From: Vitis vinifera | Lineage: Eukaryota > Streptophyta > Magnoliopsida > Vitales > Vitaceae | Reading direction: 5' to 3' | Assembly (NCBI RefSeq): GCF_030704535.1 | Contig: NC_081820.1 | Coordinates: forward strand, 22,519,001-22,583,000 | Length of the DNA stretch: 64,000 nt | In this document: positions 1-64,000 of the stretch, in pieces | Position numbering within the stretch: the first letter of the stretch is position 1 | Layout: each line of letters begins with the position of its first letter | The notes under the pieces: generated by a model | The model's database searches: none | What the model was told of the DNA's origin: nothing | The model's input: the letters and a program-made list of their open reading frames with translations, nothing else | Position numbers and translations under genes: made by a program

Positions 1-77
1 ACAAAACCCTTCCTACATCATCACCATTCAGTAATCGACCATTTCTAATTTTCCACAGATTTTTGTAAAATGCTTAC

Positions 78-149
78 CTTTAGCTGCGCCTGAGGGGTCG
101 AGTGGAAGAACACCGCTAGGGTTTTAGGGTTATGTGCGGCTTTTTATAG
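78..149 (-). promoter_or_regulatory. Core promoter and non-coding leader exon of a gene leaving the window on the left
   Basis: Read on the minus strand, a TATA-like CTATAAAAAG (140-149) is followed by a telo-box stretch (AACCCTAAAACCCTAGC, 116-132) and then by an AAAG|GTAAGC splice donor whose last exonic base is 78. There is no ATG between the TATA box and the donor, so this looks like a short 5' UTR exon followed by an intron that runs off the left edge. Telo-boxes near the start site are typical of plant ribosomal-protein and translation-factor genes, which suggests but does not prove such a gene. The coding part is outside the window. Confidence 0.5.
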
Positions 150-177
150 AGGAAACACCTGGGAGGTAGACCCTACT

Positions 178-233
178 AAAACGACGTCGTTTTTTGTGAA
201 GTAGGTCCTCCCGGTTTGAAACGGCGTCGTTTC
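178..233. promoter_or_regulatory. Two near-palindromic ACGNCGTCGT motifs upstream of the left-edge gene
   Basis: AAAACGACGTCGTTTT at 178-193 is a perfect 16-bp palindrome. GAAACGGCGTCGTTTC at 218-233 is the same motif with one mismatched pair, 40 bp further upstream. Both lie just upstream of the TATA box of the minus-strand leader exon. A third version lies at 20003-20019 upstream of the CHCH-like gene. Spacing and symmetry suggest a binding site for a dimeric factor; the factor is unknown to me. Confidence 0.45.
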
Positions 234-295
234 AAGCATAGAAAAGGGAAAAACATTTTCTAACCCTAAAGCATATGTTGAAATTTTGAAATAAT

Positions 296-1190
296 TTTTA
301 TCTTGTTAAATCAATTTAATAACTTAAAGTGATTTAATAACTTAATTTAAGTTATTAGGTAAATTATATGTATGATAAAATAACTTATTGATATGACTTA
401 AAATAAAAAATAATTTTAAGTAATAAGTAAAAATAATTAATTTATTCTTAAATTCATATTTTTATTTTATCTTTTTTATCACCATTTGTCATTATATTCT
501 TCACAATCTCTTTTGATACTCTACCCTAAGACCTCTATTATTACTCAACTTCTTTTACTCTAATTATAATTTATGAGAATAAATATGTCAACATTATGTT
601 TTATAATAAATTTTTAAGTTAATTTTATAGAACTTTAATACTTAAAGTAATAAGTTTTAAGTAAATAATTTACATATGATTTAATTTAAAGTTAACTTAA
701 ATTTTTAAATAATAAATATTAAGTTTTATCAAACACCTCATTAGTAGGTGTTTGGTAAATTAACTTAATAACTTAAAGTGATTTAATAATTTAATTTAAG
801 TTATTAAATAAATTAAGTATGTTTAGTAAAATAATTTAATGGTATGACTTTAAGTAAAAAAATAACTTTAAATAATAAATAAAAATAATTTACTTATTAT
901 TAACTTTATAATTTTATTTTACCTTTTTACCCTAATTTGCCTTAGTTACCTCAACGACTTCCTTTGCTATTCCATGACCTTTGTTATTATTACTCAACAT
1001 TTTTTATCATAATTATAATTTATAAGGTTGAATATGTTAATTTAATGACTTAAAATAAGTTTTAAATTAATTTTATCAAACAATCTTAATACTTAAAGTA
1101 AGAATTATGTAATAAATTTTAAGTCAATAACTTAAATATAATTTAATTTAAAATCAACTTACGTCCCTAAGTAATAATTACAAAACATTC
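296..1190 (+). repeat. Two adjacent copies of an AT-rich MITE-like repeat
   Basis: Two copies of one element lie head to tail, about 296-742 and 744-1190. Both carry AACTTAAAGTGATTTAATAA near the left end and a TTATTTTACCTTTTT-like middle. The second starts with GGTGTTTGGTAAA and the first ends with its near-complement TTTATCAAACACC, so these look like terminal inverted repeats of a non-autonomous DNA element. Related reverse-oriented copies are at 21895-22070 and 45170-45535, and a partial one at 62815-63350. No coding capacity is visible. Confidence 0.5.
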
Positions 1191-2999
1191 CGTTAATAAC
1201 AAATAATTCCAAAATTATTTATAATTTGAAGCATTTGGATTTTAAATAAAAAAATTATTTATCAAAATATCCAAGGCCAATTAAAAAAATAATAATAATA
1301 AAATAAACTTACTGTTAAACAGATCTTATTCTTATTCTAGTAGTATCTAAATATAATTATTTTTTTCATTATAATGCTTTTAATATAATTGTGTAATTAA
1401 AGTGTCACATACTAAAATTAATTATTTGTATATAATTCATATGGTTTTAGTATTAAGAAACAAACTTTTACCCATGATTGCATGTACATCGAGAAGTTAA
1501 TAATTTAATTATTGAGATCATACACTTGTTTGGTGTCTCAAAACTAATAAAACAAACATGGCCATGTTTAATCACATAATTAATAAATCAAGTTATTATT
1601 TAGATTTTGTCTTTGATAAAATTTATAACCCATTGTACCTCAACCCCCATGTGGGAGGGCCCAAAACAATTTGAATTGCCTTTCATAACCCCTCATTCTA
1701 AGGGTGAAACTTGGATGGATCGACCCTATTCAACTTAAACCCGACTCAATATCTGAACTGGTTTGGGCAAGTATTTTAATATTTCAATTAAGCTTGAGTT
1801 AAGCCTTTTCAATTTGAACTCAATTTGGGTTGAGCTTAGACTAAGGTTCAAATAATCTGAGCCTAACCTAAACCTAATTTAATATTTTTATAATATTTAT
1901 AATGCATTTTATCTTATGTAATAACATATTTTGAATCATATAACTTGATCAATTCGATCAACTTTAACTCAATCAACTTAAGTCTACCTTAAACAACTTG
2001 AACTTAATCCAAACATAGAAAATTGAGGTTGGATTTAGTTTGGGTTAAGTACCTTAAATTGAGATGAGTTCAGGTTGATTGTTTCTTAGTTCGGGACAGG
2101 CTAAGGTTAACCATCAACCCTACCAACCCCCATCTTGTAACGTTACCTAATTCACATTCTTATCATATACCAAGATATTGCCTAAAATTTATTTCCTATC
2201 TTGACGACAATATAATTTAAGAATATATTTTTCCTCAAATTTTAAAGAGGTGTAAAATCATGTTATTGATATATTTATGGAATATGTATATCAAAAAAGG
2301 CAAAATAATCCTTCTATTGAAAAAAAAAAAGTTTAACTATTTAAAAAATATATAGGCATTAATGTTATAGTAAAAATGTTTTTTAAGAAATATATATATT
2401 TTTAAAAAAATACTATAAATGATTGTTTAATATTACACGTGAGTTTCCAAAATTTTAAAAGTGTTTCCTAAATTTTAGAAATCACTATCAAACCGAATTT
2501 AATTTTATTATATTGATGGCGGAGTTTTTATGTTTTATTTTTAAAAAGTTGTATATGATATGATAGGTTTGAGTACACACTATCTAAAAAATATACATTG
2601 AAAAGTGTAATCAATAAGATTAGGATCCAAAAATATGATCAATTAAACCGTGCCATGTACATATTTTCAATCATGGAGGCTTCTTAGTTCCTTAGTTTCT
2701 AAGGAATATTATTTGACAAGATAAAGATAAAAAATAAATAAATAAATAAATAAAGGAGAGGAAGAAAGGGAACCAAAAAGGAAATTACCAATAAACCGTA
2801 AAGAATGGCTGGTCACTGGTGTGTTACGTGAGGTTAGGGTACTAATAAGTAATAAGTAATAACAACGAGCAGAGGGACACTCAACAAAATAAGACGAAAA
2901 TGCCCCGACAACTTCAAGAAAATCACATGTCTGCCACTACCCATCAAAGGCAATGATGTGGTTTTTACACTGCCGTTTATCAAACATGGCTCCTATAGC
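1191..2999. other. Intergenic AT-rich DNA without a visible gene
   Basis: I see no gene here. About 1700-2130 is rich in degenerate GGGTT/AACCC-type words in both orientations (GGTTTGGGCAAG, AACTCAATTTGGGTTGAG), which looks like an old palindromic DNA element. An (AAAT)n microsatellite lies at about 2731-2754. From about 2800 the composition rises toward the promoter of the lipase gene. Confidence 0.4.
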
Positions 3000-3913
3000 G
3001 GATTCTGCAGTAAATAGACGGGCTTTGACTTGCAGGTAAACCCTCAAATCTCGAATCTCAAATCCCTTATCTTTATTCTCCTTTCAATTTCTTTCCATTT
3101 TGTTGTCATGTACTACTACAACTCAGCAATTGCTCACTCTGTCTCATACATTTAAAACTCTGTCTCTATCATTTCTCACCAAAAGCTTTGTATTTTCCAT
3201 GGAATTGGTCCTTGATGTTTCAATTTTCCATTTTCTTTGATCAACACTCATGTATGTACTTTATTGGGTTTCTTTTTCTTTCCTTTTATTTTTCTGAATG
3301 TAGGACTTGTGGGCATCAGTGTTTGATGATCACTGCTGCTTCTTCAGTACACAGATAGCCTCAGTGGTGGGATTCCCAGCGAGTTGGTGTTTCTTTTAGA
3401 GCAGAAGGCATAGAATAGATTGTATTGCTCCTGAAATTCCCCTTTGATTAGCTCGCTCTTGTTTGATTTGGAATCTATTCTTCAGATACTGGATATGCCC
3501 ATTTGTTAATTTCTTCACTGGGTGTTCATCCTTTTCAAGCTCTTTTTTGTATATCCGTTTTTTCTTGTATATTTTTGTAGTCCATCTTGCAAAAAATTTC
3601 ATAATTTTTGTGCCCATTTGAATTCCTGCTTCATTCTTTGAATCTCATACAAGCATTCTCCTGCCATCTGCATATTCCTAATTTCAGTGTCCAGTTGAAT
3701 TATCAAATCATACTTCATATCCCATCTTGAATTTCTCATGATAATGCATTTGTCCCCACTTAAATTTACCTTTATTTCTTTATCCATTGAAATTTCTGTA
3801 TCATAGTGTCAAATCTTATCTTTCAGTGTCCAATTCAGTTCCTTGCCTGTGACTCATTCTCTTGATTAGAGTGCCGTTTGCATCCAAGACCGTGTTGCTT
3901 TATCAATCTTATC

Positions 3914-3928
3914 ATGCTTAAGCCATAG
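3914..3928 (+). promoter_or_regulatory. Four-codon upstream ORF in the lipase leader
   Basis: An ATG followed by three codons (Leu-Lys-Pro) and TAG ends six bases before the lipase start codon and in another frame. Such a minimal uORF so close to the main start could lower translation of the lipase unless ribosomes scan past it or reinitiate. Its use is inference. Confidence 0.35.
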
Positions 3929-3934
3929 AAGTCA

Positions 3935-6900
3935 ATGTCGATCGTCTGTGGCATCCCTCTCCTTGAATGTGTTTACTGTCTAGCTTGTGCCCGCTGGGCA
4001 TGGAAAAGATGTCTCCACACTGCAGGCCATGACAGCGAAACTTGGGGTCTTTCTACTGCTGAAGAATTTGAGCCTGTTCCCCACCTCTGCCGCTACATCC
4101 TAGCTGTCTATGAAGAAGATCTCCATCACCCTCTCTGGGAGCCTGCTGGAGGTTATGAAATTAATCCAGATTGGTTGATTCTGAAAAAAACTTATGAAGA
4201 TACGCAAGGTTGTGCTCCTCCTTATATCCTATATCTGGATCATAAGCATGCTGATATAGTTCTCGCCATTAGGGGGCTTAATTTGGCAAGGGAGAGTGAT
4301 TATGCAGTTCTGTTGGATAATAAGCTTGGGCAAAGGAAATTTGATGGTGGTTATGTCCACAATGGGCTTTTGAAGGCAGCTGGGTGGGTTTTGGATGCAG
4401 AGTGTGATGTTTTGAGGGAATTGGTGGAGAAGTATCCAAATTACACTTTGACTTTTACTGGTCATTCCCTTGGATCAGGGGTGGCTGCACTATTGACAAT
4501 GGTGGTGGTGCATAATAGGGATAAATTGGCCAACATTGACCGGAAGAGGATCAGGTGCTATGCAATTGCACCTGCAAGGTGCATGTCGTTAAATTTGGCA
4601 GTGAGATATGCAGATCTCATCAATTCTGTTGTGCTCCAGGCAAGTTTATATTGTGCTTGTTCTTTAATATTTTTCTTGATTTTGTAAGAGCTTGGATAAT
4701 GCTTCTGAATTGATATTCTTCCTGCATATTCATCCTTTGTTACACTCTTTTTACTGAAATACTTTCGACATTTCTGACAGCTTTTTGGTTCTTGTTTTTT
4801 GTTATGCTTTTGTTTGTTGATGATGCTGATATTTGTAGGCTAGGAGCTTGTCCAGAAGAATGATCATGTTTGCTTGATTTGAATATCATCATTGTAGGAA
4901 GCACTGGTTAACATGTCTAAATTTTAGCATTTGGTTAATTTTGAGTTGGAAGGCAAACAATTACAAGCTCCTATATTTTAGTGCAAGGCTTACACCATAT
5001 TGCTACGGGTAAAAAAAATTTACATTTCTAGGGGAACACATTTTTGAATTATTGCTCCTGAATTTTGTTTCTTCAATCCCAATTCACTTGAAATGTTACG
5101 TGAAAGACAACTGGGTCAAAAGCACTCTATGCTTATTCACATGACAGTTTATGTTAACAATCTCCAAGAGAAAAAAAAGGTAGAAAGAATTTGTCCATAT
5201 GTGTGCTCTCAAAAGGGATAGAGTCTACTCATAGCACGGATATGGTAATGCTTCTGATTACTTGATAGGTTCTATAGAAATGGCTTTCAGATGGTTGGAA
5301 TTAGTTATATTCAAAAGAAGAAGAAGAATGAGACCATTTAAAACACGTTTAACACATTCACATTAGATATATTGACTTAAACAAGACGCTGAAGGGGACA
5401 TCAATGGCATATGTACACTGGAGAGAAACTAGTGATTTTACTATCAGAGTAAGCTGTAAGCCTGCATCAGAAGTCTGTTATCCTCATAGATGATTTGAGT
5501 AGGCATCCATGTTATTTGCTGACTGCTTAGTTATGTTAATGAGATTAGAACAAGAGTAAGCCTATGCTCGGAAGATGATTCATGGATTCTTTGGACTTCA
5601 TAGGTTTTAAAGTAAGCGACACTCACTTGGACATATAAAACATAGATTACTTTAATAAGTTTAAGAACATAATCAAGGCAATTGTTATAATTGGTGCTTT
5701 GAAGATACATAAAAGCAACCATTTGAGTTTCATTGTTTCCTTCACCCATTAGGAGGGTGAAATTTAATAAGAAGTTTTCCAGAAGGATGAAGGAAGTGGA
5801 GAGCTGCACTTTTGGTTTTTTTCTGAGCACAAAATGGGCACTTAGCAGACATAAGTTGGTTGTGCACTTTTGAGTGGACAAGGGATCAGATACATAAAAA
5901 TATGACCTTGTCTGCCATTAAGTTTTATGATGTATGTCCAGGATGTATTTGTTTCCCTAAAAGCTTTTACATTCATAATCAGAATGTTGGTATTAGTTCT
6001 AATAATAGTTTTCACATTGAAACAGGATGACTTTCTACCCCGGACAGCCACCCCCTTGGAAGACATTTTTAAGTCACTGTTCTGGTAAAAGACATCTGGG
6101 GTTCATCTCCTTTTCAGTTGTCCAGTTAATAAGCTCTTTAAAAAAAGTCGTACTTTTTTTTTTTTTTTTTTTAATTTTAATATCTTTACAGCCGTTAATT
6201 TTCACGAAGAAACAAAATAAATGCTCCAATAAAACCCTGGGAGACTTGTTGAGCAAAGAGCTTCCAATTGTTCTATGGATTGCATTGCCATCAATTTTTT
6301 CTAATGTAATTTAGATTTTCACCTTTTAATTGGCTACTCAAAACACTGAAGTGGTTGGTTTTCTTTTATTGAACAGTTTGCCATGCTTATTATGCAAACA
6401 CTGAAGTGGTTGGTTTTCTTTTATTGAACAGTTTGCCATGCTTATTATGCCTAAGATGCATGAAAGATACATGCGTCCCTGAAGAGAAGATGTTCAGAGA
6501 TCCAAGGAGGCTGTATGCACCTGGTCGCCTCTATCACATTGTTGAGAGAAAGCCTTTCAGGTATCTTCAGATGCATAAGAAACACAGTTTCCACTCAAGT
6601 TGATCATTGTAGTTGTGAAAAATAAAAAAAATAATATGATTATGAGAAATGGTGGAATTGTTACTATTCTTGAATTACATTTTACTAGTACTGTTTCATA
6701 TATGTTAAAATTACATTTTTCCATTTTGAAACCATTCATGTACTCTGCTATGAAAGTCGAGACCTTCCGACAAACTACAATAATTTTTAATATCAGAGAT
6801 TTTACAATGGGTTTGCTTTGCCATATTGAACACCGAAGTCTACTCTTTATTAACTATTAAGTCAAAAAGATATGTTGATCAATTTTAAGGTGGCAGGAAA

Positions 6901-7929
6901 CTTTAGACTTTGATAACTGGGAAGGACATGTATTAACATATTTTGTGGCAGGATGGGAAGATTTCCCCCGGTTGTGAGGACAGCAGTACCTGTAGATGGG
7001 AGGTTTGAGCGTATTGTTCTTTCTTGTAATGCCACTTCTGACCATGCTATCATTTGGATAGAGAGAGAAGCCCAAAGGGCTCTGGATGTAAGTCCTCATT
7101 CTTTTTTCCCTTTTTTCTAATGGAAAGTAGGTTACGGTTGGTTTTAAAGTAAATGGTGTCTTCCTCTTGTTTTAAAAATCCTGTTGGCTTCTGTTAGTAA
7201 GAAATTGTAAACCAAATTCCCAACCACCTAACATGCACTTCTTGTAATTGATCTGTCTGACCGATTTCATTAGTTTAGACAAACTTGCTCATCTTTTTCC
7301 TGTGGCCTGCCGCTCTTTGACTTTCTCAATTGGGGGTTCTGTCCAGCAATTAAACCTAACAATTCAACCAGCCTTAATCCTTCTTTCCAAGTATCCTACT
7401 AGCTTTAAGCATTGAAAAATGATAATTTAGTCTTAAGTCTTTGCCATGGAATTGCAATGACTGACACACAATTATATATTATATAATTTCTGCAACCGAA
7501 ACTGAAAATGATTTCTTATGTTTTTAACATTTCCAGTTGTATTTCCTTCCAAAATGTTTACTCTAAACCGTTGTCTCTTCTTTCTTATGACCTCAGTTAA
7601 TGCTAGAAAAAGATAAGATCATGGAGATCCCAGCAAAGCAGAAAATGGAGAGGCAGGAGACTTTAAAGAGAGAACACAGTGAGGAGTACAAGGCTGCATT
7701 GCAGAGGGCTGTTTCATTGGCTGTTCCCCATGCTTACTCGCCTTCTCAATATGGAACTTTCAGTGATCATGAGGAAGGGGAGAATTCCAGCAGATCAAGC
7801 GAGGGATCTTCTTATGGTTCATCCAAGACAAGTAAGAAGAAAGAAAGCTGGGATGAAGTAATCGAACGTCTTTTTGAGAAGGATGAATCGGGTTATATGG
7901 TGTTCAAAAAACCAAACGATGGTAACTGA
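3935..7929 (+). CDS. Class-3 lipase family protein (alpha/beta-hydrolase, diacylglycerol-lipase-like)
   Basis: Five coding exons are predicted: 3935-4639, 6026-6084, 6432-6560, 6952-7087 and 7597-7929, giving about 453 aa, the usual size of this plant family. The nucleophile elbow GHSLGSG puts the catalytic serine at residue 178; the acid is probably an Asp in VVLQDDFLPR across the first splice junction, and the histidine probably the one in CNATSDHAII. The N-terminus has a Cys-rich hydrophobic stretch, and exon 3 encodes a Cys-rich LPCLLCLRC segment that may hold the protein at a membrane. The first intron has a GC donor (CAG|GCAAGT): the nearby GT would put a stop in frame. The acceptor of exon 3 lies in a 55-bp tandem duplication. 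The family is thought to hydrolyse acylglycerols; substrate unknown. A leader intron probably lies in about 3035-3303. Confidence 0.88.
6341..6450 (+). repeat. Perfect 55-bp tandem duplication spanning a 3' splice site
   Basis: Bases 6341-6395 and 6396-6450 are identical. Each unit contains the polypyrimidine tract, the TTGAACAG acceptor and the first 19 bases of lipase exon 3. The second acceptor (exon from 6432) keeps the family reading frame; the first (exon from 6377) adds 55 bases and meets a TGA after ten codons. Confidence 0.93.
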
Positions 7930-9048
7930 TGTTGTAATTTCATGGAGATCACAGAATTGAAGAACAAATTTTCAGTAAACCACATTCATTGATTCATTTG
8001 TACTTGATTCTTGTAAATTGAAATTGTTGGTGAGAAAGTGAGTATTGAATATGAACCAGCAGGAACCTCTCATGCAGTAAATTTATCTTGTGACAAGGAA
8101 AACAGCTAGTCTCTCCATGGTTTCCTGTTCTTTAAAGTCAAAGGATATTTTGGTTCCTATAAAATTTGAAGAAAATACGAAGGAAATAAAAAAAAATTAA
8201 TAAAAATAAAAAATAGATTCAAAATCAATAAATTATTTTTAAATATTTTTTTAAAATCATTTCACTTTCTAGGAATCAATATAGCCTAAAAGATCGTAAA
8301 CAAGATATTTTATAGAAGATAATAAAAAAAAATAAAAAAAAATAAAAAATAATTTTTTGTTCTTAAAAATAAAAATAAAATATTTGAATATCTTTTAATC
8401 ATTTCACTTATTTTTTGAGAATTGTTTTAAAAAATAATTATATAAATAAAGAAAATGTTTAAAAATAAAATATTATAAATAAAAATTATTTTTAAAAAAT
8501 ATAAAAAAAGTTAAAAAAACATTTTATATTTTCAAATAAACTTTTATTCTATAAAAATATTATAAAATTCGAAGAATTTATTTACCTCATCTTGTAAAAT
8601 ATTGCAATGTTTGTCAAAGAATTTATTACAAAAATCATTGGGATTCAAACTTCAATACAAAAGGGTAGACAAATTCAATCCTTTGGAGGAAAATAAATGA
8701 GTTCAAATTAATAAATTCTAACATTTGAAAGAGCACAATTTGTAATAAGCTAAAAAAAAAAAAGAGAGAAGTTTTGAAAATATTTTTGCCCTCAATTCAA
8801 TTCATTCTCTTGTTTCTCTAATGATGTGATAGTTAAAAAAATGTACAGAATAAAAATGGCATATACTGTTTAGCCACTTGTCATTTTCTGGGGCCATCAC
8901 CTGCATGAACCCTGATGCTGCATCACAACACCAAGACACCCAACAAAAGAGAAAGGGAAAACAAGCCAAGCGAATCCGCAACCGTTTCGGTCTGTCACCT
9001 TTAATCTCTGTCCGTACACTGAACTCACTCCTGCTGTGGGCGTCATCG
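7930..9048. other. Intergenic AT-rich DNA between lipase and P4H-like genes
   Basis: After the lipase 3' UTR, 8150-8600 is very AT-rich with many TTTTTAAAAATA-type words and no reading frame of interest. 8780-9048 returns to mixed composition and should hold the promoter and leader of the P4H-like gene. No other gene is seen. Confidence 0.4.
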
Positions 9049-12000
9049 ATGGCTTCCCTTCTTTTGATTGTTCTTCTCTTGGCGTTTACGTGGCCTTTCT
9101 GTGATTGTTCCACCCAAGTGTAAGAGACCCATCTCAATTCTCACATTTTGCCTTTACTTTCTTCGCTTCTGTTTGATGGGTATTATAGATTTGTTGTAAT
9201 CCTTTGGTCAATTTCAGTAATTTTTGGGTGTATTTTGGATTTCATATTGTTCTTGATCTGGGTTTCTGTTGTAATGCTATGTAAGAAATGTTTGTATACA
9301 CAGAAACTGAATATAACAACATCACGACTTTGTGTAGAAGAGGTATATCGGTCTTTTTGGGTTCAATTCTCATATTTCTCCTACTTTTGCTTCCGTTTAT
9401 TTTAATGGGTTCCATAGATTTGTCGATTTTTTTTTGCAATTTAGCAATTCTTGGTATATATTTGGACTTCATAGTGTTTTTTATCAGTGTTCTTGTGATG
9501 CCATGTGATATACGTGCATACATGATGTTGGCTGAGTGGGAATGGAGGAAATGGTTTTTTTCTTTGACAATTAAATGTTGTTTTTTTAGTGGGATAGTGG
9601 GGTTTGTTTAGATTTGATTTGGTCCTTAGAAAGAAAAAGTTGTTAATTCCATGTGGATTTACTGGATTTTGTTCTATATATAGCTTAAATGAAGTGTTCT
9701 TAATAAGATAAAGAATTCTACTCTGAGGCAAATATAGAGTGTCTATTCCTTTTATACTTTCAGCACCACATTGGGTAATTTCTGAAATGTTCTTGGAATA
9801 TGTTTACCAAGTTCACTCTGAATCCTTGAATTAGACAGTTTAAGTTAAGTCATTTCTATTTTACTAGTTTCTATTAATCATGCTGTAGCTGTGGTAGTTC
9901 AATTAATCCTTCGAGTTTTATTTTTACAAATTTTCTTGTTGTCTATCTTTGGACCATTGTTGGAAAAAAAATCATAATTAATTTCTGAGAAGCATTTTAT
10001 TATGGTCCATTTGGACGTGCTTTCTTGATTTTTTCTTTATTATAAGGAGAAAAAACTGCAACATTGTAGAAAATGTGTTTGGTGCACATGTCTTCTAAAA
10101 ATTGAAATGAAAATAGTGGTGAAAAGGCAAGAACAGACAAGGAGCTTTTAGAAACAGACTAAAACAGTACCAAATTGAGATGGGGTGGCGGGGCCTCTAT
10201 TATGGATCCTTTTGGGATGTTGGATTCCCAAAAAGTGGTTATCAAGTAGTGCCATGTGTAGCACAATAAGGAGATGAAGTGTTTATTACTTGGCTTGGAT
10301 GCTTGTTGTTCCAATTCCAGTTTTTCAATCTTGATACCTTGCATGATGATCCTATGTTCATAACTTTGAGCTGTATTTAGTTGTGTAAGTTGCTAAAAAG
10401 GAAGAAGTTCTCTCTTTAGAGTAAGCGAGGAAGGGGGATGGGTGTGGGAGAGTTGCCAGCATGTTAATCTTTTGCTAATATAACTGTTTTTCTTTGCTAC
10501 CCTTTCCCTTTTCAGTATCAGGAAGGAGTTAAGAATTAATAAAGTGGTGAACCAGGAAACTACTGTACAATTGGGCCATTCAATTGAATATAACAGAGTT
10601 GACCCGTCACGAGTTATCCAACTTTCATGGCAACCAAGGTCTGGTACTTTGGTGAGCTACTTATTTTGTTACTTGCTCCATGTGCCACATGGTATCAGAG
10701 TTAAGTTTAGTATATTTTTTATTAGTGAATGACTGCTGCTCGTAGAGATCTATTTCCTTTCTGAAGTACAGATTGTTGTCTAGTACAATGATTTCCTCAA
10801 TAGGTTTTGGTGCAGAAAGGATCCATTTTAGGGCACACCACTTGTAGAATCACTTTCCTGTTAGCAATCTGACATTACTTTTTTTGGGATAGGGCTTTCT
10901 TATACAGAGGATTTCTATCTGATGAGGAGTGTGATCACCTTATTTCTTTGGTAATGCCACGTTATGCTACTTTTTAATGCACCGATTTATTAAGCCTGCA
11001 TTAGTTCTGAAGGTTCGTTTTGGGTTTAGGCACTTGGCAAGAAAGAGGAGCTTGCAACAAATGGTGGTGACTCAGGGAATGTTGTCTTGAAGAGGCTGCT
11101 TAAAAGTTCAGAAGGTCCCTTGTATATAGATGTGAGTTTCCATTTTCCTTGCAGTCTTATTGACTTGTCTTGAGTTTTTCAATCGGTATGAGTCCTGCAT
11201 CTACAAGCTTATTAAAATGGAGCCTCCCATTCATGCTCTGGGTCAGTAGGTGCTAAGAAGTTTCATTGGTAATTTTTTATCAGATTAGAAAAAATATGCA
11301 CCAACTGGCCAAGTACTTGTTTTCTAGTCATGCAACTTGGAAATTCAATCTGTTATCCTTCTGATCTGTCCTTCATAGTATTTTAAATCATAACCTGTAT
11401 AAACAATAATCAGCTTTACCAATTTGGGACCTAGATTTGCTAGTTACCACTACCAAGATGCTCCCAGATGCTTAACATCTTAGTGCTGTTGATTATAGTT
11501 CTATGACATAAAACCTCTGCCACTTGAATCACTGTCTGTGTCTTCTAGGATGAAGTGGCTGCAAGGATTGAGAAAAGGATTTCGGCTTGGACTTTTCTTC
11601 CTAAAGGTATTTCTCCTTGGTCCTGGTCCTATTGCTTACATGCCATAATTTATTGTTCTTTAATTATTAGTTCATCTTTTCTCTTCTTTAGAAAACAGTG
11701 AGCCTTTGGAGGTTGTGCAGTACCAGTTTGAAAATGCCAAACAGAAATATAACTATTTTAGTAATAAATCCACATCGAAATTCGGTGAGCCTTTGATGGC
11801 AACAGTTCTGTTGCATCTCTCAAATGTCACCAGGGGCGGAGAGCTTTTCTTCCCAGAGTCAGAGGTGAGAAGCAAGCATCTTACACGCTATTATTCTTGC
11901 TGTTTTTGTTATTATTATTAGTATTTATTCCTTTAATTCTAAATCAAACTTTACTCGTTATTTACAGTTAAAAAATTCTCAGTCAAAGAGTGGGATATTA

Positions 12001-12336
12001 TCTGATTGTACAGAGAGTAGTTCTGGCTTGAGACCTGTTAAAGGGAATGCAATTCTATTTTTCAACGTTCATCCTAATGCTTCACCTGATAAGAGTAGCT
12101 CCTATGCTAGATGCCCTGTCCTCGAGGGAGAAATGTGGTGTGCTACCAAATTCTTTCACCTAAGAGCAATTGGAAGGGAAAATGTTTCATTCAAGTTAGA
12201 TGGAGGTGAATGCACTGATGAGGATGAAAATTGTCCAAAGTGGGCTAGCATTGGAGAATGTCAAAGGAATCCTATCTACATGATTGGGTCCCCAGATTAC
12301 TATGGGACATGTAGGAAGAGTTGCAATGTTTGCTGA
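9049..12336 (+). CDS. Prolyl 4-hydroxylase-like protein with ShKT domain, probably non-catalytic
   Basis: Seven exons are predicted: 9049-9119, 10516-10638, 10893-10950, 11030-11131, 11549-11606, 11692-11864 and 11968-12336, all in phase, for 317 aa. A hydrophobic N-terminus (about residues 3-18) is a signal peptide or anchor, as in ER/Golgi P4Hs that hydroxylate prolines of cell-wall proteins. RVIQLSW, AFLYRGFLSDEECDHLISL and the C-terminal six-Cys ShKT domain (C277, C284, C293, C310, C314, C317) place it in the family, closest as I recall to Arabidopsis At4g25600. The iron motif that normally reads HxDYF is K156-Y-N158-Y-F. The distal His is Y241, and the 2OG-binding Lys ten residues later is M251. 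The frame is open throughout, so this looks like a retained pseudoenzyme rather than a decayed gene. The upstream in-frame ATG at 8878 is less likely because it precedes the signal sequence. Confidence 0.88.
10951..11029 (+). other. Short 79-bp intron in the P4H-like gene
   Basis: GTAATG at 10951 to TTTAG at 11029 gives a near-minimal plant intron between exons 3 and 4. It is noted because the other introns of this gene range from about 85 bp to 1.4 kb, and the phase-0 junction supports the model. Confidence 0.7.
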
Positions 12337-14191
12337 TGGGTAACCTCACATGTCTATTCCTTTGATTTTTTCTTGAGAAAAAAGTCAGCGTCTTCTAAGG
12401 CTTGTTCTATACCCCATCATTTCAGCTTGTTTGTCAGATTAAAGAAAATTTTGTTGTAGGATTGTTGAACAACTTATATTATGTGATCGGTGTGACAATA
12501 AAAAAATATGCAATTGGAGTTGATTACCACTGGAGTAGATTTCTTCTCATTTCTGGAGTGAATGAAAGTTGATTACATTCTTGCAGTCTTCTTCACATTT
12601 CTATCTTTAGCATGGACAATAACACCATTAAATCAAGACTTAAAGCTATCTAGTTGAACTAAATATGTTGATTCCAGAAGAATCTTTTGGTCATTCAAGG
12701 TTTGTTTCATAGATATTTTCATCATCCCATTGCATTGATGATTTGTGTTCCTCTACATATTTCTAGATATCAATTATTTTACAGGTTTCAGGCTGATTCT
12801 TGAACCTGCTGGAGTTTAATCTAACTTAATCCCCACCTACCCATTGCTTGGTATGACTAGAAGGACTTTGCATTGGTATGGAAACCACCTAACTGGCTCT
12901 GAAGCCAGCATTTGCTGTTGAAGCTATAGCATGTGATGCAGCATGTCACCAGAGGCTTTCTTGGTGGACATGGCTTAAACATGCTATTGGTGACAGGCAA
13001 ATTAAGGTGTAATTTGACCTAGTGACTCCTTACATGCTCTCTTTTGTAACTGTCCTTATGAATTAATTAACATTATTAAGCTTCGTGGCCAAGCATAATC
13101 ACAAAATTAAACTAATAATTGGTTGAAATATTATTTTTAATCACTCACATGAATAACACGAGGTTATAGATTACATTCTTCCTGCTGTTGACACTAGCAT
13201 TTTATAAATTAGAATTGGCAATTTGGATTTCAAGTCAGAGTATTTTAGCTTACATTTCTTGATTATTTTATGGAAAATTGCCAGCAATGTGCCCTAGTAT
13301 ATTTCATATTGCAACTGTTTGACCTAGAGGAGTTGCATCCAGGGGCTTTCCATGTGACCTCATGTTTGAACTTTAAAGCCCTGTTTTAGATTAGGTTTCT
13401 TTCAGAACCCCAAAACATAGTTTAGGTTTCTTTTAATAAAATGCATGCATACACCAGCCTTAATCACAGAAAATGATCAGTTCTTCTATTTGTTTCTCTG
13501 AATTGATGCTCTGTGAATATCCCTGTAGAGTATTGTCGAAAGACCTTATTATTTTTCAGTGTAATATGATGGCATAAATCTAGACATAAAAATTGCTATT
13601 GCTGGTTCAACTTTTTGGATCAAAACCTCTCCCTTGAGCCCTCTGTTTTGGCGTTTCTTGCGCATATTTTGGATCAGATAGGATGCGTTTGGTATGTGGG
13701 AATAGGATGGAAATGAAGATGAACCATAACACTAAGTAGAAGAGAGAAAATCAAAATCTTAGAGAGAGTAAGATTTGGTTACCATACAAGGGAATACTTT
13801 TATTCATATTCCCCTTGTAAAAAAACAACCCAAACACATTAATGAGTAGGAATGGAATTGATTTCCCATTCCCATTCTCTATTCCAATGTTTCAAACATC
13901 ACTATGCATCATAAAAGCACATGTAAGTACATATATATATGCAAATACACAAGCGAAAGGTCTTATTAGAAAAGTGGTGAGTAGTAGAGGGGAAACATGA
14001 ACAAATAAACCACCACATACAATGAATAGGGCGTAAGTGGTAAGCACACAAAGTGAAGACTTGCAATGAACTAAAAAGAATGTGATCTAACAAGCTTAAA
14101 CACCCCCCCAGATTCCATTTCTGCTATAACCCAATGAACCATTCTTCTTTATTTTTAGTTCTTCGTTCTCACTCAACAATGAAACAGTACC
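12337..14191. other. Intergenic region with 3' UTRs and one MITE-like element
   Basis: This holds the 3' UTR of the P4H-like gene and the downstream flank of the minus-strand dioxygenase. No gene is seen. Short frames here lack homology or codon bias. Confidence 0.4.
13682..13902. mobile_element. MITE-like element with imperfect terminal inverted repeats
   Basis: The left end GATGCGTTTGGTATGTGGGA is an imperfect inverted match to the right end, which reads GATGTTTGAAACATTGGAAT on the opposite strand. Both ends run into purine-rich GGAATAGGATGGAAATG / GGAATAGAGAATGGGAATG arms. Size (about 220 bp) and lack of coding suggest a non-autonomous DNA transposon. I could not define a target-site duplication. 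Confidence 0.4.
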
Positions 14192-15475
14192 TTAAAGAAG
14201 CTCCATGCATTCCCCAATACCAGCGAAATCTTTTACAGTGAACCCAACTTTCTCAAACTTCCCTTTCTCATTGCTCTCTCTGAACTTCAAATAGTCTGCA
14301 CAAACAAATGGTTGGTAGATCCTTGAATTCCCTTCTCCAACCACTTCATTGGGTGAAATTATTACCTTGTCATCTTCAAAACACCAAAAGAAAGCGAGGG
14401 AGAGCCGGTTTACATGCTGTTGTTTTAACACAACTCGGTGCTCAGATGATCTTAAATTTGCATTGCTCCAAGCTTGCATCAAGTCCCCAATGTTCACCAC
14501 CAGTGTTCCTTCACATGGGTTTATGTCCATCCACTTCCCTTCCTTGGATCTCACTTGAAGCCCACCAATCTCATCCTGATATACAATTGTGATGCAGCTC
14601 ATGTCAGTGTGCATGCCTAGCCCTTCTACTTCTTTTGTGCTCTCTGGTGGTGAATAGTTGTTGATTCTCAAATAACCATTGCAGTTGTTGAATTCGGATT
14701 CATATAGTCTCTTCTCAAAATCATTTCCTAGACACATCAGTACAACCTCAATCATTCTTTTTGAGAGCTGAGACATCTTGGTACAGTATTCCTGGAACAC
14801 CTCACTGTCAAAGCAAATGAATTAGTGATAGCAAAATGAAATGAAGCTTAACCAACATGAATGATCACAACTGCTAACTGGGCTGTTTCCAAGTCACAAG
14901 GAAATGAAAATGAATAGGTTTATTTGTGTGGTCATGCCTTTTTCCTTTCTTTTTTGTTTTTTTTGTTTTTTTTTGTTTTGTCTTCTTGTAGTTTCTGGAT
15001 GAGTCTATTTCAAAGCATGCTGACAACTCCCCTCTCAAAAAGACATGGAAAATGCATCAGAATGGGCTAATTTCATGCAACTGTGAAATGTTTAGTTTTA
15101 CCTGAATTCAGAATTCGGGTGGTTGAAGACTACTTCTGCAGAACTCTGTGCAGAGGTGAAGAAGTCAGGTCCAGAAACACGAAAACTCTCAAAGAAAGGG
15201 GAGGCAATGAAATGGGGAGTGTATGTCCTCAAGGATGATGAAGGCCCAACCTTGAGCTTGGAAACAGAAGGGAGGCAGAAGAGAGAGTTTGAGAGAGATT
15301 TGAGCTTCTTGAAAAGATCCATGGAGATTCCATGGTTAGTTATGTGGAAGAAACCCCATTCCTTGCAGGCCAACAAGAGGGATGAAAGAGATGATGGATC
15401 AAAAGGCTGAGACTGCCCAATGTCAAAAACAGGAAGCTCTATAGAAGTCTGAGACTCAGGCATCATCCCCATCAA
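14192..15475 (-). CDS. 2-oxoglutarate/Fe(II) dioxygenase, gibberellin 20-oxidase-like
   Basis: Two exons on the minus strand, 15475-15102 and 14804-14192, join in phase (AG|T) to give 328 aa, a normal length for the plant DOXC class. The N-terminal half has IELPVFDIG and CKEWGFFHITNHGI of the DIOX_N domain. The catalytic half has the iron triad H190-x-D192 (GMHTD) and H247 (SSEHRVV), and the 2OG-binding R258-L-S260. All cofactor ligands are present, so an active soluble oxygenase is expected. It resembles the proteins annotated as gibberellin 20-oxidase-like; the true substrate cannot be read from sequence and could be a hormone or a specialised metabolite. Its neighbour at 9-12.3 kb has a different 2OG oxygenase fold, is read on the other strand, and has lost its ligands. 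Confidence 0.88.
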
Positions 15476-17650
15476 GGAAAATGAGATATGGTTAGTTTTT
15501 CAGTTAGATTGGGGGGTTAGCACTGCTAAATATATAGGGAGAGAACATTATATTCACATGCATACTCAGATGTGAATGCATACATACTTGCATTATATGA
15601 TACAATGATTCTTTATAACTCATGCGTCAAAGGTTCCAGATTTGACATTTTTTCAGAGTTTAAAGCATCTGGAGGAATTGGTCTAGTGGTCCAAAACCTA
15701 GCACAAGCAAGGTTGGGATATGTTGTAGTCGTCAAGAAGAGTAATTTAAAATTGAACTAGGATCAATGAAAATACACGCTTGCATGGACATCTCAATAAT
15801 TTACTCTACATGTTTGGTGTTCTGGTTTATATAATACGCGAGGAAGAAGTTGTATGCCAAGTTTCATGGACTTCAATGCAGGAACAGCTATTTTAAAGGG
15901 CTTGGTACAGAACAGCTAGGCTGGTTCTGGAAGGATAATTTTAGGATTGTTTATTGTGAAGGTCAATGAAATGGAGTTGTTAAATGGGGAGCAAAGGGGA
16001 AGCAAGAAGCAGGAATGGTGGAGGTGTGCTGATATTTAAAGCTCTGTTATGAATGCATAGGCTTCTAAATTTTGGTTCTTTTCTGATGAAATTGTTGACT
16101 AGGTTCATTCATTATTTTCTACCTCAAAACAAGCAAATACAGCAAGGAAGGGTGATTTGTTTTCTTGGAAATGCTTTTCTGAATTGCTTCAGGGAGAAGC
16201 ATTTCCATCAAGCTTTTTGAAGAACTAGGCATAAGTACTGATAAATAATTTTCTCTGGATCCAATGGCACAGTTTTGACACTGCAAAAGGATTTCATTTT
16301 CTCCATTTTGCCTTAAAAGAAATCTACTATGACTATGTCTGGTTCTCGGGAAATGCAAAGGAAAAAAATAGAGAGAAAAAGTAGAAGAAAAAAATAAGTT
16401 AAAAGAAAATAAAAGATCGATTTAATTTATCTTTTACCATCAATTATTGTAGGCTATTTATCCACGCCCACATGTATCCAAGTTACATAAAGGGTAGTAC
16501 CCCAAACCTGAAGTATTCAACACATACACATGCAAAATTCAGTGACAAGTGACAACCCTAGGGCCATGCCCCTTTTTTATTTTTCCTAAGCTCCTCATAA
16601 AAAAACTTGAAAAAACACGCCCAAGAATCTGGCAAGCAATTGGTTCTGTGCTTGCCGCCCTATTCAACAATCCATCCTAGAACCTACTAGTATTTACAAT
16701 GCAAATATAGTATTCATTTGCTGACCACCTCAGTTTCCTAATGCTAGTTTCACTTAGGATAACTTAATGTTTTTGGTATTATTGAAAGTTGAAATCACAT
16801 CACATTTTTTAAGGATAATATTGATAGTTTTGAAGTTTAATTAAAGATTTTTATTTTTATTTATTTTTTTTATAGTTCTCCTTCATGTAACAAAGATCCA
16901 CACACATTAGATGGGAAAAGGGAGGAAAAGGAAAGAACCTCAAACTGGATATGATACCTGCTTCAAACTCAAAATGCTAACTATTCATCATAATAATGTA
17001 AGACAGATTACACTAAATGGAAAGAACCATTTACAACAAGTAGGTAAGGCATCATTTGGAGCAACCCATCAAATGTTCTTTAAGCTTTGAAATAATAATC
17101 ATCAAGCATCAAGTTTGGTCCAGTAAGAAAATGACAAGAGTTTTATATCTAGTGCCTCAGCACTTCATTTTCAACAGAGCACTACTTCAACCTGTGCCAT
17201 GATTGTTTTTAGCTTCTCTGAGAATCAGGGAAAAATTTCTTCTAAGAAACATTTTCTTCTAGGCAAAGTCACAAAAGGAGTGCCAACATTTTTAGAATTG
17301 GAATTAATTGAAGTTTGCTGAACTGGATCATTATTTACAAAAAAGATTCAATTTCAAGTCAATCCACCTAATTGGTTCCAAATCCAAACACATGCTATAC
17401 TTTTGTAACAATACAAGCAAATTAAAAAAGCAGCAATCTGTCCATTAATGTGAAGCTATTTGAAGCTAATTCCAACTTTCCAGCTAGAATTCAAAAGAAG
17501 ATTATATGTTAAGCATGACAAATTATTATTCAAACATATATTTTATTCAGTAAAAAGCATGCCTAAAGATGGGTTCCATTCAACTAGTGAACAGCTTTTT
17601 AAACATCACATGTGGCACCAGGCCTAACAATTGTGTATAATTTAGGAGGA
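15476..17650. other. Region without a recognisable gene
   Basis: The first few hundred bases hold the promoter and leader of the minus-strand dioxygenase. The remainder is AT-rich with short frames of no recognisable family. It may be intron or 3' flank of the CHCH-like gene further right. Confidence 0.35.
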
Positions 17651-17763
17651 AACTCTGAAGAAGACCAAAATGCTTCTAACTGTGGCTGACTTTTAGAGTA
17701 GTCACCCTTTTCTCCTCCAAGCAATTCTTCAGTGCCTAACAGGGAGACATTATTTTCTTCTGT
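17651..17763 (-). pseudogene. Decayed copy of the CHCH-like exon
   Basis: On the minus strand this aligns by eye with the coding exon of the CHCH-like gene at 19499-19651, for instance GAAGAAT/AATGCTTGGAGGA and GAAGCATT..GGTCTTC. The copy has an early TAG in place of the VE codons and has lost further frame, so it cannot code for the protein. It lies 1.8 kb downstream in the same orientation, which fits an old tandem segment duplication, perhaps inside a long intron of the parent gene. Confidence 0.6.
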
Positions 17764-19498
17764 CCGCAATTCTCCTTCTCATCCATTCCCTCCTGATCCA
17801 GAACTTTCATTTCTAAACCTGCTTCAATTTAATGCCAATGATTAGCAATTTCAAGCTTCCTTTTTATTCCCATAAACACCAAATATTTGCAATTAAAATT
17901 ACATGAGATAAATGTGGATGAAATTTACACCAAACTAATTGGGCACAAATTAAATTTTTAATTCATTTGTTGCAAGAAAATACATTGATCAACGAAATAA
18001 GATTTGTTTCAGATACTAATCAAAAGAACGAGAAAGGAAAAGTTGGGTGGAGTGGGCTAAGACAAGAAAAATCTTCAAAAAGAAAATTTAGGAATTCAAG
18101 CAGAAAGCAAAAGCTCATGATTTTGATAAAATCAAGATAGCTAATAGAATTTTTAATAGAATGTGAAATAGTCATGAACTTACAGATAACACAAAGAGCA
18201 AGAGAGATTCTGAGAGAGTGGATCCTAAATTAATCTCATGATATCAGTTTCTATGAGCCCCAGCCTATAGAGCTTATAAAGCCTTATTACAAAAGTCTCC
18301 AGCCACATAGAAAGACAATAGGACCAAAAGTAGCATTAACTGTGCATGCATCATGTAACCAGGTCAAGGTATACAAAAAGAAAAGGAAAAATGTAAAAAA
18401 AGGAATAACCTAGATTGTTCCAGAGGAACACAACACCTTATGCATATACATCTTGCCTGGTTTTTGTGAGCCACAGAACAATAGTTACATTTGAGGCTTT
18501 TTAGAGGTCTGGACTCATCACACAGAATGGAGGTCTTGCATTGTCCAACTGGTGCACCATATGGCCCACAGCCCAATAAAACTGAAGCTGATGGACTACA
18601 TAGATGTTTGATATACTAACAATGAGTAGTCAATTGGTGGACATAGCAGTTGGTGGAAGCCATCAATTTATAAAATGGAAACTCAAAATGTAATGACATT
18701 GAGCGCATTCCATACAAAAAGCATCAACTTTCCCCGCATTTGGTTTAACAGCTAGAGAAAATTAGGATGGGCCAAATCAGTAAAAGACTAGACATGTAAT
18801 TTACATTATGATCTATTCCATATACACTACATTGTCAAATTTGGTCTTTATTTATGAACAAATTATACAAACTAACAAGGACAATTTAGTATGTGCCTAA
18901 ATCTATAGGAGGAAATTTTTTTAAGTTTTAATCAAATGAAAGTAGAAAAATACTGCAGTTCCTAGTATTAGAGATCCCACCCAGCACAATCTCACCCCAA
19001 AGCCTCGCTGCACAATCCCGACACTTGTATTCATCTATAATGCACTTTCACACTGAAAGTTTCCCCATTAGTTCTACTATTGCATTGTAGCATACCATAC
19101 ATATCAGCTCTTCTTCTTTCTATCATCCTGTGGGAGCTGCTAAAAAAGGACTGAAGAGCTCTAGGATCCAATATTATTTCTTAGATTGAGGACATATTCT
19201 GTTCGTGGAAAATTGCACTATAAAACCAACAATTTTACATGGGAAAATATGCTTCTGATTTCATCATGGGCACTACCTCTACAGCCTTGTCAGACCAGAA
19301 CTATGTTTGATGATCTTCAATATGCACAGATTATCACAAAATAACTAGAAACTAAAAAATGCACAAACGAAATTTGAACTATTGATTGCCCGCCAGAGAG
19401 ATACGCATTCCAAAGCAACCAAATTAGCATGGGAAATGGGATACAATTGAAAATCAAGACATGCCATTTCAAAAACAAGAGAGTACAGAAGTATTGAC
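17764..19498. other. Probable downstream intron or flank of the CHCH-like gene
   Basis: No convincing exon was found. A downstream exon of the CHCH-like gene is expected somewhere in the minus direction if the donor at 19498 is used. A short Cys-rich minus-strand frame at 18364-18576 was considered and not accepted. Confidence 0.3.
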
Positions 19499-19651
19499 CT
19501 TTTGCGCAGATTGTGGAGATGAATCCGATTTCTTCAAAGAACAGGAAGACCTGAATGCTTCAATATGTGATTGGCATTTCACATAGTCCCCCTTGGTTTC
19601 CTCCAAGCATTTCTTCAGTGCCTCAACGTCACATGGTGACATTTTCTTCAT
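19499..19651 (-). CDS. Small CHCH-like (twin-cysteine) protein, first coding exon
   Basis: The exon encodes 51 residues ending at an AAG|GTCAAT donor. Cysteines at 7, 15, 26 and 37 lie in helices (CDVEALKKC, KCQSHIEAFRSSC) in the spirit of CHCH proteins, which are oxidised and trapped in the mitochondrial intermembrane space; the spacing (x7, x10, x10) is not a strict CX9C. If the donor is ignored, the frame stops at 60 aa (19469). A second in-frame ATG is codon 4. A leader intron may end at GGTTCAG just upstream (about 19697). A decayed copy of the exon is at 17651-17763. The small size and missing 3' exon make this a tentative call. Confidence 0.55.
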
Positions 19652-20002
19652 ACTTTCTGCTTTCTTCCCATTTTTTGGAATCGATACTTTTCAAAACGCC
19701 TGAACCAATCACAAAATCGATTAATTGAGTAAAACACGTAGATTCAATCGCATAAGCATTGAATCGTGCAAGAAATTCAAGTATTACTGTACTTGTACTC
19801 TGTTTGGTCGCTGAGAAAATAATACAAACAAAAAATTGAGCCAAGTTTGTTTTAATAAGCCCTAATTGTTTTAGTGCCCAGGCTTAAGCCTGGTTTCTAT
19901 CAAGAGAACCGCGAATTAGCCCAGCTCGGCCCAAGTTCAGGGATGTGGGGTTCTCTCGGCCCAACTTGAGATCCCTGGAACATTGGAAAGATGAAACGAT
20001 GG

Positions 20003-20019
20003 GAAACGACGGCGTTTTC
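20003..20019 (-). promoter_or_regulatory. ACGACGGCGT motif upstream of the CHCH-like gene
   Basis: GAAACGACGGCGTTTTC sits about 350 bp upstream of the CHCH-like start codon. It is a near-palindrome of the same type as the pair at 178-193 and 218-233, which suggests a shared promoter element. Confidence 0.4.
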
Positions 20020-20099
20020 ATCTCGACACCACGAATTTTAATGAGTAACCTTGCCTGCTCAGAGAACCTAAGGAGCAACTATTACATACATTGGAAGAT

Positions 20100-22165
20100 G
20101 TTAAATACATTCATCTAATTTCTCCTATCACCTAATTTTTTTATGGGTTAATTTCAGTCACTTTTCCTCGGGTTTTGATTAAATACATCTGATCGTATTT
20201 GTTTAGAGTTTTATACACTTTCTATGGCATTTGAATTTTTGCTTAATTGAAAACTTAAAAACTGTATTTAATTAATCGAATATAATAACAGAATAAGAGA
20301 TGAGATAATATATCATATCTTATATTTAATTGGTGATAAAATATAATAAGTTATCTTATCACTTATCTTATTTTATCTTAAACATGAAATAAGATAAATA
20401 ATGGTTAATATTATTTTCCATTTTTTTATATCTCTTATTTATGAGATATGCTTATCTTAAGTTAAAGTATAGGATATACATATAAAAAAAATATATATAT
20501 ATTCTTTTTATTAATTTTTTAGTTTTTTATATTATTTATTTTTCAAATAATAAAGTTTAATTAAGAAATTAAATTTATAGTTAAAAATAAAAACTAAAAA
20601 AATTTATGAAATATATGGTAAGATATATAAATTTTTTATGGTATTATTTAATATATAAATTTTTTTATATATTGAATAATGTAATATTATATAATAATTT
20701 TATTTATAAAATTTAAATATTTTAATCATAAATATTATTATTTAATAAATAATTAATTTTTAATAAATTTTAATTTATTGAATAATTTCTAAATATCAGT
20801 AAATGGCTGAGAAATTTCATATATTTTTAATAATAAATATTGAAATGAAAATATAATTTTTATCTAAATAAATATAAAAAATTAAAAAGTAAAATTTTAT
20901 TTTTATTTATTTTATGAATTAAATATAAACATGACATAATATAATTTTTTAATAAATTTTAAATTATTGAACAATTTCTAAATATCCTAAGAAATTTCAT
21001 ATATTTTTAATAATAAATATTGATATGTAATATAATTTTTATTAGATATATAATACCTTAAAATATTACGGCTATTAGATAATAGTTTTAAAAATTGGAT
21101 AGTATCAACGAGTCAAAAAAGCCTTTTCTTTTTTAATATTTATATTGTTTTTTTATTTATATTTATTTATTTATTTTTAATTTATCTTTTATTTTGAATT
21201 TATATCATCATTTTATTTTTAACTACTTTCTTATCTCATTAATTCTATTTTAAAAAAATTACTCTCACTTCACTCTTAATTTTTTTTTTAATATTTATCC
21301 TTTTAATTTTAAAATATTAAAAACATAATTTTACTAAAAAAAATGCTACAATATAAAAAAATTAATGAAACCCTAATATTTTATAAATTAAAATTAATTT
21401 GATAAGATAAATTATTAATAATTTTAATTATTTAAATAAATTAATGTTAATAGAAAAAATTGTAACCTCATATTTGTAATAAAATTTTATAAATTAAATC
21501 TCAAATAAAATATTTTATATAAATCAATTTAATTTTTTTATTTAAAATGTAATAAAACATGTTTTAATAAAAATATTTAATTTTTTTTTAAAAAATAAAT
21601 ATAAATATATTAAATGAATTTAAGCTATTTTTTAAAATAAAAATTTAATAAATATAATTTATAGTCATACTTATATCAATTACACTTATAAAACAACTTT
21701 AAAATGTGTATTTTTATTTATTTTATCATTTTTGAAAGTTTCCAATCATTTTAATGAATTTTGAACTATTTTTATTTTATCGATATTTTTTGTTAGATAT
21801 ATATTTCTCCGATATATCCGTAATATTCAAATATCGATATATCTGTATTTACCAATATTTTAAACAAGAGATAATAAAAGTAATTAGAATAAATGTCACT
21901 AAAAAAGTAAAATAAAAATATGAATTTAAGAATAAATAAATTATCTTTATTTATTACTTAAAATTGTTTTTACTTTAAATTATACTATTAAGTTATTTTA
22001 CTAAATATACTTAATTTATTTGATAATTTAAATTAAGTATTAAGTGAATTTTAAGTCGTTAAGTAGGTTCACAAAAAATAAAAAACAACCCCCAAAGAAT
22101 TATAAATTTTAGTAAGGAAGCTACAACACGTTTCCAAAAAAAAAAACCTTCTTTCTCTTTGTTTC
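20100..22165. other. Very AT-rich intergenic block with internal repeats
   Basis: No gene is seen. About 20745-20860 and 20940-21045 are imperfect copies of each other (both with TTCATATATTTTTAATAATAAATATTGA-type cores). 21895-22070 is a reverse-oriented partial copy of the MITE-like repeat at 296-1190. The last 100 bases hold the promoter and leader of the first F-box gene. Confidence 0.45.
21895..22070 (-). repeat. Partial reverse copy of the 296-1190 MITE-like repeat
   Basis: Words such as AAAATATGAATTTAAGAATA and AAGTTATTTTACTAAATA match the complement of the left half of the repeat at 296-742. It ends about 200 bp before the F-box start codon. Confidence 0.5.
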
Positions 22166-22273
22166 TTGATTCTGAGTCTGAATCCAACTACAAATTGGAG
22201 TCGAATTAATAAAATCAGATCCGTACATTCCAAATTCTTTACCTTTGCCTTCTTCATCCTTGAGAAGACGATT

Positions 22274-23641
22274 ATGGCTTCAGGTTCAGGTTGGGGACGG
22301 CTTCCAGAAGCGCTTTTACATTCAATATTGGATTACATGGTCCCCATTGACGGCCGGATCAAGTTCAGCGCCGTGTGCAGCCAATGGAGACGAGTTGCGT
22401 GGGAGCATTGCCGTGAGCTGCGCTCTAAGCATACACAACAACTTCCATTACTCATGGTTCCCACCCCAGACAACAGCAAGGTAAGACGTAGTCTGTACAG
22501 CGTCACCCGCAAAACCCTATGTCGATCCCAGTTATCGGTACCTCATAATAAGAGGTGTTGCGGGTCTTCCCATGGCTGGTTGATTACCGTCGATGATAGT
22601 TCTGTGGTCACCTTGTTCAACCCTTTTTCTGGAAAAATCATTTCTTTTCCTCCCCTTCGAAGATTAGAATCTGAAAAACGGCTCGTACGCGAATATGCTG
22701 GAGTGGTGGATTCATCATGTCGTAAACAAGTGATGGAAGAATTCAGCTCATCGGAAAGAGAAGAAGAAGAAGATGAGGCGGAGGAAGAAATCAACCATGA
22801 TTACCAGGAAGATGAGGGAGAAATCAATGATATTGCAGAAGAAGAAGAAACTGAGGGTGTTCCAGATTATATGAACGGAGCAGATAAAGTTTCCGAGAGC
22901 GATTATTCCATCTGGAAGGCCGTGCTATCTGTGGATCCCGATCTAAACCCAAGTGACTACGTCCTTATGGTCATATGCGGCATTCAGAAGAGGCTAGCAT
23001 TCATTCAATCAGTTGATAAAGACTGGACTTACATTAGCAAAAAATCATGTTCCACTCGGAACATACGTCGTCCCGCAGGCAATATCGCCGACATTAAATA
23101 CTCCAAAGGGATGTTTTATGCCCTTAATGAACGGGGTGGCCTTTTATCTTGTGATGTCAGCGGAAGTCTGAAAGTGAAGATGATCACTCCAAATGATATG
23201 TCCTTCTCCTTCAAGAGGAAGCTCTATCTTGGAGAATCCTCAGGTGGGGATCTATTACGGGTGATCAACGTACTCGACGAAAAGTTTAGGACCATTGAAT
23301 TTGAGGTTCATGGACTTGGAGATGGATGTGGTAGAGCAAAATGGAAGCAGGTAGAGAGCTTGGGTGATGCAGCCTTGTTCTTGGGAGACAACCATTCAAT
23401 TACGATTCTAGCATCTGATTTTCATGGATGTCAACCAAATTCTATATACTTTTCCCACAATCATTCTGAATTCATGGCCGTTCTTGATGGGGGTGTTTTG
23501 AAATTGCTTTATCTACAGTGGGCGCCTTATGACATTGGAGTATTCAACTTAGAAGATGGAAAATTCGCACGACATCACGTATTGGATCCTTCTCAGAGGT
23601 TAATGCCTCCTCCGATATGGATTTTACCAACTCTTATGTAA
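22274..23641 (+). CDS. F-box protein with DUF295 (KIB-type) domain, copy 1
   Basis: A single-exon gene of 455 aa. The start was placed at MASGSGWGRLPEAL because both other family members in the window begin at the same point; an in-frame ATG 36 codons upstream falls in the leader. Residues about 7-46 are the F-box (LPEALLHSILDYM, KFSAVCSQWRRVAW), which binds SKP1 in SCF ubiquitin ligases. The rest is the DUF295 beta-propeller-like part, with CGSSHGWLITVDD, TLFNPFSGKII and the C-terminal PYDIGVFNLEDGK and PPPIWILPTLM. A strongly acidic Glu/Asp insert at about 160-205 interrupts the domain; its length differs among the copies. It presumably selects a substrate for ubiquitination; which is unknown. 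Confidence 0.9.
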   Translation: MASGSGWGRLPEALLHSILDYMVPIDGRIKFSAVCSQWRRVAWEHCRELRSKHTQQLPLLMVPTPDNSKVRRSLYSVTRKTLCRSQLSVPHNKRCCGSSHGWLITVDDSSVVTLFNPFSGKIISFPPLRRLESEKRLVREYAGVVDSSCRKQVMEEFSSSEREEEEDEAEEEINHDYQEDEGEINDIAEEEETEGVPDYMNGADKVSESDYSIWKAVLSVDPDLNPSDYVLMVICGIQKRLAFIQSVDKDWTYISKKSCSTRNIRRPAGNIADIKYSKGMFYALNERGGLLSCDVSGSLKVKMITPNDMSFSFKRKLYLGESSGGDLLRVINVLDEKFRTIEFEVHGLGDGCGRAKWKQVESLGDAALFLGDNHSITILASDFHGCQPNSIYFSHNHSEFMAVLDGGVLKLLYLQWAPYDIGVFNLEDGKFARHHVLDPSQRLMPPPIWILPTLM

Positions 23642-23756
23642 AGCATACAAATTTCTAATTATTATTATTATTATTGTTCCTTTTGTTTTAAGGATGATCA
23701 TTATTATTAAACTATGGTTAAATTCATTTTTAAATGAATTTATTATATTTTGGACT

Positions 23757-24504
23757 AAAATTTTAAATGTATTTTAAATTTCAAATCAAGTTAATTTTTA
23801 ATTATTTTTAAAAACAAATCAATTTAGAGATTAAATTAACTTGCATCCTGTAATCTAATTCAAACCAAATAGACTTTGAATAAGTTTGGTTTGATTTAAT
23901 TTTTTTCATCTAATTAATTATTTTTCTAAAAAATTGATATTGTCATAATTAGTTTGGTTATGTTTGGTCTCGGAAAATATTAAAGACAAAAAATTGTTAA
24001 AAAAATGATTTTTTCATATTTGGTTTCATTATAAAAAATATAAAATAAAATTTAATATAATTAAATTGGTTAGAAATTTATAGATTTGAAAATTATTTAA
24101 TCTTTATATAATTTATTAATTTTAAATCTATTTCAAAAATTTTAAATGTATTTTAAATTTCAAATCCAAGTTAATTTTTAATTATTTTTAAAAACAAATC
24201 AATTTAGGGACTAAATTAACTTGCATCCAATCACTAATCTAATTCAAACATACCAGTTTGATTTAATTTTTTTTTCATCCAATTAATTATTTTCTAAAAA
24301 ATTGATATTGTCATAATTATTTAGGTTATGTTTGGTCCCGAAAAATATTAAAGACAAAAAATTCTTATAAAAAAAATGATTTTTTCATATTTGGTTTCAT
24401 TATAAAAAATATAAAATAATATAATATAATTAAATTGGTTAGAAATTTATGAATTTTAAATTATTTAATCTTTATATAATTTATTAATTTTAAATATATT
24501 TTTA
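23757..24504 (+). repeat. Tandem duplication of about 375 bp downstream of F-box copy 1
   Basis: Two direct copies, about 23757-24136 and 24137-24504, share long words such as AATTTTTAATTATTTTTAAA and TTTGGTTTCATTATAAAAAA. Part of the same sequence recurs at about 38220-38440 downstream of F-box copy 2, so the flank was duplicated with the gene. Confidence 0.75.
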
Positions 24505-25311
24505 ATTTTCTTTATTTTTTCTTCCCTTCCACTTTTCCTCTGTATTTTCTTTCCGTCTTATTTTTCCTTAATTTTTTTGGGAACCAAACATTACCTTAAG
24601 GAATTTGAAACAAAAGAAGCTTTAGACTTCATGAAAACATAATTATTTTAAAAGGAGAATTTATAAATACAAGTCGTCGCAATTTTACTAATTAAAAATA
24701 TCATAAGATAAAATTATCAAAAAATTCCAAATAATTTTTTAAAAGAATTAAAATTCATCATTTTTATTAATAAATATATGAAAATAAATAAACTTCAAAA
24801 ATTTTAAATAGAAAATATAAGTTTCTACTCAAAAAAATCCATCATTATGTTTATGAAGTTTAATCCATTTTAATTGCATTGATTTTTTTTATTTAAATTT
24901 TTAATATTTTCATAAAATCTAATAGGTTATATTTGTAAATATGGGGGTTATTTTGACCCCTTTAACCAATTAACCCAATCTAATAATCGATATTTTCATA
25001 ATTTATGAAATTTTAATTTTTACACTTCTCTTAGTAAAAAATAAAATAATATAAATAAAAATTAATCCGCACCCAAACCCAAGCCCCGGCCCCGTGTTGA
25101 TGGTCAGGGTCACCCGTCCCATTGTCACCCAAAGTACAAGCCTCCCATTTTATAGCACTGGGTAAAGAAGGTGTACTAAAATATTTCAAGTAAATTCCAA
25201 GGACCTTTCCGTAAATTCGAAAAACTCCTCCCTGAAACCAAACTCTAGAAACTCGGTGCTTTCTTCCTCCTGCTAATCTCTGCGCATTCCGAATTTGATC
25301 CGCTTGAAGCC
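24505..25311. other. Intergenic region and AP1S promoter/leader
   Basis: 24505-25020 is AT-rich with no gene. From about 25060 the DNA becomes CG-richer and must hold the promoter and 5' UTR of the AP-1 sigma gene, whose start codon is at 25312. A minus-strand frame here is a composition artefact. Confidence 0.4.
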
Positions 25312-28300
25312 ATGGTAAGCAAGTCCAACCTCCTCTTATTTTCACCTTTACAGTCATCGATTCTCAGCTCCCTAGTAGAATATGTAAAATCTGCGATTGA
25401 TTGCTTCCACAAGGAACCCTAGACATATATATTTATTTATTTATTTTTAATTATGTTTAGATCTAGAAATTTTGTAATCGAGGCTCGATTTTTCTTTTGG
25501 GTTTTGGACTAGAGAAACTAAAATTTCTTATGAACCGAGACTGTAAAATGATGGATTAAAAATTTTAATTTATTTTAATTTCCTCCGTTTTCTCAGTGAC
25601 CATATAGAGGGCGATCTCTGGTTCTGTTTCACATGTGGAATTTAATGTTTAATTTATGCTTCGATGCGGTTTTCATTTTCTTGGTTACGAAACTATGGCA
25701 ATTCCGGAGATCCTGGTTTGTTATTTATCATACAATGGATTACATAAAAAGTTCTTAAATATTATAAATAGATTTTTGATATTTCAAAATTTTTTTATAA
25801 GTACTTTCAAATATTTTACAAAATTTTCATATGATAATAGTAATGTTACATTTTTATCATTGATTTTCTAAATCTTCCCGACCATGCTCTTGGAGACCCT
25901 TTAAGGCCATAAAGGTACTTCTTAAGTTTGCAAACTTTGTTCTTCTAAGACTTGTCACCAAACCAAACCCAGGTGGAGTGTTCGTGTATGTCTCTTCTTT
26001 AAGTTGCCATGTAAAAAAACATTCGTCACATCAAACATTCTTGACCCCCACCATTCTCACCATTTCTAGGAAAAACTTGTGACAGCTTATCTTCAATTCC
26101 TCCAATCTCCTTTGAAGATAATTGAATGTGAAATATGGTTTCCTTTCAAAGAAAGTAACATCCATGGTAATATATGATCTTTTTATGGGAGGATTGTAGT
26201 ACTTATATCCCTTTTGAGTGAAGATATCCAAGGAAGACGCAACTAAGGGCTCTTGGATTGAGTTTATCTTTAGATTGCTTGGGAATGCAAATGAAAGATA
26301 AACAACCAAATATTTTTGGAAGAAGTGTTTCAATACCTTTAAAGTTAGGAAAAATACTTTGAGAGTATATTAATAGGGTTTGAATTAATACAATTCTTAT
26401 TTACCTATATATAAAAAATAGGGTTTGAAGTCTAGGACTCGAGAAGGCATTCAATATATTAAGAATGTAGTAGCCAAAATGGCTTCCCCTAATATAATTT
26501 GGAGTATTCATTTGAAAAAGTAAAGGCCTAGCTACTTTTGGGAGATGTTTGTTTTTCCTCTTTGTTACCCCATTTTGTTGTGAGGCATTTAAATATGAAG
26601 ATTGATGCACAGTACCTTCATTTTAGAGATAGGTGACAAGATTAGATTGAAGTATTCTCTCCCATTATTTTACCTTAAGGTATGGATTTTGGTACCAAAT
26701 TGGGTACAAACCAATTTGTGGAACATTAGGAAAATGGAATTAACTTCTGATTTGGATTTTAGGAGATAGACCCAAGTAATATAGAGTAGTCATTAATGAA
26801 GGTAAAAACCATCTAAAACCCAAAATATTTGGAATTCTAGGGAGTCCCTAAACATCCATTTGTATTAAAGTAAAAGGAGAAGTTTCCTTTTTATTTATCA
26901 TTGGAAAAGGTACATGTTGGTGTTTTGTAAGCTCACAAACCTCACAATGAAAGTCATGGAATTTAGTTTTATCAAACAATGTGGGAGTCATTTTTTCCAA
27001 GAGAAGGAAAAGTGGATGTCCCCCTACCATTGTTGCCATAGCCATATTGGATCAACTTTTGAGGGATTGTTGGTGGTAGCAAAAGCTGGTGGAATAGAAG
27101 CACCAATCTTCCAAGGTGTAATGAGGTGGTAGAGTCTACCTTTCCTCTCACCATGCCCAATCATCCTCCTTATTATCCTGTCTTGAAAAATGCAATGGGA
27201 ATAGGTATATGTCACACAATTCAGATCCTTAGTAAATTTTCTGGCAGACAACAGATTACAAGACAATTTGGGAACATGTAACACATATTTCAAGGTCAAG
27301 AAAGGAGTAATGGAGGCTATGCCTTGACCAATTATGGAAGAAAAAGTGCCATCAACAACCTTTACTTTTGGCTCACCTGAAAGTATTGTGTAAGTGGAAA
27401 AAAAATTGGAGTGACTTATCATATGGTCAGTGGCACTAGAATTTATTATCCAAGCGCTGGATGAGTAATCCTTAGAGGCACTTAAAATTTCAATATTACC
27501 CGTTTGGATGAAAGAATGGGAAATAATATTTGTAGTGGGAATTTGTGCATGTGTTTCAAGCTGGCTGAGAAATGTTTTCAGCTTTTTGTAATGCTCCTTG
27601 CTAAGCTTCACAAGAAACATCACCGGTTTCAGACATTTTTTAGGAAATTACAAGAAAGTTTCTGGTTTTTGGAAAAAAACAGGAGAGAATCTCAAGGGAA
27701 TTTATAATAGGAAACTAAGAAACCAACATTTTTTTTTTTTGATAAGTAAATCATAATTGTATTAAAATAGAGGCGAAAAGCTACAAAGCATACAGGGGGT
27801 ATGCAAAGCAACTAGCACCTCTCAAACAAAAAAGAAAGCCAACAGAGCCTCACCACCCCTTAATTGGAAGCTAACCACTTCAAGAAACCTATAAGGGATA
27901 GAGACGCGTCTCCAATATACAATCTAGCCCAGCTCCATAAATTACAAACAAAAAAATTCTTAAGTTTTTGAATATCTAACACTCCCCCCCTAAAAGCTAG
28001 TCTATTCCTCTTCTTCCAAACCGTCCAAAAAATACACAACGGTATGGATTTCCATATCTTTTTCCTTTTCTTCCCTACAAAAGAGCCCCTCCAACTAGTT
28101 AAAACCTTCTTTACAGTTTCTGGAAAGACCCATTACACACTTGATAACCCAAGGACGATATTCCCCAAGACTCTGACCGCTATACGGTATATAAGAATAT
28201 GATTTATAGTTTCTTCTTCACACCCACACAGAAAGCAACAATTAGGGAGCTGCCATCCTCTTTTCTGAAGCCTATCAACTAAGAAACCAACATTTGATGT

Positions 28301-31300
28301 TGGTTTACAAGAAAATTAACAAACTACAGTAATGAAGGTTGTATATGACTGAGCAATGAAGGCTTTATGGATCTTGGCAATGTTGGAGGACCTTCTCTGA
28401 TGTCATGATGAAAAAAAGTAATCTCCTGTATATCTCATTACATTCTGATCTACAATATATACACAAAAGAAGGTTTGACAAGATTCCTTAAATTAAGCTA
28501 CATATCAACAAGGATCCCTTAAATTAAACAATCTGATTGCTAGGATCCTACATGGAATTTGCCCTGATTCTTGGTATGGAAATCATGGGTCAACTTCTAC
28601 AAAAGAAAGAAAAATATATGGCAGGAAAAATAATTGCTGATTTCTTGGGCTAATCTTCTAACAAGGTCCTTTAAGTACATAAGATTATGACTAGGCTTAG
28701 AGACCTTTCATCTAGAAATGTATCTAAAATTTGGGATATTCAACATCCTCTTCCTGGCCAAATTGCATGTATAAATTATCTAATCCTTAATGAATACCAG
28801 AGCTATTCTCGTACCCAGTTCAATGAAACTAATAAGGTTGGTGAGTGGAGAAGCATATTGGTGGGGGCTCCTCCCCATGTTGACAACATAGCCAAATTTA
28901 TATCGTTTCTGGCTTTAGTGTTAAAGTCTGAGAATGGGATATGTTTACAGCATAGCCAAATGAATTAGAAGTTCATGCATTTTAATTCTGTGTTTTATTT
29001 GTAGTTGCTGCCTCAGTTCATAGTTTTGAATTTATGAATGAACAACCTATGATGCTTGATGAGAATTCCTGTCAATATCTTTTTGAGGGTCTGATCTTAC
29101 CCTGTTAACCTACCTGTGTTTTCGTAAGATATTTAAATGAATGTAATGTGTTATGCCTCTATGCTTGTTTCAGATTCATTTTGTGCTTCTCATTAGTCGA
29201 CAAGGAAAAGTGAGGTTGACAAAATGGTATTCACCTTATACTCAAAAGGAAAGAACTAAGGTATGTTTTTGTATTTTTATTTTCAGCAAAATCTAATAGA
29301 TGATGTCACCTTAGTTGTGCAACTTTTTTGATATGACTTGTTCAACTGGTGAGAATGAGAATATGAAGCAATTATTACTTTTTGTAGCCTTTTCACTTTG
29401 TTCTGCCAGTTTTTTTAATTTAATTGTTGTAGATGTTTGTAAGTTTCAAATGTTAAAAAATATTTTTTTATACAATCAGGGTAGTGAATATGTATTTACT
29501 ATTTAACTAACACAAGTACAGTACAAAACAAGAATTTTCCTTCAAGTATTATACTATTTTTTTTTTTGTACAACCAGGCCAGTTTATATATGCTTTACTA
29601 TTTAATCACATGAGTATCAACGATTTTCTTTTCCTTTCCATTCTAGGTTTTCCTTTGCTGTCTAAGTCTCTTAAGGGATAGTGAATTGTTATTATGCAGT
29701 TGGAACATGATGCTTATTATTTTCTGAAATTTGCTTTAAAAACAGTTAGCTGATGATTTCAAGGACTATGGTCTTGTACATGAACACATTCAAATGTATA
29801 TGAATAGCGATGAAGGCAATATTATTCACTAGTGGATCTAAGATAGGCTTATTGTGTGTGTGAGTGGCAGGGGTGTTGGGGGGGTTGGTATTCCAAGGGG
29901 TGGAAGGTGTTAGCCTTGAAGTTAAGAAGTTTCAGGGTTTCTCCTTCTCAAAGGTTTAAGCAAGTGGCCAAAGGTGCCTACTCTCACATTTTAGGAATGG
30001 GGCTTGTGCCCAAGAAGTGTGGGTGAGAGCTGTTAGGGTGGCTCTCCACTTATGGGGACAGGATTCTTTTGAAAAGGTTAGGGACCCTTGTGGGGGACCT
30101 ATGGCTATGGACAAAGAACACAACCCTTCACGGTACTTTGCAATGGGCTAGAATCCTGGCTAAATCTAATGGGAGATAGCTTTTGGCTACCATTCACGTG
30201 GTGGTGGGGCTTTTGAGTTTTTCCATTCATCTGTGGTGGGAAAATCTATCGTGGGTGATTTTGGTCAATCCTAAGAGGAATTGCATAGGACAGGAGGTCA
30301 GGGAGGATGTTGTGGGGTCTCCACACCTAGAAGGAGCCTAGTTTTGAATGGAGAGTCCCTTGAAAGGGACAGAGGTTATGTGTTGGATTTGGGGCAAAAG
30401 TCTTCCAATGACAAGGCCCCATCACTGGTGATAGCCAATGATTTAGTTCCATGGAGGAGGCATGTTAAGGGCTCTTTAAAAGAATGCAAGGGCAATGGCT
30501 ATTATGATCTCTAGTGAGAGTTTGGTTATAGATTTCTTGGAGAATCATTCTAGAAATGCAAAGTATACAACCCTAGAATTGTACAGTAGGGAGGTGGCTT
30601 CAAGAAATGGTAGTCCCAGTCAAGATTCAATGGGAGATGTGGGCCTCTTGTCTTTCAGGAAATTTGTCTCCTTTAGCAAGTTTTTGGGATTGCTAGTGGA
30701 TGGTTTTGAGAAGGAAATTGTGACCCTGTTGAGTAAGTTGAATGTCAAAAACGGCTATAGATTGGTGGCTTCAAGTGATAAGAGGAGGCCTTCCTCTTCA
30801 TCTCTCTTTGATAGGGAGCTATGGACGGTTGGAGTACTCACTTAATTACAGTCAATCAACTGGAGAATAGAGGAGGAGCCGAATGTATGGGTAGATGATG
30901 CTGAAGTGGGAAGAGAGAGTTGGAATTTGTTGGAAGTGGGTAGATGATACTGGAATCTGTCTCTTGGTTTATTTTAGGGCTAATGACAACTTCATGAGAT
31001 AGAGTTTCAAGACTTCAATCGGCTAGTGATAAGAGGTTTGCCTGCAAGAAGGTCGTACGGGACGTGTTGTTTTTCTATTCCTCTAAGGCTTAGTTTTTGT
31101 ATCGGGTTGTGGTTTTTTACTTCTCTTTTCCCTTTGCTTGCCTTTTGTCACAATTTGTACTCTCCGTATATAATTTGTGCACCTATTCCAAACACCTTTA
31201 ATATATCTACTTATTTTACCTATAAAAAAACTAATAATAATTTGAAAAATGTAAAATAAAATAGAAATCTTGCTCCCCCTAAAAAAACTAAAAAATATTT

Positions 31301-34300
31301 ATAATTAAATGTTATTGAAGAAATAAATAACTTTTATCTTTTAAGTATTGATATATTATGATTTAAATATATATTTTTTATTTAAAAAATACATTGAAAC
31401 TTTTGCCAAATTTATTTGATATTCACAATTTTTTATTTTTTTTTATTTTTTTATTTCTTTTCATGCAACTATTGTCCTAATTTGTTTTTCATTAATTTTT
31501 AAATATTATATTTAATTATTCACATTAAGAGAATTAGTTTTTACTTTAAACTATAGAAGTTAACATAGTCTAACAGAATACTTTAAATTATAGATTAATT
31601 TAATACAAAATTTCATCACTTTCAACCATTATATTTAGTTATTTGAAAAAAAATGAATTATTTTAAGATTTTTTTTACTAAAAAAATTATTAAATTAATT
31701 AAAAATTAACTAGTGAGTTTTTTTTTTTTTGTTACTGCTTTAACTCTTCTGAAAAATTCTTTGAATGTTTTTAATATTTTTTTTTATAAAATCATTTCCT
31801 TTTTTGTATTTGGGTTTTTTAATTTGATATATTGTGTTTATTCATGATTAAAGAATAAAATTACACAATTTTGGTGAACAATAACAAGGTTATCACTAAC
31901 TATTTCTGATATTCATCCATGGTTATTATAATGCTTTCCCCCCTTAAGAAAAATTCCTGGCTCTGTCACTGATAGTATTGTTTGATAACTAATCTAGCAT
32001 AAAGATTTACTGAGAGTGATGTGCATTTCCAAAACTGTCTCAAACTTGAAATGGTACTGCTAACACCTTGTAAAGGTAATTCGAGAGCTCAGTGGCGTAA
32101 TTCTGACCCGAGGTCCCAAGCTTTGCAACTTCGTGGAGTGGAGGGGATATAAAGTTGTCTACAAAAGGTGTGGGAAGATATTTCATCATCCATTTCGAAG
32201 TTCTTGACTGCATTCTTTTTTCACTATGATCATATTTCTACTGTAAACAAAGTGATCATCTTTGGGAAAAGAATATCCATCCTTGAAAATGCATGACTGG
32301 TTTACTTCATGTGGATGCAGATATGCGAGCCTGTATTTCTGCATGTGCATTGACCAGGATGACAATGAATTGGAGGTCCTTGAAATAATCCACCATTATG
32401 TTGAGATACTGGACCGCTATTTTGGCAGTGTGAGCCTGCTAGTCCTTGAGTTAGTTAAGATTATACATCAGATTTACATGACATCTTAAACTGATTTTTT
32501 ATGATACTCTTCTCAACTTTCCTATTAGGTCTGTGAGCTGGATTTGATTTTTAATTTCCACAAGGTATGTCTCTTGAATCCACTTTATCTTTACAATTTT
32601 CTGATTCAATATTGATGTGGAGCTTCTTGTTTAATAATAGAAAGTTTATGATCTTATGTACACTCATTAAAGAAATGGGCCAAATATCCCTAGATGAAGT
32701 TGAATGGAGGAAATGGATTTATAGATCATAGCCAAGTGTCGATCTATATAGGTGTAGTTATATTTTGTGGAGTTGTGCATTTTCATGTTTGTTTCTTGTG
32801 CACATTAATCCTTGTCTAATAAATAAATTATGAATTTAGATAGTGTATTTCTTTGATTTTTTCATCACTTCCAAAAATGTGAAAGCTTGTAAAAGAAAAT
32901 CCAAAATATTTTCCTGAACTCCCAAATCCTTGAAGCTGAAAACCATGTTCCATTACTTTGTCTTGAGATGAGGGATGCAGAAATGGTGCATTATACACTC
33001 TGTTCTTCCATTTCCATTTCCCTGATGGAGAAAATTTAGCTTTGGATTTTTCTGTTTCTTGTTCTCCAAAATCAAATTGCAGGATTGGGTTTCTCCTTTT
33101 TGCTAACTGCAGAGGTGAGTTCCTTTTTCTGTTTCCTTTTTGCCAACGTGCATTGGATATTCTCCACCTCTATCAACCAAAGTCTGTTTGCTGTTTCCTG
33201 AACGTCTCTGGTGTTATTTTTTTTTCTTTTTAAAAAAGGGACTCCATATTCGCTCTTTAATTTATAGGCTTCTTCGAGGTTGGATATTTCTGGGTTTCTT
33301 TTGGTCTCCTTTTTTGTGTCAAAAGCAGGTTGTGTTTTTTTTTCCTTGCTTTTTTAAGTTTCTTAGACTAAGAAGTGCTATGTTCTTTTTTTTATTTTTT
33401 ATTTCCTCCCTACAGGCAAACCAGACAATTTTGTTGGTTTTTTCAGTTCCCTCACATCAAAACACTGCATTATACTTCCTCCCATTTGCTCTAATCTAAG
33501 TTAAGACAGTGTTGGGCTTTCTAAGTTTTCTTCACCCAGAATGCAGGTTTTTGTACCTTGGTCTCCAATTGGGTTGGATCTTGTACTTGTTAAATGAGAA
33601 ATTAATCCTTTGTTGGTCTCCACGGTGCAAACAGAGTTGGGTTTTCTCCATTTCTTTGTCCCCAATGCCAAAATGCAGATATGGGCTTTTAGCATTTCCA
33701 TGTGTCTGGCATCATAACACAGTGATGGACTTTCTGTCTTTACTGTGTTTTGCCTTTCTTTCTTTCTTTAATTTTATTTATTTATTTAGGTCATGTATCC
33801 CTTTAAGGTCAATACACTGCATTGGGTTTTTTTTTGCCCTCTTGAGCTCTTTAGAAAGCATTCTTCAAAACAAATAGAACACATCTAGGACTCCAAGCAC
33901 CAGCAAGAAGTGAACAAGAAGGTACAATACTATTGATATGTCAAATAAGACCTCTGCTGCTGTTAAAAAAAATGAGGAACAATAGCTCCTGCCAGCCTTT
34001 TGATAAGAAATATCAACATTTGCATCCCTATTACCTCAAAGATAGAGAAGCGGTAATATAACAAACAAACCCCCACCCAAAAAGGAAAAAAAAAAAAGAA
34101 AAGAAAAAGAAGCTGAAATATAAAGAGAAAAAAGTGTTATTAGAGATACGTAAACAAAATCTTCCTACGTATCTTACAAGTGGATCAGGGAATGTGACTT
34201 CTAGCTTCACCATCTCTGCTCCAGAAATCACTAAAAGAAGTATTAAAGATGATAGAGTAGTCTCAGAATTCACAAGTATAATAGCATAATAGTCCAAAGA

Positions 34301-34797
34301 GGATAATTGCTTACATCTTTACGAAATTTTAAATGAATGTTCAGTTCTGATTTGCTCATTCCATGGAAAAATCGGAATTATTTGTTGGAGGAAATAAATT
34401 TCAATCTTTGGGGATGGTATTGCCATTTTCAATAATGGAACATGACTATCAGTATGTTCTACCATTATTGACATTATTATTATTTCTTAACACCATCCTT
34501 ATTGTTATTATTATTATTAGTATCAGGGATAAAAATTTTCTAACAGAAGACTTGGCAGGCTTATTATATATTGGATGAGCTTTTGATTGCTGGTGAACTT
34601 CAAGAGTCAAGCAAGAAGACAGTTGCACGGCTGATAGCTGCACAGGTATGGTTCCTTCCCAGATGCGATTTGCTTACGTACCAACAAAAATGTTGGTGCT
34701 GAATGGGCTTGAGTTTTTGTTGCAGGATTCGTTGGTGGAGACTGCTAAAGAGGAGGCCAGTTCAATAAGCAATATAATTGCTCAAGCCACCAAATAA
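25312..34797 (+). CDS. AP1S: AP-1 complex subunit sigma (clathrin adaptor small chain)
   Basis: Seven exons: 25312-25314 (only the ATG), 29174-29260, 32076-32167, 32321-32429, 32529-32564, 34559-34645 and 34726-34797. The product is 161 aa, the length of plant AP-1 sigma, beginning [20 protein letters not shown] and ending NIIAQATK. It carries the family marks [38 protein letters not shown] and [12 protein letters not shown]. The protein is one of four subunits of the adaptor that packs cargo into clathrin vesicles at the trans-Golgi network. The gene is 9.5 kb because introns 1, 2 and 5 are 3.9, 2.8 and 2.0 kb; introns 1 and 2 carry transposon remains. The coding sequence is intact and the calls are near certain. 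Confidence 0.97.
25860..28600 (-). mobile_element. Broken Ty1/copia LTR retrotransposon in AP1S intron 1
   Basis: Reading on the minus strand from high to low coordinate, there are an LTR-like stretch (about 28390-28600), the end of gag, a protease-like region, GAG-pre-integrase, integrase, the post-integrase region and the first part of reverse transcriptase, in copia order. The element is a fossil: it is broken in many places and truncated within the polymerase, so no end-to-end copy is present. A LINE tail is inserted in it. The age is old, judged by the number of breaks. Confidence 0.8.
27732..28276 (-). mobile_element. 5'-truncated LINE tail with 19-bp target-site duplication
   Basis: On the minus strand this 545-bp piece starts inside the zf-RVT zinc-binding region after the reverse transcriptase ([20 protein letters not shown], then a [20 protein letters not shown]-like stretch). 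It continues into a 3' UTR and ends ATTTACTTATC plus a poly(A) run (T run on the + strand at about 27731-27741). It is flanked by AACTAAGAAACCAACATTT at 27713-27731 and 28277-28295, a direct repeat typical of target-primed insertion. The tail and zf-RVT sequence resemble the abundant grapevine LINEs. It is nested in the copia fossil. Confidence 0.88.
29870..31235 (+). mobile_element. LINE relic (ORF1-like part plus 3' tail) in AP1S intron 2
   Basis: The first part (about 29990-30850) gives fragments resembling the DUF4283-type ORF1 of plant LINEs (a GDxCGGxxAxD-like stretch and a serine-rich tail up to RELWTVGV). The end (about 31020-31235) is a non-coding tail closing in ATTTTACCTATAAAAAAAC, like the 3' end of grape LINEs. 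The reverse-transcriptase ORF is missing between them, so this is an internally deleted copy with frame breaks. It lies in the same direction as AP1S. No clear target-site duplication was found. Confidence 0.6.
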
Positions 34798-35296
34798 GAT
34801 CTGTATTTAAATGAGTTGGTCTGTATACTCCCCTGGTTGGCAGTGTTCAATATGATACAATCTCTCATTTTGTTTCTTAAATTCCGTATTCGCTCAAGCC
34901 ATCATATTTTTTGTTGTAAAAAATAAAAAATTGTTTTCTATTTTTAAAAACAAAATACTATTTTTGTTTCTGGTTCTCAAATACATTTTTCTACCTAGTA
35001 GTAGAAAATTGTTCCTATAAACAATTGTCTAACATGGTCTTAATTTCTTTTTTATTTTATGGAAAGTGTGGTCCTAATAAGTGACACATGGTTTTGGATT
35101 CGAATCATGTCATTGATGATACCTTAAATTTACTAAATGCTAGTTGTTGCAGGGTGGTGAGTACTCTAAAATTTGGATTCCCTTGGAGAGTCTTAAGGGT
35201 TTTCCCATGGAAGGTTCTTTGGTTATCAAAAAAAAAAAAAAAATTGATTTTATGAGCACCTTTCCTAAAATTAATCCATGTAATGATCATCCAAGC

Positions 35297-35493
35297 CAAA
35301 GAAAGCTACCAACAATGGGGTCCTTATGACATTGATGAGGATGTTATGGAATCATACTACCAACAGTGGGGTCTTTATGACATTGATGTATTCAACTTAG
35401 AAGACAGAAAAATCGCACACGATAGCATATTGACTCCCTTCTCAGAGGTTCATGCCATCTTCAATTTGGATTTTACCAACATTTATGTGAAGT
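35297..35493 (+). pseudogene. C-terminal fragment of a DUF295 F-box gene
   Basis: The sequence matches the last 45 codons of the two intact F-box genes: QQWG.YDID, VFNLEDRK, and, in a shifted frame, the PIWILPT end. The QQWGxYDID block is present twice, 54 bases apart, through a local tandem duplication. There is no upstream F-box, so this is a remnant of a lost family member just upstream of copy 2. Confidence 0.8.
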
Positions 35494-35621
35494 CATGCAT
35501 TTGTCTATACCCTGTTTGGTTGCTCTGTTCCAAGTTTAGTTAATTTTATTATATGGGTAATGCCTTTAAATTCAAAATAACATTTTTCTTCCATCCCAAC
35601 CATTGGTTTTATTATCTAATC

Positions 35622-35657
<36 letters not shown>

Positions 35658-36322
35658 TTAAAATCATTACAATGAGTTTGAAGTTAATTTTTAATTTTTT
35701 TCTTCTTTCATATTTCCTTGGAACCAAACATAACATATTGATTTTATATTGTACGTGATTTACACATCCAATTTATGCAATCTTTGACGTCTTGATAAGA
35801 ACCAAACACGATGTTGAGAACTAGAGAGTTATGACAAAAATATAAAACATATGAAGCCTTTTATCCTTTGGCCAATCTTAATTTTATTTGTTTTTATTTT
35901 TTCTTTTATAAAATGAAAAAATAAAAAATATTGAATTTATAAAAAAATAATAATAATTAGAGCAAAAAAATATTAATACATAAATTGTCAAAATAAAAAT
36001 TTACATATATAAAAAAAGTTAAACAAAAATTAATAGATGTTAAAAAGTGGCTCATATTAACAAGTAGAAACCGAATTTTAAAACTTTCCCTCCCTCGGTA
36101 GATTTTTTTTTTTTTTAAACAGGATTTTATATTGACAAGAGTTCTAATTGAGATATATTTTGGTAGCCCACAATCCCAAGCCAATTACAATATTATATAT
36201 TGCATTAAAGCTAGGGTTTTGAGAACCATTGCATTAAAGCCTAGGGTTTTGTGGTTCCATTACACCTTAATCAAAGCCAAAACATCTTCTTCTGATTCTT
36301 CCAGCTTATTAAGAAAGTTGTT
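35494..36322. other. Intergenic AT-rich DNA with (AT)n microsatellite
   Basis: An (AT)n run lies at 35625-35655. The rest is AT-rich with no gene, ending in the promoter and leader of F-box copy 2. The phrase CATTGCATTAAAGC.TAGGGTTTTG is repeated at about 36201 and 36229. Confidence 0.45.
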
Positions 36323-37693
36323 ATGGCTTTAGGTTGGGAATCGCTTCCAGAGGCCCTTTTGGATTCAATATTAGATAATCTAGTCCCCATTGCAGACTGT
36401 ATCAGGTTCAGTGCAGTTTGCAGGGCATGGCGATGCGTTGCGGTCGAGAATTTCCGGCGGATACGTAGAAGCAGTAGATATGGTCATCTTCAACAACAGC
36501 AACTTCCATTACTGATGCTTCCCGCCAAAAACAGCAGGAGGCAGAGGCGCAGTTTATACAGTGTGACCCAGACAAGGGTTTTTGATTTCCAGTTACCTGT
36601 TCCTTATAACGTGAGGTTTTGCGGTTCTTCCCATGGGTGGTTGATTGTGGTGGATGATGCTTTCAAGGTAACCTTATTCAACCCATTCTCTGGTGAAATC
36701 ATCAATCTTCCTCCTATTAGGAGATTAGCATTCGAAAAGCGATTTCGAGAAGAAATCAGTGAAATAATCTCTAAAGGAGAGGAATATGAAAGACAACTGA
36801 GAGAAGAATATGGTGAAGAAGTAAATATCGAAGATGAAGAAGAAGAAGACGACGACGAAGAAGAAGAAGAAGATGTGGAAGAGTACATGGAAGAGGAGGA
36901 AGATGGTGGAGAAGATGACGTGAAGGAAGAAGCCATTGAGGGCCGTAGTGAGTATTCCATTCTAAAGGGTGTATTGTCCGCAGATCCTAGTGTAAATCCA
37001 AAGGAATATGTGCTGATGGTCATATATGGTTTAGAGCAGCGGCTAGCATTCATCAAACCAGACGATAAAGAGTGGACTTATCTTGACGGTAGAACTTGTT
37101 GCTTTGAGGATCATGACAAAACAGATTCCCCTCCTCCTGTCAGCCTGCTATGGCATATGACTGACATTATTTTCTACAAGCAACGATTCTATGCCCTCTA
37201 TTGCATGGGTCAACTTTTATCTTGCCATATCGATACCAGTACTGGTTTCAAAGTGAAGAAGATAACTCCACAGGATGGTTTGGGTCCTACCTTTGGTAAG
37301 GCGTATTTGGTTGAGTCCCTTGAAGGAGGAGACATCTTGAGGGTTTTAAGAAGATATGGTAAGAACAAAATGACTACTGGGTTTAAGATTTATAGACTAG
37401 CGGATGGTTATGGAGATCCGGAGTGGACTGAAGTAAAGAGCTTAGGTGACTTTGCCTTGTTCTTGGGAGAGAATCATTCTATTTCGGTTTCAGCTTCTGA
37501 TTACCCTGGATGTGAACCAAATTCCATATACTTTTGTGGGGATCATATTCGCTGCTCGCATAGGAGACGGAAGGATCCTTATGATATTGGTGTATTCAAC
37601 TTAGAAAATGGAAGAGTTGTAGAGAGTTACAGGGGAGATGCTATACAGTGGTCAATGCCACCACCCATTTGGATTTTGCCAACATTCATGTGA
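36323..37693 (+). CDS. F-box protein with DUF295 (KIB-type) domain, copy 2
   Basis: A single-exon gene of 456 aa starting MALGWESLPEALLDSILDNL. The F-box covers about residues 5-45. The DUF295 part includes CGSSHGWLIVVDD, TLFNPFSGEIINLPP, EYVLMVIYG and the C-terminal DPYDIGVFNLENGR and PPPIWILPTFM. The acidic insert (about residues 170-215) is longer than in copy 1 and is built from GAA/GAG/GAC runs, which suggests expansion by codon slippage. It is clearly a paralogue of copy 1, with which it shares the downstream flank. The role should be substrate recognition in an SCF ligase; the substrate is unknown. Confidence 0.92.
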   Translation: MALGWESLPEALLDSILDNLVPIADCIRFSAVCRAWRCVAVENFRRIRRSSRYGHLQQQQLPLLMLPAKNSRRQRRSLYSVTQTRVFDFQLPVPYNVRFCGSSHGWLIVVDDAFKVTLFNPFSGEIINLPPIRRLAFEKRFREEISEIISKGEEYERQLREEYGEEVNIEDEEEEDDDEEEEEDVEEYMEEEEDGGEDDVKEEAIEGRSEYSILKGVLSADPSVNPKEYVLMVIYGLEQRLAFIKPDDKEWTYLDGRTCCFEDHDKTDSPPPVSLLWHMTDIIFYKQRFYALYCMGQLLSCHIDTSTGFKVKKITPQDGLGPTFGKAYLVESLEGGDILRVLRRYGKNKMTTGFKIYRLADGYGDPEWTEVKSLGDFALFLGENHSISVSASDYPGCEPNSIYFCGDHIRCSHRRRKDPYDIGVFNLENGRVVESYRGDAIQWSMPPPIWILPTFM

Positions 37694-38439
37694 AGCCAAT
37701 TCAGCATATCAGTTGTTTCCTAGGCAGACATGGACGTTACAATCTAATTTCATCTATTTATATATTATTGTTTTATGTGATATTGCATGATGCTTGATAC
37801 GAGTAACTTCAAGATGAGATCTTGGCTAAATAAATTTTTTTATTACTCTTTCACTATCATAGCATGGTACCGAAAAGTTGATTTTTGTTACTTGACTAAC
37901 GAACCGTGAATTAGTAATTTTTTTGGTTCAATGATTGATCCGGTTTTTAGAACATTTATTTGACCCTCCATCAAAAGTGTCATGTGGGGCTTAGAGTCGC
38001 ATAACTTACCTTGTGACTCTCAGTACTACACAAGTTGTTTTTGTGTATTTCAATTAATTATATGTTGATTAGGAGTAAGGTGGAGTAGAAAAATCAATCT
38101 AATCTAATTAAAACTAATCAAATTAATTTATCTTTTGATCTATTTGTCTCCTAACCAATAACAACATATAAGACAATTCTATTCAATATTTGATGTGGTT
38201 TTTTTTCATTATTATTAGATTATGATCAAATTAATTTTTAAATGCATTTATTATATTTTGGACTAAAAAAATTTAAATATATTTTAAACTCAAATTCAAC
38301 TTGTTTTCAATAACTTCAAAAAATAGATTTGACTTAAGGCCAAAATTAATTTACATCCAACCAACTATGTAAATTGAACCAAACCGACCTTGAATAAGTT
38401 TTTGGTTTGATTCGATTTATTCATCACTAAAAGATTGAT
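37694..38439. other. 3' flank of F-box copy 2
   Basis: After the 3' UTR, about 38220-38440 resembles the duplicated flank downstream of copy 1 (TTTTGGACTAAAA, AAATTAATTTACATCCAA, TGAATAAGTTTTTGGTTTGA). No gene is seen. Confidence 0.45.
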
Positions 38440-39649
38440 TTGGCTTTTTTTTTTCTCAAAAAAAGGGTTTAAATCACATCTTTCTAGGGCTAAAAAATTG
38501 ATATGAGAGCCAAAATTTTATGTGGAGTTGTTATCATTTTCATATTTTATAAGTAGTTAAAGATATCATTATAATTGTTCATCACACTTAGGAAATTTAA
38601 ATAATTCATACTTTATAAGCATTTCATAATACCATCATAATTATTCAAGGAATTTGAAACAAACAAGTTTTAGACTTGTTTCAATTGGAAATTAATAACA
38701 ATAATTATTTTAATTCTTTCCCAATACTAATTTTTCTATTCTAATCTTTTATTTTTTATTTTTTTTAAAAAAAATTTCCTCAATTTTTACATTTAGATAC
38801 AATCTAGAAATTGTCTTTTTTTAGTTCAAATTTTCTCAAATTCCCCTTCTTTTAGGTAATAAATTCTAATATAAATATTTGTAATAGTATTCCTATGTTA
38901 TATTAGGAGATAAAATACACACCTAAATTTTTTTATATTTAATATAAAAAAATTTCATCTTTTAGGGTTTTAAAATGGGATGTATTGAGGTCCTAATTCC
39001 TACTTTATTTTATAAAATATTTTTTTTTTAAATATTGAATTTATGAAGAACCTATAAAAAAAAATCGAGCAAAAAAAATATTAATATTGTAATTGTCATA
39101 GTCAAAATTTATATGGAAAAAGAAAAAAAATTAAACTAAAATTAATTAATACATGATAATTTAGGTGCTAAAATTATTTATAAATACTAAAGCAATAAGA
39201 ATTAAATTGAGGAAAAAAAAAAAGACAAATACAAAGTAACTTTAAATTTTAATAAGGAAAATAAATTTAGAAAAATTTAGTTTTTTGGGACTATTTTTTT
39301 AACTTTAGTTGTTTTTATCTTGGAGTATTATGAATGATTTTTAACCAATAAGTAGGTGATTTATTTTAGTGGTGTTAATTTATTACAATAAGTGAATGAA
39401 TTGAGGGTATTTTTGATTGAAAGTATAAATGTTTGAAAAACTAATGAGAATTAGAATGAGATTGTCTATCAAAAGTGATAAGATTTTTTTAGTAATATAT
39501 GATTATGATGGAAGGAAAAAGGAGACGTCTAGATAATAAAAGTTTACTAGTTTAGATTTCCAAATACAAATCGAGGTTGGATTAATAAAAGCAGGATTTA
39601 TACATTCCTAATTATTTACCCACTTCCTCTTCTTCTATTGGATTGTGAA

Positions 39650-39885
39650 GTTTAAATCAGTTTTATTACGTTTTGTTCAGGGTGTCAGAAGTAAAGCTAT
39701 TTAGTCAACTCGTAGGGATCGAGTTTTTAATTGAGAGGTTTTTTTAGAGTTTTACCATTGTAACCCTTTTCATTCTTGTTATTAATAGATTGTTGAATGC
39801 TAGTATACTTCACGTACATAGGAATGACATTGATCGTCGAACCACATTAAAAATATCATGTTCTTTATTTTTTTTGTTTGTATGA
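39650..39885 (+). mobile_element. Possible LTR fragment between F-box leader and body, unit A
   Basis: A stretch with GTAACCCTTTTCATTCTTGT and, near its right end, GTACATAGGAATGACATTGA followed by CGAACCAC is reminiscent of copia-type LTR ends. It sits where the leader and F-box of the fragment should be adjacent. The matching stretch in unit B is about 41690-41900, so the insertion preceded the tandem duplication. It is a fragment only. Confidence 0.3.
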
Positions 39886-39900
39886 TTTGGTTAACATCTT

Positions 39901-40042
39901 TTTCATCCTTGAAAATTAACTACAACTTCTCGTTCAAACAACTCCCAAACAGGCTTTTACATTTGGTATTAGAATATATGGTCCCCATTAATGGGCATAT
40001 CAAGTTTAGCACCATGTGCAACCAACGGAGATTTGAAGTCTA
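39901..40042 (+). pseudogene. Decayed F-box 5' fragment, unit A
   Basis: The sequence reads LEYMVPINGHIKFSTMC, matching the F-box start of copies 1 and 3 (VPIDGRIKFSAVC), and stops after about 40 codons of homology. The former leader lies about 300 bp upstream (GAGGTTGGATTAATAAAAGC at 39572, matching the leader of copy 1), so other DNA separates the leader from the F-box. Confidence 0.75.
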
Positions 40043-41940
40043 AGCCTATATTTGGTTTCATAAAAAATAGATTTAAAATTAATAAATTATTTTTAATTAT
40101 TATTTTAAATTCATTTAACTTATTTTAAGTCTTCAATTAAAGATCAAATAATTTAAATATATATAAAATTTTAATTATACTTGATTTTCTTCTATATTTT
40201 CTCATAACACAACTAAGAGAAAATGACTTTTTTTAGTATTTTCTTCTTTCTTTAATACCTTTCTGAAGCCTAACATAAGGTTTAAAAAACTAACCAAGAG
40301 AATAAGATACTAGATTATAAGGATTGCAAATTAAAATTAATTAAAACATAATAATTGAAAAAAAGAAGTGTTAGAAAGTATGATTCTATTTTTTTTAATA
40401 AATAAAAAATTCATTAATACTTTCCTAATAAAAAAATATTCTTATAAAAGAGTTTATAATGGAAATATTTCCTTTTTATGAATTGACATATATAATTAGT
40501 TTGGTTTTTTTTTTTCTCAAAAAAGAGTTTAAATCACACCTTTCTATGGCTAAAAAATTGTTATTAGAGCCAAAATTTTATGTGGAGTTATCATTTTCAT
40601 ATTTTATAAGTAGTTAAGGATACCATTATAATTGTTCATCACACTTAGGAAATTTAAATAATTCATACTTTATAAGCATTTCATAATACCATCACAATTA
40701 TTCAAGGAATTTGAAACAAACAAGTTTTAGACTTGTTTCAATTGGAAATTAATAACAATAATTATTTTAATTCTTTCCCAATACTAATTTTTCTATTCTA
40801 ATCTTTTATTTTTTTTTTAAAAAAGTTTTTTTTCCTTTAATTTTTACTTTTAGATACAATCTAGAAATTGTCTTTTTTTAGTTTAAATTTTCTCAAATTC
40901 CCCTTCTTTTAAGTAATAAATTCTAATATAAATATTTGTAATAGTATTCCTATGTTATATTAGGAGATAAAATACACACCTAAATTTTTTTATATTTAAT
41001 ATAAAAAAATTTCATCTTTTAGGTTTTAAAAAAGGGATATATTGAGGTCCTATTTCCTACTTTATTTTATAAAATATTCTCTCTTTTTTTAAATATTGAA
41101 TTTATGAAGAACCTATATAAAAAAAATCAAGCAAAAAAATATTAATATTGTAATTGTCATAGTCAAAATTTATATGGAAAAGAAAAAAAAAACAAAAATT
41201 AATTAATACATGATAATTTAGGTGCTAAAATTATTTATAAATACTAAAGCAATGAGAATTAAATTAAGAAAAAAAAGAGACAAATATAAAGTAACTTTAA
41301 ATTTTAATAAGGAAAATAAATTTAGAAAAATTTAGTTTTTTGGGACTATGTTTTTAACTTAAGTTGTTTTTATCTTGGAGGATTATGAATGATTTTTAAC
41401 GAATAAGTAGGTGATTTATTTTATTGGTGTTAAGTTATTACAATAAGCGAATTGAGGGTAGAATTGATTGAAAGTATAAATGTTTGAAAAACTAATGAGA
41501 ATTAGAATGAGATTGTATATCAAAAATGATAAGATTTTTTAGTAAGATACAATTATGATTGAAGGAAAAGGTGACGTCTAGATAATAAAAGTTTACTAGT
41601 TTAGGTTTCTAATACAAATCGAGGTTGGATTAATAAAAGTAGGATTTATACATTCCAAATTATTTACCCACTTCCTCTTATTCCATTGGATTGTGAAACT
41701 TAAATCATTTTTATTACGTTTTACTCGGGGTATGTCAAGTTATTTAGTCAACTCATAGGGATCGAGTTTCTAATTGATAGGTATTTTTAGAGTTTCAATA
41801 TTGTAACCCTTCTTATTCCTTTTATTAATAAATTGTTGAATGCTAGTACACTTCGTGTACATAGGAATGACATTGATTGTTGAACCACATTAAAAATATC
41901 ATGTTCTTTATTTTTTGTTTGTATGATTTAGTTAAATCTT

Positions 41941-42070
41941 TTTCATCCTTGAAAATAGACTACAACTTCCGAGATAGGCTTTTACATTTGATATTAGAAT
42001 ATATAGTCCCCATTAATGGGCATATCAAGTTTAGCACCTTGTGCAACTAAAGGAAATTTGAAGTCTAAGC
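41941..42070 (+). pseudogene. Decayed F-box 5' fragment, unit B
   Basis: This is the tandem-duplicated partner of the fragment at 39901-40042. It has the same VPINGHIKFST core and a small extra deletion in front of it. It is not capable of coding for an F-box protein. Confidence 0.75.
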
Positions 42071-42236
42071 CTTGGTTTCATAAAAAATAGATTTAAAGTT
42101 AATAAATTATTTTTAATTATTATTTTAAATTTATTTAAATTATTTTAAGTCTTCAATTAAAGATTAAATTATTTAAAAATATTTAAAATTTTAATTATAT
42201 TTTATTTTCTTCTATATTTTCTCATAATACAACTAA

Positions 42237-42513
42237 GGTGGTGTTTGTTTTTTTACTTAATTATAAATAGAACCTTAATGCTTAATAGTATTAAATATTA
42301 GGTTGTTTGTTTTTGTAGTATTTTATTTCTATTAAGTATTAAAAAGTAAAAAAAATCAATATGTTATTTTTTCTATTTAGAAAAAGCTACATATTTTGGC
42401 TTTTTCTATTTAGTAAAAAGTTTATAATAAGTCATGAAAAAGTAGAAAAACAAACAACCTAAATTATAAAACTAAATTGCTTTCAGCAAAAAACCAAAAA
42501 AACAAACACCACC
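42237..42513. mobile_element. Tourist-like (PIF/Harbinger) MITE with perfect TIRs
   Basis: A 277-bp element has perfect 18-bp terminal inverted repeats (GGTGGTGTTTGTTTTTTT) flanked by TAA on both sides (42234-42236 and 42514-42516). The unit A copy of the tandem duplication has the empty site (ACAACTAAGAGAAA, near 40210), so the insertion came after the duplication. A 5-bp CTAAG target duplication with a 17-bp TIR is the alternative reading. No coding sequence. Confidence 0.9.
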
Positions 42514-43013
42514 TAAGAGAAAATAACTTTTTTTTAGTATCTTTTTCCTTTCTTTAATCCTTTTTCGAAACCTAACATAAGGTTTAAAAAACTAACCAGA
42601 GAATGAGATACTAGATTATAAGGATTGCAAATTAAAACATAATAATTGAAAAAAAGAAGTGTTAGAAAGTATGATTCTATTTTTTTAATAAATAAAAAAT
42701 TCATTAATACTTTCCTAATAAAAAAATATTCTTATAAAAGAGTTTATAATGGAAATATTTCCTTTTTATGAATTGACAATTATATAATTAGTTTTTTATA
42801 TGAAATCTAATTAAAAAGAATGTATATCTATGGTAAGAGATTTTGAAAAAATAAATAAATATAAATATAAAATAACAATAAATTTTAATAAGGAAAATAA
42901 TTTATTTTATTAGGAAGAAGTTTACCTATTTAGGTTTGGAGTTGGATTAATAAGTAGTATCTCGTCTTCACTTCTTCATCCTAGTCTTCTTCTTCATCTT
43001 TGGAGAAACGAGT

Positions 43014-43604
43014 ATGGCTTCAGTTTCTGGTTGGGGACAACTCCCGGACGGGCTTTTATACTCAATACTAGAGTATATGGTCCCCATTGATGAGCGTGTC
43101 AAGTTCAGCGCCGTGTGCCGCCGATGGAGAAGAGTTGCATGGGAGCATTGCCGTGAGCATACAAGCACACCTCCATTAGTCCTGGTTCCCACTCCAGATA
43201 ACAGCGAGCGAAGGCGTAGTTTGTACAACGTCACCCGCAAAACCCTATGTCAATCCCAGTTATCGGACGAAGAAGATTCAGAGGAAGATGATTCGGACGA
43301 AGGAGATGATCAAAACGAAGAAGATTCGGAGAAAGAATATAGCGAATCGGACAAAGAAGATTGGAAAGAAGGAGAGGAGGAGGAGGAGGAGGAAGAAGAG
43401 ATCATTGATTCAGCAGAAAGGGAGGCTTTTGAACGAGCTAGAGGGAAGGCTGTTGTACGAGTTGAAGAGAAGAGGAAGAGAGAAACCGTGACCGATTTTT
43501 CCATCCAGAAGGGGGTGCTATTTATGGATCCTGAACTAAATCCAGACGACTACGTGCTCATGGTCATATATGGTTCTGAGGAAAGACTAGCCTTCATTAA
43601 ATAA
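43014..43604 (+). CDS. Shortened F-box ORF, copy 3 (truncated DUF295 family member)
   Basis: The frame encodes 196 aa. Residues about 5-46 are a clean F-box (LPDGLLYSILEYM, KFSAVCRRWRRVAWEHC). After TRKTLCQSQLS it jumps directly into an acidic Asp/Glu/Ser stretch (about 84-140), skipping the CGSSHGWL and TLFNPFSG part, and ends at EERLAFIK followed by a stop where the paralogues continue for about 190 residues. It is therefore a copy with an internal deletion and a lost C-terminus. It could still bind SKP1 without a substrate domain; whether it is expressed is unknown. Leader and start match copy 1. Confidence 0.7.
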   Translation: MASVSGWGQLPDGLLYSILEYMVPIDERVKFSAVCRRWRRVAWEHCREHTSTPPLVLVPTPDNSERRRSLYNVTRKTLCQSQLSDEEDSEEDDSDEGDDQNEEDSEKEYSESDKEDWKEGEEEEEEEEEIIDSAEREAFERARGKAVVRVEEKRKRETVTDFSIQKGVLFMDPELNPDDYVLMVIYGSEERLAFIK

Positions 43605-45725
43605 GGAGATAAAGATTTATGATGGTGATTGATAAAAAATGAGTGATCAACTTATTTGATTGCCATTTTTGCATCATTGAATAATTTATTAATTTTTAAT
43701 CTATTTTTTATTTTTATTCACTTTTATTTTATTTTGTGTGTTTCTTCAAATTTTTCGGAATTTAATATAATCTATTGGTTTTATGTTATATGATCTACAC
43801 AATTCGAATGTATGCAAACTTTGGCGTCTCTTAAATTTTTTTTAAATATCTTAAACCAAGCTAAGAAGAGATTTAGACTTTGTTTGCTAATTGTGTTTGA
43901 AAACGGTTTTTTATTACCTAGGAAAAAAACAAAAAAACACATTTCGGAATCAAAAATTAGAAAAACAGTGTTTTGTTCTTGAAAATAAAAAATTAAGGTA
44001 TTTTTAGTTGTTTTCAATCATTTTTGGATTATTTAAAAAAAAAATCATACAAATATGGAGAATGATTAAAAATAAAGCACTTCATATAAACGATATTTTT
44101 AAAACATATTTAAAAACATACAAAATAAATTAAAAACATTGACATTCCAAACTAAGAGTGTGTTGGCAATGAATCTAAGAAGTATTTTAAGTTTTTTTTA
44201 ATACTTAAAATTTTTTATCTTTAAAGTATTAGAAAGAATAAAAACACTTTGTAAAATCACTACCAAAAACACTATAACTTTTGTTCTCCAAAACATTATA
44301 AAACAATTTTTTAAAATTATTTTCGATAACACTTCTCAAACAGAGCCTTCAATGGGTCATGCTTATAAAATTGAAAATTAAGTATCAAAAAGCCTTAAGA
44401 TATGTTTGTTTTCTTGTCTTCAATAACCAAAAAAAAAAAAACATGTTTACAACTTTTTAATAAATACAATTTTTGTTCTTAAAAAAAAAAAGAATATGTT
44501 TTAAGAATATATTTTAGTTATTTGTAGTTGTTTTTACTTGTATTTTTAAGGTTATTTAAAAAAAATTATACAAGAACATAGTTTAGTTATTTTTAATTAT
44601 TTTTACTTGTTTTTTTTGCGTTATTTTAAAAAATAATCATACGAATATAGAGAATGGTCGAAAATAAAACATTATAGATAAATTTTATTTTAAAAAAAAA
44701 TAAAATATAGAAAATAGGTAACAACATTTTAAACTCTAAATAGACTTTTGTTTTAAAAAACATTATATAATAATTCTTAAAAACATTTTTTAAAACTGTT
44801 TTTAAAAAATAGTTCCCTTGATGTTTGTTTGGTTCTTGTTTTCTAAAACCTTGATGTTTGTTTGATTCTTGTTTTCTATTTAATTACTTTATATAAGATA
44901 CAATAACTCGTCAAAACATATTTTATAAAAACTAACAGACCACCAACAACAAATGTTGTTACCACAATTGCACCAACAACAGAAGGCTGTTGCAGAACTC
45001 AAGAACCATGCAAGTAGTTAGAGTATGGTAACGTAGTTTGTTACAGTAGAAAATATAATAAGCAGAGTAGAGAACCTCTCCATGATATGTAATTTTCTTC
45101 CTCTTAATATACAGAAACTAGTGTTTCATCTTCTTGATACAAACTTTCAAAAACTACGGCATAATAAAATTTTAACTATCTCAAATTTTAAACTTTAAGT
45201 TAAATTATATTTAAGTCGTTGACTTAAAATTTATTACTTAATTTTTACTTAAAGTTGTTTGATAAAATTAATTTAAAATTTATTAAAAATCATCAAATTA
45301 GCATATTCATCCTCATAAATAGGACAAAAAAGATCAAGCAACAAGAAAGGTTGTGAAGTAGCAAAAAATATCATGGAACTAATTAAGGTAAATGAGAATA
45401 AAAATATAAAATAAAGATGTGCACTTAAAAATAAGTTAATTGTTTTTACTTATTACTTAAAGTTGACTTTTTACTTTAAGTCACTAAATATACTTAACAC
45501 TTTAAATTTTTAATTTGATTTATCAAACACCCACATAATATCTCGTGGATATTATATGACACCGTTATTTTATTATCACTTCTATTTTCTAGAAATATAA
45601 CAATTATTTTTTAACTATCATTTATTTAAAAAAAAAAAATCAAATTTATTATAAAATAATCTTTTAATATTCAATTAAATATTTGCCTGCTTCTAATTTC
45701 GAACCTATTGACCCCATTATCATAA
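43605..45725. other. Intergenic AT-rich DNA with several small repeats
   Basis: No gene is seen. A 33-bp tandem pair (CCTTGATGTTTGTTTG.TTC) lies at about 44817-44880. 43870-44820 holds homopolymer-rich repeats. 45170-45535 is a reverse copy of the MITE-like repeat described at 296-1190, ending ATTTATCAAACACCC. Confidence 0.45.
45170..45535 (-). repeat. Reverse copy of the 296-1190 MITE-like repeat
   Basis: Read on the minus strand it begins GGGTGTTTGATAAATCAAAT and contains TAAGTAATAAGTAAAAACAA, matching both halves of the repeat at 296-742. It is about 365 bp and ends about 400 bp upstream of the kinesin start codon. Confidence 0.55.
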
Positions 45726-45782
45726 TTTGAGAACACAAATATGGAAAGTTAATGGCACGGAAAATTTGCTTAAAAGGGAGCG

Positions 45783-45829
45783 TTTGGCCCGCCAGAAGGT
45801 AGATTTGAAAACCAAAAACCTAACGGCTA
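45783..45829 (+). promoter_or_regulatory. E2F-like and MSA cell-cycle elements in the kinesin promoter
   Basis: CCTAACGGCTA at 45819-45829 is a perfect match to the M-phase-specific activator consensus YCYAACGGYYA, bound by R1R2R3-MYB factors, and lies 111 bp before the start codon. TTTGGCCC at 45783-45790 fits the plant E2F consensus WTTSSCSS. Together they fit G2/M or S-to-M expression of a mitotic kinesin. The match is seen; the function is inferred. Confidence 0.6.
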
Positions 45830-45939
45830 CTTCCCCGAAACTTGAACCTCTCTCCATCTCCTTCTGTCGTACGCTTCACATCCTCTCTCACAAACCGCTC
45901 TTCCCACCTTCTCTGCATCTAACGTCTTCACAGCCATCT

Positions 45940-48900
45940 ATGGCTTCAATTTCATCAAATTATGTCAAAGCCGATTCGAGTTCGTGGAACCCAAGTCGGA
46001 AAATTCGGATAGTCGGGAAAATCAGGGGTTTTACAGATCTTGAATCTCAATCCTCTACTGGGTTCTCAGGGCCGTGGATTTCGGTTGGCAAGCCTAATGG
46101 AGAATTCTCTGAGAGTGTGACTCTGTCCTTCGGAGACCACCCCACCAGGTATTCCACTTTTGTGTTTTAATGATGATTGTTTCTTGGGAATTCAAATGAC
46201 TGAGATTTTTTAACTTCAAGAACGTGAATTTTTCTGATTTTTCAATTTCTTGTTTTTCTTTAAGTTGTTTCTTGTTTAGCTTGAAAAAGGCTTTTGCTTT
46301 CCTGTAAGCCCCATTTGAATTTTTATTTTTTTTTCAATGAGCTAAAATCTAGCATTTGCATAGGATTAGGGTTTATGTTGTTTCAAGACTTGTGTTCTAG
46401 GTTAGCCTAGGTTTAATTCATTTGGATTGGATGTTGAGTTTTTCTTAGTATTTCCTCTGTTTTCCCACCAACCAAAGATTTAGGGATATAAAGATTACTT
46501 CCTTTTTGTTTGCAGTCGCAAGGAATCTTATGAGATAGATTATTGCTATGCACAAGATGAAGACAATGGCCTAATCTTCTCAAGAGAGATCAAACCTATG
46601 ATTTCAAGGGTTTGCAATGGTCACACTGCATCTGTTATTGCATATGGAGCTAGAGGTAGTGGAAAGACATACACAATTCAGGTGAGTTTTTTGTTGTATC
46701 TTATTGTTCTTGTTGTGTTCTTGATTTTTATTAACACAGGAAATTCCACAAGAAGTTGCTTAATAAATTGTTACATGTTTGAAGGGTTCTGATGAGAAAC
46801 CGGGTTTAGCAGCACTAGCCATGACTGAACTTCTACAGATGGCTGGGGAAATTGGGAAATCAGTTTCTATATCTTCCTTTGAGGTTTACCAAGACCATGT
46901 TTATGATCTCTTGGATCCAAAACGGCCACCGGTTTTGGTATTGGAGGACGCTCAAGGCAAAATTCAACTTAAAGGGCTTTCTCAGGCATGTTTTATAGTG
47001 TGTTCATATATTTAAGAAAACTACAAGGATTGGTTTTTGTTGAAAATTTTCTGTGACATTTCTTTTCTTTCATGCTTTTTGGTTTATTTTAGGCTCCTGT
47101 GAACTCCATTTCAGAATTCTACAGATTATATTTTAATGGGTTTGGTTCACGTAAACCAGCTCAGAAGATACCAACCGAACTCCCTCGTAGGAGCCACAAG
47201 GGCTTAATGGTATATGTGTCATCTCAGAACTCGGAAACTAACCTCGTGGGCAAAATGAATTTTGTCGATTTGGCAGGTTCTAGCCTATTATCTGCATCCT
47301 TAATATGCATATATCTTCTTTAGCAAATTCCTGTTATGATAGTATAAATTGTTTTTAATTTTTATTTTATCTCTTTGTTGATGCCAAATTTTTCAGGTTA
47401 TGAGGACACCAGAAAGAAGAGTGTTGATGGTCCCAACCTTATGGAGAATACAAAAATTAACAAGTCCTTATATGCCTTGCAGAATGTTGTTTATGCTTTG
47501 AGTGTCAATGAAAGCCATGTTCCATACCGAGAAAGCAAACTAACTCGCATGTTGCAGGATTCCTTTGGAGGGATGAACCAAATTTTGATGGTTACTTGCT
47601 TGGTAAGGCTTATGCTGTTTTTACTCTTTAGTTTATGAGGTTTTCTAGTTTTTGGTTTGTTGAACATCTTTTCAGTTGTTGTAACATTTAATCTCTTTGA
47701 TGTAGAATCCATCTTTTTGCCAAGACACCATTTACTCTGTAAGTTTAGCTTCTCGGTCATATCAACGGGCTTTTACAAATTCCACAAAGAAAATCAAAAG
47801 TTCAGCAAAACCAACAGGCCTTTCTGCATTGAAGAATGGAAAACCCACTGGTGTTTCTTCTACTGTGAAGAAACAAACCAGCTCCCAAGTGCATTTCTCT
47901 GATAAGAAAGCCAATTTTACAGATTCTATAGTGAAAGGAAGGTATGTACTCGAGGTTATACATACCTCACATTGAACCAAAATATAAATTTCATTTTTGT
48001 ATGCAAATGAAATTTTGTTTCTTTTTTTCATTTGAAGGAAACTATTCAAGGAAGCAAATCATTCTATCAGTTCTGAGAAGGTACCTGATCTATTACTTTG
48101 TGAAATATCAAGTAGTCACTTTTGTTCTTTACCTTAGCAACCCCATCCCAAAAATGAAAATAAACAACCTAAATGCATATGAAATCATAGATGACCTTTT
48201 GTGCGACAAATATACTTTATTTCTGGAAAATTGTACAGCAATGGATTTGGAAATAATGTTCTGTTATGTGGTTTTCCAACCTTCAATAAGGCCTTTTAGA
48301 ATTCAATGCAGGCAGATTCCTCATCAAGCATTGCTTCAGTTATTGAACCTTCTTTACAGGAAGAGGTACAGTAGTGGAGAAATTCTTAATTTGGTAAATT
48401 GAAATATTACTAGAGAAACCTTTCTGAGTGGCAATACCATCATTATTTGTAGGTGAAGTCCATTTCAGATGTCTCTTTAGCCACAGTACCTTCAGAAGAG
48501 GTAAGATTGGTTCCAATTTTTGCTAGTATTACAATTTTGTAACAGTGTGAGTTAAGTTTATTTATGATTAAATTTGTTTGTAATAAAAAAATGCAGGAAA
48601 ATTCATTATCAGTTGCTGTTACAGATACAGAACCTGTTTTTGTAGAAGAAAAGGTAATGAACTATTCAGTGTGAATACCAATGGGATTAAGACAAGATCA
48701 CAACCATAAGGTTTAACCAATTTGAACAATTTTAACAATTGGAAGAACTCTTCATAATAATTTTTTTGTTTTCTTCTTTGGAGGTTTCTGCATACCATGA
48801 TAATGACAATCATCCTGAAGTTACTTCTGGGAATAGCAGCACGACATTGGCTTTGATTGAAGAAGGTAGATAGCCTCTGAAGCTGGAAACTCATTGACAA

Positions 48901-51107
48901 AAATAAGGATATGCTTACATAATTTTATTTTTCATTTTAAATCACAGGTCACCATATAATAGAAGAAAAAGAGAACAAAAGCTTATTTGCAAATGGAAAT
49001 GGATCGCCACCACTAAGTGCCAGATTACGAGAACTATCGAATAACCTGAAATCTCTGTACTCTTCAACTCCAGTATGCATAAAGCTCCCTGAGAATGATA
49101 CTTCCTCCACTAACCAAGCTTCTGCTTTGGTGGAACCAAAAACTCCGGCCGTCGAAAAAAAATTGAGAGGGAATGATAAATGGGAGGTTGCAAACATTAG
49201 TAGTCCTTGGGAAGCACTCCACATGCACAGTTCTAGAATGAAGGTATGTCAATTGCATTCTCCTTCTGTATTTTGATACCAAACTCTTATCAATTTCAAC
49301 TTTGTTTGATTACTGCAGAAGTCACTTGTTGAAGAAACCCTCAAGTTTTTGAACAGTGCTAACAAGTGAGTAACTGCTTCTTCTTTAGTTACATTGATTA
49401 TCACTTCCAACCATGCCTGTAACAATTGTTGTTTACATATATGCTTCTTTGTATTAATCATCAGTATTTTAGCTTTTGGATCTCAATCTATTCTCCATCT
49501 TTTTTTTTTACTTTATGTGATTTTTATGTACCATCAATATTTTAGCTTTTTGGTCGAAGGGGTTCTTTCCTTTATCTATTCTAATTTCTATTTTCTAGTC
49601 TCCTGTCCTCAGAACTGAACCAATCTTCTTAAATCATCGTCCATGGAGTAAAAAGCCTTCTCTAGTTCTCTTATCTAGGAACCTGACCCACTAATCACTA
49701 GGAGAGATGTTGAGAAAAGCTGCTATACCTATTTAACCTATGAATTTACAAAAATCATTAATCCATAAGACTTTTTACAAATGAAATTGGCGATCTATTT
49801 TTCAATCATGCACTGTTGTTTTTGCTAAAATTTGCAAGTTCTAGGACTAGCATAGTCAAATCTTGTTAAAATACACTTCACTTTAACACATTTCCAATGT
49901 CCAATCTTAATGTCAAGATGTATTTCCATAAGGCGGGTAATCCTAATTATAATCTCACAACAACGATCTTAAGCAATAAAATTAGCTTTCATATTTGTAT
50001 TATTTGTTTCACCTCCACCCTTAATAAGCTAATGTTGTTCCTTTTTTTCTGTTATTCAAAGGGAGGAGTTGAAAGGACTAAAGGTGAGAATTTCTTTTAA
50101 TATTTCAATATCAATGTAGTTTCCTACTCTTACATTCATCTGTTGGAAGTCCTGAGTTTTTGTATTTGTGCAGGGTATTGGAGAGAAAAGATCTACATAC
50201 ATTCTCGAACTTCGTCAAGAATCCCCTGAACCTTTCAAGAGTGTAAGCTCTTTTTATGAGAAAATAAGAATATTTTGTGGAAAACAATGTTTTTTCAGTT
50301 GCCTTTTTGTTTACATTAGTCTTTTTCCTATATTTCTTTGATTTATATTTTAACCAATATTTTGGTTTGACAGCTGGATGACTTAAAAGACATTGGTCTT
50401 TCAGAAAAGCAGGTATTTTTTTTTCTATCTTCTGCACTACTTTATTTTTCAATCTTTCTAAAACTATGCTTGGTCCTTAGAAAGTTTGAAGGAAAGAAAA
50501 TAGAGATAAAAATATAAGGAAAATGTAAGGGGGAAAAAAAATTCATGCTTGGAAAAAGTTAATGAAAAGAAAAATTATTGAGAATGCATTTTCTCTGAAA
50601 AGAAGGGGGTGGAGTCCAAAAGGTTTTCCTCAATAATTTTTCTAGCAGGTTGAATTTGACCAAATGCTAACCATAGCCAATCCTAATGGATGAATAGTAA
50701 GCCATAACTAGTTAAACATACCTTTGTTTCAAGGTGGCCGACCCAAGTGTTGTTAGGTTTTTGGGTTGGGGTACAAATCTTGGATATCCAGTTGCTTATA
50801 CTGACCAGCTTTGGTGATATAAGGTTGTCTCATAAACCGCAACCCAAATACAGATCCCTTTACTATGCCCATGAATGCATAGACCTAGCTTGTCACTGGT
50901 CAGACAGTTTGGCTTGGTTCCTATATCAAGCATTTATGGTCATGCTGGAATTATTTTTTAAGAGATGATATGATTTTGAATTTGTTTGACCGAATTATGA
51001 TTGTAATTGTGGGTAACATTCAATGGAAACTAGCACTCTGATTGTTTTGCTTCTTTGTACAGATAAAAGGAATGATGAAGAAGGTAGTTGAAGAGGTTTT
51101 GAACTAG
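45940..51107 (+). CDS. KIN10C: Kinesin-like protein KIN-10C
   Basis: Seventeen exons: 45940-46148, 46516-46681, 46785-46985, 47093-47276, 47397-47602, 47706-47941, 48038-48080, 48312-48365, 48453-48500, 48597-48653, 48784-48865, 48948-49243, 49319-49365, 50062-50083, 50174-50242, 50374-50412 and 51063-51107, summing in frame to 667 aa. The N-terminal motor starts at KIRIVGKIRGF; the P-loop is G114-ARGSGKT-121, switch I is RRSHKG, switch II is NFVDLAG, and NKSLYALQNVVYAL with VPYRESKLTRMLQDS follows. DLAGYED instead of DLAGSE is usual for this subfamily as I recall. The C-terminus (LDDLKDIGLSEKQIKGMMKK) is a helix-hairpin-helix like that of KIF22/Kid chromokinesins, pointing to a DNA- or chromosome-bound mitotic motor. 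Intron 3 has a GC donor (CAG|GCATGT). The start was chosen by family length; the frame is open further upstream. Confidence 0.92.
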
Positions 51108-51751
51108 CCTGATTCAGAATCAACTACGGTCAGCGTTGTTGAAGATTTTCTGTGCCAGAAAACTCACCACGGCAACATGAAGTTGCCATGTGAATCCTTT
51201 GAAGTATATGTCAACTGGTGGACTTAGCCTTCTATGTATACCTTGTACTTTAAAGTATGACAACAATGTACTCTGCCAATCTGCTTGATTTTGTTTCTTC
51301 ATTTTTTTTTTCTTTTTGGAATCAGATGCTTCATTTGGTATGTAAACTATGATTACATTGAGAATCTTTGTTTATTAGTCAATGCATCTATGGTTTGAAT
51401 AACCCTGCAGTGTTGAAATGTTCGAATGATTTTATTTTTTCTGTATTGAACTGTTTCTCCTATTTTCACATAGAAATGATGTTTCTGAAATTGCTATATA
51501 CATGTTGATATAATTACACGAATTGAATTTTCTTTTAGTTGGCTCAATATCATCCATACCAGAAAACACATTGATGAGCAGTTGACAGACAAGGTTACTC
51601 CATAAACAAATAACAAAATTAAAAAAAAAATGAGGGAAGAAAAAAGAAAGAACAGGAAGATAGAAATGAAGAAAAGCAACAAAAGAACAAAGTAACATGA
51701 GGAAATTGTAACAAGCTCAGTAGAAGGCTATATAATCACATGTCAGACACT
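51108..51751. other. Convergent 3' flanks of KIN10C and the coiled-coil gene
   Basis: The two stop codons are 645 bp apart on opposite strands. The interval must hold both 3' UTRs, and the transcripts could overlap. No other gene is seen. Confidence 0.5.
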
Positions 51752-54269
51752 CTAATGAAGCAAGGCTTGCATTTCTGGGAGCATCCTTCTTACACTCCCA
51801 ACTCTAGTGTTTGTGTTACTAGCAGGGTTCACCTTGAGGGCTCGCCATGGCCAACACACATGCCTAACCCTAAGGCGGTTCCGATCCCTGCTCTCTGCTT
51901 CTTCTAATTGTCTTGTGAGCTCCTCGATCCTCTCACGTAGCTCTGCAGCCCTGCTGTCAGCTAGCTGAAGAGACCTCTCTGCTGCTGCCTGGGCAGCCAT
52001 GGCAGCAGCTGCAAGGTCTTCTTTCAGCTTCAACTTTCCATTTGATATGTCCAAAGCCGTCTTTGTCTTCTCCAACTCTTGTTTCAGAATTAGAGTCTGA
52101 AGAGACAGCAACTATGTTAGCGTTTTAATTTCGATTGCTGATAAATTTAAGAAACAATTCTGTCAAAGAGATCCATAAACTTTTACCACTTTATCACGTT
52201 CTTCAACAACATTTTTTCCTGCTTCCACTTCTAATTCACAAGCTTCCCTCCATCTAGCAACCTCTTCTTCGGTTTCTTTCATTTCCAAGAGGAGTTCTTC
52301 AACCTTACAGAAAAACAAAACAAATAGAAGGGTAATGAGGAATAATAAAACACAGAAAGAGAATAGCCATCTCTCATTCATTTCCCAGACAAATAATTAC
52401 ATTTTGAGCAAACACCATCTCTCTGTCTTCCAACTCCTTTATGTACAATGTGTTTTCTGCAATTTTCTGAGCTTGTTTCTCTGTAAGACTCTGAAGGCGC
52501 TCGGTGTCTGACCTGGCATAGAATAGCTGATTAAAAATCAACAGCGACGTAGATCCAAAATCAACAAAGGAGTTCTATAGTATGCCATTTGCATTCCCCT
52601 GCAAATCCCAGGGACTGATACCTAGATTCCTCCAAAGATCTCCTCAATTGTGTGATTTCTTGTCGTAGATTCTTCATTATCCTCTCCACAGTTGAGGCCT
52701 GGTAAGAATGATCAAACAAATCAGACAAGTGGTTCTCCATTTATACAAGAAAAAATAACAAGTTTGATGCATCCATCCATTTTCAGTCCTGCCCTACAAC
52801 TGATCCTGCTCTTGGTTTTTTAATCCAAAAACATAACCACATTAAGGCTTTCTAATTCAAGCAAATGACTGAACACATCCACCAGCTCTGTCATTGCAGC
52901 AGACACCTCTAAGGTAGAAGATTCTCGGCTCATGTAGGTCATATGAAGAACAGTCAGATTATTAGCAGTATTTCTTCAAGATAGCGCGAAAGTACCTAGA
53001 GAGCCGATTCCCTTTGATGCATTTTCTCCCACCAATACTAATAACAATGTAGTTATAATGTTTCAGAGCTGAGTTTCTTCTTTCTTCGTCTTTCTCTCCA
53101 TTTTCTTTTCTTGAAAAAACCAAAACTAGTTCCATAATACAGAATTGATTGTCTTAAGTTTCTTTCAGCGATTCAGTTCTAGAAATAATCCTAATTTAAT
53201 TGTCACTGGAACTGATGAATCAATACAATGTTCAAGGCATCAACTTTAGCTAATGTCTTACCTAGAAAAAATATATACATGAAGCAACTTGGAATTTCAA
53301 ACTGTAAAGGAAAGAGAATGAGAGCAATACCAGACTAACAACCTCCTCTTCACATTCACTACTATCTGACTTACTGCCTGCATTTGACCCCAAATTTTCG
53401 ACGGGTACTTCATTTGGAGCACTGCCCATCATGAACCCAAACCCCACCTTCTGCAGTCCTCGCTCGGCAATCTGCAAAAGGGCAACTCTCTTCTGCTCAT
53501 TATTCCCCTTCAACCTATTAAGACTCTTCTCCACCACGTCTTTTTCCACCAGTGCAATCCTCAGTAAACTGTTGATATCTCGATTCTCCTCTGTCAAACT
53601 CACCACACTGTTCTCCAATTCCCTCTTCTCCTTCTTCCTCATTTCTTGGTACTCACTCACTTTCGACTCCACCATACTTGCCAGCATCGATACCGCCTTT
53701 ATTGCCTCTATAGAAGGCCTCAGTTCTTCATCTGAAACCACTTCTTCGCTTTTCTCAATGACAATCCCTGCTTTTTCTTCATCGAGACTATCAATTACCC
53801 TTATTAAGCATTCCTTGATGGTCTCCAATGAGCCCAAGTTCTCCAACAGAATCTTTTCCCTCTCCTTTTTCTCACCCAACAGTTCTTCAACCCGGGTTTG
53901 AAGTTTTTCTTGCTCTATCATGCCCTCATCGATTTTCTTCCCTAATGCATCTTCACAATCCCTAAGAGAAGCCTCAACCCCACTAAGCTTATCGCGGAGA
54001 CTGTCTCTTTCCCGCGAAACTTCTTCAATTTCCTTCACTAGATCCACGTTTCGCTTCAGAATTTCATCCCTCTGAGTCCGGATTTCAGCTAAATTTTCCT
54101 CCATTTCAGTGGATTTCGATAAAAGGGTCTGGTAGGAAGAATTAAGAGCTTCAAGCTCAGCAACAAGAGCATCATTTCCGGTGCGAAGATCATCGATGAG
54201 TTTTTGGTTGATTGAGGAATCATCCTGACCACTGGCTTGATCTTGGGGAGGTGCTTCTGTGGTGTCCAT
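51752..54269 (-). CDS. Coiled-coil protein of the uncharacterized At3g49055 family
   Basis: Five minus-strand exons, 54269-53331, 52698-52622, 52512-52401, 52303-52187 and 52096-51752, join in phase to 529 aa. Nearly the whole protein is heptad-rich coiled coil (LIDDLRTGNDALVAELEAL onward, and QELEKTKTALDISNGKLKL near the C-terminus). An Ala-rich helix (LAAAAMAAQAAAERSLQLA) leads to a basic tail (RDRNRLRVRHVCWPWRALK) with conserved Trp residues. No enzyme domain, signal peptide or membrane segment is visible. I recognise it as the family annotated in Arabidopsis as uncharacterized protein At3g49055; its function is unknown to me. A scaffold or cytoskeleton-linked role would be a guess. Confidence 0.88.
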
Positions 54270-55290
54270 GATCCATTTAGAATGAGATATTCAAAGGAGT
54301 AGATGTTGAAGAACTAGGAGGTGAGAGTTTGAAGATACCTACCAGTCAAAAACTGGAGGGTAAGGTAGTTAGGTGGGCCGTGGGCATGACAAGGAATGAC
54401 GAGTACGAACAAAATATATGGGGAATTTATATCCCAATATAATTAATTTTTAATTCCGAGAATATTTATTTTTAATAAGAACAATTTTTTAAAATTGTTT
54501 TCTAATATTTTATAGAACAAAAAATTTATTTAGGAACCTAAAATATTTTTAACTTGATCCATATATTTTAAATATAAATTTTATATGTAATGTTTTGTTT
54601 TTAATCACTGTATAATTATTTTTTTAAACCGTCCTAAAAAACAAATAAAAACAACTAAAAACAATTAAAATGTATTGTCTGAAAATACTTTGTTTTTTGT
54701 TTTTAAGAACAAAAAACTATTTTAAAAAACAATTATTAAGCATATTTCATAAAATTAGAAAACAGTTTTAAAATTTTGAAAAATCATTTAGAAGTAATTG
54801 ATTTAATAATTCTCCTAAAAATGTTTCCAAATAAAGCATTTTTATTAAAAGTACTTTCAATAGTTAGAAGTTGAAATTATTTTTATTTAATCTCCAAAGG
54901 AAAGACTGTTTCAATGGTCACATAATAATTTAAAATTAGTATATATTAATATTTTTAATTTAATTTTAAAAATAAACTTAACAAGCCATGCAATCTGTCT
55001 GCGTTTCATATTTAAAATTTATATGAGCAATAATTTTTATCTTAAAATGTTAAGGGCCAGGATGGGGCTTAATATTATGATTCTAGGAGTGGGCTGAAGA
55101 CTAGAAGTAGTAGGGGCGAAGGGTTGTTGGGCCAGGCCCAATACATTTCTGTTTATTCGTTTCAGCAGCCCATGCCTTCTCCTTCTGGCACTGAAAATAA
55201 AATCTCTAAAGTTATTTCAACAAACATATTAAAAACAATTTGTCATTTTTTAATAATTCCAAGTATTCAAAGTATACCGTACATTTGAAA

Positions 55291-55705
55291 ATATGAAAAC
55301 GAACGATTCAAAGTTTTCTAGAAAATATTTTGAAATTTTCTTTTGAAACAGTTTTACGCACACCTAGTACGTATCAACTTTTTGTTACATCAGGGTGTTT
55401 GGTCAATGAGAAAGTTGGCATCGGAAATATGGAAAATTCTAGGTAATTTGAATGGAAACTGAAGATGTTATGTTGACAATATAATTATTTATAATATGGA
55501 AACGAACAATTCAAAGTTTTCTAGAAAATATTTTGAAATTTTCTTTTGAAACAGTTTTAAGCATATTTATTACGATGTATCAAATTTTTGTTACATCAGG
55601 GGGTTTGGTCAATGGAAAAGTTGGCATAAGAAGAGTGGAAAATTCTAGGGAATTTGAATGGAAATCGAAGAGATTATGTTGACAATTTTTATTTATAATA
55701 TAATT
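55291..55705 (+). repeat. Tandem duplication, period about 203 bp
   Basis: Copies at about 55291-55493 and 55494-55705 share TCAAAGTTTTCTAGAAAATA, TTTTGTTACATCAGGG.GTTT and the TTGAATGGAAA.TGAAGA block. They differ by scattered substitutions, so the duplication is not recent. Confidence 0.85.
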
Positions 55706-55717
55706 ATTGTTTTTATT

Positions 55718-56131
55718 AGGGATGATAATCTAACAGGTTTTGTTGGATACCTGTCCTGTCTCACCTTTAATAAGATGGGTTTGAAAATTTAATAAATAGG
55801 TTTAAGATTTTTTTTTTTTAAAAAAAAAAATATGTGATGAGTTTGGACAGGTTTGATTATTGTCTTATCCTACTTTGATTATATATAAAATTAATTTAAT
55901 TTAATTTTTTCTATTTTTAATATATAGATAATAATAATGAAATATTTATTAATAAAACAAGTTGTAAAAAATTAAAATAATTTAAAAAAAAATTACAAAC
56001 GGGAAGGGTATGAGAATTTTTCATACCTACCATGTCCTATTTAATTTTTTTAAATGGGGTGAGGATATGAATTATTTTGAATAAGCTGAGTAAGGTCGGG
56101 ATGGGAACAACCCACTCATTTTCATCCTTAG
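55718..56131. mobile_element. MITE-like element with GGATGA-type inverted ends
   Basis: The left end AGGGATGATAATCTAACAGG is an imperfect inverted match to the right end, AAGGATGAAAATGAGTGGGT on the other strand. The interior is AT-rich and non-coding. This resembles a common plant MITE type with GGGATGAxAAxGGGT ends. No target-site duplication is clear. Confidence 0.45.
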
Positions 56132-57762
56132 CTTTTATTCAAAAAGTGGATTAAGAAAACAACAATAGGAAAATTCAAGATGAAAATGTTTTTACGCGCA
56201 TAGAGGAGATGAACGACAATTGCCTCATAAACTTCCAAATTATCAGTCGGAAATGGGAATCAATTCTCTATCTTTATGTCCCTATCTTAGCATGAGTTTA
56301 TTCCTTCTCTATCATTATTTTTCTTATTCTTTCTCAAAAAAAATTTATTTATTTTTTAAAATATAATTTCTTGACCTTTTAATAAGACAAACAAACAAAA
56401 ATGTAATAATAATTATTTTTATTTTTTTGTCATCTAAGGAAAAACTTAATAATCATGTTACAAAGTGTTTCTAATTGTTAAGGGATTCTCTCAAACCTAT
56501 ATGGAATTGTTTAGTATTTTCAAAATAAAATTTTCTCTCCAACTTTTGTTTTCCAAAGTGGGAAATTTTCATTACTAAGAAAAGAATGGTATGGCACAAA
56601 GAAGTCTTTAAAGTAGTTACAACTACTGGAACAAATTGGATGTTCAATGTAGGTCCCATAAATGTCCTTTTCTTGATGGTGATTCCTTGGATTGGCATCT
56701 CCATACACACTTTGGGTAGAGTTTTGTTAAACTTTCTCTTGACCCTAATCTGGACTTTTGGGTCAATTATCATTATAAATATATGTCCTCCCCTCCCTCC
56801 AATCCCCCATTTTTGGGGTTGAAGTTTGGTCCAATAGGACTTTCATACATGCCCTAAGAACTTTGCCCTAGGCCTTGTTTGGTTCTACTTTCAAGAAGTC
56901 ATAGTTTTTTTTCTCTTTTTTTTTTAATAATTCAATTTGAATTGTTTGATTAATTTTTATCTAAAGGGCTTATAATTTTTTTTTTTAAAAGAAAAAAATT
57001 ATTCTATGCTTAATAAGACTTTTATAATACTAATATTTTCGTTTCAAAAATCATTTTCATTTCTATAAAAGTTTCTCATGACTTGGTCACAACCTCGACT
57101 TTTATATCTTCTTTTATTATCACAAGTTTTTGTGGTTATACACATTTTTTTCAAGTTCCATTGAATGAAATTTGACCTTTTTAATTAATTGAACCATGAA
57201 ACATCTTTTCCCTTTCCATTATAGAAACTAATAATTCTTGCATAAAAGTATAGTTTCTTGTAGCTATCAAATCTTGGATTTCTACATATTTAGAGTGGAT
57301 TGGTCATGATTTTGAAAATTATTTTTGATATTTTGAAAAGTGCTTTTGATATTTTGAAAAATAAAAATTTTCGAGAAAAACCATAAACACTTCCTAAAAG
57401 TCACCACCAATAGAAGAAGAAAATTATATTTTATTTTTATTTATTTATTGGGCAATTAAAAGAGTCCAGTGACCTTACTCAAGAGGCAGATACAGAGGAA
57501 CACCAGTATCCCTCGGTGTTCCCAACCTTTTCCACTAGAGCTTTTCTATCACTTTACCTCAACCTCAAATTCAGAACCAACCCTTTTCTTCTTTCATAAA
57601 GTTGAGAAAACCCATTTAATAGTAGAGAATAAAAAGGAATCATTCTTCTCCAATTTCAGCTATTTCGATCACTGACTCAGTGGTGACTCAGCTCCAGAAA
57701 CGCGTTCTGGGGCGTTAAGCAAGCCGAATTGACAAACCCTGTTTGTGGATCATCCTTGATCA

Positions 57763-60700
57763 ATGGAGAGTTGTGCAGAGATCGAGAATGGGCCAGTCGG
57801 TGATGTGGAAAACACGATTTTTGTGGCGGTTGGTAAGAGGGTGGAGAAGAGCAAAACGGCTCTGTTTTGGGCTGTGAAGAACTTTTCAGGGAAGAGAGTA
57901 TGTGTACTTCATGTTCATCAACCTGAGAATACATACGCGTCCGGTAAGTTTGTTGTTTTTTGTATTGAGAATTGATCTGCTTGTTGTTAATATTTGTTGA
58001 AAATGCTCTGTTTGGTTGCCGGGAAAGTGAACAGAAAGGAGAGGAATTAGAATTTGGGGGGCTTATGGTTGCAATTGGTAAGTTTTTGAGTTGAAATTGA
58101 AATTTGATCTCAGCATTCATAATTTGTCGAGACCCTGTCTGCACACCGAGAAAGTGAGAGGAAAATAAATGAAACGAAAATTTTGAGAATTAAGTTTTAT
58201 GTTGTTTATGTTTCCATAAGGATCAGGTTAATCAAGCAACATATGGTTGGATTCGGAAGTTTAGTTAAAGTGATCTGACTAACATTGGGAATTCCATTTA
58301 TTTATTTATTTATTTCCTACATTTTTCTCAGAAACCAAGTAGAAAATAAAAAGATATGCCATTGAATTGAGTAATTTTTATGTTTTTTTTTTTAATTGTC
58401 TTGTATTCTGAGTATAGTCTTATTCAGTTGGCTGTTTGATTGAGTTGGTGACCAACCCTTTTACTAAAATCCATTTTTTCCTTGTGGGGATGGTATGTCT
58501 CATTATTGACACCTTCGTGAATGGTTGGATTAAGTAGTATCTTCATAAGATCTTACTGTCTTTAACTCTGTATGAGATTTGATTTTAAACCATAGTTTTA
58601 CCTTAATAGTTTCGACAGAGCTTCGAATCATAGATAGAAATTCAATCAGTTTTTGCATTTTTATTATTTATTTGCTTTGCAGCTATTCTCGCACAGTAAT
58701 GTAAACAAGGGAAGGAAATGTTACAAAAATCTTAGTTGAATAAAAGGTAAAAGAATATTTATCAATCATTTAATGTCACAAAGTGGAATGAATATCTTTG
58801 GATTCAGCTGTAGGGGGTGAGTCTCTCTATACTGTACATCTTTGGGTCACTATTTTAGCGCCTCTTCATGGTACAATTCTTTAGCTTATTTATCAAAAAG
58901 AGTGGAATGAATATCGAAACTGTATATAGGGATATATGACAAATAACATCAGAAGTTCCGGGATTTGCAATTCCACTAGTCTTTTTTTTTTTTTTTTTGT
59001 TTATGATCAAACTAGCTAATATATTAATCTAATTCCAATTAATTTACTGTAGTGAGACTGGTTGTTTCAGCACGCAATACATGATAAGTTTTTGGTAAAA
59101 AAATCTTTAGTTTTTGTTTACTTAGGTCTTATTTGGTAGATTTCTTTGTACTTTTAAGATAATGGCTATTATTTTTTCTTTTATTTGCAGTGAACAAAAA
59201 GGTTTCAGCTAACAAATTGAAACAACAAGCAGTCAAGGCTTCCTACGAACGTGAAAGGCAAAATATGATGAAACTTCTCAATCAATACCTCCTTATTCTT
59301 GCCCAAAAGGGGGTATTATTTCTTCTCATTATTTTCCTTGTTAATTTGGTTACAATTGAAGTGCATTGCATTAGCATTGAGTCCATAGTTTTGATTCTTA
59401 TTCCGTTGTTGGTTTTGAACTTTGAAGTTTAATTAGACAGTGTAACCTGTCCAAAAGAAAAACAGTGGAAAGTTCAAAATTCTAAACCATGGTTACTTCA
59501 GCTTGGAGATCCTTCTAGAAGACTAATTTTCACCCAAATGATTAGATGTTGTTAAATATTATTTGACTATGTGGCTTATTTCTACAGGTGCGGGCTTATA
59601 AACTGTGGATTGAAATGGAAAATATTGAGAAAGGGATTGTAGAAATCATTGCTCAGAAGAATATAAAATGGCTTGTTATGGGAGCTGCAGCAGATAAATA
59701 TTATTCAAAGTATTAACCATCTATTACAAGTTCTTATTGTTGACTGCATTGATTTATTTGATATTGTTGTAGAATTACTCGAGGCTTCCACCCTAGGCAT
59801 TTGGGATTAAAGTTTTGTTGAATTTAGTGGAATTTCTTGAAGCTTCTACAAGAATTATCCAATATTAGTGCACAAGTATTGTTGCTCTGTAGGAGGCCTC
59901 TTGATGTAGCCTAGTCGGTTATGAAAATTAACCCAATTTTAAGTCATCAAAAATCAGCTCATTGTAGTGCTATACTTTTCTTTTCAGCATTTGAGGAATT
60001 AAATTGACAGACATATCTTTTCAATATATTTCTCAGGCGGTTGATAAATTTGGGTTATTTCTTTTATGTGTTAGAATCAATGTTGCTCCGGTGCTTCAAA
60101 ATATGTGATACATGTAGAGGGGTATGGATTGTGAGCTATCGATAGGAGCATCCATCAAAGAAAAGAGGAACACATTCCTAGTATACAGGAAGTTCCACAG
60201 TATACTTTCTTAATTTGTTCCTCTTTTGCATGATATTTCAAAACAAGCAAAGCACTCACATTGCAGATGCTATGTTATTTTAACAAATCATTTACCCAAG
60301 CTATGAAAAGAAAAAAAAAACAGAAGCAAAATTGGATGCTTTGATAATTTGGCCATGTCTTTACATCTGAGGATTAGATGAATTGATACCTAAACACGTT
60401 GGAGATTGATCAAACTTATGTATCTAATTGAGAAACTTATTGGTGTTAGAATTATATAATGTTATTGTGAACCTTTTATATTACTGCCTTCTAACTAGAT
60501 AACTTCATCCTCTTAGTTATTTAATATTTTAGAAGTACGAATTCTGTAAAAGAATTTGAAGACTGTAGCCTGTAACAGCATGATTGAGATTGAAAATTTC
60601 AGCAAAAGGAAGAAAATGTTCATTTAAAGTTAAGTCGCTTGTTGTCATGATTTTAACTCAAGGCATCAGCTTTGGTATGTGCCTGTCCAATTAATTATAA

Positions 60701-63598
60701 TTAAGGTATTGTTTTTAGGCTGATAACATTAAAATGCCCTGATAACCTTAAAATGTGCAGATATCAAAATAGCTAAAACTTATGCCAATTTAATTGAGCT
60801 TGCATTTGCTTTCAGTTTCTAAATTTACTGATCCAGACTCATGAAGATTGCAGGAAAATGGCTGAGCTCAAGTCCAAGAAAGCGATCTTTGTATGCCAAC
60901 AAGCACCACTTTCCTGTCATATTTGGTTTGCTTGCAAGGGTTACCTCATTTACACAAGGTCCATTTTGAACATTTGATTTGATTAGCTTGATAAGATTAT
61001 ATTTTTAGGAGAGGTATTTTAGAGGATGCATGATCACTAACCTTCTTCAGGACTCATGGCCCACCAAATCAGGCTGTGGAATGTTCAGTGTGTAAGCTGC
61101 TTGGTAAAAAATCAGAGATTATATAATTCAAACTGTTAGAATTTAATACTGCTAGCATCAACTTACAACTTTTAACTGGTACAAAAAGATTTCTGGAACT
61201 GTCATGCTGATAATTGGTATATTGACCAATGAATGGGATGCTATGTGCCAGTTAGTTGGGACTATGACACGTGCAGTACAGATAGACTCAGAACCTCATA
61301 TTGATGGTTCAAATCAATTGGATGCATGGGATGCACCTAGATAAACACCATACACATAGCATTTTCCACTGAAACATGTTTTCACACACCCTAATTTTCA
61401 TCTGTTCAGCATTAAAATGAAGCCTATAGTCTACCAACTCCTTGAAGTCCTTCTTCCTAATTGTTGATTTCAGCTACTTCGTTACTTTTTTTGGGAAGAG
61501 AAGTTGGTAAAGCATAAAATTGTGATGGAAAAAGGCTTGTGAAATGCTCCATCTTGTAGTACTTACATTATATTATTTGGGAGAACAGAGCATCATATAA
61601 CTTGTATTTTGCTTCTTCATGTCCTTTGTTGACTCGATTATCAGCAGTTTCGAGCTTCCTTATAGATATATGAAACTTACAATTGAGCAAATATTTGCTT
61701 CAATAGTTCCTGGTCCAAATTCTGCTGTTACATGCTAATTGTCCAAGTTGTATCTGATTAACACTCACACATCTGAATTCTGCTCCACTTACCTTTTTCC
61801 AGTTTAATACTTTCCATCCTTTTTTATACAACCTACATCTATGAATATTTACTGTAATTGCCACTAAGATGAAAATATGAAAAACAGGGGAAGTAGACAG
61901 GTTGAAACTGAAATAGAGGTTTCTCCTCCTTTGCTGCTACTGAATAAAAATGTGGAGAGCAAGCAATCTGCGAACCTGATATCAGAATCTATTACATATA
62001 AGCAGAAATCCTTTGGTAAGCTCACTAACCCAGATCATGATTGCTTTCACCAAGCAAGATCTGTCAATTTTTTGCTCTCATCTTGGGAGTATCACAGATT
62101 TGTCCTCCCTGAAGAGTACCGGAAGAATGATGTTACTACAGTACCATGCAAATACAGAAGAAAATGCTGATGAATGGGATGGAATGTCAAGAAGGTCCAG
62201 TTCTCCACGCCTATCGAGTTCAAATTGGTCAAACAAAGGAGAGGTTGACAGTTTACACTCTACCCTCTGTCCGAAGGATGAAGCACAAGAGGAAGATTCA
62301 ATTTTACCCTCAGTACAAAAAGCCCATGATGGTCATCATTATTCACCATCTATTATTTTTCTGGTACATTTTTATTTTTATTTTTATTTTCTTAGGGTAG
62401 GGGTAGGGGAGGATGTGGAATACAATGCTACCAATGTCGAATTGTTAAAACTTTAAATATTGAGGGTTTGGGTTCATGAGGATTAGGAAAAAGTGAACAC
62501 TTAGACACTTGATAAAACTAAAACTTTATGGCTTAGTGTCTTTTTGGATACACTTTCTATTTTCTATTTTTAAAAACATAAATATAAATTACAAGAACTC
62601 TTAGAGGGTTAAATTAAAAATGTAATGGTCTTTAAGAATTGATCGATAAAATTGAGGTTTTAAAAAAAATTTACTACCTCAAATTTTAAATTTTTGAAAG
62701 TAATTTTTAAGGATAGAAGGTAAATCTATACTTTTTTACAAAAGTTTCTACTTTTTATATAGAAGTTTTTATTTTTAAAAGTAAAAAACAGGAAGTGTAT
62801 CTAAATGAGGTCTTTATGATTTAAAATTATAAAATATGAAGTTTTCTTCATTTGTTGACTTAAAATTTACTACTTAATTCTTATTTAAAGTATTAAGATT
62901 ATTTGGTAAAACTAAAATTTTTTGGAAATTATTGAATTTGGCATGCTGCCAGTAATAAGTTAATGAGAAAAAATAGGGAGGAAGAAGTTGATGGTTGTCA
63001 TAGAGAGCTAACGAGAAGTCAAGAGTTTTGTGCAAATAGGCTATGAATTGAATTCAGAAAAGTGACTTCTTTTATCTTAGTCCTTTATTTTGACTTTAAG
63101 TAGTATTATTAAGCTAATTTTTATTGAATTAAATTATAATATTTAATGACAAATTAATTATTGTCACATTAAGTCTTTAAGTCAGTTTACTTGCCCGAAC
63201 TATTTGAATTCAAAATAGTGACTTCTTTTATCTTAGTCCTTTATTTTGACTTTAAGTAGTATTATAAAGCTAATTTTTATTGAATGCAATTAATGACATA
63301 TCAAATTATTGTCATATTAAGTCTTTAAGTTGATTTTCTTTCTAAGCTATCTCCAGCTACAGTTTTGGCTGGATTCTTCCAAATGTTTGGTTCAAACCTT
63401 TCCTATCTAACCATTTGAATAATTTCATTGGCTCTTAAATGATTGCAGGACGAAAAAAATCAAGGACTGGCAACTGACGGAAGTTATGATAGACTAGAAC
63501 CAGCCATTATGTTTACTAAAAACTCAAAGCAGGATGCATTTGAAGAGTCAGTTAAGCGATGGCAAGCAGAAGATGATGCCATGGAGGCCATACGCAAG
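57763..63598 (+). CDS. U-box/USP-like protein kinase (PUB33 type), 5' half, with a probable frameshift
   Basis: Six exons are visible: 57763-57943, 59191-59312, 59588-59709, 60854-60958, 61888-62363 and 63449-63598; the kinase and U-box parts should lie beyond the right edge. Exons 1-4 give a USP-like domain (TIFVAVGKRVEKSKTALFWA, VLHVHQP, IEKGIVEIIAQ, WLVMGAAADKYYS, CHIWFACKGYLIYTR), closely following PUB32/33-type E3 ligases. Exon 5 starts in one frame (KLTNPDHDCFHQARSVNF) and continues in another (HANTEENADEWDGMSRRS). Reading five instead of six T at 62068-62073 would join them and put exon 6 (EESVKRWQAEDDAMEAIRK) in phase. So the gene is either a recent pseudogene, carries an unseen intron, or has a sequence error. 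The exon 6 donor appears to be GC (AAG|GCAAAC). Confidence 0.75.
62815..63350. repeat. Partial MITE-like repeat with a 160-bp tandem duplication
   Basis: This lies in intron 5 of the U-box gene. 62815-62950 resembles the tail of the repeat at 296-742 (TTGACTTAAAATTTACTACTT). 63041-63199 and 63200-63350 are direct copies sharing GTGACTTCTTTTATCTTAGT and TTTTGACTTTAAGTAGTATT. Confidence 0.7.
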
Positions 63599-63718
63599 GC
63601 AAACTTCATCTTTCATTGATTAGCATTTTTTTCTTCCCAAAGAATGGTCATTTGTTAATTTTGTATCTTGAACTTCACCAAAATATGCTTCCCTTAAACA
63701 GGCTACTGCAGAAAACTA

Positions 63719-63942
63719 AAAGTGCATTTGACAGTGTTTCTATTTAAAGTGCTTCTTGTGGAAACGTTTTCTCTAAAAGTATTTTTAGGATAATCACCTA
63801 TCAAGTACTTCCCCATGAAGCACTACAAGTGATTTTTTGACTTTTTAAAAGTGGTTTTTAATTTTGCCGAATGTTTGTTTTTCTCCACAAACATTTTTTA
63901 TGCTAGAAGTGCTTTCTAAAAGCACTACCAAACGCACTCTTA
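63719..63942. mobile_element. hAT-like MITE near the right edge
   Basis: The left end AAGTGCATTTGACAGTGTTT is an imperfect inverted match of the right end, which reads AAGAGTGCGTTTGGTAGTGC on the other strand. The two arms also share AAGTGCTTCT / AGCACTTCT words. About 224 bp, non-coding. The TGCGTTTGGTAGTGC ends look like those of hAT-derived MITEs. The target duplication was not resolved. It sits in the last visible intron of the U-box gene. Confidence 0.6.
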
Positions 63943-64000
63943 AGTGAATGATGCTTGCTGTGACCAATGAAACTTTATCAGCCCATAACTTAATTCCATG

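Follow-up and report, generated by a model that had tools for sequence, protein, structure and literature searches.

A prolyl 4-hydroxylase 12-like ShKT protein of grapevine that has lost its cofactor ligands and is probably kept in a non-catalytic role

A preliminary description of the grapevine (Vitis vinifera) locus studied here gave Arabidopsis At4g25600, which we take to be AtP4H12, a ShKT-tailed prolyl 4-hydroxylase (P4H), as degenerate at some of the cofactor-binding positions that the grape gene has lost. This holds for the gene as a whole, AtP4H12 being a printed exception: according to the text of PMC3668137, which cites Vlad et al. 2007a, the three Fe ligands and the 2-oxoglutarate (2OG)-binding lysine are conserved in the Arabidopsis P4Hs except AtP4H11 and AtP4H12. 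It does not extend to particular positions, which that text does not name. Among the literature titles and abstract openings, no functional study of the P4H12 protein was found. AT4G25600 is listed with a value of -3.08 in a table of melatonin-changed redox genes (PMC3969325) and is also tabulated in work that sequenced a yeast two-hybrid library (PMC6303091), which suggests that it is transcribed in Arabidopsis. In other plants, olive OeP4H12 was placed among grape and tomato genes in a tree, and 7 of the 16 olive P4Hs were reported as detectably expressed in roots or leaves, OeP4H12 not being among those named there (PMC10252747); a maize gene bears the annotation ‘putative prolyl 4-hydroxylase 12’ (PMC9490995), and cotton GhP4H12, whose numbering may be unrelated, was reported as unexpressed in the torus (PMC9985220). 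Plant P4Hs do pair: according to a review (PMC7769824), AtP4H5 heterodimerizes in the Golgi with AtP4H2 and with AtP4H13.

The DNA analysed here, called the window, is a stretch of 64,000 nucleotides (C16:22519001-22583000). A polyphenol oxidase piece encoded on C10 of the same genome aligned with PDB chain 2p3x, the grape enzyme, across 312 residues with two mismatches, in keeping with Vitis and most likely V. vinifera. The window carries a gene whose seven exons, joined across six GT-AG introns, give 954 nt and a product of 317 aa with no internal stop (Table 1), bearing out the preliminary description, in which all seven exons were in phase. The product matched PDB chain 2jij over residues 55-265 (E 2.8e-38), and this match, together with intron positions in common with two grape paralogues on C14 and C5, places it in the plant P4H fold and family; the Pfam 2OG-FeII_Oxy_3 model scored 15.5 bits, below its cut-off of 27, and NCBIfam yielded no match. 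In the alignment with 2jij, K156, N158, Y241 and M251 fall opposite His, Asp, His and Lys, so that the loss of all four ligands claimed earlier was confirmed: the window gene has neither the HxD...H iron ligands nor the 2OG-binding Lys ten residues past the distal His. The ten-residue spacing between Y241 and M251, to which the preliminary description drew attention, is present as well, although its exactness reflects just the absence of gaps from the alignment there, because the catalytic face has drifted widely. The C-terminal six-Cys ShKT domain is complete, as had also been stated, and above the Pfam cut-off, which assigns the gene to the ShKT-bearing P4H subgroup. Judged from these residues, the product is predicted with high confidence to have no hydroxylase activity. 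Four N-glycosylation sequons were seen at residues 162, 182, 232 and 267 of the protein (exons 6-7, 11692-12336), three of them inside the catalytic domain, one of which has Pro as its next residue, and the fourth immediately beyond that domain; in an alignment read by eye, they are absent at the matching places of the C14 and C5 paralogues.

Table 1. Exons, replaced ligand positions and ShKT domain of the P4H-like gene (positions in the window)
Feature	Positions	Strand	Remarks or evidence
Exon 1	9049..9119	+	Carries the start codon; its hydrophobic leader (MASLLLIVLLLAFTWPFCDCS) is, judged by eye, probably a signal peptide
Exon 2	10516..10638	+	Linker, then start of the P4H domain (VIQLSWQPR); donor GTCTGG weak-looking
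Exon 3	10893..10950	+	AFLYRGFLSDEECDHLISL
Exon 4	11030..11131	+	Degenerate counterpart of the VRTSSG motif; residue 108 changed from R to L
Exon 5	11549..11606	+	
Exon 6	11692..11864	+	Core strands; site of the lost HxD motif
Exon 7	11968..12336	+	Stop codon included; no intron where both ShKT paralogues have one
K156-Y157-N158, replacing H-x-D (iron ligands)	11745..11753	+	Translation, 2jij alignment, grape P4H alignment
Y241, replacing the distal iron-binding His	12103..12105	+	Translation, 2jij alignment, grape P4H alignment
M251, replacing the 2-oxoglutarate-binding Lys	12133..12135	+	Translation, 2jij alignment, grape P4H alignment
ShKT (ShK-like) domain, residues 276-317, six Cys	12208..12333	+	Pfam 24.3 bits, cut-off 20.9

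P4H genes were sought across the 495.6 Mb grape genome (21 contigs) with protein queries, which were used instead of the family model PF13640 because the latter returned two loci only. Four protein searches, the last two of which added no new locus, identified at least nine P4H loci, a count to be read as a lower bound, i.e. the window gene and those on C14, C5 (4.16 Mb), C4, C18, C5 (21.75 Mb), C3 (6.88 Mb), C3 (6.99 Mb) and C7; the C5 (21.75 Mb) model has no start, one stop was dropped from that of C3a and the tail of C18 was trimmed. Each of the eight other loci has all four of the ligands H, D, H and K versus none in the window gene, which was the only such degenerate P4H locus found in the genome. 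A ShKT tail scored above the Pfam cut-off at three loci (window, C14 and C5), and a fourth match, on C19, fell below it. Like the window gene, the C14 (28.6 Mb) and C5 (4.16 Mb) paralogues comprise a leader (by eye), a P4H domain and a six-Cys ShKT tail, with introns 1 to 6 in common with it in C14 and introns 2 to 6 in C5, whose model lacks intron 1, unlike the window gene and C14. Towards the end of the catalytic domain, both paralogues are interrupted by a further intron that is absent from the window gene; as the window gene and C14 are sisters, and C14 and C5 share this intron, the best reading is that the window lineage lost it, and this loss could mark that lineage when orthologues are compared. 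A search for plant orthologues in genome and viral contigs gave matches at 3 loci, i.e. two MAG records and one viral contig, with 30-32% identity, none of which could serve as an orthologue.

The loss was then scored over the whole catalytic domain by means of invariant columns, defined as those filled in at least seven of the eight active loci and identical wherever a residue is present (n = 56). The window gene has kept 35 of these, 24 of them Gly, Pro, Cys or hydrophobic, and changed the other 21, so a swap limited to the four ligands was rejected. Leave-one-out controls, each locus being scored on its own column set, kept nearly all of their columns (C14, 56/59; C5, 56/57; C4, 56/58; C18, 56/56; C3a, C3b and C7, 56/57 each), and the partial second C5 model kept 45/54. 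Beyond the four ligands, we take the active-site positions of CrP4H-1 to be R93, S95, E127, Y140, R161, W243 and H245. Among the invariant columns, 8 of the 10 belonging to the active-site set, ligands included, are lost in the window gene versus 13/46 elsewhere (one-sided Fisher P 0.004), and the four ligand columns alone gave P 0.016. The further losses fall at residues 108 and 172, both in place of Arg, at 153, in place of Tyr, and at 257, in place of Trp; S110 and E141 of the set are kept, and so is H259, whose column lies outside the invariant ones.

The ShKT tail behaved differently from the catalytic domain. Catalytic-domain identity is 46% between the window gene and C14, 43% between the window gene and C5 and 70% between C14 and C5, whereas for the tail it is 67% between the window gene and C14 and 57% between C14 and C5; the contrast of domain by pair (window-C14 versus C14-C5) gave P 0.004 for two pairs that share C14. 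Changes unique to the window gene fell on 68/213 sites of the catalytic part versus 2/42 of the tail (Fisher P 1e-4), and those unique to C14, taken as a control, on 10/213 versus 2/42 (P 1.0). Compared by domain, window-unique and C14-unique changes stood at 68:10 in the catalytic part (P 1e-11) and at 2:2 in the tail (P 1.0), so the tail of the window gene has changed no faster than that of its sister, although the two ratios do not differ significantly between the domains (Fisher P 0.10). These are signs, at the level of sequence comparison, that constraint in the window gene may now lie mainly in the ShKT tail, and the fast evolution of the catalytic domain also fits relaxed constraint there. 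Such a tail-centred pattern (2/42 versus 68/213) speaks for a reading in which the dead oxygenase is a carrier that delivers the tail to act outside the cell as a ligand, possibly of a membrane protein, as do the leader and the absence by eye of any further transmembrane-like stretch from the rest of the translation. However, the 35 kept invariant columns were judged to be beyond the need of a mere carrier, and the tail alone fails to explain the window gene because that tail is also present in the active paralogues, so we consider this delivery role unlikely.

In the protein tree, the window gene adjoined C14 with an ultrafast bootstrap of 88, two deeper splits being weak (44 and 41), and its branch was about nine times as long as that of its sister (1.26 versus 0.13 amino-acid changes per site). 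The best codon-model topology paired the two as well (log-likelihood -3344.7 versus -3353.3 and -3353.5), and intron 1, common to both and absent from the C5 model, agrees with this pairing. A codon branch model on five taxa and 255 codons yielded an omega of 0.07 for the window branch, with omega = 1 rejected (LRT 26.9, P 2e-7), a value that is poorly determined because dS on this branch is saturated (about 4.7); the 213 catalytic codons alone gave 0.11 (LRT 22.9, P 2e-6), again with synonymous change saturated. Window-branch omega did not differ from that of the rest (P 0.75 for the 255 codons and 0.40 for the catalytic codons), and it averages the time before and after ligand loss. In substitution-only neutral simulations that started from the C14 coding sequence (2000 per distance), the fraction without a stop was 11.4% at 0.05 substitutions per site, 1.45% at 0.1 and 0.2% at 0.2, and none of the 2000 runs each at 0.3, 0.5 and 1.0 remained open. 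An open frame at such a distance is hard to explain without constraint; we read the selection and open-frame results as selection for a protein, not as proof of a role, and consider it likely that the gene has been maintained by selection.

The same results bear on the possibility that the gene is unneeded and a pseudogene in early decay, one that has not yet gained a stop. The loss of all four ligands, the fast catalytic domain with its ninefold branch and the case of olive P4H12, which is not among the seven genes named as detectably expressed (PMC10252747), would suit such a decay. It is nevertheless improbable, and was rejected, given that so long a branch bears no stop or frameshift, that a neutral branch was rejected (with synonymous change saturated), that all six introns keep GT-AG and that the six-Cys tail has no more unique changes than that of its sister.

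Less probable still is a changed chemistry, in which an altered 2OG-oxygenase-like site would bind another ligand or metal. In principle, Asn, Tyr, Lys and Met have side chains that could hold some other ligand, and the retention of 35/56 invariant columns can be counted in its favour, but the counterparts at residues 108, 153, 172 and 257 have gone too, so that dissolution of the site looks likelier than a swap.

A last alternative concerns the exons themselves. The exon 2 donor (AAG/GTCTGG) is weak-looking, as are by eye the matching donors of the C14 and C5 ShKT paralogues, and a stronger-looking GTGAGC lies at 10652, 13 nt downstream. When an active grape paralogue was used as a genome-wide query, its matches at the window locus were the known exons 3, 6 and 7 only, and a spliced alignment driven by that paralogue gave identical exons from 10638 on, except that exon 4 was extended to 11135 and a 2-nt piece added at 11258-11259; the resulting two extra codons were taken as an artefact. 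Neither approach revealed a hidden exon at the locus that would restore HxD...H...K, and the claim of ligand loss is thus independent of exon choice, since the active-paralogue search finds no further matching exon there. A wrong exon choice concealing an intact active site, for which the weak-looking exon 2 donor and its stronger-looking neighbour might be cited, was rejected as next to impossible, because use of the downstream donor shifts the frame into stops and no exon was left over for the active-paralogue query to match. Intron 1 contains a 61-nt direct repeat (9134-9194 and 9363-9423, 72% identical, 229 nt apart), possibly an old tandem duplication.

Elsewhere in the window, a different class of 2OG-Fe(II) oxygenase (PF03171; 14195-14821 scores 91 bits) is encoded on the minus strand at 14192-14821, probably also at 15098-15499, about 1.9 kb downstream of the P4H-like gene and tail to tail with it; inspection by eye suggests that this oxygenase has intact HTD and HRV motifs. 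Three F-box genes lie on the plus strand (22106-23641, 36296-37693 and 42954-43604), two with KIB1-4 beta-propeller domains and the third a short open frame with the F-box only, and a retrotransposon-like Pol polyprotein fragment (Pol_BBD, 54.1 bits) lies on the minus strand at 27027-27647.

The window gene is best explained, with a probability of about 0.7, as a P4H12-like, ShKT-bearing P4H that has lost catalysis and is still kept as a protein with a non-catalytic role in the secretory pathway. Its leader would direct the product into that pathway, where it may fold as an empty double-stranded beta-helix and would work by binding, with the ShKT module and the retained outer surfaces as docking parts and either an active P4H or some other partner, whether secretory or of the cell wall, as the docking target. 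That the product is a non-catalytic partner of active P4Hs in particular is a tentative suggestion, to which we give less than even odds. The earlier proposal that the protein is kept for another role accordingly stands in its general part, i.e. the look of a pseudoenzyme that selection has kept and whose ShKT tail is intact, while its specific roles are matters that we can only infer. A wider idea would see here an old lineage of ShKT-P4H pseudoenzymes, common to flowering plants, with selection shifted from the catalytic pocket to the tail and with members that may regulate or escort active P4Hs or serve as a secreted ShKT factor; it is plausible and partly in print, and in this complete form we hold it as doubtful.

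By sequence, the closest solved relatives of the window gene are 2jij, 2jig and 3gze, presumably all Chlamydomonas P4H-1, whose aligned chains reach no further than about the end of the catalytic domain and thus show no ShKT tail. Counting the window gene among the active grape P4Hs would be a mistake, and names such as ‘putative prolyl 4-hydroxylase 12’ invite wrong assignments of enzyme function in crops. A ligand-less P4H is not a new kind, a similar loss in Arabidopsis AtP4H12 being already in print; the present analysis adds the contrast within the genome, the extent to which the active site has been lost and signs of a tail-centred constraint. If constraint on the ShKT tail proves general, P4H12 would offer a test of whether a dead hydroxylase steers the hydroxylation of cell-wall glycoproteins and peptide hormones, and the old-lineage reading, if true, would provide a plant counterpart of non-catalytic enzyme subunits. 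The nearest known case is AtP4H12, likewise a member of the P4H family, for which a published statement that leaves the lost residues unnamed reports that the Fe- and 2OG-binding residues are not all conserved (PMC3668137).
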